Source: Fluviicoccus sp. (GTDB taxonomy: Bacteria; Pseudomonadota; Gammaproteobacteria; Pseudomonadales; Moraxellaceae). From it: DNA of 64,000 bases. The notes under the pieces are model-generated. The model was not told the DNA's origin, did not search any database, and saw only the letters and a list, made by a program, of their open reading frames with translations. The position numbers and the translations under genes were made by a program. Of the stretch, positions 1 through 64,000 are shown in pieces. The stretch covers positions 62,001 through 126,000 of the forward strand of contig NZ_JAUSMX010000005.1 in assembly GCF_030646115.1 (NCBI RefSeq), given 5' to 3'. Positions within the stretch are counted from its first letter, which is position 1; every line of letters begins with the position of its first letter.

Positions 1-1
1 T

Positions 2-619
2 GAATGGTGGGGGCTCAACGACTACGCCCGTTCCCGCGCCGACCAGCTGGCCAAAGCTGGTTACGTCGCCATGGCCGTGGACATGTATGGTGACGGCAAG
101 CACGCCAACCATCCCGATAACGCCATGGCCTTCATGCAGGAAGCCACCAAAAACACCGACCAGACCAGCGCCCGATTCCGTGCGGCTGAAAAACTGCTCA
201 AGGCCAACAAGCATAGCGACAGCAAGAAGCTGGCAGCCATTGGTTACTGCTTTGGCGGTGCGGTGGTGCTGAACATGGCGCGTCAGGGCGAACCGTTGAA
301 GGGTGTCGCCAGTTTCCACGGTGCCCTGGGCGCATGGCAACCCGCCCAACCCGGAAAAGTCACGTCGAAAGTGCTGGTGATGACCGGCGCTGATGACAAC
401 ATGGTGCCCGCCGAGGCCGTAGCCAAATTTGATGAAGAAATGAAAGCCGCCCAGGCAGATTACCGCGTCATCAGCTATCCGGGCGCCAAGCATAGTTTCA
501 CTAACCCAGGTGCGGATGACATCGCCAAGAAGTTTGGCATGCCCATTGCCTACAATGCAGAAGCGGACAAGGCGTCATGGGAGGAATTGCGGGTCTTCCT
601 GAACACAATCTTCAAATAA
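2..619 (+). CDS. dienelactone hydrolase family protein (5' end outside window)
   Basis: An alpha/beta-hydrolase of the dienelactone hydrolase family, cut by the window edge; 205 residues are visible and the frame is open from base 2. The fragment starts inside the conserved EWWGLNDY segment, so only the first beta-strands and any signal peptide are missing. The catalytic triad of the family can be read: Cys in GYCFGG, Asp in TGADDNMVP and His in PGAKHSF. Family members hydrolyse lactones or esters; the physiological substrate cannot be told from sequence. The gene ends just before a REP-like inverted repeat pair that separates it from prmB. Confidence 0.9.
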   Translation, partial: EWWGLNDYARSRADQLAKAGYVAMAVDMYGDGKHANHPDNAMAFMQEATKNTDQTSARFRAAEKLLKANKHSDSKKLAAIGYCFGGAVVLNMARQGEPLKGVASFHGALGAWQPAQPGKVTSKVLVMTGADDNMVPAEAVAKFDEEMKAAQADYRVISYPGAKHSFTNPGADDIAKKFGMPIAYNAEADKASWEELRVFLNTIFK

Positions 620-627
620 GCTCCATC

Positions 628-701
628 CCTGTAGGTCGGGCTTCAGCCCGACAATACCCTTCGATCGGAGAGTGTTGTCGGGCTGAAGCCCGACCTACAG
701 G
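628..701. repeat. REP-like element, two inverted copies
   Basis: Two 27-bp units in perfect inverted orientation (628-654 and 675-701) separated by 20 bp. Each unit contains its own hairpin GTCGGGCT-TC-AGCCCGAC, preceded by TGTAG. A third copy of the unit lies at 25198-25222. The intergenic location and the paired inverted arrangement (a BIME-like doublet) fit a REP family. The pair could also act as a transcription barrier after the hydrolase gene. Confidence 0.85.
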
Positions 702-757
702 GGGCATGGCTTTGCTGCTACAATCGCCCCTTTATATCCCCCATTGAGGAATCCAGC

Positions 758-1705
758 GTGGAAGAGGCCGTCATCCTCCCCCAGACCCTGTTTCAGGAAG
801 CCGTCGCCGAGTTGCACACCATTCGCGATTTTATCCGCTTCACCGTCACCTGCCTGCGCAGCGCCGATGTGCACATTGGTCACGGCAGCGAAGACCCCTT
901 TGCCGAAGCCACCGCGCTGGTCATGCAGACCCTGTCGCTGAACTGGGATGCCGATGCTGAAATCATGGATGCGCGCCTGCTGCCCAGTGAGCGCCGCCGC
1001 ATCGTCGAGTTGCTGGAAAAACGCGTCAACGACCGTATTCCGCTGGCCTACCTGTTGAACCTGGCTTATTTCTGCGGCCATCCTTTTTATGTGGATGAGC
1101 GCGTGCTGGTGCCGCGTTCGCCCATTGCTGAACTGATCAACGAGCGTTTTGCCTCGCTGGGCGTCAATGAGCCGCAGCGCATTCTCGACATGTGCACCGG
1201 CTCGGGCTGCATCGCCATCGCCATCGCCCATGCCTTTCCCGAGGCCCTGGTGGATGCCACCGACATCTCGCTGGATGCCCTGTCCGTGGCCGCCGTCAAT
1301 GTCGAGCATCATGATCTGCTGGAACAGGTCAACCTGATTGAATCCGATGTGTTCAGCAAGTTGCCCGGCCAGCAATACGACCTGATTGTCAGCAATCCGC
1401 CCTATGTGGATGCCGGTGACATGGCTGACCTGCCGCCGGAGTTCACCCGTGAACCCGAGCTGGCGCTGGAAGCCGGTCCGGACGGCTTGTCGATTACCCG
1501 CCGTATTCTGGCCGAAGCCGCCGACTACCTGTCGGATGACGGCCTGCTGGTTGTGGAGGTCGGTAATTCCGCCTGGGCGCTGGAACAGGCGTTCCCGGAT
1601 GTGCCGTTCCAGTGGCTGGAGTTCGAGAACGGCGGCTCCGGGGTTTTCGTATTGACGGCGGAAGAATGCCGCCGGTTTCAACCGCAGTTTCAGGAGGCCG
1701 TGTAA
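758..1705 (+). CDS. prmB: 50S ribosomal protein L3 N(5)-glutamine methyltransferase
   Basis: SAM-dependent methyltransferase of the HemK/PrmB family, which methylates the side-chain amide of a glutamine in ribosomal protein L3. The N-terminal helical substrate-binding part (about 1-110) precedes a Rossmann methyltransferase domain with the SAM loop [10 protein letters not shown] and the diagnostic NPPY motif at residues 213-216, which positions the glutamine amide. At 315 residues it has the length of PrmB, and its N-terminus and place directly upstream of aroC favour PrmB over PrmC. The start is GTG at 758, 7 bp after GAGGA. aroC begins at the base after its stop codon, so the two are co-transcribed. 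Confidence 0.93.
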
Positions 1706-2797
1706 ATGGCGGGCAACAGCATCGGACAACTGTTCCGTGTCACTACCTTTGGCGAGTCGCACGGTCCGGCGCTGGGCGCCATTGTCGACGGCGTTCCCCC
1801 CGGCCTGGCCCTGACCGAAGCCGATCTGCAGATTGACCTCGACCGGCGCAAGCCGGGCACCTCGCAGTTCTCCACCCAGCGTCGTGAAGACGATGTGGTG
1901 AAAATTCTGTCCGGGGTGTTTGAAGGCAGGACCACCGGCACGCCCATCGGCCTGCTGATCGAGAATACCGACCAGAAATCGAAGGATTATGGCAACATCG
2001 CCACCACTTTCCGTCCCGGTCACGCGGACTATACCTACACTCAGAAATACGGCTTCCGCGACTATCGCGGCGGCGGACGTTCCTCGGCGCGGGAAACCGC
2101 GATGCGGGTCGCGGCAGGGGCTATCGCCAAGAAATATCTGCTGGAAAAATTCGGTGTGCGCGTGCGCGGCTATGTCGAGCAGATCGGCGATGTCAAGGCG
2201 ACGCAACTGGACTGGGATTATGTCAACCAGAATCCGTTCTTCTGCGGCGACCGTGAAGCCGTGGTCAAGTTCGAAGAGGTGATTACCAATTTGCGACGTG
2301 AAGGCACCAGCGTGGGCGCGAAACTGACGGTGGTTGCCGACAACGTGCCTGTGGGTTGGGGTGAGCCGGTGTTCGACCGTCTGGATGCCGATATTGCCCA
2401 CGCCATGATGAGCATCAACGCCGTGAAGGCGGTGGCCATTGGCGACGGTTTTGAGGTGGTGAGCCAGAAAGGGCACGAGGCCCGTGATGAAATGACGCCG
2501 CAGGGTTTTACCGCCAACCATTCCGGCGGCGTGCTGGGCGGTATTTCCAGCGGCCAGCCGATTGTGGTGACCATTGCCCTGAAACCCACTTCCAGCATCA
2601 CCAATCCGGGGCAGAGCATTGATCTGGCCGGGAATCCGCAGGAGGTGGTGACCAAGGGCCGGCACGACCCGTGCGTCGGTGTTCGGGCGACGCCCATTGC
2701 CGAGGCCATGCTGGCTATTGTGCTGATGGATCATTTCCTGCGCCATCGCGGCCAGAATGCCGATGTGGTGCCGCCGTTGAGTCCGATTGCCCCCTGA
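1706..2797 (+). CDS. aroC: chorismate synthase
   Basis: Last step of the shikimate pathway: converts 5-enolpyruvylshikimate-3-phosphate to chorismate using reduced FMN. The 363-residue protein carries the family signatures GESHGPALG near the N-terminus, the [11 protein letters not shown] segment (FMN and substrate binding) and the C-terminal [10 protein letters not shown] block. It is full length. The ATG follows the prmB stop with no spacer, so translation is probably coupled. A 9-bp inverted repeat followed by a T-run lies just downstream (2809-2860). Confidence 0.97.
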
Positions 2798-2808
2798 GAA
2801 TAAAGAAA

Positions 2809-2860
2809 GGGCATTCTTTGTTGATTCCGTCCGCTTCGGGTAGAATGCCCAATCTTTTTT
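2809..2860 (+). promoter_or_regulatory. inverted repeat and probable lepA promoter
   Basis: GGGCATTCT at 2809-2817 and its exact complement AGAATGCCC at 2842-2850 flank a 24-nt loop and are followed by AATCTTTTTT, which could terminate aroC transcripts. The same stretch contains a promoter-like pair TTGTTG (2818-2823) and TAGAAT (2841-2846) with a 17-bp spacer, the -10 lying inside the right arm. It may be a terminator, the lepA promoter, or both. Confidence 0.5.
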
Positions 2861-2878
2861 CGTGACCCGGGTCAAGCA

Positions 2879-4678
2879 GTGACTGACATTTCCCACATCC
2901 GCAATTTTTCCATCATCGCCCACATCGACCATGGCAAGTCCACGCTGGCCGACCGCTTCATCCAGATTTGCGGCGGCCTGGCCGACCGGGAAATGCAGGC
3001 GCAGGTGCTGGATTCCATGGATCTGGAGCGTGAGCGCGGCATCACCATCAAGGCGCATTCGGTGACGTTGTACCATGTTGCCCGCAATGGCGAGCGTTAC
3101 CAGCTCAATTTCATTGACACGCCCGGTCATGTCGATTTCCATTACGAGGTCAGCCGTTCGCTGGCTGCCTGTGAAGGCGCTTTGCTGGTGGTGGATGCCG
3201 CCCAGGGCGTTGAAGCGCAATCGGTCGCCAACTGCTACACCGCCATTGAACAGGGGCTGGAAGTATTGCCCGTGCTCAACAAGATCGACCTGCCGCAGGC
3301 CGATCCGGAAATGGTGATCAAGGAAATTGAAGAAATCATCGGCATTGAGGCGGAAAACGCCTGCCGCGTCAGCGCCAAGACCGGTCTGGGCGTGGAAGAT
3401 CTGCTGGAGGACCTGATTGCCCGCATTCCGGCTCCCGTGGGTGACTGCAACGCTCCACTGCAGGCCCTGATCATTGACTCCTGGTTCGACAATTACCTGG
3501 GCGTGGTGTCGCTGGTGCGCGTCAAGCACGGCCGCATCCGCAAGGGCGACAAGGTCCTGGTGAAAAGCACCGGTCAGAGCCACCCGGTTTCCAGTGTCGG
3601 CGTCTTTGCTCCCAAGCACACTGAAACCGGCCATCTGGAAGCAGGCGAGGTCGGCTTCATCATTGCCGGGATCAAGGATATTTTCGGTGCTCCGGTTGGC
3701 GACACGCTAACGTTGGCCGCCACGCCTGATGTGGAAATGCTGCCCGGTTTCAAGCAGGTGAAGCCGCAGGTCTATGCCGGCCTGTTCCCCATTGATTCCA
3801 GCGATTTCGAGTCCTTCCGCGAAGCCCTGCAAAAACTCAAGCTGAATGATTCAGCGCTGTTCTTTGAGCCGGAATCCTCCGATGCCCTGGGTTTCGGTTT
3901 CCGCTGCGGCTTCCTGGGCATGCTGCACATGGAAATCGTGCAGGAGCGGCTGGAACGGGAATATGACCTCGACCTGATCACTTCTGCGCCGACGGTTGTT
4001 TACGAAGCCGTCAGGCGCAACGGTGAGGTGGTGTTTGTCGATAACCCCTCCAAGATGCCGGAAGGCGGCACCGTGGACGAGCTGCGCGAACCCATTGCCG
4101 AGTGTCATATCCTGGTGCCTCAGGAATATCTGGGCAACGTCATCAAGCTCTGTGAAGAGCGTCGTGGCGTGCAGCAGGACATGAAGTTCCTGGGCAATCA
4201 GGTCTCCCTGACCTATGAAGTGCCTTTGGCTGAAGTGGTGATGGATTTCTTCGACCGCCTGAAATCCACATCGCGCGGTTTTGCCTCGCTCGATTACAAT
4301 TTTGTACGTTTTGAAGCCTCCAAGCTGGTTAAGGTGGATGTGCTGATCAACGGCGATAAGGTGGATGCGCTGGCCATGATCTGCCACGCCAACGATGCCC
4401 GTCATCGCGGTCTGGCGCTGGTGGAAAAGATGAAAGAGCTTATTCCCCGCCAGATGTTCGATGTCGCCATCCAGGCCGCCATCGGCAGCCAGATCATTGC
4501 CCGTTCCACAGTGAAAGCGATGCGCAAGGACGTGCTGGCCAAGTGTTACGGCGGCGACGTGTCGCGTAAGAAGAAGCTGCTGAACAAGCAGAAAGAGGGC
4601 AAGAAGCGCATGAAGCAGGTTGGCAGCGTGGAAATTCCGCAAGAGGCCTTCCTGGCCGTCCTCAAGGTCGAACGATAA
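2879..4678 (+). CDS. lepA: elongation factor 4 (LepA), ribosome back-translocase GTPase
   Basis: A translational GTPase that binds the ribosome and is linked to initiation and to rescue of mis-translocated complexes. The 599-residue protein starts at GTG. Its G domain has the P-loop AHIDHGKST (residues 14-22), the switch DTPGHVDF and NKIDLP. EF-G-like domains II, III and V follow, then the LepA-specific C-terminal domain ending in the lysine-rich [18 protein letters not shown] stretch. Length and motifs match the family. It is directly upstream of lepB, the usual lepA-lepB arrangement. Confidence 0.97.
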
Positions 4679-4690
4679 GCCCCGGATTGG

Positions 4691-5815
4691 ATGATACCCA
4701 TGAGCATGACCTTGTTGTTGACCGGTTTGCTGGCAGTGCTGGCGTCCAGCCTGCTGGCCTGGAGTGTTGAGACCTTCGTGATGCTTCCCAGACGCCAGGC
4801 TGCGCTGGTGAGGTCATACCGGACAGGTGCGCTGGACGAAGAAGGCTTGTCCATTGCCCTGGTTGCCACACCGGCCTATATAGAAGTTATCCGCTGGGGC
4901 AGCGGACTCAGTTTGTTGGGCCTGCTGGCGTTGGCCATGCTGGGTCGGGTCGATATCGACTTTTCGCTGGTGCTGGTCATAGCGACTTTTCTTTGCGGGC
5001 TGGGTTGGCTGCTGGATGTGCTGCTGACCCGTCGTATCCGTCAGCGCCATGCCCTCGACCTGGTCAAGTACGCCACGTCTCCGCTGGCGCCGGCGCTGCG
5101 GACCGAGCCCCCGCTGGTGGAATATGCACATTCCTTTTTCCCGGTACTGGCCATTGTGCTGGTGCTGCGATCGTTTCTGGTCGAGCCATTTACCATTCCG
5201 TCGGGTTCCATGTTGCCAACGCTGGAAGTTGGTGACTATATTCTGGTGAATAAATATGCTTACGGCCTGCGCCTGCCGGTGACCGGTACGGAAATTATTC
5301 CGGTTGGCAAGCCGCAACGCGGCGATATCATGGTGTTCCGGTTTCCCCCCCGGCCCACCATGAATTTCATCAAGCGGGTAATTGGCGTGCCCGGCGACCG
5401 TATCCGGACGGACGTCAACGGGGATCTGTATGTCAACGGGGAGCTGGCAACGCGGCGGCTGATCCGGCAGGAACCCGCAGTTGATCCTTGGGAAATGTAT
5501 TTTGAAGAGAACCTGGGCGGCGTCAAGCACACGACGCGTCAGGAGGCCGGCAGCGAAAACCGTCGCCGGGTGCTGGATATTGTGGTGCCTGAAGGCCATT
5601 ATTTCATGATGGGCGATAACCGGGACAACAGCAAGGACAGCCGCTACTGGTGTTCACAAAGCGAATTGACCGGTTGTATTTTCAATCCGGCGGACAATGC
5701 CTATTGGGGGGCCGTTCCTGACCGGATGATTGTCGGCAAGGCGGTCTATATCTGGATTCACAAGGATCCGGGCCTGAACCTGCCAACCTTTGGGCGTAAC
5801 GGCCCGGTTCAATAA
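4691..5815 (+). CDS. lepB: signal peptidase I
   Basis: Membrane serine/lysine protease that removes Sec and Tat signal peptides on the periplasmic side. There are hydrophobic segments at residues about 4-22, 60-100 and 148-162, more than the two of E. coli LepB. The catalytic serine lies in SGSMLPTL (Ser173) and the general base Lys228 in NFIKRVIGVPGD. Box E begins normally (MGDNRDNSKDSRYW), but about 18 residues containing two cysteines are then inserted before the usual WG.VP...VGKA block. At 374 residues it is longer than E. coli LepB. Three in-frame ATGs lie within the first 6 codons; the first is taken. Confidence 0.95.
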   Translation: MIPMSMTLLLTGLLAVLASSLLAWSVETFVMLPRRQAALVRSYRTGALDEEGLSIALVATPAYIEVIRWGSGLSLLGLLALAMLGRVDIDFSLVLVIATFLCGLGWLLDVLLTRRIRQRHALDLVKYATSPLAPALRTEPPLVEYAHSFFPVLAIVLVLRSFLVEPFTIPSGSMLPTLEVGDYILVNKYAYGLRLPVTGTEIIPVGKPQRGDIMVFRFPPRPTMNFIKRVIGVPGDRIRTDVNGDLYVNGELATRRLIRQEPAVDPWEMYFEENLGGVKHTTRQEAGSENRRRVLDIVVPEGHYFMMGDNRDNSKDSRYWCSQSELTGCIFNPADNAYWGAVPDRMIVGKAVYIWIHKDPGLNLPTFGRNGPVQ

Positions 5816-5840
5816 ACCAACAATTAAAGGGGTAAACAGC

Positions 5841-6245
5841 ATGCAGGGTCGTCAAAAAGGCATTTCCTATTGGGGTGTGGTCTTCGGTATCAGTTTTTTT
5901 GCCATGGCCATCAAGGTCGGTGCAACCATTGGTCCCATTTACCTGGACTATTACACCATGACCAAAATCATTGCCGGCCGGTTTGATGAGCCCAATATTG
6001 ACGGTTTGAACACGAAGGATTTTTACCAAAGCATGCTGACGGCCATGAGCATGAACGGCATGGGTGAGCGCAAGATTGAGGACTTGATGAAAATCCGCCG
6101 CGAGGGCGATAAGATAGTCGTTGACTTGCAGTATGAGGATCGTAGGCCCCTGATGGGTAACATGGATGTGGCGGCTACTTTCAGCCGGTCATTCTCATCA
6201 GAAAATCCGAATGGCATCGAACTGGCCCCCGCAGAGGCTGAATGA
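5841..6245 (+). CDS. DUF4845 domain-containing protein
   Basis: A 134-residue protein with one N-terminal transmembrane helix (about residues 8-30) and a short domain after it, typical of the DUF4845 family found between lepB and rnc in gammaproteobacteria and betaproteobacteria. Function is unknown. The ATG at 5841 was chosen because a purine-rich AAAGGGG sits about 10 bp upstream and the hydrophobic segment then falls at the N-terminus; an in-frame ATG at 5790 would lie inside lepB. The stop overlaps the rnc start (ATGA). Confidence 0.88.
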   Translation: MQGRQKGISYWGVVFGISFFAMAIKVGATIGPIYLDYYTMTKIIAGRFDEPNIDGLNTKDFYQSMLTAMSMNGMGERKIEDLMKIRREGDKIVVDLQYEDRRPLMGNMDVAATFSRSFSSENPNGIELAPAEAE

Positions 6246-6925
6246 ACCCGAGTCCCTTGGTTTTGATGCGGAGGTTGGGCTACACCTTCCAGGACCCGAC
6301 CCTGTTCGAGCTGGCTCTGACCCATCGCAGCGTCAGCGGTAACCGTAACAATGAACGCCTGGAATTTCTGGGCGACTCCATACTGGGGATGTTGGTTGCC
6401 GAATACCTCTTTCGGCAATTCCCGCAGGAAAAAGAAGGCCGTTTGACTCGCCTCCGCGCCAGTCTGGTCAATCAGGACATGCTGGCCCGTCTGGCCCGTG
6501 AGCTGCATATCGGCGAGTACCTGCGTTTGGGGTCAGGCGAACTCAAAAGCGGCGGCTTCCGCCGGGACTCCATTCTGGCCGACACTTTCGAAGCGCTGCT
6601 GGGCGCTGTTTTCCTGGATTCAGGCGATATTCGGACCTGTCGTGAATGCGTCCTGCGCTGGTATGGCGAGCATCTGGTTAATGTGCAGCAGGTTTCTCCA
6701 TCCAAGGACCCCAAAAGCCGTTTGCAGGAATACCTGCAGTCCCGCCAGCGGCCGCTTCCGGTCTATCTGGTGCTGGAGGTCAGCGGCGCAGACCACGACC
6801 AGCAGTTCCGGGTGTCTTGCGAAGTCGAAGGCGAACCCCTCGTCGAAGGCGAAGGCGCCTCCCGTCGTTATGCCGAACAGGCAGCGGCAGTCATTATGTT
6901 GAAACAGCTGGGAATTGAAGCATGA
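6242..6925 (+). CDS. rnc: ribonuclease III
   Basis: Endonuclease for double-stranded RNA; processes rRNA precursors, some mRNAs and antisense duplexes. The RNase III signature [12 protein letters not shown] lies at residues 37-48 with the metal-binding acids Glu41 and Asp45. A C-terminal dsRNA-binding domain (about 157-226) contains the usual basic and alanine-rich helix. Full length at 227 residues. It overlaps its neighbours on both sides by 4 bp, so the DUF4845 gene, rnc and era are translationally coupled. Confidence 0.97.
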
Positions 6926-7866
6926 GTGATGTCATTGACAGTTTTTTCGGTTCGGAACAAACCACCGCGCCGACCCCCGACTTTCGTTGTGGCTTCGTGG
7001 CCATTGTCGGGCGGCCCAATGTCGGTAAATCCACGCTGCTGAACCACCTGCTGGGCCAGAAGCTCTCCATTACCTCCCGCAAACCGCAGACTACACGGCA
7101 CCGCATCCTCGGGATTGTCACGGAAGGCAATGTACAGGCGGTCTATGTGGATACGCCGGGCATGCACAAGAAGGAACCGCGCGCCATTAACCGCTACATG
7201 AACAAGGCGGCCGAATCGGCATTGAAGGATATTGATCTGGTGCTGTTTGTCGTGGATGGTCTGAAGTGGACACCCGATGATGAACTGGTGCTGGAAAAGT
7301 TGCAGCGTATTGATACGCCTGTCGTCTTGCTGATCAATAAAGTGGACTCGTTGGCGGACAAGGAAAAGCTGCTGCCGCATATTGCCGCCATCAGCGCCAA
7401 GCGCAGCTTTGTGGAGGTCATGCCGGTGTCGGCCTTGCGTGGTCACAATCTCGAATCCTTGCACGCCCTGGTCAGCCGGTTCCTGCCGTTTGCGCCCCCG
7501 CTTTATGGTGAAGACCAGATCACTGACCGTTCGCAGCGCTTTCTGGCGGCCGAAATGATCCGTGAAAAAGTCATGCGCCAACTGGGTGACGAAATCCCCT
7601 ACGACCTGACCGTGCAAATTGAAAGCTTCAAAGAAGAAGGGAAGCTGCTGCGCATAGATGCCAATATCTATGTTGAGCGCGCCGGACAGAAGGCCATTGT
7701 GATCGGTGAAGGCGGGCAGCGCCTGAAGCTGATTGGTCAGGAAGCCCGGCTGGATATGGAGAAAATGTTCGACCGCAAAGTGATGCTGACGCTCTGGGTG
7801 AAGATCAAGAGCGGCTGGTCTGATGATATCCGCGCCATGAAAAGTCTGGGCTACAGCGATATATGA
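6922..7866 (+). CDS. era: GTPase Era
   Basis: Essential GTPase that binds the 3' end of 16S rRNA during 30S assembly. P-loop GRPNVGKST at residues 30-38, DTPG switch, NKVDSL and the SALRG G5 motif are present, followed by a C-terminal KH RNA-binding domain with [13 protein letters not shown]. The protein has 314 residues, with about 20 more N-terminal residues than E. coli Era. It overlaps rnc and recO by 4 bp each. Confidence 0.97.
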
Positions 7867-8543
7867 CCGCCGGCGGCGAGTTCTGCCACGCCTTCCTGCT
7901 GCACACGCGTCCCTACAAGGAAAGAAGCCGTCTGGTGGACTTGTGGACTCTGGAGCAGGGGCGTGTCAGCGCCGTCGGACGCGCTTCTGTCCCCTTGTTT
8001 CAACCCTGCCTGGTCCGCTGGCGCGGGCGTTCCACCCTAAAGACCATGACCCACTGCGAACAGGCGGGCCTGCCTTTGTCCCTGCATGGGGAAGCGCTGT
8101 TTGCCGGCTTTTACCTCAACGAACTGCTGGTCCGCCTGCTGCCGCCGGATGAGGCGCATCCCACCCTGTTTGCCAATTATTCCGGTCTGTTGGGGACATT
8201 GGGGGTGCGCGCCACCCTGGAACCGGGATTGCGTGAGTTTGAAAAGCAATTGCTGGCGGCCATGGGTTACGGCATAACTTTTGATCAGGATGATGACGGG
8301 CATCCGTTACAGGCCGGGCAGTACTATCGCTTTGAGCCGGGAACCGGCATGGTGGCGTGTGCGGAAGGATGGACTGCCGATATACTGCAAGCTATTGCTG
8401 TTGCTGATTACGCCCGGGATGAAACCCGGATGGCCGCACGACAAATCATGCGTCGGGCGCTGGCCGAGCATCTGGGCGACAAACCGCTGAAAAGCCGGGA
8501 ATTGTGGATGAGGACCAAAAATGAGCATTCTGCTGGGCGTTAA
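7863..8543 (+). CDS. recO: DNA repair protein RecO
   Basis: RecFOR-pathway mediator that loads RecA onto SSB-coated single strands and anneals DNA. The N-terminal OB-fold region (about 1-80) has the expected [16 protein letters not shown] segment and is followed by the helical C-terminal domain. The zinc-binding cysteines of some RecO proteins are absent, as usual in gammaproteobacteria. It has 226 residues. The start overlaps the era stop and the 3' end overlaps pdxJ by 23 bp, so the group is one operon. Confidence 0.93.
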
Positions 8544-9243
8544 TATTGATCATGTCGCCACCCTTCGTCAGGCGCGCGGCACCCGTTATCCTGAGCCATT
8601 GCATGCCGCCTTGCTGGCCGAGGAGGCCGGTGCTGACGGCATTACCCTGCACCTGCGAGAAGACCGCCGTCACATCCAGGAACGTGATGTCCGTTTGCTG
8701 AAGCAAATGCTGCAAACACGTATGAATCTGGAAATTGCCGTCACGGACGAGATGCTGGCCTTTGCCGAGTCCGTGCAGCCCGAGCATGTCTGTCTGGTTC
8801 CCGAGCGTCGTGAGGAACTGACCACGGAAGGGGGTCTTGATGTTGTAGGCCAAATGGAGCGTATCGCCGCCGCTTGCGATCGCCTGGGCTCAGCCGGAAT
8901 GGATGTTTCCCTGTTCATCGACCCGGACACTGTGCAGATTGAGGCGGCTATCGCCTGCGGCGCGCCGACCATTGAATTGCATACCGGAGCATATGCGGAA
9001 GCCACTGGCAGCCGTCAGGAGTTGGAACTGCGACGCATTGTGGAAGCTGTGAGGCTGGCTCAGGGGCGTATCGTGGTGAATGCCGGTCACGGCCTGCACT
9101 ATCATAATGCAGCCGCCATTGCCGCCATTCCCGAAATTCACGAACTGAATATCGGCCATGCCATAGTGGCGCATGCGCTGTTTGTCGGCTTCAAGGATGC
9201 CGTGCGGGAGATGAAAGAACTGATATTGCGAGCGCGAGGCTAA
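8521..9243 (+). CDS. pdxJ: pyridoxine 5'-phosphate synthase
   Basis: Condenses 3-amino-2-oxopropyl phosphate with 1-deoxyxylulose 5-phosphate to give pyridoxine 5'-phosphate, the last ring-forming step of vitamin B6 synthesis. A TIM barrel of 240 residues with the N-terminal [14 protein letters not shown] block, the [10 protein letters not shown] segment and the glycine-rich [11 protein letters not shown] loop. The start lies inside recO. Its position at the end of the rnc-era-recO operon is the common gammaproteobacterial order. Confidence 0.97.
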
Positions 9244-9297
9244 GCTATAGGCGCGCATTTTCTTTCATGTATAACAATAAGAAAATGAGATAACTTC

Positions 9298-9954
9298 ATG
9301 TTTGACAAGAAAATGCCTGAAGCATGGCGTGTGTTGCGGATCCAGTCCGAGATTGTGGACGGCATTGAACATCTGATTCGCATCGAACATGCCGTCAATA
9401 TCTTTGGCAGCGCCAGACTGCCGCCTGAGTCCCCGTGGTGTCGTTCGGCGGAGGAGTTGGGTGAGCGCTTGTCTCGGGTTGGGTTGGCCGTCATTACGGG
9501 CGGCGGACCCGGAATCATGGAGGCAGGCAACAAGGGGGCTTTCCAGAAAGGGGCCCTGTCGGTCGGCCTGAATATCACTCTGCCTAATGAGCAAAAGCCA
9601 AATCCTTATCAGGATATCAATCTCAGCTTTCGATATTTCTTTGTCCGAAAATTCCTGTTCTTCAAACACGGGATAGCCTTTGCCATTTTTCCAGGCGGTT
9701 TCGGCACCATGGACGAGTTGTTCGAAGCATTGACGCTGGTCCAGACCGGTAAAAGCGATCCGTTCCCCATTGTGCTGGTGGGCAGGGATTATTGGCAGGG
9801 TTTGATGGACTGGATGGAAAAAACGATGCTGGGGACGGGCTGTATTGACCGCAGTGATTTGTCATTGATATCGATCGTCGATACGGCGGAAGAAGCGGCG
9901 GCGATCATCATCGCACACTATTACCGGCACATCAGCATGCAGGTAGGGACGTAA
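9298..9954 (+). CDS. LOG family protein (TIGR00730-type)
   Basis: A 218-residue Rossmann-like protein of the LOG family. The family signature PGGFGTMDE, preceded by the GGGPGIMEAGNKGA loop, marks the nucleotide-binding and catalytic site. Characterised members hydrolyse nucleoside monophosphates to the free base and ribose 5-phosphate (cytokinin-activating or AMP/pyrimidine-specific), so the bacterial substrate is open. The stop codon overlaps the start of the L,D-transpeptidase gene by one base. Confidence 0.88.
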   Translation: MFDKKMPEAWRVLRIQSEIVDGIEHLIRIEHAVNIFGSARLPPESPWCRSAEELGERLSRVGLAVITGGGPGIMEAGNKGAFQKGALSVGLNITLPNEQKPNPYQDINLSFRYFFVRKFLFFKHGIAFAIFPGGFGTMDELFEALTLVQTGKSDPFPIVLVGRDYWQGLMDWMEKTMLGTGCIDRSDLSLISIVDTAEEAAAIIIAHYYRHISMQVGT

Positions 9955-10436
9955 TGGAGCTCAGGATTTCACTTGCGGATCAGCGGATGGAGTTGCTGAA
10001 CGAGGAGGGCGAGGCGGTTCAGGCCTGGTCCGTGTCAACAGCTGCCAAAGGGGCCGGAGAGCTGGCGGGCAGCTACCAAACGCCACGGGGCAGGCACCTC
10101 ATTCGCGCCAAGATTGGCGCAGGCTTGCCGCTGAATACCGTTTTTCGCGCCCGGCGGCCCACCGGGGAAATCTACACGCCGGAACTGGCTTTGGCGCATC
10201 CCGGACGCGACTGGATTCTGACCCGAATCCTGTGGTTGTCCGGTCTGGAGCCGGGGCATAATCGCTTGGCTAACCGCGACACCATGCGCCGTTATATTTA
10301 TATCCATGGCACCCCGGACACTGAACCCATGGGGGTTCCGGCCTCCCATGGCTGTATCCGTATGCGCAATGCCGATCTGGCTGACCTCTTTGACCGGGTG
10401 CCGGTTTATACAACGGTGCTGATTGTGGAAAGCTGA
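9954..10436 (+). CDS. L,D-transpeptidase family protein without signal peptide
   Basis: YkuD-type catalytic domain filling the whole 160-residue protein. The active-site signature is complete: YIHGT..., then VPASHGCIRMRNAD with the nucleophilic cysteine. L,D-transpeptidases make 3-3 peptidoglycan cross-links or attach lipoproteins in the periplasm, but this protein begins MELRISLADQRMELL and shows no signal peptide, lipobox or membrane segment. Either it works in the cytoplasm or it is exported another way. It starts within the stop codon of the LOG gene. Confidence 0.85.
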   Translation: MELRISLADQRMELLNEEGEAVQAWSVSTAAKGAGELAGSYQTPRGRHLIRAKIGAGLPLNTVFRARRPTGEIYTPELALAHPGRDWILTRILWLSGLEPGHNRLANRDTMRRYIYIHGTPDTEPMGVPASHGCIRMRNADLADLFDRVPVYTTVLIVES

Positions 10437-10540
10437 GAACGGGCAGACCGGATGCGTTGTTCCTCTGGGGCGGCGGTTGGATGGGTTTGTTTATGTTTGG
10501 GTTTTTTTTGGGCAGTTATAATGTTTTCGTCATTATTGAT

Positions 10541-10568
10541 TTGACACGCTAGTCAAACAATCTATAAT
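10541..10568 (+). promoter_or_regulatory. strong sigma70-type tRNA promoter
   Basis: Exact TTGACA (10541-10546) and exact TATAAT (10563-10568) with a 16-bp spacer, followed by a GC-rich GCCCC discriminator, about 20 bp before tRNA-Val. The GC-rich discriminator is what stringently controlled stable-RNA promoters usually have. Confidence 0.85.
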
Positions 10569-10588
10569 GCCCCACACCGAAACGATGC

Positions 10589-10664
10589 GGGTGCTTAGCT
10601 CAGCCGGGAGAGCATCGCCCTTACAAGGCGAGGGTCGTGGGTTCGATCCCCTCAGCACCCACCA
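10589..10664 (+). tRNA. tRNA-Val (anticodon TAC)
   Basis: Cloverleaf of 76 nt with encoded CCA. Acceptor GGGTGCT pairs with AGCACCC; the anticodon stem TCGCC/GGCGA encloses loop CTTACAA with anticodon TAC; the T-arm contains GTTCGATCC. It is the first gene of a Val-Asp-Asp tRNA operon. Confidence 0.97.
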
Positions 10665-10689
10665 AGTCACGTATCGTTCTACCAAATTC

Positions 10690-10766
10690 GCAGCGGTAGT
10701 TCAGTCGGTTAGAATACCGGCCTGTCACGCCGGGGGTCGCGGGTTCGAGTCCCGTCCGCTGCGCCA
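10690..10766 (+). tRNA. tRNA-Asp (anticodon GTC), copy 1
   Basis: 77 nt with encoded CCA. Acceptor GCAGCGG pairs with CCGCTGC; the anticodon stem CCGGC/GCCGG holds loop CTGTCAC with anticodon GTC. Identical to the copy at 10840. Confidence 0.97.
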
Positions 10767-10839
10767 TACATGAAAGCTCAAGAGGGTGACACCTGGGGTT
10801 TTCGGGTTCAAAGCTGTAGGTTGTAGATTTACCAGATTC

Positions 10840-10916
10840 GCAGCGGTAGTTCAGTCGGTTAGAATACCGGCCTGTCACGCCGGGGGTCGCGGGTTCGAGT
10901 CCCGTCCGCTGCGCCA
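10840..10916 (+). tRNA. tRNA-Asp (anticodon GTC), copy 2
   Basis: Identical in sequence to the first copy. The similarity extends 9 bp upstream (ACCAAATTC versus ACCAGATTC), which points to a tandem duplication of that gene. The 73-bp spacer between the copies shows no gene. Confidence 0.97.
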
Positions 10917-10922
10917 TTACGC

Positions 10923-10956
10923 AAAAAGCCACTGAGTGAACCTCAGTGGCTTTTTT
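10923..10956 (+). terminator. rho-independent terminator of the tRNA operon
   Basis: AAAGCCACTGAG and CTCAGTGGCTTT form a 12-bp stem with a short loop, followed by a T-run, 7 bp after the second tRNA-Asp. Confidence 0.92.
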
Positions 10957-11000
10957 GTATTTGGAGTTTGGATGGCTTTTGCGCGTAAGTTGGAGTTCTG

Positions 11001-11402
11001 ATGGCAAACGTGTGGCCTCTTGTGGGCGGTGGTGCGTTAATCGGCTTGGCAGCAGCCTTGTTGATGGCGTTAACTGGACGCATTGCCGGTATCAGCGGCA
11101 TCTATGGCCGTTTGATTGGCGGTGACATGGGTCGGGGAGGCTGGCAGTTGTTTTTTATGGCTGGCTTGATTTTACCGGTGTTTCTGATGCCTCGGCCGGA
11201 GCTGACATCGCCGGTAGCGGCTTACGCTATGATCCTGGCGGGGTTGCTGGTGGGGCTGGGGACGCGTATCGGTTCGGGCTGCACCAGCGGACACGGCGTC
11301 TGCGGTATTGCCAATTTCTCATGGCGGTCGCTGGTCGCGACCCTGATGTTTATGTTCAGTGCAGCAGTGACGGTGTTTGTCATTCGCCATGTGTTGGCCT
11401 AA
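11001..11402 (+). CDS. YeeE/YedE family transporter subunit (first half)
   Basis: A 133-residue inner-membrane protein with about four hydrophobic helices, matching the N-terminal half of YeeE/YedE (TsuA-like) sulfur-compound transporters. The conserved cysteine segment GSGCTSGHGVCG is present; such cysteines relay thiosulfate or sulfide-type substrates in the characterised member. The second half is the next gene, starting 22 bp later, so the pair forms a split transporter. Substrate is inferred from the family only; the tus sulfur-relay operon lies next on the other strand. Confidence 0.88.
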   Translation: MANVWPLVGGGALIGLAAALLMALTGRIAGISGIYGRLIGGDMGRGGWQLFFMAGLILPVFLMPRPELTSPVAAYAMILAGLLVGLGTRIGSGCTSGHGVCGIANFSWRSLVATLMFMFSAAVTVFVIRHVLA

Positions 11403-11424
11403 CGACCATGAACCGGAGGTTGTC

Positions 11425-11865
11425 GTGAAAATTCCTCAAGCGCTTGTTGCCTTGTTGAGCGGTGCATTGTTCGGCACGGGCTTGATCCTGTCAGGTATGA
11501 CCAACCCTGCCAACGTTCTGGCGTTTCTGGATGTGGCCGGGGCCTGGAATCCTGCACTGGCCGTTGTCATGGCCACGGCTATTGCCGTGGCATCACCGGT
11601 GTTTTATCTGATCCGCCGTCGCGGTCGCAACCTGGCTGGTGAGGCTGTTTCGCTGGCTAACCGCCGGCCCGTTGATGCGCCGCTGGTGATCGGCAGCCTA
11701 CTGTTTGGGATCGGTTGGGGCATTTCCGGCATTTGTCCCGGTCCCGGTCTTATTATCGCGGCCAGCGGTGTGCCCTTTGCCATCCTCTTTGTCGGTGCCA
11801 TGACCATTGGTATGTGGCTCAGTCGCTTCTGGCCTGACCGCAGCGGCAGTGAGCAAGAGGGCTGA
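11425..11865 (+). CDS. DUF6691 / YeeE-YedE family transporter subunit (second half)
   Basis: A 146-residue membrane protein with about four helices, corresponding to the C-terminal half of YeeE/YedE. The conserved cysteine lies in GISGICPGPGL. I place the start at GTG 11425, preceded by GGAGG (11415-11419); an upstream in-frame ATG at 11377 would lie inside the previous gene with no ribosome-binding site and would add a hydrophilic tail. It ends 8 bp before the convergent ybiB stop. Confidence 0.87.
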   Translation: MKIPQALVALLSGALFGTGLILSGMTNPANVLAFLDVAGAWNPALAVVMATAIAVASPVFYLIRRRGRNLAGEAVSLANRRPVDAPLVIGSLLFGIGWGISGICPGPGLIIAASGVPFAILFVGAMTIGMWLSRFWPDRSGSEQEG

Positions 11866-11873
11866 CCCTCCGC

Positions 11874-12911
11874 TTAAAACAAGGCCATCTGCTCCTCGCC
11901 GCGAATCGGCTTGCGGGACGGGTCGCGCTGCTCCCACCATAGCCGCGCCATGACCAGCGCCTCTTCTTGGGAGCCTGCCTCCTGTAAGCCTTGCAGCGCC
12001 AACGCCAAGGTCCCGATCACCGCCATTTCTCCATACTCGTGCGGACGTTCGCCACGCCAAACAGCCAGGAAATCTGCCAGCTCCAGGGTTTCTTCAGCCT
12101 CGTGACGTTCATCAAACAGCATCGGCCATTCATCTTCGTACAATTCGCCGTTCCGAATGCCTTTCACCAGGCAGCGCCCATCCGGATTGCGCTCAAACTC
12201 ACCGCCTTCACCCTTGATCACCATGCTGTTGTCATACCCGAGCAAGGCGGCGGCTTGCTGATGCGACTCGCGATAGGCGGGATGAAAAATGGCCTGAAGG
12301 GTGCAGCGCGCATTCAGGGGATTGATCAGGCGGGACAGGGTGTGAACCGGCGAGCGCAGGCCCATGACATTACGCAACTGGATCAGTTCATCCAGAGGAG
12401 GACATAACGCACGCAGCGGCAGGTAAGCAAACTGATATTGCTGTAACTGGATTTCCACTTGCGCCCAGTGCTGACAGACCGGAAAGCCCAAGGCGGGCAG
12501 TACATGCTCGGTATACAGACGGTTGACGGTGTGGCCGCTGGCGCCGTGCATGAACACCCGCTTGCCATGCTGCGCCAGCACCAGCGCAGCCAGCAGGAAC
12601 CACGGGAAATGCTTGCGCTTGCCGGCGTAGGATGACCAGTCCAGATCCACCGCAATTTCCGGGGAAGGAACCCAGTCACGAACCGCACTGACAAAACCGG
12701 CCAACTCCTCGCAGGACTCTTCCTTGACCCGCAGCAACATCAGGAAAGCACCGGTTTGTACATCCAGCGTTTCCCCGTCCAGAATCATTCGGAAGGCGTC
12801 ACGGGCCTCTTCAAAGTTCAGAGAGCGGCTGCCGGTCTTGCCTTTGCCGACAATGCGGACATATTGGGCGAAGGGGTGCTCGGCATCCTTGTAGATATTT
12901 TTCATGACCAT
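11874..12911 (-). CDS. ybiB: TrpD2/YbiB family DNA-binding glycosyltransferase-like protein
   Basis: A 345-residue homolog of anthranilate phosphoribosyltransferase of the YbiB/TrpD2 group: N-terminal helical domain (about 15-80), then the alpha/beta phosphoribosyltransferase-like domain with the MHGASGHTVNRLYTEHVL and MVIKGEGGEFERNPD blocks. E. coli YbiB binds nucleic acids and lacks TrpD activity. The first two in-frame starts are ATG codons two residues apart. It is the last gene of the tusDCBE group, 12 bp after tusE, an order also known from Pseudomonas. Confidence 0.9.
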   Translation of the reverse strand: MVMKNIYKDAEHPFAQYVRIVGKGKTGSRSLNFEEARDAFRMILDGETLDVQTGAFLMLLRVKEESCEELAGFVSAVRDWVPSPEIAVDLDWSSYAGKRKHFPWFLLAALVLAQHGKRVFMHGASGHTVNRLYTEHVLPALGFPVCQHWAQVEIQLQQYQFAYLPLRALCPPLDELIQLRNVMGLRSPVHTLSRLINPLNARCTLQAIFHPAYRESHQQAAALLGYDNSMVIKGEGGEFERNPDGRCLVKGIRNGELYEDEWPMLFDERHEAEETLELADFLAVWRGERPHEYGEMAVIGTLALALQGLQEAGSQEEALVMARLWWEQRDPSRKPIRGEEQMALF

Positions 12912-12923
12912 GACGGGTTCGTC

Positions 12924-13268
12924 TCAAATACAGTTCGGAGGTTTGGGCAAACCGGCAAGCCGGGCAATGGTGCGGGCCTGGGTTCCGCCGCCAAACAATT
13001 GCATCAGGTAGATACTGGTGGCCTTTTCCGGCCCCAGAGTTTGCGCCAGATATTTCAACAGCGGGCGGGTTGCCGGTGAACGTTGAAAGCGGGCATAAAA
13101 CTCCCGCGCCGCCTCCAGGACCTCCCGGTGACGGCCATCCAGCGTCAAGCCCTGCTGTGCTGCCAGTATCCCGGCGATTTCCGGTGTCCATGAGCCGGGG
13201 TGAAGCAAGTGGCCGTCTTCATCGACGGCAGGCTCAGCTCCAGCTAAGACTTCGTTCATGCTGTTCAC
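12924..13268 (-). CDS. tusE: TusE/DsrC family sulfur-relay protein
   Basis: Sulfur carrier that accepts persulfide sulfur from TusBCD and passes it to MnmA for 2-thiolation of U34 in tRNA. The 114-residue protein ends GLPKPPNCI with the conserved penultimate cysteine. The second cysteine of true DsrC, about ten residues upstream, is missing, which marks it as TusE and not as a dissimilatory sulfite reductase partner. Its start lies 35 bp inside tusB. Confidence 0.93.
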   Translation of the reverse strand: MNSMNEVLAGAEPAVDEDGHLLHPGSWTPEIAGILAAQQGLTLDGRHREVLEAAREFYARFQRSPATRPLLKYLAQTLGPEKATSIYLMQLFGGGTQARTIARLAGLPKPPNCI

Positions 13269-13512
13269 ACAGGCGGATCACGGTGGCGTAATCAACCAAC
13301 GCAACGCGATTGCTGGGCGAGAAACCGCTCGCGGCTACGTCGGCATGCAGCGCCAACAGCCTTCCGGAAAGATCGGGAAGGGTGGTCAGGCTGTATATGC
13401 CGCTCCCCATGAATAATATACTGTCATCAGCCGAAGCTGCCGCCCTGAGTTGTGCGGTGAGTTCTGTTCGGCCGGACAAGTTGACGGATACCAGATGCAG
13501 GGTGCTCATCAA
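13234..13512 (-). CDS. tusB: sulfurtransferase complex subunit TusB (DsrH)
   Basis: Small DsrE/DsrH-fold protein of 92 residues, third gene of tusDCBE. It begins MMSTLHLVSV, and the ILFMGSGIYSL and RVALVDYATVIRL segments match TusB/DsrH. TusB forms the heterohexamer with TusC and TusD. The first ATG overlaps the tusC stop (ATGA) and the 3' end runs into tusE, so expression is coupled. Confidence 0.9.
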   Translation of the reverse strand: MMSTLHLVSVNLSGRTELTAQLRAAASADDSILFMGSGIYSLTTLPDLSGRLLALHADVAASGFSPSNRVALVDYATVIRLCEQHERSLSWS

Positions 13513-13865
13513 AACCTCAGGACAGGGGAGTGTTCGGCCAATAGTGAGAGAAGTTCCGTGCGTGCTATCGATCGAACGGGCAAGACCAGTTGAGCAGCCG
13601 ACAATCCTCGACTGTCCAGGCTTTCCTGCTCCACCAAAATGTTTTCAACATCATAAAGCGGCAGCGCTTCCAATTGTGCGGCCAGGGACTTGCATCCAAA
13701 GGCGGCCGGCTCCTGAGGGCCAACCAGTTGCCACACGCCGTCCCCATGGAACAGCACGGTGGGGTTCTGGCCGAAAGCGGCGCTGACCAGCAGCGCGTCC
13801 AGCAGTTCGGCAGCGGCATGGCCGTCAAACGGGGCACGATGTTGGATAAAGAGGGGGCTTGTCAT
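13509..13865 (-). CDS. tusC: sulfurtransferase complex subunit TusC (DsrF)
   Basis: DsrE/F-fold protein of 118 residues; the structural subunit of the TusBCD relay complex. N-terminal QHRAPFDGHAAAELLDALLVSAAFGQNPTVLF fits the family's opening strand-helix-strand, but the usual short extra N-terminal beta-segment is slightly reduced. It lies 4 bp after tusD and overlaps tusB by 4 bp. Confidence 0.9.
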   Translation of the reverse strand: MTSPLFIQHRAPFDGHAAAELLDALLVSAAFGQNPTVLFHGDGVWQLVGPQEPAAFGCKSLAAQLEALPLYDVENILVEQESLDSRGLSAAQLVLPVRSIARTELLSLLAEHSPVLRF

Positions 13866-13869
13866 GGGT

Positions 13870-14256
13870 TCATCCTGCCAGCGTCAATACCCGGTCCGCC
13901 CCGGCCATGGCTTCGGTCAGTTCCCCGAGTCCGGCCAGTCGGAAGGCGGGGTTCAGGCTGTCACCGTCCAGTTGGTGGCGGCGGGCGTTCTCGGAATCTG
14001 TCACACCGCGACGCATGGCCGCCGCCACGCACACCGGAAGCTCCATCCCGTTTTGCACCGCTAGCTCCGCCCAAAGCTGACCCAGCACCGGTTCATCCTG
14101 CGCCAAAAACCGTAACCGGCCGGCGGTGATGACGGCATCGCCGTAAAAGAACAATTGCACCTTATGCCCGGCAGCCAGCGCGGCCTTGCAGAGATGATAT
14201 GCATGCCAGGCACCGGGTTGATGGGGTGCGGCAGTAATTAACAAGACAAAGCGCAT
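13870..14256 (-). CDS. tusD: sulfurtransferase complex subunit TusD (DsrE)
   Basis: Catalytic subunit of TusBCD, 128 residues. The active cysteine that receives sulfur from TusA lies in GMELPVCVAAAMRRGV, the expected place. The start ATG (14254-14256) gives MRFVLLITAAPHQPG, the standard TusD N-terminus; the open frame extends far upstream antisense to glpK, but that part is not TusD-like. First gene of tusDCBE-ybiB, divergent from glpK with about 130 bp between them. Confidence 0.93.
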   Translation of the reverse strand: MRFVLLITAAPHQPGAWHAYHLCKAALAAGHKVQLFFYGDAVITAGRLRFLAQDEPVLGQLWAELAVQNGMELPVCVAAAMRRGVTDSENARRHQLDGDSLNPAFRLAGLGELTEAMAGADRVLTLAG

Positions 14257-14385
14257 GGAGTCACTATCATCGCGGGCTGGTTTGCGCCGGCCAATCAGGT
14301 TAGGCTTGAGGTTTTGTGTGCCGGGAAAGGCCAGCGGATGCGGCCATAGTCGGCTTGTCAATAATAACAAGGTTGAGGAAGAGAT

Positions 14386-15876
14386 ATGCAGCCTTATTTG
14401 CTCAGTTTGGATCAGGGAACCACCAGTACCCGCGCCATTATTTTCAGTTTGCAGGGGCAACCGGTGGGCATGGCCCAGCGTGAACTGAAGCAGCATTTCC
14501 CGGCCGACGGCTGGGTCGAGCATGATGCGGCTGAAATTGCCGAATCGGCATTGGCCGTGTGTCGTGAAGTCCTGCAGAAAAGCGGCATTACTGCACAGCA
14601 GATTGCCGCCATTGGGATCACCAACCAGCGTGAAACCACCGTGCTGTGGGATCGCAAGACCGGCCAACCATTGCACAAAGCCATTGTCTGGCAAGACAGA
14701 CGCACCGCTGATACCTGCCTGCGCCTGAAAAACAGGGGTCTGGAAAGCACGATCCAGCAAAAAACCGGCTTGTTGCTGGACCCTTATTTCTCCGCGACCA
14801 AGCTGGCCTGGCTGCTGGACAACGTAGCTGGCGCCCGCGCCCGCGCAGAGAAAGGTGAACTGGCGTTCGGCACCATCGATACCTGGCTGATATGGATGCT
14901 GACCGGCGGCGCCAGGCATGCGACCGATGCCACCAATGCCGCCCGAACCCTGTTGTTCAATATCCACACGCAGGAATGGGATCGGGAGTTACTTGATATC
15001 TTCGGTATTCCGGCTTCGCTGCTTCCGGAAGTGCAGGATTCTTCCAGTGATTTCGGTGCAACCCTGACGGCGCATTTCGGCGCTCCCATCCCTATTGGCG
15101 GGGTCGCCGGTGATCAACAGGCGGCGCTGATCGGGCAGGCGTGCTTCAAGCCCGGCATGGTCAAGAGCACCTATGGAACCGGCTGTTTCATGGTAATGAA
15201 TACCGGCGAAGAGGCTATCCAGTCCAAACACCGTTTGCTGACCACAGTGGGGTACCGCTTGAATGGCAAAGTCACCTATGCTCTGGAAGGCAGTATTTTT
15301 GTCGCCGGTGCGGCTGTGCAATGGCTGCGTGACGGGATTCAGCTGATCAAGCAGGCAGGCGATACCGAGGCGATTGCCGAGGAGACGGTGGACAGCCGGG
15401 GAGTATATCTGGTGCCGGCTTTTACCGGTCTTGGTGCTCCATATTGGGACCCGCATGCGCGTGGTGCGATTTTCGGCTTGTCCCGCGACACCGGCATTGG
15501 CGAAATTGTCATTGCTGGTCTGGAGGCGGTCTGTTTTCAGACACGCGACCTGATGGAGGCTATGAAAAAGGATGGCGCCGGTCATTTTCAGGCGTTACGG
15601 GTGGATGGCGGCATGGCCGTCAATAACTGGCTGATGCAGGCATTGTCGGATATTGTGGGGGTCAGGGTCGACCGGCCGGAAGTCACTGAAACCACGGCCA
15701 TGGGTGTGGCTTGGCTGGCCGGAATGCATGTCGGGAAATTTGCCTCCCTCGATGCGATTTCCGATTTGTGGCATTGCCAGCGGGAATTCACGCCGCGCAT
15801 GAATATGGAAAAGCGCGAGAAGATGTATGCGGGCTGGCTGGATGCGGTGCAGCGGGTAGCCTCAAAGACGGTTTGA
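14386..15876 (+). CDS. glpK: glycerol kinase
   Basis: Phosphorylates glycerol to glycerol 3-phosphate. FGGY-family kinase of 496 residues with phosphate-loop [13 protein letters not shown] at the N-terminus, the QDRRT substrate segment, and [18 protein letters not shown] plus [11 protein letters not shown] in the C-terminal ATPase half. Full length. A GAGGAAGAG stretch precedes the ATG. It stands alone, without glpF or glpD beside it, and faces a convergent lipoprotein gene across a hairpin. Confidence 0.97.
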
Positions 15877-15883
15877 ACCCTGC

Positions 15884-15907
15884 GGCCGGAGAAATTAATC
15901 TCCGGCC
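15884..15907. terminator. hairpin between convergent glpK and lipoprotein genes
   Basis: GGCCGGAGA and TCTCCGGCC form a perfect 9-bp stem around AATTAA, 8 bp after the glpK stop. No T-run follows on either strand, so its strength as an intrinsic terminator is doubtful. Confidence 0.5.
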
Positions 15908-15918
15908 ACAAATCCGGT

Positions 15919-17265
15919 TCAAGGTGCGGTTGTGATGTAGCAGCCCGAGCTGACCACTTTCGAGACGACCTCCGTCTTCTCGTCCTTGACTTCATCGGTT
16001 ACACCGGCAAGCAACAAACCGGCGGAGCCGTAGCCCGCAAAGAGTGATTTTTTAGACTCGATGGAACTGCGGGCCTGCAAATATTGCGTAACCAGAATGC
16101 CGGCGCTGTTAAATGTCTGGATGCGGGTGTCCTCATTGCCACCGTCAAATTTCTGGCTGTACACCGTAACACCGCTCTCTGCAATCGTGATCAAGCCGTC
16201 ACTACTGACCGTGACCTTGCACTCCTTGTTTTCGATGTTTTTGCCGGTAAAGGTTCCGGTGAGTCCAAGCAAGTCAGCTGCCACGATATTAGCGGAAATG
16301 CGGGGAATCGTGACATTGCTGGTATCAATGCCGGGTCCGACATCAGTCAGGTAGTCACCGGAATTGATGCGATTGGCAACCTTGAAAATGAAGCCGGTAT
16401 AGTAAGCTTCAATATCCAGCGAGGGATTGGTGGGGTGGGTGGGAAGAATCACTCCGGTGGGATTCAGTTGAGCGGCTCTGAAATACTGTAGCGCAATTTT
16501 CAACCCGTTGGGGATATTGCCGGCGTTGTAGGTGACAGCCGTTGTATTGTTGATCAGTCCGTCATTCAGGAAGTCAGCTGACATTTCCTGCGTCCAGCGC
16601 ACCGTGGCATTGGCGGTGGTACCGGTTTGTGTAGAGGCGTATTGACTAGCCGCTGTCAGCAACAGGGCATATTTGCCAGCATGTTTACTGGGAAGGGTTT
16701 CAATACTGAGGCCGGAATAATCCGTGAGTTCGTCTATCTGCAGGGGGGGCGTCAGGATGTTGTCGATATCAAAATACCGGCCGATATAGTCATTACCCTG
16801 AATGATCGAATATTTGTGGACACCGCCCATGATGCCCATGGCTATGTTAACCGCAAATTCAGTCAACGGGGTGACGGTGACAATCTGCTTGTCGGAGCTG
16901 ACCAGCGTCATGGCGCGCATTGAAAAAGCCGCTGGCAAATTCTGCATGGCATTGGCCGCTTCTTCGAAGTACTTGCTGTCCGCGCCGCCAGTCACCTCAA
17001 TCAGGACAGAATCGACCCCGGCAGGCACGGTCACTGTCGCCTGCCCGTTGACGGTGACGGCCGAGCCGATAATGCTGCCATCCAGGCGCTTCACCGTTAC
17101 ATTGGCCTTGTCGACATAACCCATAGCCGGTTTGATAATCAGGTCGTGCGGAGTCGCTACGGGCGTGGTGGGAACCCCCGAGCCGCCACCCGAAGATTTG
17201 TCGCCGCCACCGCAGGCGGCCAGCATAAGGGTCATCAGGGTCAGCGCGGTCGGATGCAGTCTCAC
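15919..17265 (-). CDS. predicted lipoprotein of unknown function
   Basis: A 448-residue protein with a lipoprotein signal peptide (lipobox LAAC, cysteine at residue 18) followed by a Gly/Ser-rich linker to about residue 40. The mature part begins with an Ig-like or carboxypeptidase-regulatory-like stretch (about 45-90: VTVNGQATVTVPAGVDSVLIEVTGG) and continues as a helical then beta-rich region ending GCYITTAP. I do not recognise a characterised family. It is probably anchored in the outer membrane. A single gene between glpK and argF. Confidence 0.8.
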   Translation of the reverse strand: MRLHPTALTLMTLMLAACGGGDKSSGGGSGVPTTPVATPHDLIIKPAMGYVDKANVTVKRLDGSIIGSAVTVNGQATVTVPAGVDSVLIEVTGGADSKYFEEAANAMQNLPAAFSMRAMTLVSSDKQIVTVTPLTEFAVNIAMGIMGGVHKYSIIQGNDYIGRYFDIDNILTPPLQIDELTDYSGLSIETLPSKHAGKYALLLTAASQYASTQTGTTANATVRWTQEMSADFLNDGLINNTTAVTYNAGNIPNGLKIALQYFRAAQLNPTGVILPTHPTNPSLDIEAYYTGFIFKVANRINSGDYLTDVGPGIDTSNVTIPRISANIVAADLLGLTGTFTGKNIENKECKVTVSSDGLITIAESGVTVYSQKFDGGNEDTRIQTFNSAGILVTQYLQARSSIESKKSLFAGYGSAGLLLAGVTDEVKDEKTEVVSKVVSSGCYITTAP

Positions 17266-17414
17266 AATCGGACTCCGTTTTTGTCGGTTATGTGGTTATT
17301 GTTGGTAGCCGTTAGCCCGAACATGTTATCACAAACAACGGTCAGGGGATTCACCCGCCCCAAAAGGCATGTATGAAAGCTGTTATTGAAGATGGCCTTT
17401 GCCGCATACCGGTG

Positions 17415-18326
17415 TCAACTCCCGCCTGTCAGCAGGAACTCCATCAGGGCTTTCTGGGCATGCAAGCGATTTTCCGCTTCATCCCAAACCACGCTGCGGG
17501 AGTCTTCCAGCATGTCTTCGGAAATTTCCTCACCCCGATGCGCCGGCAGGCAGTGCATGAAAAGGGCATCCGGAGAGGCCAGATCCATGAGGCGCGGGTT
17601 AACTTGATAAGTGGCGAAACGGCGCTTGCGGATACTTTGCTCGGCTTCCTGCCCCATGCTGGTCCAGACATCGGTGGCGATCAAGTGTGCACCGGCGGCG
17701 GCATCCTCGGCCGTTTTTACCAGCGTGGCGCAATGGGCATACTGTCGCAGTAATTCCGGATCAGGCTCAAAACCGTAGGGGCAGGCAATCTGCATGCGAA
17801 AGCCCAGTTGGTGAGCGGCGTGGATGTAGGAGTTGCACATGTTGTTGCCATCGCCAATCCAGGCGAATGTCTTGCCTTGCAGGCTGCCCCGATGCTCAAT
17901 GAAGGTTTGCAGGTCGGCCAGCAATTGGCAGGGATGATGATCGTCCGTGAGGCCGTTGATCACGGGAACCCGTGAGTGGGCGGCAAAGCGCTCAATGATA
18001 TCGTGGGCAAAAGTACGGATCATGACGATATCCACCATGCGCGAAATCACGCGGGCGGAGTCTTCAACCGGCTCGCCGCGCCCCAACTGCGTATCGCGCG
18101 GCGACAGGAAAATGGCGGAGCCGCCAAACTGGGCCATGCCGGCCTCAAAGGAAACACGGGTGCGCGTGGATGACTTTTCAAAAATCATGCCCAGCACTTT
18201 GCCCCGGAACGGCTCATGGATAATGCCTTCCTGCCGGAGCCGCTTCAGTTCAATGGCACGGTTCAGCACGGCCATCAACTCTTCGGGCGTGAAATCGAGT
18301 AATGTCAAAAAATGGCGAACCGCCAT
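17415..18326 (-). CDS. argF: ornithine carbamoyltransferase
   Basis: Makes citrulline from ornithine and carbamoyl phosphate in arginine synthesis. The carbamoyl-phosphate motif STRTR lies at residues 53-57, with the HPCQ segment ([11 protein letters not shown]) and the ornithine-loop motif [10 protein letters not shown]. 303 residues, full length, anabolic type. It is downstream of argD on the same strand with 33 bp between them, so the two probably form an arginine operon. Confidence 0.96.
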
Positions 18327-18359
18327 TGTCAGTATCCTCCAGGTCGGGTTTTGCCGGGC

Positions 18360-19538
18360 TCAGGCAGCCAGAAAGCGGCGGATCAGGCGCGAAACACGCA
18401 GCACAATCTCGTCCGCATCGGCGGCGCTCAGATTCAAGGCCGGCAACAAACGCACGACGCAATCGGCCGTGACGTTGATCAGCAGTTTTTCTTCATCGCG
18501 GGCCTGGGCCACCAGTTCACCGCAGGCGCGAGGCAAACGCAGGCCGATCATCAGCCCCTTGCCGTTGACCTGCACCGGCAGGTCGGCCAGCGCTTCACGG
18601 AAACCGGACATCATGCGTTCGCCCATGACGGCGGCATTTTCTATCGGTCCTTTCTGCAGTTCCTGCACCACGGTCAAGGCGGCGCGACAACCCAGCGGGG
18701 TGCCGCCGTAGGTTGAACCATGGTTGCCGGGGTGGAACAGATCGTTGGCCTTGCCGCTGACAAGGCAGGCGCCAATTGGAAAGCCGTTGCCCAGGCCCTT
18801 GGCCGTGGTCAGGACATCGGGCCGGATAGCGGTGTGCTGATACGCAAAGTATTTGCCGGTGCGACCGTTGCCAGTCTGGATTTCGTCGAGCATCAGCAGC
18901 AGGTCGTGGCGATCACACAGTGCGCGCAAGGCTTCCAGATAGCCGGACAAACCGGCTGCCGGGGGACGCAGGCCGCCTTCACCCTGAATCGGCTCCACCA
19001 GAATGGCGACGATATCCGGATTGGCGACAATGGCGGCCTCCACGGCAGCAACATCATCAAACGGGACACGGGCGAAGCCTTGCACCAGCGGCTCAAAGCC
19101 GGTCTGCACTTTCTTGTTGCCGGTGGCGGACAATGTGGCCAGGGTGCGGCCGTGGAACGAGTTTTCCATGACGATGATGGCGGGGACTGCTACATTCTTG
19201 CGGTGGCCGAACATCCGCGCCAGCTTGATGGCGGCCTCATTCGCTTCGGCGCCGGAATTACCGAAAAAGCAGAGGTCCATGCCGGACACCTGACGCAATG
19301 CCTCGCCCAGTTCTTCCTGCAAGGGAACCTGATACAGGTTGGACGTATGCACCAGGGTAGCTGCCTGTTCGGCGATGGCGCGGGCCACCACCGGATGGGC
19401 GTGACCCAGTCCGCACACGGCAATACCGGTCAGGGCATCCAGGTAGGCATCCCCGTTTGCAGTGTAAAGTCGGGACCCTTCACCCCTGACAAAGGCAATG
19501 GGCTGGCGGGCGTACGTGGGCATCAGGGCGCTGGTCAT
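18360..19538 (-). CDS. argD: acetylornithine aminotransferase
   Basis: PLP-dependent class III aminotransferase; converts N-acetylglutamate semialdehyde to N-acetylornithine and may also serve lysine synthesis (succinyl-DAP). At 392 residues it has the N-terminal LYTANGDAYLDALTGIAVCGLGHAHP block, NSGAEANEAAIKLAR, the LDEIQTGNGRTG block with the PLP-contacting Asp, and TTAKGLGNG with the PLP lysine. Divergent from grxD. Confidence 0.94.
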   Translation of the reverse strand: MTSALMPTYARQPIAFVRGEGSRLYTANGDAYLDALTGIAVCGLGHAHPVVARAIAEQAATLVHTSNLYQVPLQEELGEALRQVSGMDLCFFGNSGAEANEAAIKLARMFGHRKNVAVPAIIVMENSFHGRTLATLSATGNKKVQTGFEPLVQGFARVPFDDVAAVEAAIVANPDIVAILVEPIQGEGGLRPPAAGLSGYLEALRALCDRHDLLLMLDEIQTGNGRTGKYFAYQHTAIRPDVLTTAKGLGNGFPIGACLVSGKANDLFHPGNHGSTYGGTPLGCRAALTVVQELQKGPIENAAVMGERMMSGFREALADLPVQVNGKGLMIGLRLPRACGELVAQARDEEKLLINVTADCVVRLLPALNLSAADADEIVLRVSRLIRRFLAA

Positions 19539-19658
19539 GGCAATTCGTGCGGATTCAAGCAGATGGATGGATAAAGGAACATCTTAACCAGATTACGCGT
19601 CATCAGCAATTAGAGGTAGAATACAACCCGCCAATTCCTGCCAAAAAAGGTATCCGAG

Positions 19659-19982
19659 ATGGAAACTGAAGCTCTCATCCAGAAACAGATTGCGGAAAAC
19701 CCCGTGCTTATCTACATGAAGGGGACCCCCCAGTTCCCGCAGTGCGGTTTTTCCGCCCGTACGGTGGAGGCTCTGATCCAGATTGGCGCACCCTTCGCCT
19801 ATGTCAATATTCTGGAAAATCCGGATATTCGTTCCACGCTGCCCCGTATCGCCAACTGGCCGACCTTTCCGCAACTGTGGATCAAGGGTGAACTGATTGG
19901 CGGCTGCGATATCGTCATGGAAATGACCCAGAAAGGTGAGCTGGCGCCCTTGGTCAAGGAAGCCACCCAGCAACAGGATTGA
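19659..19982 (+). CDS. grxD: monothiol glutaredoxin, Grx4 family
   Basis: CGFS-type glutaredoxin that binds and transfers [2Fe-2S] clusters, usually with BolA proteins. The active-site CGFS begins at Cys29, preceded by KGTPQFPQ; the WPTFPQLWIKGELIGGCDI block with the cis-proline and glutathione-binding residues follows. 107 residues. A -10-like TAGAAT lies about 40 bp upstream of the ATG. Confidence 0.96.
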   Translation: METEALIQKQIAENPVLIYMKGTPQFPQCGFSARTVEALIQIGAPFAYVNILENPDIRSTLPRIANWPTFPQLWIKGELIGGCDIVMEMTQKGELAPLVKEATQQQD

Positions 19983-19999
19983 TGATTCTGCGGGGGGTC

Positions 20000-20029
20000 A
20001 AAAAAGCGTCACTTCGGTGGCGCTTTTTT
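20000..20029 (+). terminator. rho-independent terminator after grxD
   Basis: AAAAAAGCGTCAC pairs with GTGGCGCTTTTTT (one G-T wobble) around a stable TTCG tetraloop, ending in a T-run, 18 bp after the grxD stop. Its A-rich 5' arm makes it potentially bidirectional. Confidence 0.9.
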
Positions 20030-20143
20030 CATGGACGGACTGACGGTCGGTTTTGAAGGCTCCACGGTCGGAGGGCGGTTTTCAGGGAAGGTGATAAAGC
20101 GCATAATTGTAAAGATGATCACAAAATCAGAAAGGCAACATTC

Positions 20144-21766
20144 TTGCTCCGAAACCAGCGCCAAATTGTGACGGTACCCATGAATCATTCGTTGCAAAAG
20201 ACTCCGGATGTGGACAATGTTTTCAGCTTGCTCGAAAAGAATGGGCTGAGCGGGACATGGCTGCTGGAAGATGGTGGCTTGCATGTTCAATTTACGGAAG
20301 GCGCCTCCCGATTGCATGGCCGAGGTACTGGCAAAGTGAGATTTAGCCGGGAGGAGTGGCATGATTTATATACTCCCGCAGGAATGGAAAATCTGGAAGT
20401 CATGCTGGGTGAGCTTGCAAACGGTTCCGCCCCGGCAGCGATTGAGGTTGAGATCAGGGGGCGTGGAGAGGGAGCTTGTTCCCGTCATGTCCACATGATC
20501 GGCCAGCGCCATCCTGAATTGCCGGGGGTCCTGATCGGAGCTTGTTTCGAGAGGTCATGCTGCAATGAGTTTGAAGCTCGCGAACGTGTACTCGAGTCAA
20601 AGGTGGATGCTACGGATTTCTTTTGGCGGAATACCATCGACCGGCTGCAGGTTGGACTTTGGGACTGGGACTTTCAATCCGGGAGGGTAATCCGGTCGCC
20701 TTTTTGGCGGAAATTGCTGGACGACCCTGATGAACCGCTGGATACATGGACAACGGACTGGGAGAGAAGGATTCATCCTGATGATTTGCCAGCCTGCATT
20801 GAAGATATTCAGGCACATTTTGCCGGTCATTCCGATGTATGCAATCTGGAATACCGGCTGCTGAACCGGACCGGTGAATATGTGTGGGTTCAGGACCGCT
20901 CCCGCGTTATTGAATGGGACGAGTGTGGCCAGCCTTCCAGAATCGTCGGGATATATTTGGATATCGGGCAGGAAGTGAGCATTCGCCAGAATCTTGCTGA
21001 AAGGGATAGGCAGTTTCAGGCGGTCTTCAACTCCATGTTCCAGTTTGTCGGCATGCTGAAGCCTGATGGTAGTGTTCTGGAATGCAATCATGCCGTCTAT
21101 GAGATGACCGGACTACCGCAGGGACACATGCATGGAGTGCCGCTTTGGGAAGGGGTGTGGTGGAAAAATGACCAAGTGCAGTGCGACGTAAAACAGTGGG
21201 TTTGCCGGGCGGCTGCTGGCGAATTTGTCCGACATGAAGTGGATATTATTGATCGTAACGGCATACCCCATCGGGTGGATTTCTCCATCAAGCCCGTCTA
21301 TGGGGCGAACGGCGAAATACGCTGGCTGGTTACCGAAGGGCGGCACCTTAATCCAGCAGCGCCTGTCGAATCCTTGGCTCCGGTTGCCGTAAATCCTGTT
21401 GAAATCTCGGATTATCACCACGGTACAGTACTACTGGTTGATATGAATTGCACGATCCTTTCAGTAACACCTGCCTTTAGTGAACTAATCGGATATTCCG
21501 AAGAAGAACTTCTGCGGATGAACTTTGTGGAAATTACCCATCCTGATGACCTGGGCTTGGATCAAGGCTATGTGGACGGGATGTTATCCGGCGATTGTGA
21601 CTATTACTCCATGGAAAAGAGGTTGGTCAGCAAACATGGCGATGTAGTGCCTGTGGATATGGAGGTAACGGTTTTGCGACGCAGCAACGGCAGTCTCCTG
21701 CACATGCTCAAGCGTATTCGTGACTTGCGTCCCGCATGGCATGAACAGACACTGCGCCGTTACTAG
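20144..21766 (+). CDS. multi-PAS domain protein without output domain
   Basis: A 540-residue soluble protein with three clear PAS folds and possibly a fourth. A degenerate N-terminal one lies at about 30-130; a PAS_3-type at about 165-280 (VGLWDWDFQSG, RIHPDDLPAC, GEYVWVQDRSRV); another at about 290-410 (FNSMFQFVGMLKPDGSVLECNHA); the last at about 425-525 (IGYSEEELL, ITHPDDL). No kinase, GGDEF, EAL, HTH or methyl-accepting domain follows. No membrane segment is seen. The start is uncertain: TTG 20144 has AAGG 8 bp upstream, while ATG 20180 gives a shorter N-terminus with no clear site. Confidence 0.75.
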   Translation: MLRNQRQIVTVPMNHSLQKTPDVDNVFSLLEKNGLSGTWLLEDGGLHVQFTEGASRLHGRGTGKVRFSREEWHDLYTPAGMENLEVMLGELANGSAPAAIEVEIRGRGEGACSRHVHMIGQRHPELPGVLIGACFERSCCNEFEARERVLESKVDATDFFWRNTIDRLQVGLWDWDFQSGRVIRSPFWRKLLDDPDEPLDTWTTDWERRIHPDDLPACIEDIQAHFAGHSDVCNLEYRLLNRTGEYVWVQDRSRVIEWDECGQPSRIVGIYLDIGQEVSIRQNLAERDRQFQAVFNSMFQFVGMLKPDGSVLECNHAVYEMTGLPQGHMHGVPLWEGVWWKNDQVQCDVKQWVCRAAAGEFVRHEVDIIDRNGIPHRVDFSIKPVYGANGEIRWLVTEGRHLNPAAPVESLAPVAVNPVEISDYHHGTVLLVDMNCTILSVTPAFSELIGYSEEELLRMNFVEITHPDDLGLDQGYVDGMLSGDCDYYSMEKRLVSKHGDVVPVDMEVTVLRRSNGSLLHMLKRIRDLRPAWHEQTLRRY

Positions 21767-21770
21767 ATGC

Positions 21771-22592
21771 TTAGCTGCTGCTGATGCGTCGCTTCAGGTG
21801 TTTCTGTTCAATAATCCGGGTGGCGATTTCCTCGACGGACATTTCTGAAACATCCAGGAAGGGGATGCCCTCGCGGATATAAATGGACTCGATGGCGCGC
21901 ACTTCGCGCTGGACCTGCGGCGTGCTGGCGTAGCGACTGTTAGCCTTGCGCTCAGTGCGAATTATCGCCAAGCGGTCGGCGTCAATCATCAGACCAAACA
22001 GTTTCGAACGGTGTTCCTTCAGGCTTTTCGGCAGTGCTTCACTGTCGAGGTCATCTTCGGTTAGCGGATAGTTGGCGGCCCGGATGCCAAACTGCATGGC
22101 CAGATAGATGCAGGTAGGGGTTTTGCCGGAGCGTGAGACACCAATCAGGATAATATCCGCCATGTCGTAGTGCCGGGTACGCGCGCCGTCATCGTTGTCC
22201 AGGGCAAAGTGGATGGCGTCGATGCGCGTCTTGTATGTCTGGGTGTTCACGGAGTGCGATTTTCCGACGGCATTCATCGGCTTTTCACCAATCACTTGCT
22301 CAAGTTTGTCGACAAAGGTCTCGAAAACATCAAACATGCAGGCATTGGCGGCCGCTATAATGGAGCGGATTTCCCGGTCGACAATGGTGTCGATGATAAT
22401 CGGCTGTATCCCATCGGCTTCCGCCACCTTGTTGATCAGCGAGACGGCTTCGCGGGCCTTTTCCGGACTGCCGATATAGGGCAGTGTATGCTGCTCGAAA
22501 GAGACATTGCCGAACTGCGCCAACAGACTGTGACCCAAGGTCTCAGCCGTGATGCCGGTTCCGTCGGAAATAAAAAACACGCTTCTTCTCAT
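21771..22592 (-). CDS. ppsR: PEP synthase regulatory protein (bifunctional kinase/pyrophosphorylase)
   Basis: DUF299-family protein that inactivates PEP synthase by ADP-dependent phosphorylation of a threonine next to the catalytic histidine and reactivates it by Pi-dependent phosphorolysis. The P-loop GVSRSGKTPT is present in the middle of the 273-residue protein and the N-terminal FFISDGTGITAETLG block is typical. Divergent from its target ppsA across a 173-bp intergenic region, the classical arrangement. Confidence 0.95.
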   Translation of the reverse strand: MRRSVFFISDGTGITAETLGHSLLAQFGNVSFEQHTLPYIGSPEKAREAVSLINKVAEADGIQPIIIDTIVDREIRSIIAAANACMFDVFETFVDKLEQVIGEKPMNAVGKSHSVNTQTYKTRIDAIHFALDNDDGARTRHYDMADIILIGVSRSGKTPTCIYLAMQFGIRAANYPLTEDDLDSEALPKSLKEHRSKLFGLMIDADRLAIIRTERKANSRYASTPQVQREVRAIESIYIREGIPFLDVSEMSVEEIATRIIEQKHLKRRISSS

Positions 22593-22765
22593 TGGCTGGC
22601 CTTTGGGGTTTGTCTGATGCGGATGGAGTCTTTATAGTAGCGGGCAGTCGCCACTGCGGGCGAGTGTAATACAGAAATCGCTGCGGACATAACCTGTCCC
22701 GGCCACAATCCGACCGGGGTGCGATCCACCCCGGCGATGACTCAACTCAGTTAGGGAGCCTCACC

Positions 22766-25138
22766 TTGGAAGCACTTGTTATCTGGTTTCAGCAACTTGG
22801 CAAGCATGATGTCGAACGTGTCGGCGGCAAGAACGCCTCCCTCGGCGAAATGATCAGCAACCTGTCCAATGCCGGTGTATCCGTACCCGGCGGCTTTGCT
22901 ACGACCGCTCAGGCCTATCGTGATTTCCTGGAGCAAAGCGGGCTCAACAAGCGCATCCACGACGTACTGGATACGCTGGATGTGGAAGATGTGGTGCAAC
23001 TGGCCGAAACCGGCAAGCAAATCCGTGAGTGGATTGTGGCGACGCCGCTGCAAGCGGATCTGGAAAAGGCGATTCGTGAAGATTTCACCAAGCTCACCGG
23101 CGGCGATGAAAATATGCCGGTCGCCGTGCGTTCTTCCGCAACCGCCGAGGATCTTCCCGATGCTTCCTTTGCCGGCCAGCAGGAAACTTTCCTCAATATC
23201 CGCGGCATCGATAATGTGCTGATTGCGGTCAAGGAAGTGTTTGCATCGCTGTTCAACGATCGCGCCATTGCCTATCGGGTCCATCAAGGCTTTGAGCACA
23301 AACTGGTAGCCTTGTCAGCCGGTGTGCAGCGCATGGTGCGTTCCGAAACCGGATCGTCCGGTGTCATGTTTACACTGGATACCGAGTCAGGTTTCCGAGA
23401 TGTGGTGTTCATTACCTCGTCCTACGGTCTGGGTGAAATGGTGGTGCAGGGCGCCGTCAATCCGGATGAGTTCTACGTTTACAAGCCGACGCTGGAAGCG
23501 GGCCGCCCTGCCATCCTGCGCCGCAATCTGGGCAGCAAGGCCCAGCGGATGATTTACGGAAGCAGCGGCGTCACCGGCAAGTCCACACAGATTGTGGATG
23601 TCGACAAGGTGGATCGCATCAAGTTCTCCATTACCGATGACGAGATTGCCGATCTGGCCCGCCAGGCAATGATCATCGAGAAGCACTACGGTTCGCCGAT
23701 GGACATAGAGTGGGCGAAGGATGGTGATGACGGCAAGATGTACATCGTGCAGGCCCGTCCCGAAACGGTGAAGAGCCGTCAGAATGTCGGCACCATGGAA
23801 CGTTACCTGCTGAAGCAGAAAGGCACCGTGATTTGCGAAGGCCGCTCCATTGGCCAGCGTATCGGCGCCGGCCGCGTCAAGGTGGTGACATCCATCCGCG
23901 AAATGGACAAGGTTCAGGACGGCGACGTGCTGGTCTCCGACATGACCGATCCGGATTGGGAGCCGGTGATGAAGCGGGCTTCCGCCATTGTCACTAATCG
24001 TGGTGGTCGCACCTGTCACGCCGCCATCATTGCCCGTGAGTTGGGCGTACCGGCCATTGTCGGTTGCGGCAACGCCACCGAACTGCTGGCGGATGGTCAG
24101 GAAGTGACCGTGTCCTGTGCCGAAGGCGATACCGGCTTTATTTATGAAGGCATGCTGGACTTCGAGATCCAGAAGAACTCGATTGATTCCATGCCGAAGC
24201 TGTCCTTCAAGATCATGATGAACGTTGGCAACCCCGACCGTGCTTTTGACTTCGCCCAGATTCCCAATCAGGGCATCGGTCTGGCGCGTCTGGAGTTCAT
24301 CATCAACCGCATGATTGGTGTACACCCGAAGGCGCTGCTCAACTACGACACGCTGCCGCGCGACATTCGCAACGCCGTGACGGCTCGCGCCGCCGGTTAT
24401 GCGTCGCCGGTCGAGTTCTTTGTCGAGAAACTGGTCGAAGGCATTGCCACACTGGCTGCCGCCTTCCATCCGCAACGGGTCATTGTGCGGATGTCCGACT
24501 TCAAGTCGAATGAGTACGCCAACCTGATTGGCGGTAAGCTGTATGAGCCGGAAGAAGAAAACCCGATGCTGGGTTTCCGCGGAGCTTCCCGTTATATCTC
24601 TGACAACTTCCGCGATTGCTTTGACTTGGAATGCCGCGCCCTGAAGAAAGTCCGTGATGAAATGGGTCTGACCAATGTCGAGATCATGATTCCCTTTGTG
24701 CGGACGGTGGGTGAAGCCGAACGCGTCATCAGCCTGTTGGCGGAGAAGGGCTTGAAGCGCGGTGAAAACGGCCTGAAAGTGATCATGATGTGCGAACTGC
24801 CGACCAATGCCTTGCTGGCGGAAGATTTCCTGCAGCACTTTGACGGCTTCTCAATCGGCTCCAACGACCTGACCCAGCTGACCTTGGGTCTGGACCGCGA
24901 CTCCGGGATTGTCTCGCACCTGTTTGATGAGCGTGATCCGGCGGTGAAGTTCCTGCTGTCACGCGCCATTCAGGCCTGCCGCAAAGCCGGGAAGTACATC
25001 GGCATTTGCGGCCAGGGTCCCAGCGATCACCCCGATCTGGCGAAGTGGCTGATGGATGAAGGGATTGACTCTGTGTCCCTGAACCCGGATTCGGTGCTGG
25101 ATACTTGGTTCTTCCTGGCGGAGAACCACGGTTCCTGA
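22766..25138 (+). CDS. ppsA: phosphoenolpyruvate synthase
   Basis: Converts pyruvate and ATP to PEP, AMP and phosphate for gluconeogenesis. 790 residues: N-terminal ATP-grasp domain ([30 protein letters not shown]), the swivelling phosphohistidine domain with [12 protein letters not shown] (catalytic His next to the Cys; regulatory Thr two residues before His), and the C-terminal PEP/pyruvate barrel ending in [14 protein letters not shown]. The start is TTG at 22766, 7 bp after AGGGAG; no ATG fits the conserved N-terminus. Confidence 0.97.
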
Positions 25139-25151
25139 TCGAAGTTGTTAC

Positions 25152-25190
25152 CAATAAAAAGGGGCGCATGATATGCGCCCCTTTTTATTG
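25152..25190. terminator. bidirectional terminator between ppsA and yebC
   Basis: A perfect 18-bp stem from CAATAAAAAGGGGCGCAT and its complement around a 3-nt loop. Both strands end in a T-run, so it can terminate ppsA and the opposing yebC transcript. Confidence 0.93.
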
Positions 25191-25197
25191 CCACTTT

Positions 25198-25222
25198 TGT
25201 AGGTCGGGCTTCAGCCCGACAA
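25198..25222. repeat. single REP-like unit
   Basis: Third copy of the element seen as an inverted pair at 628-701: TGTAG followed by the GTCGGGCT-TC-AGCCCGAC hairpin and AA. It lies in the short gap between the ppsA terminator and the yebC stop. Confidence 0.85.
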
Positions 25223-25230
25223 TGCCTCTT

Positions 25231-25977
25231 TTAACTTTCCAGCTTCTCCATGACCTCGTCACTGAAGTTGGCATTGCTGTAGACGTTCTGGACATCGTCC
25301 AGATCTTCCAGCATGTCGATCAGCTTCATGATCTTCTGTGCAGCTTCAACATCCGTAATATCAGCCTGTGTTGCCGCATGCATGGTGACTTCGGCCTGAT
25401 TGGCTTTCAGTCCGGCGGCGGTCAGTGCATCTTCCACGGCCCCGAAATTGTGGGCGTTGGTAATGACAATGACATTGCCGTTTTCGGTAATCACATCGTC
25501 AGCGCCTGCTTCCAGCGCCACTTCCATGATCTTGTCTTCATCACCGTTTTCAAAGGTGATTTCACCGCGCTGGGTAAACATGTAGGCGACCGAACCGCTG
25601 GTGCCCAAATTGCCGCCGCACTTGCTGAAGGCATGACGCACATCACTGACGGTGCGGTTGACGTTATCGGTCATGGTTTCCACCAGTACCGCAACGCCGT
25701 TGACGCCGTAACCTTCGTAGGTATTCTCGTGCACGGTTTCGCTTTCACCGCCGCCCGCACCACGCTGGATGGCGCGGTTGATGATGTCCCGGCTGAGATT
25801 GGAGGTCAGCGCCTTGGCGACAATGGCGCGCAAGCGGGGGTTGTCGGCCTCGGACGGGCCGCCCATGCGGGAAGCAACGGTGATTTCACGGATGTACTTG
25901 GTAAAGATCTTGCCGCGCTTGGCGTCCTGTCGATCCTTGCGGTGCTTGATGTTGGCCCATTTGGAATGACCGGCCAT
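25231..25977 (-). CDS. yebC: YebC/PmpR family protein
   Basis: YebC-family protein of 248 residues; members act as DNA-binding regulators, and recent work links YebC proteins to relief of ribosome stalling, so the exact role here is open. The conserved N-terminal [22 protein letters not shown] (first three quarters quoted in family descriptions) and the [11 protein letters not shown] block are present, as is the three-domain length. It is 90 bp downstream of aspS on the same strand, with an inverted repeat in the gap. Confidence 0.94.
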
Positions 25978-26027
25978 GACAGTCTCCTAATTGGTGCTGA
26001 GGGTGAAAAAAAGATCGCTTGGGATGT

Positions 26028-26056
26028 CGTCATTCCCGACCAAGCCGGGAATGACG
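26028..26056. repeat. palindromic intergenic repeat (ATTCCCG type)
   Basis: CGTCATTCCCG (26028-26038) and its exact complement CGGGAATGACG (26046-26056) enclose a 7-nt loop between aspS and yebC. The core ATTCCC...GGGAAT pattern is a recurrent intergenic palindrome in proteobacteria and resembles neisserial dRS3, but the spacing here is one base longer. Confidence 0.75.
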
Positions 26057-26067
26057 ATAAAATCCCC

Positions 26068-27876
26068 TTAGGACTGCGGCTGTTCCACTGCCTTTTCACG
26101 CAAGCGGATACCCAGCTCGCGCAGTTGCTTCTGGTCCACCGGGGCCGGGGCCTGTGTCATCAGGCATTCGGCGCTCTTGGTTTTCGGGAAGGCAATGACG
26201 TCACGGATGGACGTTGCGCCGGTCATCAGCATCACCAGGCGGTCAAGGCCGAAAGCCAGGCCGCCATGGGGAGGCGCGCCGTACTTCAGGGCATCCAGCA
26301 GGAAGCTGAACTTTTCATGGGCTTCTTCCTCGCCAATGCCGAGGGCTTCAAACACGGCCTTTTGCATATCAAGGTTGTAGATACGCAGGGAGCCGCCGCC
26401 GATTTCGGTGCCATTCAGCACCATGTCGTAGGCAACAGAAGTAGCGGCGCCGGGATTGGCCTTCAGCTCTTCAACACTGCCGTGCGGCATGGTGAAGGGA
26501 TGGTGGACCGAGGTCCATTTGCCATCGTCCACTTCTTCAAACATCGGGAAGTCGACCACCCACAGCGGAGCCCATTCGCAGGTCAGCAGGTTGAGGTCGT
26601 GACCCAGCTTAACGCGCAGCGCACCCAAGGCATCGTTGACGATCTTGGCCTTGTCAGCGCCGAAGAAGATCAGGTCGCCGTTTTCAGCACCGGTGCGGGT
26701 AATGATTTCCTGCAAGGCGGCATCACTGATGTTCTTGATGATCGGCGATTGCAGGCCGGATTCTTTACCGTCCAGACCATTGTTGATCTTGGTCGTATCA
26801 TTGACCTTGATGTAGGCCAGGCCGCGAGCGCCGTAAATGCCGACAAACTTGGTGTATTCATCGATCTTGCCGCGCGACAGTTCGTTGCCCTTGGGCACGC
26901 GCAGGGCGGCGACACGACCCTTGGGATCGTTGGCCGGACCGGCAAAGACCTTGAAGTCCACGTCCTTCAGTACATCGGCCACGTCCACCAGTTCAAGCGG
27001 AATACGCAGGTCAGGCTTGTCGGAGGCATAACGGCGCATGGCTTCGGCATAGGTCATGCGCGGGAAGGCTTCAAACTTGATGCCCATCAGTTCGTCAAAC
27101 AGCTCCACAGCCATACCTTCGGTGACATTCATGATGTCTTCGTCAGACATGAACGAGGTTTCGATGTCGATCTGGGTGAATTCAGGCTGGCGGTCGGCGC
27201 GCAGGTCTTCGTCGCGGAAGCACTTGGCAATCTGGTAGTAACGGTCGAAACCGGCCACCATCAGCAATTGCTTGAACAGTTGCGGCGATTGCGGCAGGGC
27301 GAAGAACGAGCCGGGCTGGGTGCGGGAGGGCACCAGGTAATCGCGGGCGCCTTCAGGCGTGGCGCGGGTCAGTACCGGAGTTTCGACATCCAGGAAGCCA
27401 TGCTTGTCGAGGTAGGTGCGGATCTTGCTGGTGACTTGTGAACGGAAGCGCATGCGTTGCAGCATTTCCGGACGACGCATGTCGAGGAAGCGGTACTTCA
27501 GGCGGATTTCTTCACCCACCTGCACGAACTCGTCATTCAAGGGGAACGGCGGAGTCTCGGAGGTAGCGAGGATTTCGATGTCCTTGCTCAGCACTTCGAT
27601 TTGTCCGCTGACCATGTTGGCGTTTTCGGTGCCGGCATAACGGCGGCGCACACGACCGGTGATCTTCAGCACGAACTCACTGCGCGACTTGTCGGCCAGA
27701 GCAAAGGCTTCAGGGGTGTCCGGATCGATCACGACCTGAACCAGACCGTCCCGGTCACGCATGTCGAGGAAAATCACACCGCCGTGATCGCGGCGACGGT
27801 GCACCCAGCCGCACAGGGTCACGGTCTGGTCAATTTGGGATTCGGTCAAGCTGCCGCAGTAATGCGTACGCATCAT
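26068..27876 (-). CDS. aspS: aspartate--tRNA ligase
   Basis: Class II aminoacyl-tRNA synthetase of bacterial type, 602 residues. An OB-fold anticodon-binding domain (about 1-105, [20 protein letters not shown]) is followed by the catalytic core with motif 2 [18 protein letters not shown], the bacterial GAD insertion (about 290-420) and motif 3 [15 protein letters not shown]. Starts at the first of two adjacent ATG codons. Two tRNA-Asp genes lie elsewhere in the window (10690, 10840). Confidence 0.97.
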
Positions 27877-28014
27877 GATAGGTTCTGCCTACACGTTGTC
27901 GTTGTTAATAAAAAGGGGACAATTATGCCTGAAACACGGCAGGGTTTGAACGGGCAAGACAGAGAAAGCCGGGGAATACCGGACAAGTCTGTTCCACCCT
28001 TGCCGCTGCTCCGG

Positions 28015-28563
28015 TCAGGATGCGGGTGAATTGACGGGTGAGTCCGGAATAGTGATTTCACGGAGAATCCAGTCGGTCAGTGATTCACGTTCGAAAATGA
28101 AGTTGACCGTGACAGTCGGGACGGTTTGACGGGATACCGTCATCACGAAGCGATTGATCCCGTCGTAGTGTTTGTTGATGGCAATAGTCTTGTCCGGGGA
28201 GGCGGCGTCCGGTTTGGCACTGGATTTGGGGTCAGGAATATCCGCCTGTAACAGCAGTTCCAGTCCCTCAGGTGTCACTAGCGCATCAATCATCGGGTTC
28301 AGCATGGCAGCGGCGAACATGTTGGCGAAGGCCTGCATGCCGCTGTCGGATTGGCGGCCCAGCAAGGAAGTACTGAGGCCGGCCCCCAGTGAAGCCTTGA
28401 GGCTGGAACGGACCTTTGGGTAGTCAATCCGGCGGTTCAGTTGTTCGGTGTTACGGTCATGGATCGCTGTTTCCATTCGTTCGATGGCGCGGTAGGGCGT
28501 TTGATAGATCCAGCCGCCGCCAACTGCGGCGAACAGTAAAGCCGGAATGAGGATTTTCTTCAT
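28015..28563 (-). CDS. DUF2939 domain-containing protein
   Basis: A 182-residue protein with one N-terminal hydrophobic segment (about 4-20, signal anchor or signal peptide) followed by the DUF2939 domain, recognisable from TPYRAIERMETAIHDRNTEQLNRRIDYPKVRSSLK. Function unknown; family members sit in the periplasm or inner membrane of many proteobacteria. A single gene between aspS and aceA. Confidence 0.85.
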   Translation of the reverse strand: MKKILIPALLFAAVGGGWIYQTPYRAIERMETAIHDRNTEQLNRRIDYPKVRSSLKASLGAGLSTSLLGRQSDSGMQAFANMFAAAMLNPMIDALVTPEGLELLLQADIPDPKSSAKPDAASPDKTIAINKHYDGINRFVMTVSRQTVPTVTVNFIFERESLTDWILREITIPDSPVNSPAS

Positions 28564-28621
28564 AAGGCACTCTTAAAGTAAGCGGTAATTAATTGAATTT
28601 TTTGTACTTGTCTCTGTAAAT

Positions 28622-28647
28622 AAAAAAGCCCGCTTGCGCGGGCTTTT
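28622..28647. terminator. terminator downstream of aceA
   Basis: AAAAGCCCGC and GCGGGCTTTT around TTGC; on the minus strand the stem runs into a T-run 20 bp after the aceA stop. The opposite strand also ends in T residues. Confidence 0.9.
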
Positions 28648-28666
28648 CCAGAACCGGTGGAAGCGA

Positions 28667-30268
28667 TTAGCCGCCGAACTGGTTCATGGTGTTCTTCGAA
28701 GCGTCACCGGCCTTCAGCGCGTTGTCGCCAGAGAACATTTCCTTGTGGTCGTCACCGATGTCGGAGCCGGCCATTGCCTGGTGCTTGACGCAGGAAACGC
28801 CTTCACGGATTTCCTTGCGCTGCACTCCGGCCACATAAGCCAGCATGCCTTGCTCGCCGAAGTAACCCTTCGACAGTTCGTGCATGTGCAGGGCGGTGGT
28901 GTGGTAGGTCGGCAGCGTGATCAGGTGATGGAACACACCGGCTTCACGGGAAGCATCGGCCTGGAAGGTGCGGATCATTTCATCAGCAGCCTTGGCCAGT
29001 TCGCTGTTGTCATAGTCGACGCTCATCAGCTTGGCGCGGTCGTAGGCGGACACGTCCTTGCCTTCCTTGACCATGCGGTCAAAGGCTTGCTGACGGAAGT
29101 TCAGCGTCCAGTTGAACGACGGGCTGTTGTTGTAAACCAGCTTGGCGTTCGGGACGATTTCCTTCACACGGTTGACCATGTGGGCGATTTCAGCAACGTT
29201 CGGCGTTGCGGTTTCGATCCACAGCATGTCAGCGCCGTTCTGCAGCGAGGTCACGCAGTCGAGCACAACGCGGTCGATCTGGGTGTCTTCACGGAACTGG
29301 TACAGGCCGGAAGGCAGACGGCTCGGGCGGTGCAGCTTGCCATCGCGCTTGATCAGCACTTCGTCATCCTGAGCTTCGGAAATGTCGATTTCCTGGGTCT
29401 TCAGGTAGCTGATGTACTGGGAAGCCAGATCGCCCTTCTCCTTGGAGACCGGGATCTTCTGGGTCAGGTCAGCGCCTTCGGAGTCGGTACGGGCGACGAT
29501 AACGCCTTCGTCAATGCCGAGTTCCAGGAAAGCCAGACGCACAGCGTTGATCTTCGACAGGAAGTCTTCGTGCGGAACGGTGACCTTGCCGGCCTGGTGG
29601 CCGCACTGCTTGGCGTCAGAAACCTGATTTTCGAGCTGGATGGCGCAGGCGCCGGCTTCGATCATCTTCTTGGTCAGCAGGTAGGTGGCTTCTTCGTTAC
29701 CGAAACCGGCATCGATGTCGGCAATGATAGGCACAACATGCGATTCGAAGTTGTTGATCTTGGCTTCGATTTCAGCGGCCTTGGCCTTGTCACCGGCATC
29801 TTCAGCCTTGTTCAGGGCGCGGAACAGGTCGTTCAGTTCCTTGGCGTCGGCTTGACGGAGGAAGGTGTAGATTTCTTCGATCAGGGCCGGAACCGAGGTC
29901 TTTTCGTGCATGGACTGGTCAGGCAGCGGGCCGAAATCGGAACGCAGGGCGGCAACCATCCAGCCGGACAGGTAGATGTACTTCTTGGACGTGGTGCCGA
30001 AGTACTTCTTGTTGGCGATCATCTTCTGTTGGGCGACAAAACCGTGCCAGCAACCCAGGGATTGGGTGTACTTGCTGTTGTCAGCATCGTACTCGGCCAT
30101 ATCCTTACGCATGATGGCGGCGGTGTACTTAGCGATGTCCAGACCGGTGCGGAAGCGGTTCTGCACGATCATGCGGGCAGCATCTTCCGGATGGATAGCA
30201 CCCCAGGTGCCACCGAGTATGGCCTTGACGGCGCGGACGTGTTCAATCGCAGAGGCGTACGTAGTCAT
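28667..30268 (-). CDS. aceA: isocitrate lyase
   Basis: First enzyme of the glyoxylate shunt: cleaves isocitrate to glyoxylate and succinate, needed for growth on acetate or fatty acids. 533 residues from the ATG at 30268, which follows an AGGAAAAC site; the frame is open 11 codons further but without a ribosome site. The catalytic cysteine is in KQCGH, the variant of the longer Pseudomonas-type isocitrate lyases, where E. coli has KKCGH. DIDAGFGNEEATYLL and NNSPSFNW substrate segments are intact. Divergent from a LysR gene and near glcB. Confidence 0.97.
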   Translation of the reverse strand: MTTYASAIEHVRAVKAILGGTWGAIHPEDAARMIVQNRFRTGLDIAKYTAAIMRKDMAEYDADNSKYTQSLGCWHGFVAQQKMIANKKYFGTTSKKYIYLSGWMVAALRSDFGPLPDQSMHEKTSVPALIEEIYTFLRQADAKELNDLFRALNKAEDAGDKAKAAEIEAKINNFESHVVPIIADIDAGFGNEEATYLLTKKMIEAGACAIQLENQVSDAKQCGHQAGKVTVPHEDFLSKINAVRLAFLELGIDEGVIVARTDSEGADLTQKIPVSKEKGDLASQYISYLKTQEIDISEAQDDEVLIKRDGKLHRPSRLPSGLYQFREDTQIDRVVLDCVTSLQNGADMLWIETATPNVAEIAHMVNRVKEIVPNAKLVYNNSPSFNWTLNFRQQAFDRMVKEGKDVSAYDRAKLMSVDYDNSELAKAADEMIRTFQADASREAGVFHHLITLPTYHTTALHMHELSKGYFGEQGMLAYVAGVQRKEIREGVSCVKHQAMAGSDIGDDHKEMFSGDNALKAGDASKNTMNQFGG

Positions 30269-30406
30269 GACGTTTTCCTGTTGCTGGTGGGGATGGGTCA
30301 AAGCATCTTCTGAAATGAAGAAAAGAGGCCTTAACGGAATGGGCGCAGTCTAAAGTTTGTGGCATAATTTCGCTAATTTATCATCTTGATCTTCGGTATT
30401 TATTTT

Positions 30407-31411
30407 ATGAATCTTGAGCGCGTAGACCTGAATCTGCTCACGTATCTTGATGTTTTGCTTAGGGAAAAAAATGTGACCCGGGCGGCAGAACAGCTTGGCG
30501 TGACCCAGCCGGCGATGTCAAACATCCTGCGACGGTTGCGGGTTTTGTTCAATGACCCGTTGCTGATTCGGTCCAGCGAAGGCATGACGCCGACCGAACG
30601 GGCGCTGGAATTGCAGCCCAGCATTCGCGAAGTTTTGTCCGATCTCAGCCAGATTCTTGAGCCCCGCACCGAGTTCCGTCCGCTGAGCAGCAACCGGGTT
30701 TTCCGCATCATGGCGTCCGACTATGCGGAAGCGACTTTAATCCCGGCGCTGGTCAAGGCCATGCGTTCCGAAGCGCCGAATGTGGTGCTTGATTTCCTCA
30801 CCCCCTCCGACGTCAGCTACCGCGACATGGAGCAGGGCAAGGTCGACATGGCCATTAACCGCTTCAACGAAATTCCCCAGTCGTTCCACCAGGTTCTGGT
30901 TTGGCAGGACAGCTTTTCCTGCCTGCTGCACCGCGACAGCGAAATGGTGGACCACTTCAACCTGCGTTCCTATCTGGAAGCCCAGCATATCTGGGTCAGC
31001 AAGACCGGCATGGGCGTCGGTTTCGGCGTCAACCCGGAAAAATCCGGTGGTTTGGGCTGGATTGACCAGGCGCTGGCCCGTATCGGCAAGAAGCGCAAGA
31101 TCAGTATTTTCACCCGCCACTACCAGATGCCCGCCTTGCTGGCGGCCAATGCCGACCTGATAGCCACGTTGCCGACGCGTGTGGCCCGTCTGCAGGCGCA
31201 AAACCTGCGGCTGGTGATCAAGGAGCCGCCATTCTATATTCCCGAGTTCGAGTTGAAAATGGCTTGGTGTCCGTTGCTGCATCACCATCCGGCGCATCGC
31301 TGGCTGCGCCAGTTGATCCTGTTTGTGGCCCGGCAGCTGATAGATGAAGAACGCCGTCTGGAAGACAAGGCTATCATCCACAGCCATTTGTCCGCCCGCT
31401 ACGAAGACTGA
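30407..31411 (+). CDS. LysR family transcriptional regulator, likely of the glyoxylate shunt
   Basis: 334 residues with a standard N-terminal winged HTH (about 7-65: LDVLLREKNVTRAAEQLGVTQPAMSNILRRLR) and a two-lobe periplasmic-binding-like effector domain. It is transcribed away from aceA across a 138-bp gap and towards glcB, which begins 95 bp after it, so control of both shunt genes is a reasonable inference. ATG 30407 is used because it gives the normal LysR N-terminus (MNLERVDLNLL); a TTG seven codons upstream is less likely. Confidence 0.9.
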   Translation: MNLERVDLNLLTYLDVLLREKNVTRAAEQLGVTQPAMSNILRRLRVLFNDPLLIRSSEGMTPTERALELQPSIREVLSDLSQILEPRTEFRPLSSNRVFRIMASDYAEATLIPALVKAMRSEAPNVVLDFLTPSDVSYRDMEQGKVDMAINRFNEIPQSFHQVLVWQDSFSCLLHRDSEMVDHFNLRSYLEAQHIWVSKTGMGVGFGVNPEKSGGLGWIDQALARIGKKRKISIFTRHYQMPALLAANADLIATLPTRVARLQAQNLRLVIKEPPFYIPEFELKMAWCPLLHHHPAHRWLRQLILFVARQLIDEERRLEDKAIIHSHLSARYED

Positions 31412-31417
31412 ACGAAT

Positions 31418-31451
31418 CAGGCCCGTAAAATGGTATACGGGCCTGTTTTTC
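31418..31451 (+). terminator. rho-independent terminator after the LysR gene
   Basis: CAGGCCCGTA pairs with TACGGGCCTG over a short A-rich loop and is followed by TTTTTC. It separates the regulator from glcB, which must then have its own promoter. Confidence 0.88.
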
Positions 31452-31506
31452 GGTACACTATCGCCCTCCGATTTTTCCCCCGCTCACTGTCAATCAGGTG
31501 AACTTC

Positions 31507-33678
31507 ATGACGACCGAACGTATCCAGCGCGGTAACTTGGCCATTGCCAAAGAACTGTATGACTTCATTGCCAACCAGGCCATCCCGGGATCCGGCGTGG
31601 ATGTTGATGCCTACTGGAGCGCTTTCGAACAGGTCGTCGTCGAACTGACCCCGAAGAACAAGGCGTTGCTGGCCAAGCGTGATGACCTGCAGGCCAAGAT
31701 CGATGCCTGGCACCGCGCCAACCCCGGTTTTGACAAGGCCCAGTACAAGGCCTTCCTGCTGGAAATCGGTTATCTGGTGCCGGAAGGCCCGGACTTTCAG
31801 ATCACTACTGAGAATGTGGACGAAGAACTGGCCCAACTGGCTGGTCCGCAGCTGGTGGTGCCGGTGCGCAACGCCCGTTACGCCCTGAACGCCGCCAACG
31901 CCCGCTGGGGCTCGCTTTATGACGCCCTGTACGGCACGGACGTGATTTCCGAAGAGGGCGGCGCTGACAAGGGCAAGGGTTACAACCCGGCGCGCGGCAA
32001 CAAGGTGATCGCCTTTGCCCGTCAATTCCTGAACGACAGCTTTCCGCTGGCGTCCGGCTCGCATGTGGACTCCTCGCTGTATGCGGTTGAAAACGGCCAA
32101 CTGGTGGTCAGCTTGAACGACGGTTCCAAAACAGGCCTGAAGAATCCGGCCCAGTTCGTGGGTTATACCGGCAACAGCACGGCTCCGACCGGTATCCTGC
32201 TGAAGAACAACGGCCTGCATGTCGAAGTTCAGGTTGATCCCGTACATCATGTCGGCAAAGATGATTCCGCCCATGTCAATGACTTGCTGATTGAAGCCGC
32301 TGTCACCACCATTCAGGATCTGGAAGATTCCGTGGCGGCCGTGGATGCGGAGGAAAAGGTTGAAGGCTACAGCAACTGGCTGGGCCTGATGACCGGCACG
32401 CTGGTGGAAACCTTTGAAAAGGGCGGCAAGCAACTGACCCGCCGTATGAATGCCGATCGCACGTACAAGAATCCGCAGGGTCAGGAATTCAGCCTGCACG
32501 GCCGCTCCATGATGTTGTTGCGCAACGTCGGCCATCTGATGACCAACCCGGCCATTCTGGTGAATGGCGAAGAAGTGTTTGAAGGCATCATGGACGCGAT
32601 GGTCACCGCCCTGATCAGCCAGCGTGCCCGGACCGACAAGGCCGGTGTGAAGCTGGTCAATTCCCGCACCGGTTCCACCTACATCGTGAAGCCGAAGATG
32701 CACGGACCGGAAGAAGTGGCCTTCACGGTCGAGCTGTTTGCCGCCGCCGAAAAGGCTGTCGGCCTGCCGGAGAACACCCTCAAGGTCGGCATCATGGACG
32801 AAGAGCGTCGCACTTCGGTCAACCTGAAGGAGTGCATCCGCGCCGCGTCCGAACGTACCATCTTCATCAACACCGGCTTCATGGACCGCACCGGTGACGA
32901 GATCCATACCTCCATGGAAGCCGGTCCGGTGGTCCGCAAGGACGACGTGAAGAAGCAGGCCTGGATCGCTGCCTACGAGCGTCGCAATGTCTCCATCGGT
33001 CTGGCTTGCGGTCTGCAAGGCAAGGCCCAGATTGGCAAGGGCATGTGGCCGAAGCCGGACGAAATGAAGGAAATGATCGCCACCAAGGCAGCGCACCCGA
33101 ATGCCGGCGCCACCTGCGCCTGGGTGCCAAGCCCGACCGGCGCGGCGCTGCACGCGTTGCATTACCACCAGGTGAATGTGAAGGCCCGTCAGGACGAACT
33201 GAAGTCGGTTGCCGGTGATGCCGTCGACACCATCCTGAACCCGCCGTTGGCCCCGAACACCGACTGGACCGATGCCGAGAAGCTGGCCGAACTGGAAAAC
33301 AACTGCCAGGGTATCCTGGGTTATGTGGTGCGCTGGGTGGATCTGGGTGTCGGTTGCTCCAAGGTGCCCGACATCAATAACGTCGGCCTGATGGAAGACC
33401 GCGCCACGCTGCGTATTTCCAGCCAGCACATCGCCAACTGGCTGCGCCATGGCGTGGTCTCCCAGGAACTGGTAATGGACGTGATGAAGCGCATGGCTGT
33501 GATCGTCGACCAGCAGAACGCCGGTGACGCCGCCTACACAGCTATGGCCCCGGGTTATGACGGCATAGCCTTCAAGGCAGCCTGCGACCTGGTGTTCCTG
33601 GGCACGGTCCAGCCGTCCGGCTACACCGAGCCGCTGTTGCACGCCGCCCGCCTGCAACTGAAGGCGAAGCGTGGCTAA
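31507..33678 (+). CDS. glcB: malate synthase G
   Basis: Condenses glyoxylate and acetyl-CoA to malate, second step of the glyoxylate shunt. The 723-residue length and the inserted domain identify the monomeric G form and not AceB. Catalytic region [18 protein letters not shown] and the [14 protein letters not shown] block with active-site acids are present. The start is ATG 31507, giving [15 protein letters not shown]; a GTG three codons earlier is possible. It is monocistronic, bounded by terminators. Confidence 0.97.
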
Positions 33679-33716
33679 GCCCCGGTTCTCCGTGGTGACA
33701 CGGATCTGATCCGGCA

Positions 33717-33746
33717 GGGGACACTTTGGTGTCCCCTTCTTTTTTA
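33717..33746 (+). terminator. rho-independent terminator after glcB
   Basis: GGGGACAC and GTGTCCCC with a TTTG loop, then TTCTTTTTT, 38 bp after the glcB stop. Confidence 0.92.
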
Positions 33747-33758
33747 GGGGATGTTTTC

Positions 33759-34250
33759 ATGGCTGAGTTTGTTGCGCTCGATTTTGAAACCGCCGATTAC
33801 GGGGCCGACAGCGCCTGCGCGATTGCCTTGGTGCGGGTGCAGCACGACCGCATTATTAAACGCACCTACAGCTTGATCCGACCGCCACGTTCGTTGTTCC
33901 GGTTTACGCACATTCATGGTTTGCGCTGGTCGGATGTGGCGGACCAGCCAACCTTTGCGGAGTTGTGGCCCTCTATTGCACAGGAATTTGAAGGGGTGGA
34001 GTTTGTCGCGGCGCACAATGCGGGCTTTGACCGGGGTGTTCTGGCGGCCTGTTGCGCGGCAGCGGGGGTAGCCATGCCGGATGTCCGGTTTGAATGTACC
34101 GTGCGCTTGGCAAAAAGGACTTGGGGATTGAAACGGGCGAACCTGGCAGCGGTCTCGGAATTTCTCAACATACCGTTGGTGCATCACCAAGCGCTGTCTG
34201 ACGCAGAAGCGTGTGCCAAGATTGTGATTGCGGCATCGGGGGCAAATTAA
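33759..34250 (+). CDS. DEDDh 3'-5' exonuclease (DnaQ-like)
   Basis: A 163-residue exonuclease domain with no other domain. All DEDDh residues can be read: LDFETAD near the N-terminus (Asp, Glu), HNAGFDRGVL (middle Asp), and HQALSDAEACAKI (His and last Asp). Similar stand-alone proteins resemble the DNA polymerase III epsilon domain; their substrate is not established. The ATG at 33759 follows AGGGGA by 7 bp and places LDFET 9 residues in, as usual. Confidence 0.88.
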   Translation: MAEFVALDFETADYGADSACAIALVRVQHDRIIKRTYSLIRPPRSLFRFTHIHGLRWSDVADQPTFAELWPSIAQEFEGVEFVAAHNAGFDRGVLAACCAAAGVAMPDVRFECTVRLAKRTWGLKRANLAAVSEFLNIPLVHHQALSDAEACAKIVIAASGAN

Positions 34251-34269
34251 AGGGTGGAAACAAGAGGGT

Positions 34270-34295
34270 TCCTGCACCGGAAAACCGGTGCAGGA
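34270..34295. terminator. strong hairpin between convergent genes
   Basis: TCCTGCACCGG, AAAA loop, CCGGTGCAGGA: a perfect 11-bp stem in the 55-bp gap between the exonuclease and DAHP synthase stops. There is no T-run on either side, so it is either a terminator of mRNA-stabilising type or a repeat. Confidence 0.5.
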
Positions 34296-34305
34296 GCGTC
34301 AGGAA

Positions 34306-35388
34306 TCAGGCTCCCTGACGACGGTTCGGCAGCACATCCTTCAGCTTGTCGCGCATTTTCAGCACGGCTTCTTCCGTTGTCGCCCAATCAATGCAGCCAT
34401 CGGTTACGGACTTGCCGTATTCCAGCTGGGACAGGTCGGCAGGAATATCCTGACGGCCGAACTTCAGATGGCTTTCCACCATCAGGCCGACAATCGACGA
34501 ATTGCCTTCAATGATCTGGTTGCTGACATTGTCCATGACCAGCGGTTGCAGTGCCGGATCCTTGTTGGAATTGGCATGGCTGGCGTCGATCATGATGTTG
34601 CGCGCCACCTTGGCCTTGTCCAGTTCACGCTCGGCCAGCGCCACCGACACGGAGTCATAGTTCGGCTTGCCGTCGCCGCCACGCAGCACCACATGGCCGT
34701 ACGGGTTACCGTTGGTGTTGATGATGGCGACCTGTCCATCCTGGTTGATGCCCAGGAAGCTGTGCGGATTGGCCACGGAGAGCAGGGCGTTGATCGCTAC
34801 TTTCAAACCGCCATCCGTCCCGTTCTTGAAACCGACCGGCGATGACAAGCCGCTGGACATCTCCCGGTGGGTTTGAGACTCGGTGGTGCGGGCGCCGATG
34901 GCTGACCAGGCAATCAGGTCGTGCATGTACTGCGGCGACATCGGGTCCAGCGCTTCGGTAGCGCAGGGCAGGCCCATCTCGTTCAACTCCAGCAACAACT
35001 TCCGGCCGACATGCAGACCTTTCTGGATATCGAAAGAGTCATTCATGTCGGGGTCGTTGATCAGGCCTTTCCAGCCCACGGTGGTACGCGGTTTTTCGAA
35101 ATAGACGCGCATCACCAGATACAGGGTGTCTTCCACTTTGGCAGACAGTGCTTTCAGGCGCTCGGCATACTCACGGGCCGCCTTGAGATCGTGAATGGAG
35201 CAAGGGCCGATGACGATGAACAGGCGGTGGTCCTTGCCATCCAGAATGTTGCGGATGGTCTGGCGACCGGTCAGCACGGCCTTGCGTGCGGTGACAGACA
35301 GGGGAAGCTCGTCTTTCAGGGCGGCCGGGGTAATCAGTACTTCCGTAGAACGTACATTGATGTCTTCAATCAGGTTATCGATGGTCAT
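34306..35388 (-). CDS. 3-deoxy-7-phosphoheptulonate (DAHP) synthase, class I
   Basis: First enzyme of aromatic amino-acid synthesis, AroF/G/H type. 360 residues from ATG 35388 (MTIDNLIEDINVRS); the open frame extends upstream into the intergenic region but that part is not conserved. Active-site blocks IGPCSIHD, RVYFEKPRTTVGWKGLIND and DASHANSNKDP are intact. The feedback specificity (Tyr, Phe or Trp) cannot be assigned safely, so no symbol is given. Divergent from the YiaD-like gene. Confidence 0.95.
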   Translation of the reverse strand: MTIDNLIEDINVRSTEVLITPAALKDELPLSVTARKAVLTGRQTIRNILDGKDHRLFIVIGPCSIHDLKAAREYAERLKALSAKVEDTLYLVMRVYFEKPRTTVGWKGLINDPDMNDSFDIQKGLHVGRKLLLELNEMGLPCATEALDPMSPQYMHDLIAWSAIGARTTESQTHREMSSGLSSPVGFKNGTDGGLKVAINALLSVANPHSFLGINQDGQVAIINTNGNPYGHVVLRGGDGKPNYDSVSVALAERELDKAKVARNIMIDASHANSNKDPALQPLVMDNVSNQIIEGNSSIVGLMVESHLKFGRQDIPADLSQLEYGKSVTDGCIDWATTEEAVLKMRDKLKDVLPNRRQGA

Positions 35389-35583
35389 GATGCGGGATCG
35401 AGGCGGTAAAACCATGGATTGTAGGGGGAAACCGGTCAAGGCAACAACCCAAAATGAAGTGAGAAGGCCACTGGTTGGTGTACAAACAGATTTCATCTTA
35501 AATTGTAACAAGAAAACATTACAGATTGAGGCAGGCATCTGTTAAAACTGCGTCATCGATTTTTGTATCAAAGGAAGACTCTC

Positions 35584-36225
35584 ATGCGTATCGTTCTTAT
35601 TGCCGCTATTTCCGGCAGCTTGCTGGTGGCTGGTTGCACCACAAATCCATATACCGGTGAACGTCAGGCCAGCAAGGCCGCCATTGGCGCCCTGACCGGG
35701 GCTGCCGTTGGCGCTCTGGCCGGTGGCAAGAAGCACCGGGGTGAAGGTGCGGCTATTGGCGCGGCGCTGGGCGGTGGTGTCGGTGTCTATATGGACAGCC
35801 AGGAAAAGAAGCTGCGTGACGAACTGCAAGGCACCGGCGTTGGCGTGCAAAAAGACAAGACCACCGGCGCCATTGACCTGATCATGCCCGGCAACATTAC
35901 GTTCCCGACGGCCCAAAGCAGCATCAAGCCGGACTTTTTCGCTACGCTTAACAGCGTTGGCAAGACCTTGAAGGAGTTCAACAAGACTACTATCACCGTG
36001 TCCGGCCACACCGACAACGTCGGTCGTGATGATTACAACATGAAGTTGTCGCAGGACCGCGCCAATGCCGTGGGTCAGTACCTGACTTCCCAAGGTGTTC
36101 CCGCCAGCCGTATCACCACGGTCGGTTTCGGCAAGACCAAGCCGATTGCTGACAACAGCAATGAAGTCGGCCGGGCGCAGAATCGCCGTGTTGAAATCAC
36201 CATCAACCCGCCTGAATCGATGTAA
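35584..36225 (+). CDS. yiaD: OmpA-family lipoprotein, YiaD-like
   Basis: A 213-residue outer-membrane lipoprotein. Lipobox LVAGC (cysteine at residue 18) starts the mature sequence CTTNPYTGERQASKAAIG, which matches E. coli YiaD closely. A glycine-zipper region (about 30-75: ALTGAAVGALAGG, GAAIGAALGGGVGVYMD) follows, then the OmpA peptidoglycan-binding domain (about 100-210) with GHTDNVG, LSQDRANAV and RAQNRRVEI. It probably tethers the outer membrane to the cell wall. ATG 35584 follows AAAGGAAG. Confidence 0.92.
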   Translation: MRIVLIAAISGSLLVAGCTTNPYTGERQASKAAIGALTGAAVGALAGGKKHRGEGAAIGAALGGGVGVYMDSQEKKLRDELQGTGVGVQKDKTTGAIDLIMPGNITFPTAQSSIKPDFFATLNSVGKTLKEFNKTTITVSGHTDNVGRDDYNMKLSQDRANAVGQYLTSQGVPASRITTVGFGKTKPIADNSNEVGRAQNRRVEITINPPESM

Positions 36226-36283
36226 TCAGGTGGAGGGTGGGGGACTTGATAGTTCGGTCTTCCCGCCATCAGCAAGGTGACAC

Positions 36284-36318
36284 AAAATGAGAGGGCATAG
36301 TTGCCCTCTCATTTTTTT
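36284..36318 (+). terminator. rho-independent terminator after the yiaD-like gene
   Basis: AAAATGAGAGGGCA and TGCCCTCTCATTTT form a 14-bp stem around TAGT, then a T-run. Confidence 0.95.
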
Positions 36319-36368
36319 GGTCGAAGGTGCGTTATCCTGTCATTCAGAAATACACAGTCGAAGGGATC

Positions 36369-37334
36369 ATGACCGCCAGCAAATCACAAATTCAGCAATG
36401 GGCCGAAGCCGGCGCCCTGCCTCCCGGTAAAATCGGAGAGGCGTTGAAAGTTGCCGGAGTAACCCCGGCAGCCTCGGAATGGCGTCAGTTTCTGGAGCGT
36501 CTGTTGCTGGGCAACGGCGGCGCCATGCTAATGTCCTCCGTCATTTTCTTTTTTGCCGCCAACTGGGAAGCCATGGGGCGGTTTGCCAAGTTCGGGCTGA
36601 TTGAACTTCTGTTGGCGGCCGCCCTGACGGTTTACTGGCGGTTCCCGACACGTGTTGTCGGGCAGGCGTCACTGACGGCGTCAGCCGTTCTTGTAGGGGT
36701 CTTGCTGGCCTATTACGGCCAGACTTATCAGACCGGCGCGGATAACTGGCAGTTGTTTGCCAGTTGGGCGGCACTCATTCTCCCCTGGGCCTTGCTGGCC
36801 CGCTCGGCTTCACTGTGGCTGCTGTGGCTGTTTCTGGTCAACCTTTCCCTGATGCTGTATGACAGCGTTCACCCGTTGCTGTGGGGAAGTGATGGCATGC
36901 AATGGACCACCTTGGCATTCAATACCGTGGCGCTCGTGGCCTGGGAAAAAGCCGCCCCAGCGACCGTCACGGTTGCATCCCGCAGCGGTCCAAGGTTGCT
37001 GGCCCTTGCTTCAGGATTTGCCATGACCGTTTTAACCATCGAGGAGCTTATTAGCCCGGATGGTTGGCGGTTCATCGTGGTGTTGAGTGTCTACGCAGCC
37101 TGGATGGCTGCCTTTCAGTTTGCCTATCGTCGCCTGCGCCCGGACCTGTTCATGCTGGCCGGTCTATGCCTGTCCTTCATTGTGGTGAGTTCCGTCGGGC
37201 TGGCTAAATGGCTGTTCCATGGCGATGGACTGGGTGCATTCCTGGTGATCAGTTTATGGATTATCGGTATATCGTCGGTTGCGGTGCGCTGGCTGAAATC
37301 CGAACATGAGGTCATGTCCCATGAGCAAGCCTGA
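36369..37334 (+). CDS. DUF2157 domain-containing membrane protein
   Basis: 321 residues: a soluble N-terminal stretch of about 55 residues (SKSQIQQWAEAGALPPGKIGEAL) followed by about nine hydrophobic helices, as in DUF2157 proteins. Function unknown. ATG 36369 is preceded by GAAGGG. It overlaps the DUF4401 gene by 14 bp and is the first of a three-gene operon (DUF2157, DUF4401, GDYXXLXY) that recurs in many proteobacteria. Confidence 0.87.
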   Translation: MTASKSQIQQWAEAGALPPGKIGEALKVAGVTPAASEWRQFLERLLLGNGGAMLMSSVIFFFAANWEAMGRFAKFGLIELLLAAALTVYWRFPTRVVGQASLTASAVLVGVLLAYYGQTYQTGADNWQLFASWAALILPWALLARSASLWLLWLFLVNLSLMLYDSVHPLLWGSDGMQWTTLAFNTVALVAWEKAAPATVTVASRSGPRLLALASGFAMTVLTIEELISPDGWRFIVVLSVYAAWMAAFQFAYRRLRPDLFMLAGLCLSFIVVSSVGLAKWLFHGDGLGAFLVISLWIIGISSVAVRWLKSEHEVMSHEQA

Positions 37335-38382
37335 CATGCTGTGGGAAAAACTGGCAGCCGCCGGGCTGGTTCAGGGTGAAATGCCGCCGGTGGAGAAATT
37401 GCCGCCCTGGTACGTGCGCACCCTGCAAGGATTTTCGGGCTGGCTGGCCGCCTTCTTCCTGCTGGGGTTCATGGGGACGTTGTTCCATGGCTTGTTTGAC
37501 CAACCCTGGTTCAGCTTGGGGATTGGCACGTTGCTGGTGGCATTGGCCGTGGTGTTGCTGCGTCATCCCGGCAAGGTCTTCGCGGATCAGTTTGGACTGG
37601 CTGCCAGTCTGGCGGGGCAGGTGTTGTGGCTGGTGGGGCAGAAGGATTACTGGCAGGACAGCAGCTTCTGGTTGTTGTGGGCGGCGGTGCAGGCCGTTCT
37701 GGTGTGGTTGATTGCCTTACCGGTGCACCGCTTTCTTTCCGCCACGGCGGTGGTGTATGCCCTGTCAGCCGCTTTTGCCAATCTGACGGTTTTCTGGCTG
37801 GTGCCTTCGCTGCTGATGCTGGTCATGGCTGTCTTGTGGTTGACGGAAACCCGCTGGTTGCCCAAGGCGGAGCTGTGGAGTCCGGTGGCCTTTGCCGTAT
37901 CGATCTGTGTGCTGCAGATGCACGCGGCGTCCATCATCAGTCCGTCGGTTTGGTCGGAAATTGCCCGGCAGGGACGTCAACTTCAAGCCCCGTCTGCGTG
38001 GATACTGACGCTGAATGAATGGCTGATTGCCGGGGTCTGGCTTGGCAGTACGGCACTATTGCTTCGCAGGTCCGGTATTGGCTGGTCATCACGGCACGGA
38101 AAACTGGCATGGGGCGGCATGGTGGCGATTGCACTGATTTCCCAACAAGCCCAAGGCTTGACGATTGCCTGGCTGATGATGCTGCTGGGTTTTGCCCAAG
38201 GGCATCGGGTGCTGCTGGGCTTGGGCATGATGGCCTTCTGGGGCTATCTGGGCCGTTATTATTATTTGCTGGATGCCTCGTTGCTGGCCAAGTCCGGGGT
38301 ATTGGCCGTGAGCGCGGCGGTGTTTCTGGCCGGGTATGCCCTGCTGCATCTGAATAGCCGGGAGGCCCAGGATCATGCGTAG
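37321..38382 (+). CDS. DUF4401 domain-containing membrane protein
   Basis: 353 residues with about ten predicted membrane helices after a short cytoplasmic N-terminus (MLWEKLAAAGLVQGEMPP). It matches the DUF4401 partners of DUF2157 proteins; function unknown. ATG 37321 lies inside the end of the DUF2157 gene, and the 3' end overlaps the next gene by 8 bp, so all three are coupled. Confidence 0.87.
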   Translation: MSKPDMLWEKLAAAGLVQGEMPPVEKLPPWYVRTLQGFSGWLAAFFLLGFMGTLFHGLFDQPWFSLGIGTLLVALAVVLLRHPGKVFADQFGLAASLAGQVLWLVGQKDYWQDSSFWLLWAAVQAVLVWLIALPVHRFLSATAVVYALSAAFANLTVFWLVPSLLMLVMAVLWLTETRWLPKAELWSPVAFAVSICVLQMHAASIISPSVWSEIARQGRQLQAPSAWILTLNEWLIAGVWLGSTALLLRRSGIGWSSRHGKLAWGGMVAIALISQQAQGLTIAWLMMLLGFAQGHRVLLGLGMMAFWGYLGRYYYLLDASLLAKSGVLAVSAAVFLAGYALLHLNSREAQDHA

Positions 38383-38875
38383 GCATCTGGCGGTGTTGTT
38401 GGGGCTGGTGATCCTGTTATTGGTCAACCAGGCGGTCTGGGACAAGGAACAGCAATTACGCGACGGCAGGGTGGTATTGCTGGCGCTGGCGCCTGTGGAC
38501 CCCCGTTCGTTGATGCAGGGCGATTACATGCGGCTGCGTTATGCCGTGGAAACCGAGGCCATGAGCCGGCTGGATATCAAGACCGAGCCGACTCAGGACG
38601 GGTATCTGGTGGTGCAGTTAGACAAGGAGGGGGTCGCGACTTTGCAAGGTATTTCACGGGAGCGATCGAAGGCCACCGCGCCGGACACCGAGCAGCTGAG
38701 ATTCCGTTTGCGCCATGGGGTTTTCAAGCTGGCCGGGAATGCCTTTTTCTTTGAGGAGGGGACTGCTGAGCGTTATACGAAGGCTAAGTTCGGGGAATTC
38801 CGGGTGGGGGATGATGGTGAATTGTTGTTGGTGGGTTTGAGGGGGGAGAAGCGCGAGAAATTGGGCAACCCATGA
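38375..38875 (+). CDS. GDYXXLXY domain-containing protein
   Basis: 166 residues with one N-terminal transmembrane helix and the namesake motif in MQGDYMRLRYAVE. It is the usual third member of the DUF2157-DUF4401 operon. The remainder is a small beta-rich domain (YLVVQLDKEGVATLQGI, FRLRHGVFKLAGNAFFFEEGTAERY) probably on the periplasmic side. Function unknown. Confidence 0.88.
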   Translation: MRRHLAVLLGLVILLLVNQAVWDKEQQLRDGRVVLLALAPVDPRSLMQGDYMRLRYAVETEAMSRLDIKTEPTQDGYLVVQLDKEGVATLQGISRERSKATAPDTEQLRFRLRHGVFKLAGNAFFFEEGTAERYTKAKFGEFRVGDDGELLLVGLRGEKREKLGNP

Positions 38876-38882
38876 CAAAAAA

Positions 38883-38902
38883 AATCCCGCCGAAGCGGGA
38901 TT
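38883..38902. terminator. terminator between convergent genes
   Basis: AATCCCGC, CGAA loop, GCGGGATT, with A-rich sequence before it and TATTTTAA after it; usable for the GDYXXLXY gene and for the opposing ETF-QO gene. Confidence 0.82.
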
Positions 38903-38941
38903 ATTTTAACCTGCATTGTTTAAACACAATGCATTGCTAAC

Positions 38942-40588
38942 TTACATGTTGGGGTAGGTGGGACCGCCACCACCTTCCGGCACCACCCAGTTGATGTTCT
39001 GGGCAGGGTCCTTGATGTCGCAGGTCTTGCAATGCACGCAGTTCTGGGCGTTGATTTGCAGACGCGGCTCACCACCGGTAGTCACCACTTCATAAACGCC
39101 GGCCGGGCAGTAACGCTGGGCAGGTTCGTCGTACAGAGGCAGGTTCTTCTCCATCGGGATGCTGGCATCCTTCAGTTGCAGGTGAACCGGCTGGTCTTCT
39201 TCGTGGTTGGTATTCGACAGGAACACCGAAGACAATTTGTCGAAGCTGATCTTGCCATCCGGCTTCGGATACTCGATCTTGGTGCACATCTTCGCCAGAT
39301 CCATGCACTCATAATCCGGCGTGTTGTCGTGGATGGTGATCGGCATCGGGAAGATGTTCTGGTCGATGAAGTTGAACGCCGCGCCCATCAGGAAGCCAAG
39401 ACGGTGCATGGCCGGACCGAAATTGCGCGAACGGTGCAGTTCTTCGTACAACCAGGAACCTTCAAACTTCTCGGTGTAGGCCGTGACTTCGTCATGACCT
39501 TCGCGTCCGCCCTTCAGAGCTTCAAAAACAGCTTCCGCGCAGAGCATGCCCGACTTCATGGCGGTGTGGCTGCCCTTAATCTTCGAGAAGTTCAGGAAAC
39601 CGGCGTCGTCACCAATCAGGCAGCCGCCGGGGAAGGTCAGCTTGGGCAGGGAGTTCAGGCCACCCTTGACCACGGCGCGCGCACCGTAGGAAATGCGCTT
39701 GGCGCCATCCAGATACTGCTTGATCACCGGGTGGTGCTTCCAGCGCTGCATCTCGTCAAACGGCGACAGGTAGGGGTTGTGGTAGGCCAGGTCGACGATC
39801 ATGCCCAGTGTGACCTGATTGTTTTCAGCATGATAGAGGAACCAGCCGCCCGCACTGTGCGACTCGCTCAGCGGCCAGCCGGAACCGTGCAGCACCAGGC
39901 CGGGCTTATGCTTGGAGGGATCGATTTCCCACAGTTCCTTGATGCCGATGCCGTAGTGCTGGGGATCGCAATCCTTGTCCAGCTCAAACTGGCTGATCAG
40001 TTGCTTGCCCAGGTGGCCGCGGCAACCTTCGGCAAACAGCGTGTACTTGGCGTGCAGTTCATAACCGGGCGTGAAGGAGTGCTTCTTCTCGCCATTCTTG
40101 CCGATGCCCATGTCGCCAGTGGCGACGCCCTTGACGCTGCCGTCTTCGTGAAACAGCACTTCCGAGGCGGCGAAACCGGGGAACAGGTTGACTTCCAGTT
40201 CTTCAGCTTTCTGGCCCAGCCAGCGCACCACGTTGCCCAGGCTGACAACATAGTTGCCTTCATTGTGCAGGGGCTTGGGCACGGCCCAGTCGGGCATCAG
40301 CTTGCTCTTGGTCTCGCTGAACAGCAGGTGGATTTCATCCTTGGTGACCGGGGTGTTCAGCGGAGCGCCTTCTTCCTTCCAGTTGGGGAAGAGTTCATTC
40401 AGGGCGCGCGGCTCGAATACAGCGCCGGACAGGATATGAGCGCCGATTTCGGAGCCTTTTTCCACCAGACAGACCGAAATGTCGTGGCCGCTTTCAATGG
40501 CCAGCTGACGCAAACGAATGGCTGCCGACAAACCGGCAGGACCGCCGCCGACGATGACGACGTCAAACTCCATTGATTCTCTTTCCAC
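38942..40588 (-). CDS. electron transfer flavoprotein-ubiquinone oxidoreductase
   Basis: Passes electrons from ETF (fatty-acid and amino-acid oxidation) to ubiquinone at the inner membrane. 548 residues: FAD-binding VVIVGGGPAGLSAAIRL at the N-terminus, a ubiquinone-binding middle part, and a C-terminal [4Fe-4S] domain with YCPAGVYE and NCVHCKTCDIKDP. The GTG start at 40588 is chosen because AGGAG lies 6 bp upstream; ATG 40573 would give MEFDVVIVGGG and is also plausible. No etfAB genes are in the window. Confidence 0.95.
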   Translation of the reverse strand: MERESMEFDVVIVGGGPAGLSAAIRLRQLAIESGHDISVCLVEKGSEIGAHILSGAVFEPRALNELFPNWKEEGAPLNTPVTKDEIHLLFSETKSKLMPDWAVPKPLHNEGNYVVSLGNVVRWLGQKAEELEVNLFPGFAASEVLFHEDGSVKGVATGDMGIGKNGEKKHSFTPGYELHAKYTLFAEGCRGHLGKQLISQFELDKDCDPQHYGIGIKELWEIDPSKHKPGLVLHGSGWPLSESHSAGGWFLYHAENNQVTLGMIVDLAYHNPYLSPFDEMQRWKHHPVIKQYLDGAKRISYGARAVVKGGLNSLPKLTFPGGCLIGDDAGFLNFSKIKGSHTAMKSGMLCAEAVFEALKGGREGHDEVTAYTEKFEGSWLYEELHRSRNFGPAMHRLGFLMGAAFNFIDQNIFPMPITIHDNTPDYECMDLAKMCTKIEYPKPDGKISFDKLSSVFLSNTNHEEDQPVHLQLKDASIPMEKNLPLYDEPAQRYCPAGVYEVVTTGGEPRLQINAQNCVHCKTCDIKDPAQNINWVVPEGGGGPTYPNM

Positions 40589-40801
40589 GACTATCTCCTC
40601 ACGGCAAGGAAAAACGGGTCCGGTGATGGACCGTACGGATACACGTCCCGGCCGTTTTCAAAGCGGGGCGGGGCGCGTACCATGTTGAATGCAAGTATTA
40701 TTCCCGTTCAGGCGGGAAGCGCGCGTAGTATAAAAGCACAACCTGCAAAGGCCAACTTTTTATACGGTATTTTGTCCGACAAGTGATGGGAAGCGTTTGA
40801 A

Positions 40802-41386
40802 ATGACCCAACAGTCACAATTAAGGGCCGATCCGATGGCCATTGCCCGGCTGTTGCTGGATGAAAACGGCAAGCCGCGCAAGGGGCCGGCTCCGGTGCAC
40901 CTTTGGAATCCGCCGTTTTGCGGTGATTTGCCGATGCAGATCAAGGCCAACGGGCAATGGTTCTATACGGGGACGCCGATTTCCCGCCCGGCGCTGGTGA
41001 AGCTGTTCAGCAGCGTGCTGCGCCGTGATGACGATGATTGTTATTACCTGGTGACGCCGGTGGAGCGGGTGCGGATTACCGTGGATGATGCCCCGATGAT
41101 TGCCACGCAAGTGGATCTCGTCACGGAAGACGGCATGGTGTTTTTGCGCTTCACGACGTTGACGGAGGATGTCGTGATTGCCGATGCCGAACATCCGTTA
41201 CGGGTGGTGTTTGGTGCAGACGGGGAGCCCCGCCCGTACATACGGGTGCGCGACCGCCTGGATGCCCTGGTGCACCGCAATGTGTTTTACCAGTTGGTTG
41301 AATGGGCGGAGTTGCAGGAACTGGACGGACGAAGCTGTTACGCCGTGCAGAGTGCCGGAGAATGGTTTGTCGTGGCGGAGATTTAG
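40802..41386 (+). CDS. DUF1285 domain-containing protein
   Basis: A 194-residue soluble protein. The DUF1285 block is recognisable from APVHLWNPPFCGDLPMQIKANGQWFYTGTPI near residues 30-60, continuing through ALVKLFSSVLRRDDDDCYYLVTPVERVRI. Function unknown; the family is common in Pseudomonadales and relatives. It is divergent from the ETF-QO gene across a 213-bp gap in which I see no gene. Confidence 0.88.
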   Translation: MTQQSQLRADPMAIARLLLDENGKPRKGPAPVHLWNPPFCGDLPMQIKANGQWFYTGTPISRPALVKLFSSVLRRDDDDCYYLVTPVERVRITVDDAPMIATQVDLVTEDGMVFLRFTTLTEDVVIADAEHPLRVVFGADGEPRPYIRVRDRLDALVHRNVFYQLVEWAELQELDGRSCYAVQSAGEWFVVAEI

Positions 41387-41444
41387 GGAAAGGGAGTTTA
41401 CCGCTTGCCTGCCGGTGTGAACCGGAGCAAGCGGTTGAGGCGTG

Positions 41445-41882
41445 TCAGCCGAGTTTCCATTCAAAGGGAACACCGTCACGGCCGCGGAAGGCCAGCATCA
41501 GCGTTTCACGCATGAAATTCAGGTTTTCGGCGGTATAAGGCATGGCGGCATGCTTGCCCCACACCGGGCCGGGCCAGGCAGCGTCATTGCTGTAGCGCGC
41601 CACATGGTGCAAGTGCAGTTGCGGCACCTGATTGCCCAAGGCGGCGATATTGATCTTCTCGGCGCGGAAGTACTTGGACATTTGTTCGCTGACCCAGGAC
41701 GACTCACGCAGCAGCTGCTGCTGGTCACGCACGGATAATTCGAAAATTTCGCGTACACCGGGAACCCGGGGCACCAGAATCAGCCAGGGGTAGTGCATGT
41801 CGTTCATCAGCCGACAGGTGCACAAAGGGAACTCGCCCAAGGGGAGGGTATCTTCTGCCAAACGTGAATGCAGCGTAAACAT
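41445..41882 (-). CDS. HIT domain protein
   Basis: Histidine-triad family nucleotide hydrolase or transferase, 145 residues. The triad region reads QLHLHHVARYSND, near the usual place in the C-terminal half, and the upstream LMNDMHYPWLILVPRVPG block is typical of this subgroup, which is common in gammaproteobacteria. Substrate unknown. ATG 41882 (MFTLHSRLAEDTLPLG) is preferred over upstream in-frame starts, which would extend into a non-conserved region. Confidence 0.88.
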   Translation of the reverse strand: MFTLHSRLAEDTLPLGEFPLCTCRLMNDMHYPWLILVPRVPGVREIFELSVRDQQQLLRESSWVSEQMSKYFRAEKINIAALGNQVPQLHLHHVARYSNDAAWPGPVWGKHAAMPYTAENLNFMRETLMLAFRGRDGVPFEWKLG

Positions 41883-41995
41883 GGTATGGAAATAGCCCCA
41901 AAAAATGCAGCGCAAATATAACACTGCAAACAGTGAATGCCTATCGTGACAATACGCTGCATCGACAGGAATGCCGAAAATACCCAAAAAAACAA

Positions 41996-42017
41996 AAACC
42001 CGCAACAAGGCGGGTTT
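41996..42017 (-). terminator. terminator of the tRNA-Ala/Glu transcript
   Basis: On the minus strand, AAACCCGCC and GCGGGTTT form the stem, followed by TTTGTTTTTTT, 8 bp beyond tRNA-Glu. Confidence 0.9.
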
Positions 42018-42024
42018 CTGGATC

Positions 42025-42100
42025 TGGCGTCCCCACGGGGATTCGAACCCCGGTTACCGCCGTGAAAGGGCGATGTCCTAGGCCTCTAGACGATGGGGAC
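42025..42100 (-). tRNA. tRNA-Glu (anticodon TTC)
   Basis: 76 nt with encoded CCA; acceptor GTCCCCA/TGGGGAC, anticodon stem CGCCC/GGGCG-type enclosing TTTCA with anticodon TTC, T-loop GTTCGAATCC. Second gene of a two-tRNA transcript. Confidence 0.96.
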
Positions 42101-42105
42101 ATAGA

Positions 42106-42181
<76 letters not shown>

Positions 42182-42207
42182 GGAACACAGTTCCGTTGTG
42201 GGGGCGG

Positions 42208-42236
42208 ATTCTAGGCACGCCTCCGGAGCCTGTCAA
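42208..42236 (-). promoter_or_regulatory. promoter of the tRNA-Ala/Glu operon
   Basis: On the minus strand, exact TTGACA (42236-42231) and TAGAAT (42213-42208) with a 17-bp spacer, followed by a GC-rich discriminator, about 27 bp before tRNA-Ala. Confidence 0.85.
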
Positions 42237-42301
42237 ATGATTCCAGCAGCAATATGATATGATCGCCTGCAATTTGTTCATTCTTTTCAGTCACGTCATC
42301 G

Positions 42302-43051
42302 ATGTCCCGAACTGTTCCTTTATTGCTGGCCGTGCTGGTGTCGCTGGCGGCCCATGGCCTGCTGGTGTTGTACCCCTGGCCTTCGCTGCCGCATCGGGCG
42401 GGCGGGGTTTGGCATGTGACATCCGTGCCGGTGGAGGCCGGGGCGCAAGGGCGCATGGCGGTCGGGGCCGGTTTGCCGGAATCATCCGGGCATTCGGCAG
42501 CAAAGTCCCCGGACGTGATCCAAACCCGGAACGCTTCGCGGCAAGTTCCAGTGCACCGGCCACAGCCGGGCGGCCCTGAGTCTGTTCCGGTGCAGCCGCC
42601 AGTGCAGACATTGGATGTGCCGGTATCGGCCAGGCCGGAAGCGGCGGTGGTCAAGACCGAAGCGGCCGACGGACCGCCTTCAGACGCTTCCCCGAAAATG
42701 CAGCCGGATATCCCGGCCGCGCCTGGCGCGCAAACTCCGCCAATGTTTCAAACCGGAACGCTGGCCAACCCCAAACCGGACTATCCCGGTCTTTCACAGC
42801 AATTGGGTGAAAGCGGCGTGGTGATTTTGCGGGTCTATGTAGATATGGCCGGTCATCCCCAGGATGTACAGGTGCTGCAATCCTCCGGCTTTCGGCGACT
42901 GGACATGGCGGCAACGCGCAAGGTCAGCCGGGAGTGGATATTCCGGCCCGCCCGCCACGGTGAAACGCCGGTGGCGGACTGGGTGCAGGTGCCGCTGGAG
43001 TTCCGGCTGGCGTCTGTCGTCAGGGCTCCAGCATCACCAACTGCGGATTGA
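42302..43051 (+). CDS. tonB: energy transducer TonB
   Basis: 249-residue TonB-family protein that couples the proton-motive force to outer-membrane transport. N-terminal signal anchor (about 5-25), a long Pro-rich periplasmic linker (about 80-150), and the C-terminal TonB domain (about 155-240) with YPGLSQQLGESGVVILRVYVD and VQVLQSSGFRRLDMAA. No exbB or exbD nearby. Its last 32 bp overlap the 3' end of the convergent putA gene. Confidence 0.9.
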   Translation: MSRTVPLLLAVLVSLAAHGLLVLYPWPSLPHRAGGVWHVTSVPVEAGAQGRMAVGAGLPESSGHSAAKSPDVIQTRNASRQVPVHRPQPGGPESVPVQPPVQTLDVPVSARPEAAVVKTEAADGPPSDASPKMQPDIPAAPGAQTPPMFQTGTLANPKPDYPGLSQQLGESGVVILRVYVDMAGHPQDVQVLQSSGFRRLDMAATRKVSREWIFRPARHGETPVADWVQVPLEFRLASVVRAPASPTAD

Positions 43052-46000
43052 GGCCAATGGCGCTGAGGTTTTCCGTGACAGTGCGTTCCACACAGAAGCG
43101 CATCAGGTAGTGCGGGCCTCCCGCCTTGAAGCCGGTGCCGGACAAGCCCTCGCCCCCGAACGGCTGGCTGCCGACCACCGCCCCGATCTGATTGCGGTTG
43201 ATGTAGAGGTTTCCCACCCGCGCATGTTCTTCAATCTCATGAATATGGCCGGCAATGCGTGAATGCACGCCCAACGTCAGGCCATAGCCGCCTTGATTGA
43301 TGTGGTTGACCACTTTCCCCAGTTCACCGGACTTCCAGGTGGCGATGTGCAGTACCGGCCCGAAAACCTCTTGGTCCGGCAAGTCCAGGGGATGCAGCAG
43401 GAAAGCCTGCGGCGGGAAATAATGCCCTTCGTGTTCCGGGTCGGCGGCAGGGCCTGCGGCTTTCCACAGCGCCTTGTGCGCGGTGGCGGCGCAATAATGA
43501 CGCAACTTTCCCAAGGCCTCGTAGTCAATGACCGGCCCCATGTCCGTGCCCAGCAAGGCCGGATGGCCGGTACGCCAGGATTTCAGGGCGCCTTCCAGGC
43601 GGTCCAGCACCGGGTTCTTCAGTTCCTCCTGCAACCAGAGGATGCGCAGCGCCGAGCAGCGTTGTCCGGCGCTATTGAACGCGGATTGCAGCACATCACT
43701 GACCAATTGTTCCGGCAGGGCGCTGCTGTCGGCGATCATGGCGTTGAGACCGCCGGTTTCGGCAATCAGCGGCGTCAACGGCCCCGGCCGTTTGGCCAGC
43801 TGGAGATTGATATGGCGGGCGGTGGCGGTGGAACCGGTAAAGACAACCCCGGCCAGCGCCGGTTGCTCCAGTAATGCCTGGCCAATGTCCCGGCTGCTTC
43901 CGAGAACCAGTTGCACGGCGTCTGCCGGAATACCGGCTTGCAGCAGCAAAGCATGGGTGCGCGCAGCGATCAGCGGGGTATGTCCGGCGGCTTTGGTGAT
44001 GACGGTATTGCCGCAAACCAGCGCCGCCGCAACCTGCCCCAGGAAAATAGCCAGCGGGAAGTTCCACGGGCTGAGGCAGAGAAAAACCCCGCGCGGAGCC
44101 CAGCGCAGTGTGTTGGCTTCACCGGCCACGGACGGCAAGGATGACGGACTCATCAAGCTCACGGCCTGATCTGCGTAATAGCGGCAAAGATCAATCGCTT
44201 CACGCCATTCTGCCTGGGCATCCGCCAGTGTCTTCCCGCCTTCCATCATCATCAGGTAAAGAAGCTCCGGCTGGTTGTCAATCAACAGCTCGGCCATCTT
44301 CAGCAGGCAGCCGGCGCGATCGGAGACGCTGACGCCCGACCATGTGTCAAAAGCCTGCCGCGCCGATTTGAAGAGAGCGGGAATGTCCTGTTCGCTGTGG
44401 GTGTGCACGGTTCCCAGCAAACGATGGCGTTCGGCGGGGCTATGCCTTGGCTCGGCCAGCATTTCTTCAGGGTCTCCGCCATCCGGCGGCAAGCCCGCGG
44501 TCCAGGACGCCACCCGGAATCCGGTCATTTCATGTTTCAGCTCTGTGAGCCTGCGTACATCGTACATACTGAAGCCGGGGCTGTTCAGTCGCGGCATGAA
44601 CAAAGCCGGGGGGCGGGGGATTTGCGGATGCGGGGTTATCTGCTCGGCGGCCAGGATTTCGACCGGGTCTGTAATTAATAAACGACTTTCAATATGCATG
44701 TCAGCCATTTGATTAACAAAGGATTGTGAGCTTCCGTTCTCCAGCAGGCGTCGCACCAGATAGGGCAGCAGCGTGTTGAAGTCGCCAATGGGGGCATAGA
44801 TGCGCAACGGCCGTCCGCAGGCTTCACGATAGGCGGTGTGGAGGCCTTCACCCATGCCGCACAGCCGCTGGACTTCAAAGGTTTGGCCGTGGTGCCGGCC
44901 GACCACTTCCAGCCAGGCCAGGGTATGGGCGTTGTGGGTGGCGAATTGAGGGTGAAAGTGTTCGGGGTGCTTCAGCAATCGCCGCGCGCAGGCCAGATAA
45001 CAAAGGTCGGTGTGACCCTTGCGCGTAAAAACAGGGTAGTCCTCCAGTCCCTGTTGCTGGGCGCGCTTGATTTCCGAATCCCAATAGGCGCCCTTCACCA
45101 GTCGCACCGGGATGCGCTTTCCTGTCCGGATCGACAGATCACGCAGCCAGTCAATCACGGCCGGAGCGCGTTTCTGGTAGGCCTGGACGGCAATTCCCAG
45201 GCCCTCGTATCCGGCCAGTTGCGGATGCATCCGCAGCTCCGCAAACAGACACAAGCCGATTTCCAGCCGCTCCGATTCCTCGGCATCCAGTGTGATCGGA
45301 ATCCCGGCCTCCGCTGCGAAGGTTACCAAATGCACCAGATCGGGGAGCAGTATCGTTTTTAACTCTGGCCAGCGCGCCAGTTCATAGCGGGGATGCAGGG
45401 CGGAGAGCTTGATGGAAATGCTGTCCCGTTCCACCAGCGGCTGTTCATTGCGCTGGTGATTGGCCATGTACTCCAGCGCCTGCTGATACAGGCGCAGGTA
45501 ATGCCGGGCTTCTTCCGGGGTTTGCGCCGCTTCGCCCAGACAGTCGAAGGAATAACGGAATCCCTGTTCACGTGAAGCTAAGGCTTCAGTTAATGTTTCC
45601 GCCATAACGAATTGCTTTGAAAGAAGATTTATTGCAGAAGAAATGGCGGTGCGCATGACGCCGTCACCCACCCGCAACACCATTTGATGCCAGGGGTCCG
45701 GCCGGTCTTCGTCCTGAACGAAGCGTCGAGCCCGCGCCAACAGCTTGCCCGCCCAGTTCACCAGCCGCGTGCGGTTTTCGTCCTCCTTGGGTTCCCATTC
45801 GCCGCCAGGCAACAGGCTGTTGATCAACTCATTGCGGGTGTGGGCATCGGGAATGCGCAGCAGCGACTCCGCCAGTGTCAGCAGGGTCCGGCCTTCCCGG
45901 GTGTCGATGCGGTAAGTCTGAATGAAGTCCTGGAATGCCGGATGGCGGGCGTGGCGCGCCTGATTCACCAATTGCAGGGCCAGTGTGCTGATCTCGGCTT

Positions 46001-46127
46001 TGCGGGCGTGGTCCAAGCCGCAGTCGTTGAGCAGGGAGGTCAGCACCAAAGCTTCATCAGCCAGGCAGCTGTCACGCAGGGTGCGGAAGTCGCAGGGGAA
46101 TTCAGGCAAGTCACGCAGGGGGATCAT
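43020..46127 (-). CDS. putA: bifunctional proline dehydrogenase / L-glutamate gamma-semialdehyde dehydrogenase
   Basis: Two-step oxidation of proline to glutamate with substrate channelling. 1035 residues: an arm/alpha domain (1-170), FAD-binding proline dehydrogenase barrel (about 180-470; RLVKGAYWDSEIKRAQ, YAPIGDFNTLLPYLVRRLLENG), then the aldehyde dehydrogenase (about 540-1020) with the glutamate in IAETGGLNAMI and the catalytic cysteine in FNSAGQRCSALR. It lacks the N-terminal ribbon-helix-helix domain of E. coli PutA, so it is of the short type and should not repress its own gene. Confidence 0.96.
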   Translation of the reverse strand: MIPLRDLPEFPCDFRTLRDSCLADEALVLTSLLNDCGLDHARKAEISTLALQLVNQARHARHPAFQDFIQTYRIDTREGRTLLTLAESLLRIPDAHTRNELINSLLPGGEWEPKEDENRTRLVNWAGKLLARARRFVQDEDRPDPWHQMVLRVGDGVMRTAISSAINLLSKQFVMAETLTEALASREQGFRYSFDCLGEAAQTPEEARHYLRLYQQALEYMANHQRNEQPLVERDSISIKLSALHPRYELARWPELKTILLPDLVHLVTFAAEAGIPITLDAEESERLEIGLCLFAELRMHPQLAGYEGLGIAVQAYQKRAPAVIDWLRDLSIRTGKRIPVRLVKGAYWDSEIKRAQQQGLEDYPVFTRKGHTDLCYLACARRLLKHPEHFHPQFATHNAHTLAWLEVVGRHHGQTFEVQRLCGMGEGLHTAYREACGRPLRIYAPIGDFNTLLPYLVRRLLENGSSQSFVNQMADMHIESRLLITDPVEILAAEQITPHPQIPRPPALFMPRLNSPGFSMYDVRRLTELKHEMTGFRVASWTAGLPPDGGDPEEMLAEPRHSPAERHRLLGTVHTHSEQDIPALFKSARQAFDTWSGVSVSDRAGCLLKMAELLIDNQPELLYLMMMEGGKTLADAQAEWREAIDLCRYYADQAVSLMSPSSLPSVAGEANTLRWAPRGVFLCLSPWNFPLAIFLGQVAAALVCGNTVITKAAGHTPLIAARTHALLLQAGIPADAVQLVLGSSRDIGQALLEQPALAGVVFTGSTATARHINLQLAKRPGPLTPLIAETGGLNAMIADSSALPEQLVSDVLQSAFNSAGQRCSALRILWLQEELKNPVLDRLEGALKSWRTGHPALLGTDMGPVIDYEALGKLRHYCAATAHKALWKAAGPAADPEHEGHYFPPQAFLLHPLDLPDQEVFGPVLHIATWKSGELGKVVNHINQGGYGLTLGVHSRIAGHIHEIEEHARVGNLYINRNQIGAVVGSQPFGGEGLSGTGFKAGGPHYLMRFCVERTVTENLSAIGLNPQLVMLEP

Positions 46128-46275
46128 GTCAGGTCTTCCTTTTGGAGAATGATCATGCTGTTAAGTAAAGGCGTGAGTGCTTAGCCTGTAAACGCTTACA
46201 GGGTAAAAAAAAACGCGACCGTCGGATGAACAGGGTAAAATCGCGCAACTGAACTGCCTGACTGCCGTTTTCGCC

Positions 46276-47331
46276 ATGAATAACCTGATAGACAACGCCG
46301 CCAAGGAACTGGTGAAGGATTACCTGGATCACCTGCATACTTCGCCCGAGCCGGAGATCTCCGCCGCGCGCAAGCTGGAGTTGCGTAACCGCATCAAGCA
46401 ATTGCTGAAAGAACGTGACGCAGTGCTGGTGGCGCATTACTACACCTCGCATGACCTGCAGGCGTTGGCTGAGGAAACCGGCGGCTGTGTCGCTGACTCG
46501 CTGGAAATGGCGCGCTTCGGCAATCGCCATCCCGCCAGCACTTTGGTGGTGGCGGGCGTAAAGTTCATGGGAGAAACCGCCAAGATCCTCAATCCGGAAA
46601 AAAGGGTGCTGATGCCGACGCTGGAAGCCACCTGTTCGCTGGATCTGGGTTGCCCGGCGGATGAGTTCACCGCCTTCTGCGACCAGCATCCTGAATACAC
46701 CGTGGTGGTCTATGCCAATACCTCGGCGGCGGTCAAGGCTCGCGCTGACTGGGTGGTGACCTCCAGTATTGCGGTGGATGTGGTCGATTACCTGTCCGGA
46801 TTGGGCCAGAAGATCATCTGGGCGCCTGACAAGCATCTGGGCAGTTACGTACAGAAAGTCACCGGCGCCGAGATGCTGCTGTGGGATGGCGCCTGCATTG
46901 TGCATGAAGAGTTCAAGGCGCGCGGCGTACTCGACCTGAAGCAGGTCTATCCCGATGCGGCGGTGCTGGTGCACCCGGAGTCCCCGGAAGCGGTGGTGGA
47001 CATTGCCGATGCGGTCGGTTCCACTTCGCAGTTGATCAAGGCTTCGCAGACGCTGCCCAACCAACGTTTCATTGTGGCGACGGACAGGGGTATCTTCTAC
47101 AAGATGCAGCAGTTGAGCCCGGAGAAAGAGTTCATGGAAGCGCCGACCGCCGGCAGCGGCGCTACTTGCCGTTCCTGCGCCCATTGCCCGTGGATGGCCA
47201 TGAATGACCTGGAAAACCTGCTGGCGGTGCTGGAAAACGGAGGTCAGGAGATCACCGTTGATCCGGCGCTGATTCCGCCCGCCATGGTGCCCTTGCAGCG
47301 CATGTTGGACTTCGCTGCAGGAAAACGCTGA
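46276..47331 (+). CDS. nadA: quinolinate synthase
   Basis: Makes quinolinate from iminoaspartate and dihydroxyacetone phosphate in NAD synthesis; oxygen-sensitive [4Fe-4S] enzyme. 351 residues with the three repeated domains. Cluster ligands can be read in [10 protein letters not shown] and in [19 protein letters not shown], and the N-terminal [21 protein letters not shown] block is typical. Divergent from putA over 148 bp. Confidence 0.96.
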
Positions 47332-47359
47332 AATAACAGGCATTCGGCGCAAGAGGGGA

Positions 47360-47388
47360 TTGACGCGAATTGGGCTGGTACGTATTAT
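47360..47388 (+). promoter_or_regulatory. promoter of the tRNA-Pro/Arg/His operon
   Basis: TTGACG (47360-47365) and TATTAT (47383-47388) with a 17-bp spacer, about 40 bp before tRNA-Pro. Confidence 0.75.
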
Positions 47389-47427
47389 TCAGCCCTCGCA
47401 TTTGGCAACAAATGCAGCTTTGATAGT

Positions 47428-47504
<77 letters not shown>

Positions 47505-47522
47505 ACTTAGTTCAAGATCCTT

Positions 47523-47599
47523 GCGCTCGTAGCTCAGCTGGATAGAGCATCGGCCTTCTAAGCCGAGGGTCGCAGGTTCGAGCCCTGCCGGGCGCGCCA
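47523..47599 (+). tRNA. tRNA-Arg (anticodon TCT)
   Basis: 77 nt with encoded CCA; acceptor GCGCTCG pairs with CGGGCGC (one wobble), anticodon stem TCGGC/GCCGA with loop CTTCTAA, anticodon TCT. Confidence 0.95.
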
Positions 47600-47631
47600 G
47601 TTGCCAGCGTTGTTGTAGATGTACCTTTGTG

Positions 47632-47707
47632 GTGGTCGTAGCTCAGTTGGTAGAGCCCCGGATTGTGATTCCGGTTGTCGTGGGTTCGAACCCCATCGAT
47701 CACCCCA
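47632..47707 (+). tRNA. tRNA-His (anticodon GTG)
   Basis: 76 nt with encoded CCA; acceptor GTGGTCG/CGATCAC, anticodon stem CCGGA/TCCGG with loop TTGTGAT, anticodon GTG. The G at 47631, opposite discriminator C, supplies the G-1 base required by HisRS. Confidence 0.95.
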
Positions 47708-47943
47708 TCCCCCTCCTGTTATGCCGTTTGTCCTCCCCCTTTGCGTTATTCCTTTTCCAAGTCCCTTTCCTGTTCTTCCGTTTAGTCGTTTGTCTTCAAA
47801 TTGATGCTTTTCCAACAGAAATTGCCTGCAAACAGACCGTAAAGCATGCCGATATTGCCATTTGTCGTGTAGTGTGCGCTTGTTGCTTTACAGTGATCTA
47901 TTATTAGCGTATATAGCGCAACCTTGCGTGAGTTGAGGTGGCT

Positions 47944-48168
47944 ATGTCAAACGGTAAATCCGAAGATTTCGAACTGGACGATGCCTTCATTGATGAGGAA
48001 AGCAGCGATTTTGACGGTGGTGGCGGTGGTGGTGATGATGTCGCCAAGGCGTCCAACGTCAAGAATTCCCTGCTCAAGCGGCGGGTGATCGATGATATTC
48101 TGGAAGAGCGTCGTCTGGAACGTAAACTGAAAGACTACGATTACGATCTCGACGACGGCGAAGAATAG
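47944..48168 (+). CDS. PA3496-family putative envelope integrity protein
   Basis: A 74-residue acidic protein: an Asp/Glu- and Gly-rich N-terminal half (FELDDAFIDEESSDFDGGGGGGDD) and a conserved C-terminal basic helix (LLKRRVIDDILEERRLERKLKDYDYDL), the hallmark of the PA3496 family of Pseudomonas and relatives. No signal peptide is visible. Its role is not established here. ATG 47944 has GAGGTG just upstream; a GTG two codons earlier is part of that site. Confidence 0.85.
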   Translation: MSNGKSEDFELDDAFIDEESSDFDGGGGGGDDVAKASNVKNSLLKRRVIDDILEERRLERKLKDYDYDLDDGEE

Positions 48169-48198
48169 TTGTCCGTGAAAGAGCGCCGGCAAATGGCC

Positions 48199-48810
48199 TC
48201 AGGGGGTCATTTGCCAGCGGTTCATGATTTTGCAGAACAGTTCCGCTGTTTTTTCCGCGTCATACAGCGCCGAGTGCGCTTCCTCATTGTTGAACGAAAT
48301 CTCCGCGCTTTCACAGGCCTTGGCCAGCACGGTCTGCCCGTAAGCCATCCCGGCCAGCGTCACGGTATCAAACACTGAAAACGGGTGAAACGGACTGCTG
48401 TTTTTCAGATCATGCCGTTCAACAGCCGCTTGCAGGAACCCCAGATCGAAGTGGGCATTGTGCCCGACCAGGATGCAGCGCTTGCAATGGTATTGCCGTT
48501 GCAGTTTTTTCAGCTCCGCAAACATCCGTTTCAGGGCGTCCCGTTCCGGCTCAGCGCCGCGCAGCGGGTTGAAAGGATCAATGCCGGTGAAGGCCAGGGC
48601 GGCGGGATTAAGCACTGCCCCGGCAAAAGGTTCAATATGCGCATGCACCGACGGCAGGGCGACCAGTTGGCCGTTATCGTCCAGGGTAATGGGCGTGGCG
48701 GCGATTTCCAGCAGCGCATCGGTTGCGGCATGAAAACCGCCGGTTTCCACATCCACGACCACGGGCATGAAACCGCGGAAGCGCTGACTCAGCGGGTGAG
48801 CGTCGCTCAT
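48199..48810 (-). CDS. rnt: ribonuclease T
   Basis: DEDDh 3'-5' exoribonuclease that trims tRNA CCA ends and matures 5S and 23S rRNA. 203 residues from ATG 48810. The acids and histidine can be read: [13 protein letters not shown] (Asp, Glu), [11 protein letters not shown] (Asp), and [14 protein letters not shown] (His, Asp). The basic nucleic-acid-binding QRQYHCKRC segment is present. The start overlaps the pyrC stop by 4 bp. Confidence 0.95.
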
Positions 48811-49850
48811 GAGCGTACTTTCCAGCGGATGGACGCACCGGCGCGTACCGGCACCACCGAGGTGGGGCCGAAGGGCAGCGCCTCGGGAACCTCCCATTCC
48901 TCCTTCACCAGCGTCACCGTATCGCTATTGCGCGGCAGGCGGTAGAAGTCCGGGCCATGGAAGCTGGCGAAGGCCTCCAGCTTGTCCAGAGCACCCAGTT
49001 CTTCGAATACTTCGGCATACAACTCCAGCGCGGCATGCGCGGTGTACGAACCCGCACAGCCGCAGGCGGCTTCCTTGGCGCTGATGGCGTGCGGGGCGCT
49101 GTCGGTGCCCAGGAAGAAGCGCGGGTTGCCGGAAACGGCGGCGTGCTGCAGCGCTTCCTGATGCGTATTGCGCTTGAGGATGGGCAGGCAGAACAGGTGC
49201 GGACGGATGCCGCCGACCAGCATGTGGTTGCGGTTGTACATCAGGTGGTGGGCGGTGATGGTGGCCGCGATGTTGTCACCGGCACTTTCGACAAATTGCA
49301 CGGCATCGGCGGTGGTGATGTGTTCCAGCACCACGCGCAGGGTGGGGTAGCGCTGCACCAGCGGCGAGAGGATGGTGTCGATGAACACTTTCTCACGATC
49401 AAAAATATCCACATCGTCCCGAGTGACTTCGCCGTGCAGCAACAGCGGCATGCCCTGTTCGGCCAGTTGCTCGATCACCGGGTAGATCTTGTCGATACCG
49501 GTGACTCCGGCGTGCGAATTGGTGGTCGCCCCGGCGGGGTACAGCTTGACGGCCTTGACCTTGCCGGAGGCCTGCGCAACGGCAATTTCCGCCGGGTCGG
49601 TGTGGTCGGTGAGGTACAGCACCATCAGCGGCTCGAAACGGGAACCGGCAGGGCGCACCGCCTGGATGCGGTCGTAATAAGCCAAGGCTTCCACCGTGTT
49701 CTTGACGGGCGGAACCAGGTTCGGCATGCAAATGGCGCGACCGAAATAACGGGCGACATCGCGGACGGTATCGGCAAGCTTGTCGCCGTCCCGGAGATGG
49801 ATATGCCAGTCATCGGGGCGGGTGAGGGTGAGAGTCTGGATGGCGGTCAT
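48807..49850 (-). CDS. pyrC: dihydroorotase
   Basis: Third step of pyrimidine synthesis: cyclises carbamoyl aspartate to dihydroorotate. Class II (E. coli-type) enzyme of 347 residues. The zinc-binding HIHLRDG is near the N-terminus, and [14 protein letters not shown] supplies the lysine that is carboxylated; HGEVT and HITTADAV give the histidine ligands and FLGTDSAPH the catalytic Asp. ATG 49850 is taken, since sequence upstream of it is not conserved. Operon with rnt. Confidence 0.96.
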
Positions 49851-50020
49851 GGCGGGGTTCCCGAAAAGGATGCGGAATGGTACTGGAAGCGGGGGGTGAA
49901 ATGAAGGATGACGCTGTGCCGCGCCGGAAAAAAGCGCGGTAATATCGGATGGCGGGGCTTGCTGCCGGTTCAAGGCGGTGGCAGCATTCGCCATGCCCCT
50001 TCCTGTCGGGAACAACAACA

Positions 50021-51334
50021 ATGCAATCCCCCGGTGACAAGCCCGTCACGGACGCTCAACCCGAGCCTGCCGAGATGCTGGCCGACCCGCTCAATGAAGC
50101 GCGCAACACGCTGGCCGGATTGCTGAGCGATGCGGGCAACCGCCGCAAGCGTTTCCCGAAAATGCTGGAAAACGCCTATCGCACCCATATGCTCAATCGC
50201 GCCCGCAACGTCATGCGCGCCAATTCCCTCAGTGTCGGCATCTTTTACCTGCTGTTGGGTATTTTCACCTACCAGTATGTCTCATTGATGTCTTCCTCGG
50301 TTACGCGCGGCACGGATGTTCTGATCTGGCTGGCTGCCTATCTGGGCGGCGGGGTGATCATGGCCGGGGTGGCCCTGTTTGCGCGGATGCCCGGCTTGCA
50401 GCACAGTTACGGCCCTTATGTCTGTTTCAGTTCTTTTCTGGGACTGACAGGGCTGACCGTGCTGACCTCGGCTTTCCTCAGTCCGTTCATCAGCCAGCAG
50501 GCCAGTTACATTGTCATTTATGTCTACATGATCGTGTACATCCTCAACACGCTGCCGCTGCTGAACAACATCATTATCGGCGTGGCGTCTTCCCTGACCT
50601 CGCTGGCGCTGATTGAAGGCATCGGCCTGTCGGTGGACATGAGCATGTTTGCCCAGTATGCCGGATTGTCGAATGTGATGGGTGCGGCCATTGCCTGGAT
50701 GCTGGACCATCGCGACCGCCAGTCCTACCTGCAGGAACGCCTGCTGGACATTGAAAAACAGCAGCTGGACCGCCTGAGCCAGGAAATGGCGCGCCTGTCC
50801 CGCGAGGACGGCCTGACAACGCTGGCGAACCGCCGTTTCTTCAACGAAACGCTGGCGCGCGAGTGGTCGGTGGCCGAGCGCGAGCAGCAGCCGGTTTCGC
50901 TGGTGTTTGTGGATGTGGATCACTTCAAGCCCTATAACGACACCTACGGCCACCTGGAAGGCGACAACGCCTTGCGCGAGGTCGGCAAGACGCTGAAGGC
51001 ACAGGTGCGCCGTCCCGCCGACCTGGCGGCGCGTTATGGGGGTGAGGAGTTTGTGCTGTTGCTGCCCAACACCGACGAAGAAGGAGCAATGGCGGTGGCC
51101 AGGGACGTGCGGGACGCCATTGACGCCTTGCAGATTCCTCACCGCAGCTCGAAGGCGGGAAAACATCTGTCGGTCAGTATCGGCTTGTCGACGTTGGTGC
51201 CGGGCAGCGACAACAGCATTTCCACCCTGATAGACCAGGCGGATGAAGGCGTCTATGCCGCCAAGCGCGCCGGCCGCCACCGCATCCGCGCCTTTCATTT
51301 GCTCCGTGTTAGACATTCGCCGCCATCCGAATGA
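50021..51334 (+). CDS. membrane-bound diguanylate cyclase (GGDEF)
   Basis: Synthesises c-di-GMP. 437 residues: an N-terminal soluble stretch, six hydrophobic segments (about 70-230), a short coiled-coil linker ([20 protein letters not shown]) and a C-terminal GGDEF domain (about 265-425). The active-site motif is GGEEF and the product-inhibition I-site RPAD lies five residues before it, so both activity and feedback control are expected. ATG 50021 gives [11 protein letters not shown]; no strong ribosome site is visible and longer in-frame starts exist. Confidence 0.9.
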
Positions 51335-51410
51335 AATCGGCATGGGAAAGACGGCGCACCTGACGTAGAATACCCGCCGTTTTCCCGTCTCCTCACAGGA
51401 TGCTGATTCC

Positions 51411-52631
51411 ATGTCCCAGATCAAGAAGGTCGTGCTGGCCTACTCGGGCGGTCTTGATACCTCCATCATTCTCCGCTGGCTCCAGGAAACCTACGGTTGC
51501 GAAGTCGTGACCTTCACCGCCGACATCGGTCAGGGTGAGGAGCTGGAACCTGCGCGCGCCAAGGCCGAGGCCATGGGCGTCAAACAAATCTTCATTGACG
51601 ACCTGCGCGAAGAGTTCGTGCGTGATTTCGTCTACCCGATGTTCCGCGCCAATGCGGTTTACGAAGGCGAATACCTGCTGGGCACCTCCATTGCGCGGCC
51701 GTTGATTGCCAAGCGTCTGGTTGAAATTGCCAAGGAAGTGGGCGGCGACGCCATTTCCCACGGCGCTACCGGCAAGGGTAACGACCAGGTGCGTTTCGAG
51801 TTGGGCGCGTATGCGTTGACGCCCGGCATCAAGGTGATTGCGCCGTGGCGCGAGTGGGACCTGAACTCCCGCGAATCGCTGATGAACTATGCCGCCGAGC
51901 ACAACATTCCCATCGACTTCAACAAGGCGGGCAAGAAATCCCCGTACTCGATGGACGCCAACCTGCTGCACATTTCCTATGAAGGCGGCGGCCTGGAAGA
52001 CCCGTACTGGGAGCCGGAAGAAGACATGTGGCGCTGGACCGTCAGCCCTGAAAAGGCCCCGGACGCTCCGCAATACATTGAGCTGACCTACCGCAAGGGC
52101 GACATCGTTGCCATCGACGGCGTGGAGATGAGCCCGGCGACGGTGCTGGCAACTTTGAACCAGTTGGGCGGCAAGCATGGCATTGGCCGTCTGGACCTGG
52201 TGGAAAACCGCTATGTTGGCATGAAGAGCCGTGGTGCGTATGAAACCCCGGGCGGCACCATCATGCTGAAGGCTCACCGCGCCATTGAATCCATTACGCT
52301 GGACCGCGAAGTGGCCCACCTAAAGGACGAGTTGATGCCGCGTTACGCCAGCCTGATTTACAACGGTTACTGGTGGAGCCCGGAACGCCTGATGCTGCAG
52401 ACGATGATTGATGAGTCGCAGCATTATGTGAACGGTGTGGTGCGCGCCAAGCTGTACAAGGGCAATGTCTACATTGCCGGCCGCAAGTCGGAAGATTCCA
52501 TTTTCGACGCCAATATCGCTACGTTTGAAGACGATCGCGGTGCGTACAACCAGAAGGATGCGGAAGGGTTCATCCGGTTGAATGGTCTGCGTCTGCGGAT
52601 TGCCGCCGGCAAGGGTCGCAAGCTGATCTGA
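51411..52631 (+). CDS. argG: argininosuccinate synthase
   Basis: Joins citrulline and aspartate with ATP in arginine synthesis. 406 residues with ATP pyrophosphatase P-loop [10 protein letters not shown] (residues about 10-19), the [15 protein letters not shown] block for citrulline and aspartate, and [10 protein letters not shown]. Full length. A TAGAAT -10-like box lies 40 bp upstream. It ends in a strong terminator beyond which the accessory island begins. Confidence 0.97.
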
Positions 52632-52650
52632 TCCGCGTCAGATGGTAATG

Positions 52651-52685
52651 AAAAGGCCTTCCCCGGTGACGGGGAAGGCCTTTTT
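52651..52685 (+). terminator. rho-independent terminator after argG
   Basis: AAGGCCTTCCCC and GGGGAAGGCCTT form a 12-bp stem followed by a T-run, 20 bp after the argG stop. Confidence 0.95.
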
Positions 52686-52698
52686 GCTTGATGGCCGC

Positions 52699-52760
52699 CT
52701 GCAACCGAGCGCTGTTCTTCACTTACGGATATCGGTTCATCAAGCCCTTCGCCGGTTTTC
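52699..52760 (-). pseudogene. decayed copy of the 3' end of the DUF58 gene
   Basis: Read on the minus strand, this stretch translates to KPAKGLMNRYP, a stop, then VKNSARL. This aligns with the last residues of the intact DUF58 protein at 58095 (KLAVGLVNRYLEVKRSGRL). The DNA alignment is gap-free over the last 48 bases, with about 70% identity by eye, and includes the position of the terminal stop. It lies 14 bp after the argG terminator, in the same orientation as the intact gene 5.4 kb away. Confidence 0.72.
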
Positions 52761-53070
52761 TGCGGGGTGGCAATGTATGGTTACAATCCGGGGTGGGCGA
52801 ATTAAGGGCTTGGATTGTCGCTTTTGCTCTTTTGACTTACAGTAAAGTTATTGAAAATCAGTGCTTTGGCGGTGGCGTTGAGAGTTATGCACCAAGCCAG
52901 GGGAATTATGACACCATTTTTGGTGTCGAATACAAAGTATGTATTTTGGAATGGCGGGTTCCGACCCGAAGCGGACAGCTGTGCTGAACGATGCTGGCTC
53001 TTGATAAACGGGATAGTTTTATCACTCTTATCCACAATAGCTCTTCATGGGCGGACCACAAGGATACTAA
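52761..53070. other. non-coding leader of the accessory island
   Basis: No supported gene. The stretch is AT-richer than its surroundings. It holds an 18-bp perfect hairpin GACACCA-TTTT-TGGTGTC at 52910-52927, and GTTATGC at 52884-52890, which is one base off the integron core consensus GTTRRRY and is a candidate left edge of the first cassette. A GAAGCGGACA decamer at 52968-52977 recurs inverted at 57482-57491. I cannot point to a convincing promoter for the following gene. Confidence 0.5.
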
Positions 53071-56000
53071 ATGGAAGGCCATGTTCCGTTAGATCGCGAA
53101 TTTTCATCTGTCTACAAAAGTGAAAAAGAAGCGGAGAGTGGCGAATTCCTCTCGGCCTGGGGGCATGCCAAACCGATAACATGGGACGGGATGGAGGAAA
53201 AATACCGCTGCATCATATTAGCGGAAGCGGGCGCGGGGAAGACAGAGGAGTTGCGGCAACGTGCCAATTCCCTTGCGGGCGAAGGAAAAGTAGCCTTCTT
53301 TCTCCGAATTGAAGATATCGAAACTGATTTCTATACCGCGTTTGAAATAGGCACAGAAGCCCAGTTTCACGCATGGCTGCAGTCGACGGACGAAGCATGG
53401 TTTTTCCTGGATTCTGTCGATGAGGCTCGCCTAGATCACCCGAGAGCCTTCGAGAAGGCTCTTCGCCGCTTTGCCAGGGGGATTGCAAATGGTGCGCACA
53501 GAGCGCATATCTACATTTCGAGTCGTCCCTACGCATGGCGGCCAAATGAAGACCAAAGGCTTGTAGATGAGCTTCTGTATCTCCCCGCTGCACAGACAGA
53601 AGAGGATGGGGAAGGTGATCGGCAAGCCACGCCGCAAAGCGCCCTCACAGTATTCACTATGCGCCCTTTGGATGAAGGGCGGATTCGGCGTTTCTGCGTT
53701 GCTAGAGCGGCAGAGAATGTCGACGCCCTGCTCAGGGAAATCGATCGTGCCGACCTTTGGAGTTTGGCGGAGCGTCCATTTGACCTTGAAGGCATATTGG
53801 CCAAATGGGCTGAGGACAACGCTCTAGGCGGCCGTTTGGACTTGCTCCGCCATAACATCGATAAGCGCCTACGCGATGCGCACAGTACTGACAGGGCGCA
53901 GCGTCAACCCCTGAATCTTGAACAAGCAAGAGAGGGCGTGCGAAGCTTGGCTGCTGCGGTCGTACTGACCGGGCAGGCGGGCCTTAATGTCCCGGATGCT
54001 ACGCCGCTCAAACTTGGGGTTGACGCAGAAGCCGTCCTCGCTGATTGGAATCCCGAAGATGTTCGGGCTCTACTTGAACGTGGAATTTTCAACGACATTA
54101 TTTATGGGGCAGTACGGTTTCGCCATCGGGAGGTGCGCGAGTTGCTTGCTGCCGAGTGGCTCTCTGGCCTGTTGAGGTCGGGCAACAGTCGCCACTCAGT
54201 CGAAGCGCTCTTCTTCCGTGAGCAATATGGGCAAGAAATTGTAACCCCTCGACTTCGAGCAATATTGCCTTGGCTCATCCTGTTTGACGACGAGATTCGG
54301 CGCAAAGCGCTTCAGATTCACCCTGAAATTGCTGTCGAAGGTGGCGATCCATCACGCCTACCATTGGCAGAACGACAGGAGATATTGGTAGGCATCGTCC
54401 AGCGCATCACTTCGGATCAGGATGATCGCTCCGCACGAGACAATAGTGCAATCGCGCGAATCGCTAATCTAGACCTCTCGGACAACGTTCAGCAGCTCAT
54501 AAACGCCTACGCCGACAATGATGACGCCATCTTCTTTCTAGGCCGGCTGGCCTGGCAAGGAGAAATGATAAGTTGCGTGGCCTCTTTGGTTCCCATTGCA
54601 GCAGATGGTTCTCGGGGAATTTACGCCCGAATAGCATCGGCACGCACGGTGATGACTTGCGGGGCCGCAGAGCAAAAACAAATTTTGTGGCAACAACTTA
54701 TCGATGGCGATGACCCGATTCCCCGTGAGCTGCTCGCAGAGCTAGTGGAAGAAGCTTCGCCTGATAGTGAAGTTGTTGAAAAACTGGTGATTGCACTGGG
54801 CAAGCTACCATCTTATGAAAGGTTCGAAACCAACGGTCTTGTCGGCGCCCTACACAGCTTTGTGGAAGGTTTGCCGATTGCTGACGATCAACAGGCTATA
54901 ACCCACTTTATACGTGGTCTACATGCTTATCTGGAGCAGCCACCTTATATCGAGAGGCGAGAGTGTCATGTCTCGGAGGAATACGCATGGCTGCTTGGTC
55001 CAGCCTCTCACGCGGTGGAAAAGCTAGTTGCCGCTCGAAGCGAGGCTGCCCTAAACGAAACATTTTTTTCCATCATGCTAATGGTTACAACCTTACGCCA
55101 TTGGCAGGACGAAGATCTCAGGGAGTACAAAACCAGGCTTCTTTCGCTTGTCCCCGCATGGCCAGAACTTAATGACTCCCTTTATTGGTTCAGCATCGAA
55201 CAGGCTCGATTAGCACAGGCCGTACGTACAGGTGAACCCTTGACTGATGATTGGCCAGCTTCGTGGACAGGCCCCTTCTGGAAATTCGATGTCGACAGTT
55301 TTCCAAGGCTGCTCAATTATATTGGTTCCCGCTCGCTGCATGATGACAGGTCGGTTGCACTGAGCACAGCGTACCGGGTCTATCTGCAAAATGACAGGCC
55401 AGCGGAAATTCTTGCCCATCTACAACATGCCATTGCTGATGATCCTGTCCTGACGAATCAGTTGGTACTGCTGCTCAACCCGCCGGTAACGGAGACTGTT
55501 CGAAGGCACGAAGAAGAACATGCCGAATACCTACGGAGACAAGGTGAGAAGGAAGAGCGAGAAAAACAACAGCGCGCCAATTGGGTGGCGGAGTTGCGCG
55601 CCAATACTGCGTTGGTTCGCACTCCATCGGAAATAGAGCCGGGTGCACTAATTAACCATCAGTACTGGCTCATGCTCGAACTACATGATAGTGGATCAGC
55701 CACAGACCGCTATGAGTACGCTAACTGGCAGGCGCTGATTCCAGACTTCGGTGAGGGCGTCGCGCAAGAGTATCGTGATGCTGCCTTAACCCATTGGCGA
55801 CGCTATATCCCGCCCCTGGGATCGGAAGGGGGAAAATCTAACAGTGTGCCTTGGTCTTTAATCTTTGGCATGGCAGGCCTTGAGATCGAAGCTAGTGAGA
55901 TTACCGAATTCCCAGCGAATCTGACCACAGAAGAAGCGCGTTTAGCGTTGCGCTATATCACCTGGCAACTTAACGGATTTCCTGCTTGGTTTGAGCGCAT

Positions 56001-57366
56001 GTATCGAGCATTCCCAGACTTGGTCGAAGAGGCTGTGACCAAGGAGCTACTCTGGGAACTCAACCACACCGGCTCAGACGAGCCCATGCACTACATCCTC
56101 CATGACCTAGTCTACCATGCGCCTTGGCTGCATACTCGCATTGCTCCCGCGATACTGGAATGGGTCGAAGCCAACCCTTCAAACATTCACGCCTGCCGAC
56201 ACTACTGCCGACATATATTGGTTAATGGCGGAACAGACGCAGCAAGGCTTGCGGAGTTGGCAAACCACCAGATAGCTCAAGCAACAGACTTGAACCCTAT
56301 TGCGTGGTGGTATGCGCTTCGCGTCGATTGCGCCCCGGAAAGTGGCATACCTGAACTTGAACGGTGGCTTTCAGACCTTGATGATGATGCCGCAACATCT
56401 GCGGCCCAGGTATTCGTAACGACGCTTATGGGTGGAGGCCGATTGAGAGAAAGTGGCCCTACGTTTGGTCATTACCAAACAGTAGAGCATCTAAAATCAC
56501 TATATATCCTGGCACACCGATACATTCGTGCGGAGGATGACATCAACCGCGCAGGCGGGGGCGTGTATTCTCCACAGCTGCGCGATGATGCCCAAGATGC
56601 GCGAGGTGGCTTATTCAAACTCCTATCGGAAATACCAGGCAAAGCTACTTATACAGTCATCGAGCAATTGATCCACGAGCATCCGGACCCAAATCTTCGT
56701 CCGTGGATGGCCAAACAGGCATACAAGCGAGCTGAAGAGGATGGCGACCTTGAGCCTTGGTCCGCTGAGCAGGTCAACGCATTCGATAAGTCTCAAACAA
56801 TAACGCCCGCAACGCATCATCAGCTCTTCGACCTGGCTGTGCATCGCTTACAGGACCTAAAGAACTGGCTGGAACGGGGAAACGACAGCCCCTGGAGAAC
56901 CTGGAAGCGTGTCGACGGCGAAACCGAGATGCGCACATTGATAGCTGGCTGGCTCAACCAGCACTGCCGTGATCAATATACGACTGCACAAGAGCCAGAA
57001 CTCGCCAACAGCCAGCGCATGGATATCTGGTTGCAAAACACCAACGTGCACTCACCAGTTCCTATCGAGCTAAAGCTGCTAGAGAAAGGCTGGAGCGGAC
57101 CAGATCTTTGTGAGCGGCTACGAAACCAATTGGCGGGTGATTACCTCAGAGAGGAAAGTGCGGGATGCGGCGTAATGCTGTTGGTCTGGCAAGGAAATAT
57201 CGCCGCTAAACGATGGACGATTGGTGGGCACAGGGTTGAATTGAGCGAATTGGCCAGTGCCCTAAAAGGTTATTGGCTAGAGATTTCAGCCGATTTCCCT
57301 GGTGTGGACGTGATCGAAGTTATGGTAATAGACCTGACATTACGAGAACACGCCTCAGATTCATAA
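53071..57366 (+). CDS. NACHT/STAND-like NTPase with C-terminal PD-(D/E)XK nuclease-like domain
   Basis: A 1431-residue protein, unlike the surrounding genes in its many A/T-ending codons. Walker A is AEAGAGKT (51-58), Walker B FFLDSVDEAR (111-120) and a sensor-like HIYISSRPYAW (147-156): together the NACHT/STAND pattern. Only about 45 residues precede Walker A, so no effector fits there. Residues about 300-1270 are probably helical repeats (sensor-like), with a charged coiled stretch near 811-845. The C-terminus has Asp1318 in RMDIW, Glu1333-Leu-Lys1335 in PIELK, and a downstream NQLAGDY, matching the PD-(D/E)XK nuclease core. STAND proteins of this sort sense phage components and trigger a toxic effector; that role is inference. 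AAGGA lies 6 bp before the ATG. It is followed by an attC site. Confidence 0.82.
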   Translation: MEGHVPLDREFSSVYKSEKEAESGEFLSAWGHAKPITWDGMEEKYRCIILAEAGAGKTEELRQRANSLAGEGKVAFFLRIEDIETDFYTAFEIGTEAQFHAWLQSTDEAWFFLDSVDEARLDHPRAFEKALRRFARGIANGAHRAHIYISSRPYAWRPNEDQRLVDELLYLPAAQTEEDGEGDRQATPQSALTVFTMRPLDEGRIRRFCVARAAENVDALLREIDRADLWSLAERPFDLEGILAKWAEDNALGGRLDLLRHNIDKRLRDAHSTDRAQRQPLNLEQAREGVRSLAAAVVLTGQAGLNVPDATPLKLGVDAEAVLADWNPEDVRALLERGIFNDIIYGAVRFRHREVRELLAAEWLSGLLRSGNSRHSVEALFFREQYGQEIVTPRLRAILPWLILFDDEIRRKALQIHPEIAVEGGDPSRLPLAERQEILVGIVQRITSDQDDRSARDNSAIARIANLDLSDNVQQLINAYADNDDAIFFLGRLAWQGEMISCVASLVPIAADGSRGIYARIASARTVMTCGAAEQKQILWQQLIDGDDPIPRELLAELVEEASPDSEVVEKLVIALGKLPSYERFETNGLVGALHSFVEGLPIADDQQAITHFIRGLHAYLEQPPYIERRECHVSEEYAWLLGPASHAVEKLVAARSEAALNETFFSIMLMVTTLRHWQDEDLREYKTRLLSLVPAWPELNDSLYWFSIEQARLAQAVRTGEPLTDDWPASWTGPFWKFDVDSFPRLLNYIGSRSLHDDRSVALSTAYRVYLQNDRPAEILAHLQHAIADDPVLTNQLVLLLNPPVTETVRRHEEEHAEYLRRQGEKEEREKQQRANWVAELRANTALVRTPSEIEPGALINHQYWLMLELHDSGSATDRYEYANWQALIPDFGEGVAQEYRDAALTHWRRYIPPLGSEGGKSNSVPWSLIFGMAGLEIEASEITEFPANLTTEEARLALRYITWQLNGFPAWFERMYRAFPDLVEEAVTKELLWELNHTGSDEPMHYILHDLVYHAPWLHTRIAPAILEWVEANPSNIHACRHYCRHILVNGGTDAARLAELANHQIAQATDLNPIAWWYALRVDCAPESGIPELERWLSDLDDDAATSAAQVFVTTLMGGGRLRESGPTFGHYQTVEHLKSLYILAHRYIRAEDDINRAGGGVYSPQLRDDAQDARGGLFKLLSEIPGKATYTVIEQLIHEHPDPNLRPWMAKQAYKRAEEDGDLEPWSAEQVNAFDKSQTITPATHHQLFDLAVHRLQDLKNWLERGNDSPWRTWKRVDGETEMRTLIAGWLNQHCRDQYTTAQEPELANSQRMDIWLQNTNVHSPVPIELKLLEKGWSGPDLCERLRNQLAGDYLREESAGCGVMLLVWQGNIAAKRWTIGGHRVELSELASALKGYWLEISADFPGVDVIEVMVIDLTLREHASDS

Positions 57367-57536
57367 GTGGCTATGCCTATGGGCTCGGAGCAAGAACTAA
57401 ATCGAAGCGCAAAGCCCCCACTCGGCGGATTCTGGAACTTCCAGGACAGGTTGATCGATTGCCTAGGGCTGAGGTTGCGAATGTCCGCTTCTGTCCGCAA
57501 GCAGATGTAGAGAAAAATAGTAAAGTGATCTAAAGC

Positions 57537-57593
57537 ACATAACAAGGTACTCCAGCCGATCACTAACGCGCCGGCTGAGTTTAAACGTTAGGC
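57537..57593 (+). repeat. integron attC site 1
   Basis: R'' ACATAAC (one base off RYYYAAC) at 57537-57543 and R' GTTAGGC (exact GTTRRRY) at 57587-57593. Between them CTCCAGCCG (57549-57557) pairs with CGGCTGAG (57572-57579), leaving one unpaired base, the extrahelical-base arrangement that orients attC recognition. The 57-bp size is that of short attC sites. It lies between the NTPase gene and the next cassette gene. Confidence 0.85.
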
Positions 57594-57600
57594 CCTTAGC

Positions 57601-58032
57601 ATGACTATTCTCCAAGACCTTACATCACGAGACGCTAATCGCATTTGGTCTGGTGCATGCGCGGTCCGTACCCTTCGCGATAGGGATGAGCTTCATCTCT
57701 TGGCCTCCCATATAGGCGAGATCCGCGAAGCAACCCGCGCTGTATCGTTGGGCGGGGCCTTACGCCCGAACTCAAGCCATCTGGATTTCGCCATTCGCAA
57801 GTTGGAGTTTGTGAAAGACCCAAGCGCATGTCTTTGCGCGCTGTACACAATGGACGATCTCTACGACCCTACGAGAGAGCAAGAGTCGGGGAACGTGAAG
57901 ATTCTTGGCACAACACTCCTAGACGGAGGGTGGGTTGATTTCTATGAGTGCGAGTGTCTGGAGTGTGGAGCCAGGTATCGGGTTGAGGAGCGCGAATATC
58001 ATTACACTTGGTGGGCGTGGAAACGGGCCTAA
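57601..58032 (+). CDS. integron-cassette protein of unknown function
   Basis: A 143-residue soluble protein I cannot assign to a characterised family. The N-terminal two thirds look helical (LRDRDELHLLASHIGEIREATRAV; LDFAIRKLEFVKDPSACLCALY). The C-terminus carries YECECLECGARYRVEEREYHY, a CxCxxC knuckle that might bind zinc or simply form a beta-hairpin. The ATG is 8 bp after the R' core of attC 1 without a clear ribosome site, common for cassette genes, and the stop codon lies inside the R'' box of attC 2. That tight fit identifies it as a cassette gene. A role with the NTPase upstream is possible but unsupported. Confidence 0.8.
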   Translation: MTILQDLTSRDANRIWSGACAVRTLRDRDELHLLASHIGEIREATRAVSLGGALRPNSSHLDFAIRKLEFVKDPSACLCALYTMDDLYDPTREQESGNVKILGTTLLDGGWVDFYECECLECGARYRVEEREYHYTWWAWKRA

Positions 58033-58087
58033 CTCGTTGCAGGCCCGACGGCCCCGACGGGCCGCGGCCTGAACTCAAACGTTAACC
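58027..58087 (+). repeat. integron attC site 2
   Basis: R'' GCCTAAC (58027-58033, exact RYYYAAC) overlaps the stop of the cassette gene; the right core is GTTAACC (58081-58087), one base off GTTRRRY. TTGCAGGCC pairs with GGCCTGAA with one bulged base, and an inner CGGCCC/GGGCCG stem closes the hairpin. Bases after the G at 58081 should belong to the recipient flank, which explains the imperfect right core. Confidence 0.85.
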
Positions 58088-58094
58088 CCCAACC

Positions 58095-59399
58095 CTACAA
58101 CCGCCCACTGCGCTTCACCTCCAAATACCGGTTCACCAACCCCACCGCCAGTTTTTCCGGCTCAGTATCCAGCACCAGCACCCCCGCATGGCTCAACGCA
58201 TGCAACTGCCGCTGCCGCAACGCCAGATAATCCTCCGCCGCCGCCAGCGTAAAAGCCTCATCCACATCCGCCGCCGACTGCGCATGCAGGGTAGTAAACA
58301 AATGCTCACGCAAGGTCGCCACCAGCACCAAATGCCGACGGCCCAGCACCCGGCAGGCCTCCTGCAAATCCCGGCCGTCCTCATCCCGCACATTGGTCAG
58401 AATCACCACCAGCGAACGCTTGCGCAACCGCCCGGATAACACCTGCACCGCCCGCAGAAAATCGGGCGTACTGTCAGTAGGCTCCAGATCAAACACCCGG
58501 TTCATGATCGCCTTGACCACATGCGCACCCTTGGCCGGAGCCAGATAACGGTCGGTGCCGGCAAAGGTCATCAACCCCACCGCATCACCCTGATGGCTGA
58601 CTGCATGCGCCAGCAGCAACACGGAATTCAGCGTCTGGTCAAAGTGCGACAACGCATCATCCTGCGCGCGCATGCGGAAACCGGTATCCAGCATCAGCAA
58701 CACCTGCTGGTCGCGTTCGTCTTGATACTCGCGGGAGATCAGCTTGCGCAGCCTCGAAGTCGCTTTCCAGTCCACCTGGCGCGGCGAGTCGCCCAGCCGG
58801 TATTCCCGCAACTGATGGAACTCCAGACCTTCACCCCGACGCGGCCGCACCCGGATACCCAGTTGCGACAGCCGGTTGTCGGTGGCGAGCAGGGTGTAAC
58901 GCGCCACTTCCGCAAAATTGGGATAAACCCGGAACGTGGACGGCAACTCAATGCGGCGGATCTGGTTGAACAACCCGAAGCGGGCGGTCAGCCGGATTTC
59001 GCACAACTCGATTTCCCGTTCCCCGCGTTGCAGGCTGCGCGCCTTATAACGCAGGTGCAGCACCTTGCCCGCCTTCAGCGTCACGGTGGCGGGCAAACCC
59101 TGGCTTTCCATGGCTTCCGGCAAGTGTTCCTGAATGTCCAGCCGGGTGGAGCCGATGCCGCGTTTCACCAGCGACAATTCCACGGTTTGCCACACAGCCA
59201 GCGGCCAGATGGCGGGCAGCTCGCGCTTGATGCGGGGTGAGGGGGTGGCAATGAGGCCGAGCAGATCCAGTGCCGCCAACACTGCCAGCACCACGGGAAT
59301 GGCTTGCCAGACCGGCGTCAGCCGTGACTCGATCAGCGTCAGCAGCCCCACAAGGAGCCACAGGGCCAGCGCGGCCAGCAGGCGGCGGGTGGGTTGCAT
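58095..59399 (-). CDS. DUF58 domain-containing protein
   Basis: 434 residues: two N-terminal transmembrane helices (about 8-52), a beta-rich middle, and the DUF58 domain (LEFHQLREYRLGDSPRQVDWKATSRLRKLISREYQDERDQQVLLMLD, about 190-240) with a vWA-like fold after it. The metal site expected as DxSxS reads LMLDTGFRM, so it is degenerate. DUF58 proteins are encoded with MoxR ATPases and are thought to help assemble or activate target complexes. Last gene of the operon; its stop is 7 bp from attC 2. Confidence 0.92.
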   Translation of the reverse strand: MQPTRRLLAALALWLLVGLLTLIESRLTPVWQAIPVVLAVLAALDLLGLIATPSPRIKRELPAIWPLAVWQTVELSLVKRGIGSTRLDIQEHLPEAMESQGLPATVTLKAGKVLHLRYKARSLQRGEREIELCEIRLTARFGLFNQIRRIELPSTFRVYPNFAEVARYTLLATDNRLSQLGIRVRPRRGEGLEFHQLREYRLGDSPRQVDWKATSRLRKLISREYQDERDQQVLLMLDTGFRMRAQDDALSHFDQTLNSVLLLAHAVSHQGDAVGLMTFAGTDRYLAPAKGAHVVKAIMNRVFDLEPTDSTPDFLRAVQVLSGRLRKRSLVVILTNVRDEDGRDLQEACRVLGRRHLVLVATLREHLFTTLHAQSAADVDEAFTLAAAEDYLALRQRQLHALSHAGVLVLDTEPEKLAVGLVNRYLEVKRSGRL

Positions 59400-59408
59400 G
59401 CCCTGATC

Positions 59409-60416
59409 CTAGACGCGCGGCGCGGCGACGGATTGCAGGATGGCGGCAATCACGTCGTCGGTGTGCTGGCCTTCCATTTCCAGCTCCGGCGACAGCACCA
59501 GACGATGGCGCAGTGTCGGGGCGGCCAGTTGCTTGATGTCGTCGGGAATGACGTAGTCCCGGTCGTCCAGCAAGGCCGAAGCCCGTGCCGCGCGCAGCAG
59601 GGCGATGCCGCCGCGCGGCCCGGCGCCGATGTCGATGCCCGGCCAGTCCCGCGTGCTGCGCACGATCTGGGCGGCATAATCACGCAGGGCGGGGTCAATG
59701 CGCACCTGCGCCACCAGCAACTGGATGGCGTGCAGTTCTTCCGGGGAAATCAGGGTTTGCAGGGCGTCAATGTCGAGGGTGTCGCCCATCTTGCCGTCCG
59801 TGACCAGCGACAGCAGCCGCTGTTCTTCCTGCAAAGTGGGGTAGCCGATCACCACTTTCAGCAGGAAGCGGTCCAGTTGTGCTTCCGGCAGTGGATAGGT
59901 GCCTTCTTGTTCAATCGGGTTCTGGGTGGCCATGACCAGGAAGGGACGTGGCAGCGGGCAGGCCTGGCCGTCAATCGTGACCTGGTATTCCTGCATCGCT
60001 TCCAGCAGCGCCGCCTGGGTCTTGGCGGGGGCGCGGTTGATTTCGTCCGCCAGAACCAAGTGACTGAACACCGGCCCGCGACGTACGTGGAACTGTTCGC
60101 TTTTCAGGTCATAAAGGGCATGGCCGGTCACGTCGCTGGGCATCAGGTCGGGGGTGAACTGGATGCGGTTGAAGGTGCCGCCGAAGGTCTTGGCCAGGGC
60201 GCGTACCAGCAGTGTCTTGCCCAGACCGGGGACGCCTTCCACCAGCACATGCCCTCCGGCCAGCAATGACACCAGCACCTGCGTGACGGCATCCTGCTGG
60301 CCCACCAGCGCCTTGCCGATTTCGCGCTGCATGCGGCGCACGGACTGCGTGGCCAGACGGAAAGCGGAAAGGTTGTCGTCCTCAGGTGCCTTGGACAGGG
60401 AAATCGGGTCGGTCAT
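59409..60416 (-). CDS. MoxR family AAA+ ATPase
   Basis: 335-residue AAA+ ATPase with Walker A VEGVPGLGKTLL, Walker B VLADEINRAPAKTQAALLEAMQE, sensor MATQNPIEQEGTYPLPEAQLDRF and the C-terminal lid domain. MoxR proteins act as chaperone-like ATPases, often with vWA or DUF58 partners. Its start overlaps the DUF4350 stop by 4 bp, and the DUF58 gene follows 9 bp later. Confidence 0.94.
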   Translation of the reverse strand: MTDPISLSKAPEDDNLSAFRLATQSVRRMQREIGKALVGQQDAVTQVLVSLLAGGHVLVEGVPGLGKTLLVRALAKTFGGTFNRIQFTPDLMPSDVTGHALYDLKSEQFHVRRGPVFSHLVLADEINRAPAKTQAALLEAMQEYQVTIDGQACPLPRPFLVMATQNPIEQEGTYPLPEAQLDRFLLKVVIGYPTLQEEQRLLSLVTDGKMGDTLDIDALQTLISPEELHAIQLLVAQVRIDPALRDYAAQIVRSTRDWPGIDIGAGPRGGIALLRAARASALLDDRDYVIPDDIKQLAAPTLRHRLVLSPELEMEGQHTDDVIAAILQSVAAPRV

Positions 60417-61540
60417 GTCAGTTTCCGGAGTTGGTCAATAACGCGCATGTCCTGCAGGAAACGCGCGAGGTCGTTGGTGGGCGGAGTGTTCAGGGCCTGA
60501 TGCAGCGGGCCCGGCTCCAGGCCGGTATGTCGGTGCAGCTCTTCGATCAGGCGGTTGTCAGGCAGCAGCCGCCAGTGCGGATGATGGCGGAACAGATGCA
60601 GGCGCAGGCTGTGGCGGACGGCGGCATAGAGCCGGGACTGTTGTCCGGCATACCACAGGAAGCGTCCGGCGGCCTGCAGGTGTTCAGCCAGACGGCGGCG
60701 GGGCTGGTCGGGCGAGGGCAGCAAGGGACCGAAGCGGCGGTTGCCGTAGCCAAGCAAGGCCAGCAGCAGCACGCCCAGGCTGATGATGGGCAGCCGGGCC
60801 TGGTGCCACAGGATTTCCATGATGCCGGGAAAATCCCCTTCATAAACCAGCCATACCTTGGAGGAACCAGGTAAGTCGTTGAACAAATGCAGCCACAGGG
60901 CGGAATTATCCTTGAAATTAAGCTGCCGGTTGCCGAAGAGGGTGGTTTCACTCAGCACCACGACTTCACCGTCACCCAGCTCATAACGCAGCACATGGAT
61001 GCCGCTGCCGTCGTACAGCAATTCGGTGGCTTCATCCAGGGAATCCTCCAGCACCAGCCGGGACTGGAAGCCGGTATTCAGCCAGCCTGCTTCCGGACTC
61101 AACAGCAGGCGCTTGTCGTCGGACAGCCTTTCCTCGTGATCTTCCTCCAGATAGTCATGGAGGACGACACCGAGTTCGGAGAGCAGCGGGTCGCGGCTGC
61201 GCTTCTTGCCATTGCCCAGATACTGGGCGGGAAGAACCAGCCGGTTGCCGCGCCGCACCCAGGCCAGCAGCGGCGCAATCTCCGCCGGGGGCAGGGCGCC
61301 CGCATACGAGGAAAGGAACAACACGCCCTGACCGGATGGCGCGCCGCTGAAATCAGGCTGGAAACTGACCTTTATCCCCTGTTTTTCCAGCAGACGCCCG
61401 GCTGCCAGGTAGTTATTGCGTTTGGCGGCGTCACTCCAGCCGGAAGAGGTTTCCACAGGAACCACCTCAAACAGCAGCGTGCCCAACCCGGCCAGCAACA
61501 GCACCAATACCACCCCAAGCACCCGGGACGACGGCTTCAT
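60413..61540 (-). CDS. DUF4350 domain-containing protein
   Basis: 375 residues: an N-terminal membrane segment (about 7-24), the DUF4350 domain (about 45-230; NNYLAAGRLLEKQGIKV, LLAWVRRGNRLVLPAQYLG), a second membrane helix (about 262-282) and a basic C-terminal region. Function unknown; the family occurs in MoxR/DUF58 operons. ATG 61540 overlaps the DUF4129 stop by 4 bp. Confidence 0.88.
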   Translation of the reverse strand: MKPSSRVLGVVLVLLLAGLGTLLFEVVPVETSSGWSDAAKRNNYLAAGRLLEKQGIKVSFQPDFSGAPSGQGVLFLSSYAGALPPAEIAPLLAWVRRGNRLVLPAQYLGNGKKRSRDPLLSELGVVLHDYLEEDHEERLSDDKRLLLSPEAGWLNTGFQSRLVLEDSLDEATELLYDGSGIHVLRYELGDGEVVVLSETTLFGNRQLNFKDNSALWLHLFNDLPGSSKVWLVYEGDFPGIMEILWHQARLPIISLGVLLLALLGYGNRRFGPLLPSPDQPRRRLAEHLQAAGRFLWYAGQQSRLYAAVRHSLRLHLFRHHPHWRLLPDNRLIEELHRHTGLEPGPLHQALNTPPTNDLARFLQDMRVIDQLRKLT

Positions 61541-62325
61541 GGTCCGGTCCTCCGCTGGAAGTGCCGGCGATAGGCGTCGGTCAGCCGGTTGAAGCTGTCC
61601 GGGGCGTGACCGGCCCAGGCGGTATCCAGCCAAGCGCGGGTAATCTGGGTGAAGCTGTCGATGACTTCCGGCGTTTGCTGCTGGCGCACCTGCCGCAGGT
61701 TTTCCTGCTCGGTGGCGGGAACAGGCAATTGCAGTGACTGCACGGCGCCGCGATACAACAGGCTGAAGGCCGAGCGGCGGTCACCGCGCTGCCATTCACG
61801 CTCGGCGGCGGACAGGATGTCGTCGGGCAGGGGAGCCAGAACAGGCTCATCGCTTTCCGTCACTTCAGCCACCGCCGGGGACGGCTGCTGGATGCGGAGG
61901 CCAAGACGCTGCAATAGCGGCAACCATTTGCGCCGATACCAAACGGCGGCCAGGATCACCGCCAGTGCCAGCAGCCACAAGGCGTGCCCAACAATAAAGC
62001 CCACCATATTGCCCAGGATGTCCACAAACGGCAGGGGGGAATTCGTCTTTTGGGATTTGTCCTTCTCCCATTTCCAGTCCTTGAACCAGTCATATTTGAA
62101 ACGCAGTTGCCGGGTGGTTTTCTTGTGTTCGAAATCCGGCCCTTCCAGCACGGCCTTCAAGGCCTGACGGGCAGGCTCGGCTTGCGGAGAGCGTGCGACA
62201 CCTTCGGGAATATGGGTGGATGCGTCTTGTGCTTCTGCAGTCACCGGGCTTTCAACTCTGGCCATGGCGCTGGAAAGGCCGAGGGCCAACAACAGGGGCA
62301 GGGCTTGCAGATGTGCTCTCGTCAT
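61537..62325 (-). CDS. DUF4129 domain-containing protein
   Basis: 262 residues with a signal peptide (about 1-24), a soluble periplasmic stretch, one transmembrane helix (about 112-135) and a C-terminal DUF4129 domain (about 175-255) with RSAFSLLYRGAVQSLQLPVPATEQENLRQV. Function unknown; DUF4129 proteins are commonly encoded beside MoxR and DUF58 genes, as here. ATG 62325 is chosen because it starts the signal peptide. Confidence 0.88.
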   Translation of the reverse strand: MTRAHLQALPLLLALGLSSAMARVESPVTAEAQDASTHIPEGVARSPQAEPARQALKAVLEGPDFEHKKTTRQLRFKYDWFKDWKWEKDKSQKTNSPLPFVDILGNMVGFIVGHALWLLALAVILAAVWYRRKWLPLLQRLGLRIQQPSPAVAEVTESDEPVLAPLPDDILSAAEREWQRGDRRSAFSLLYRGAVQSLQLPVPATEQENLRQVRQQQTPEVIDSFTQITRAWLDTAWAGHAPDSFNRLTDAYRRHFQRRTGP

Positions 62326-62326
62326 T

Positions 62327-63088
62327 TCAGTCGCGTCCTGCCGGTGAAATGCGCTCGGCGAGACGGCGGAAGGCAATTTCGATATCCCAGGCTTCGAGGT
62401 CGGTGCGACGGTTCAGGTACAGCATGAAACCGGCCGCCACGTAGAACGGCTCCACCAGCGTGATGGTCAGGCCGTAGATCAGCACCAGCACGTCCCGTTT
62501 CCAGTCTCCGGCCTGGGCCTCCAGGAAATCCGACACTACCTTAATGTCCTGAAAGGCGGGTGACATCCAGACCAGCAAACTGAGCAGGCCGAAGAAGACT
62601 GACATTTCCGCCGCCATATAGATCTGGATCAGCCAGCGGGCGCGTCCGGTCTGTTGATGGCGCATCAGCCGGATGCGCTCATCCTGCGCGGGGCCTGTCA
62701 AGTCTTCCAGCAATCTCACCGGCAGTACATAGGCGCGACTGAGGCTGAAACGGCGCAGGGTCAGCGCTCCCAACAGGCCCTTGCCGAAAAATCCGGGAAT
62801 GGCGGCCAGGCTGGCGCCCAGCGTGACTTTTTCGCCAAAGACGGCTCGGCTCAGCACCCACAGCACGGCATAGTCCAGCAAGGGTTTCAGCCACCACAAC
62901 ACAAACAGTCCGATCAGGCGGCCGGTGCTGTGCTCCAGCCATACCAGGGCGGCCACCAGCGGAATCATCAGGGCGCACCACAGGCGCATCACCGCGGTGC
63001 GGCTATCCTGCAGCAAACGCACGCCCAGATCGGCGGCTTCCCACGGTTTGCGCGGGCGTATGGCGACAGTCAGGCGATCAATGCGCAT
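62327..63088 (-). CDS. membrane protein of the MoxR/DUF58 operon
   Basis: 253 residues with about five hydrophobic segments (about 37-75, 85-105, 115-130, 165-185, 205-225). I do not recognise a named domain. The soluble N-terminus reads MRIDRLTVAIRPRKPWEAADLG and the C-terminus ends in a short amphipathic stretch (LEAWDIEIAFRRLAERI). Similar proteins are found between SpoIIM-like and DUF4129 genes in related operons. It starts 11 bp inside the SpoIIM-like gene and ends 1 bp before the DUF4129 gene. Confidence 0.8.
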   Translation of the reverse strand: MRIDRLTVAIRPRKPWEAADLGVRLLQDSRTAVMRLWCALMIPLVAALVWLEHSTGRLIGLFVLWWLKPLLDYAVLWVLSRAVFGEKVTLGASLAAIPGFFGKGLLGALTLRRFSLSRAYVLPVRLLEDLTGPAQDERIRLMRHQQTGRARWLIQIYMAAEMSVFFGLLSLLVWMSPAFQDIKVVSDFLEAQAGDWKRDVLVLIYGLTITLVEPFYVAAGFMLYLNRRTDLEAWDIEIAFRRLAERISPAGRD

Positions 63089-64000
63089 GTTGCCTCCTTC
63101 CGGCCAGCCCCAGCCAGGCAATCACCGACGACCATGCGATGGCCGCCACGGTGTATTTGACTTCAGCGGGAATGGAGGTGCTGGAGGACCAGAAGCTTTC
63201 CACCCCGGCCGCCACCAGAAAGAGCATGGCGGCCCCATAGACGATGCGCACCGCCTCCCGGCCGCGCAGGATCAGCGCGTCCTTGCGCGTATGCTGACCG
63301 GGCGCCACCAGCCCCAAGCCCAGCATCAGGCCCGCCATGCCGGACAGCACAATAGCGGTCAGTTCAAACGCGCCGTGGGTGGCGACAAAGGGCAGGAAGG
63401 TTTCCTGATAACCAATATGGGTCAGGTGCCCGGCCACCGCGCCAATGGCCAGGGCGTTATACAGCAGGAAGAACAGGCTGCCGATACCGGCAAACAGCCC
63501 ACCGGCGAAGGTCTGGAAGCCGATGCCGGTATTATGTTGCAGGTAAAAACCGAACATCATGAAGTGGGTGTCGTTGGCGCGGCCGCCGATCAGGTGCTGA
63601 CCGGGCTCGTACATGGATTCGTACTGGCGAACCTGCTCGGCGGGAATGACGCTGTAAACCAGCTCGGGCTGCATCCAGATGGCGGCGGCCATGCCGAACA
63701 GCGGCAGGTAAAAGAAGGCGGCGGACAGCCAGAAGAGGCCGGCGTGCTGTCGCACCAGTACCGGAAATCCCCGGCTGAGGAAGTCCAGGAAGGCGGGCCA
63801 CAGGCCGCCCTGATGACGGTACAAGCGCTGCTGTCCGGCCAGCACCAGCGTGTTCAGCCGTTCCACCATGGCCAGCGGGTAATGACGGTCACGCGCCAGC
63901 GCCAGATGGGCGCAGATTTCCCGGTAGCGGGAGGGAAAATCGGCCTGATCGGTTGGGTCGCCCCCGTGCAGCAAGGTTTCAAAGCGCTGCCAGTCCTGTT
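63078..64000 (-). CDS. SpoIIM-like (stage II sporulation protein M family) membrane protein, 5' end outside window
   Basis: The frame stays open to the window edge; 306 residues are visible, beginning QDWQRFETLLHGG, typical of the soluble N-terminus of these proteins. About seven membrane helices follow, with the family's FGFYLQHNTGIGFQTFAGGLFAGIGSLFFLLYNALAIG and THGAFELTAIVLSGMAGLMLG blocks. In non-sporulating bacteria SpoIIM-family proteins occur in MoxR/DUF58 operons; function unknown. A TTG at 63974 is in frame but too far downstream to be the start. Confidence 0.9.
   Translation of the reverse strand, partial: QDWQRFETLLHGGDPTDQADFPSRYREICAHLALARDRHYPLAMVERLNTLVLAGQQRLYRHQGGLWPAFLDFLSRGFPVLVRQHAGLFWLSAAFFYLPLFGMAAAIWMQPELVYSVIPAEQVRQYESMYEPGQHLIGGRANDTHFMMFGFYLQHNTGIGFQTFAGGLFAGIGSLFFLLYNALAIGAVAGHLTHIGYQETFLPFVATHGAFELTAIVLSGMAGLMLGLGLVAPGQHTRKDALILRGREAVRIVYGAAMLFLVAAGVESFWSSSTSIPAEVKYTVAAIAWSSVIAWLGLAGRRQHAH

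Follow-up and report, generated by a model that had tools for sequence, protein, structure and literature searches.

A probable integrase-less integron fragment with an attI-like site and two gene cassettes in a Fluviicoccus sp. genome

Organization and gene content of the locus

The stretch of DNA analysed here (the window; 64,000 nucleotides, G000:C3:62001-126000, i.e. positions 62001-126000 of contig C3) comes from a draft genome assembled into 39 contigs that total 3,891,634 bases, with a completeness of 97.7% and a contamination of 0.24%, which is the sole member of its genus among the genomes compared. Coordinates given without a contig name are those of the window. The locus lies between two host genes, one encoding an argininosuccinate synthase (51411..52631, + strand; PF00764 and PF20979) and the other a DUF58 protein (58095..59399, - strand; PF01882, E 1.4e-26), and contains, in this order, an attI-like site of a type designated B (52764..52943, +), a 4,650-bp cassette (52937..57586, +), a first attC site (attC1), a 494-bp cassette (57587..58080, +) and a second attC site (attC2). 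The boundaries of both cassettes were derived from core positions, the first cassette extending from the attI-like core to the R' box of attC1. The whole insert sits between direct repeats of 62 bp that are 74% identical: the right copy (58094..58155, +) is the intact 3' end of the DUF58 gene and starts 6 bp past attC2, while the left copy (52698..52759, +), which is located outside any intact gene, is a worn version of the last 62 bp of that gene (46/62 identical, ungapped, to 58094-58155). No Rfam match was found in positions 52000-64000.

Because an attI-like site occupies the left end of the locus, the 4.3-kb gene located upstream of attC1 (53071..57366, +) can be viewed as the cargo of the first cassette. 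Its 1,431-residue product resembles nSTAND NTPase 5 only weakly (E 0.014, which does not reach the curated cut-off) and has no counterpart at E<=1 among the solved structures of the PDB; relatives occur in 60 plasmid records, the similarity covering 80% or more of the protein in 37 of these, and the best identity is 61.8%. The second cassette carries an ORF of 143 residues with no known family (57601..58032, +), whose stop codon (58030-58032) falls inside the R'' box of attC2, as an earlier note on this DNA had pointed out. A search of 369 genomes of the class returned a single relative of its product besides itself (37%), and the plasmid collection yielded another (44.7%), with no adjoining attC at E<=2 at the loci of the relatives (L208, L210). 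PADLOC gave no match for either cassette protein. For the gene of 1,431 residues, a relative on a Vibrio plasmid has two weak attC-like matches in its surroundings, at distances of ca. 2.2 kb (21.4 bits) and 2.8 kb (16.2 bits), which were not counted as attC. On plasmid pVPS92-VEB, which carries the gene's closest plasmid relative, weak attC-like matches surround an acetyltransferase gene (L209 1077-1784) ca. 2.2 kb ahead of that relative. Taken by itself, the window locus, with its pair of attC sites and pair of cassettes, is nothing out of the ordinary.

The two attC sites

The earlier note had proposed the two attC sites from the DNA letters and had named a covariance search beforehand as the test. 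A set of 24 attC sites adjoining integron integrases in other genomes of the same family served to train a covariance model, R1, the window sites and all other sites of the genome under study being excluded. Over the 64 kb, R1 returned two matches at E<=5, which correspond exactly to the proposed sites: attC1 (57537-57593, +; 31.8 bits, E 9.6e-5) and attC2 (58027-58087, +; 28.4 bits, E 5.1e-4). Both matches span all 77 model positions, and the orientation claimed relative to the preceding genes holds. In a control set of 80 loci from other genomes (1,133,184 bases), R1 produced four matches at E<=10, three of which form one tandem group in L091 (30.3, 27.1 and 22 bits), the remaining one scoring 19.5 bits. 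The members of this tandem trio look like true attC sites; they are located near a DUF58 gene of an uncultured gammaproteobacterium (L091 11839-13252).

The consensus boxes of attC sites are RYYYAAC for R'' and GTTRRRY for R'. The R''/R' cores described in the earlier note are present in both sites, although each site is one base off the consensus, in R'' for attC1 (ACATAAC) and in R' for attC2 (GTTAACC). In single-strand DNA folding, attC2 exceeded its dinucleotide shuffles in stability, with z about -3 (-2.9 and -3.1; bottom strand -3.07), and attC1 is no more stable than its shuffles (-0.1 and -0.6; bottom strand -0.62), so that the identity of attC1 relies on the model and not on hairpin stability. 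A close relative of attC2 exists on contig C33 of the same genome (93% identity over 46 bp); for attC1, no comparably similar partner was found among the loci of this genome that were compared. The suggestion that the two sites came from different sources is not established, given the resemblance of attC2 to an attC of its own genome. Overall, the model matches argue that both are real integron recombination sites.

Search for an integron integrase

A whole-genome search with the integron integrase profile TIGR02249, whose matches also include ordinary tyrosine recombinases, gave eight hits at E<=0.001. None was on contig C3, which agrees with the earlier claim that no integrase lies near the sites, and none in the genome exceeded the model's own cut-off, so that no intact intI was identified. 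The only integron integrase found is a relic on contig C15, in which profile positions 1-93 and 294-315 occur in one frame, positions 94-293 are absent and the N-terminal Pfam domain is the only one detected, indicating that the catalytic middle has been lost. In this relic (C15:65.3-65.9k; L009 9345-9908), the N-terminal domain is fused in frame to the last 22 profile positions, and a DUF6602 cassette with an attC is located on its other side. A tyrosine recombinase on contig C1 was considered as a possible IntI and dropped, since its neighbour is an IS91-type transposase; both genes (L081 13000-15214) are found just after a type-B site, following a GAAC motif which we take to be the IS91 target.

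Since the assembly is a draft with contig breaks inside cassette regions, an intact intI may have been missed. One such break is the start of contig C3 (L083 1-120), where the ORF that follows an attI-like site of the second type (type A, see below) enters a 9-bp tandem repeat at the contig end. Contig C7, for its part, breaks off ca. 170 bp past an attC. The caution that clusters of attC sites lacking integron integrases (CALIN) are overstated in draft genomes, expressed in the available part of PMC9024848, is valid for the genome considered here.

Genome-wide occurrence of attC and attI-like sites

As suggested in the earlier note, the search for intI and further cassettes was extended to the whole genome. 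R1 detected at least seven attC sites of 28 bits or more, two additional matches of 19.6 and 18.6 bits being left out of the counts. Long attC sites escape R1, and a second model, R2, was therefore trained on 16 such sites from one related genome (G004); it revealed at least ten further sites (eight at 88-112 bits and two at 32-35 bits). This amounts to at least 17 attC in 10 regions, distributed over contigs C1, C3, C7, C14, C15, C18, C23 and C33, with the intI relic at C15 only. The whole-genome searches with R1, R2 and the model R3 described below scored the best 150 of 1975, 491 and 401 first-look candidates, respectively, so that weak att sites may have been missed. On C18, a second, broken attC (L050 1427-1480), 36 bp of which match the C33 attC at 83%, was seen by eye before a 128-residue ORF.

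The left end of the window locus (52764-52938) is ca. 71% identical over 128 bp to a stretch preceding the cassette locus at C14:205.6k. A sequence-only model, R3, was made from four aligned type-B stretches (window, C14:205.6k, C1:280.8k and C23:20.5k) and found at least 17 matches at E<=1 in its own genome, 14 of them at E<=0.001; 1.13 Mb of DNA from other gammaproteobacteria and further sources gave no match at E<=10. Five matches are strong (84.9-131.4 bits) and consist of the four training copies, including that of the window (131.4 bits over 52764-52938, a score that is not independent since this copy belongs to the training set), and of a new copy at C1:306,882 (84.9 bits) located directly before three long attC sites (C1:307-309 kb). 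All five have an attC downstream within ca. 5 kb; for the C1:280.8k copy an IS91-type element lies in between. The other 12 matches are weaker, down to 13.5 bits, and since the one at C18 is alone in having a recognised attC nearby, some of them may not be integron parts. Among the 13 non-training matches, seven end in the core form A(A/G)AGTTR, with GTTR kept, and in 11 the first ATG ORF of at least 50 residues starts within 34 bp, both counts being given without a random control. On contig C23, eight type-B copies ranging from weak to strong occur within 24 kb (C23:2.8-27 kb; L201, L202), mostly directly before a small ORF and with one recognised attC only.

In the window the core itself is mutated: positions 52937-52943 read GTATGTA, in place of the GTTAGGC of other copies, and a G/TTRRRY core is therefore not found at the cassette boundary. 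The site is placed before the first cassette and not beside an intI, and type B was never observed beside one. In other genomes of the family, the attI located next to an intact intI shows an inverted repeat followed by AA(C)GTTAG at its end, a comparison that overstates uniformity because only stretches passing a motif filter were kept; without the filter the core was found in 10 of 13 loci, L021 having none and L024 and L025 being unreadable. R3 reaches the attI of relatives weakly, in one genome of those searched (14.7 bits, E 0.0042). A promoter scan of the window site found nothing. The idea that type B represents a transposon end or a MITE was dropped, as the C1:306.9k copy shows a GTTAGGC core before long attC sites. 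The R3 copies, their core form, the similar ending of intI-side sites in relatives and the match of R3 to one of these all point to type B being an attI, and positions 52764-52943 are accordingly designated, from sequence, as a putative attI-like site with a mutated core.

Together with type A, about twenty attI-like copies of two types are present in the genome. Type A is found at C15 between the integrase relic and its first cassette, as well as at C14:54k, C3:0.4k, C33:211k and C3:53.7k (contig coordinates), and its copies extend into the first codons of intI and end at that point. An attC was detected with R1 or R2 within ca. 4 kb after three of the five (C15, C14 and C33); at C3:53.7k there is a degenerate attC trace only, and at C3:0.4k the contig ends. 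A search of 148 other family genomes returned neither type, a single 21-bp match excepted. The usual description of an integron assigns one attI platform to each array, which makes about twenty scattered insertion sites unusual, and the open-licence literature yielded no description of many dispersed attI sites in one genome. A genome with about twenty such sites, mostly located directly before a small gene, would mean that cassette genes can be laid out, and perhaps expressed, chromosome-wide, and would offer a concrete case of how attC clusters lacking an integrase originate. No hairpin of the window was found to recur as an ordinary terminator, the items that do recur being attC sites beside attI-like sites.

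Direct repeats flanking the insertions

No shuffle out of 5000 attained the alignment score of the window repeats (44), and 11 of 20000 random pairs taken from loci of the same genome did, the latter possibly including other known repeats. Searching from 600 bp upstream to 7 kb downstream of each attI-like site, a direct repeat at E<=0.001 was detected for 7 of 22 sites, compared with 18 of 400 random anchors. In four of the seven the repeat is within 160 bp of the attI-like site, and in the other three it is more than 500 bp upstream. Besides the window, flanking repeats occur at C23:20.5k (78 bp, 94% identical, with additional 38- and 26-bp pieces that extend it to about 280 bp), at C14:54k (120 bp, 91%) and at C3:53.7k (146 bp, 91%). 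The repeat ends no more than 5 bp from the left edge of type B at both the window and C23:20.5k, and at two type-A loci it ends 135-160 bp before the type-A edge. Comparison with relatives gave no pre-insertion state: the best DUF58 relative has 55% identity, and an argininosuccinate synthase gene beside a DUF58 relative was found in 0 of 80 loci, many of which are cut by contig ends.

Nature and origin of the locus

According to the available part of PMC9024848, a CALIN consists of at least two neighbouring attC sites with no integron integrase beside them. The window has two such sites and no integrase match on its contig, and the designation as a CALIN given in the earlier note holds in this sense; it is incomplete in that it covers neither the attI-like left end nor the wider set of about ten attC regions to which the locus belongs. 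The attC sites and the attI-like site, their order and the absence of intI are features of the window itself, and a like arrangement occurs at other loci. The locus is very probably an integrase-less integron fragment, made of a worn attI and two cassettes with their attC sites, that belongs to a family of dispersed units lacking intI, each composed of an attI-like site and one or few cassettes. An integron integrase would once have inserted the cassettes at the window attI by attI x attC recombination. They would now be frozen in place, given the mutated attI core and the lack of any known intact integrase in the genome, yet an integrase supplied in trans could still excise the attC sites.

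How such units became dispersed can be explained in two main ways. The first, put forward here tentatively, is that a main integron gave rise to copies of its attI and first cassettes at many places, via replicative template switching or reverse transcription of a cassette transcript, with a left end fixed near the intI start, a variable right end and a duplicated target. Type-A and type-B copies each begin near the intI start (located 93-257 bp from the core in relatives, with start codons set by rule of thumb), the repeat abuts the type-B edge at both type-B loci having one, four loci are flanked by repeats of 62 to 146 bp, and no long similarity exists outside att sites among the cassettes of the six loci compared. 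A reverse transcriptase is also available, the gene at C33:115.6k (L206 1294-2535) encoding a group II intron reverse transcriptase/maturase that is the genome's only RVT_1 match; group IIC-attC introns have been proposed, in the portion of PMC7923331 available, to aid cassette formation by a different route. Such copying is less easily reconciled with the small share of sites having a nearby repeat (4/22, and 7/22 over the whole span searched, three of these being more than 500 bp away), with the gap of 135-160 bp at the two type-A loci, and with the fact that neither a source integron nor an empty site is known.

In the second explanation, which on present evidence is about as likely as copying, many integrons were acquired separately by horizontal transfer and each then lost intI and most cassettes, the sites being alike because the donors were related. 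intI is commonly lost or in decay, with pseudogenes making up nearly a third of intI genes according to the part of PMC2426708 available, an intI relic persists at C15, and two attI types with two attC size classes fit several sources. This explanation is harder to reconcile with the absence of types A and B from the 148 other family genomes, bar the 21-bp match, and with the observation that all copies are cut near the same intI point.

Dispersal through copying, as opposed to separate acquisition of many integrons that then decayed, is an inference. A more detailed scheme, in which integron platforms spread as attI plus the leading cassette, with a fixed start near the beginning of intI, a variable end after the cassette and target duplications of ca. 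60-280 bp, possibly through a group II intron reverse transcriptase acting on the cassette transcript or possibly through template switching, is in itself rather unlikely. In this scheme a single cell would possess many independent places where cassettes can land, all of them served by one integrase acting in trans; units copied with a fixed left end and duplicated targets would represent a new way to spread cassettes.

Insertion of single cassette circles into non-integron sites (attG), which would yield a CALIN, is a very improbable origin. Such insertion is reportedly known for cassettes, Loot et al. 2024 being said to describe it, but it would neither bring a 180-bp attI-like sequence common to unrelated loci nor duplicate 62 bp of target, and the left side of the window insert is that 180-bp sequence rather than unrelated host DNA joined to a cassette at G/TT. 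Finally, the poor folding of attC1 and the single core deviation in each site would suit chance hairpins, terminators or an ordinary intergenic repeat, a reading that is hardly tenable given that R1 finds exactly both sites with a clean control and that R3 recovers a new copy before long attC sites with no match in 1.13 Mb of other DNA.

Comparison with known systems

The locus shares with attG-inserted cassettes, which are mentioned in the available part of PMC12444791, the presence of cassettes outside an integron, but no common attI-like sequence would be expected at the target of the latter. Delta-attI-type gene cassettes, as presented in the portion of PMC12901181 available, likewise involve an extra partial attI outside the main platform; there it is part of the cassette, located downstream of the ORF and found in clinical mobile integrons, whereas the attI-like sites described here are upstream and dispersed in the chromosome. 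With CALINs, which the part of PMC12444791 available reports apart from the main integron in roughly half of the Xanthomonas genomes, the window has in common two tandem attC sites and no intI nearby, and it differs by an attI-like site at the first cassette, by about twenty such sites in the genome and by direct repeats flanking some of them. A sedentary chromosomal integron with an inactivated intI resembles the locus in having attI, cassettes and attC sites in the usual order next to a dead or lost intI; the genome described here contains, instead of one array, many short arrays, and an attI-like site belongs to each.
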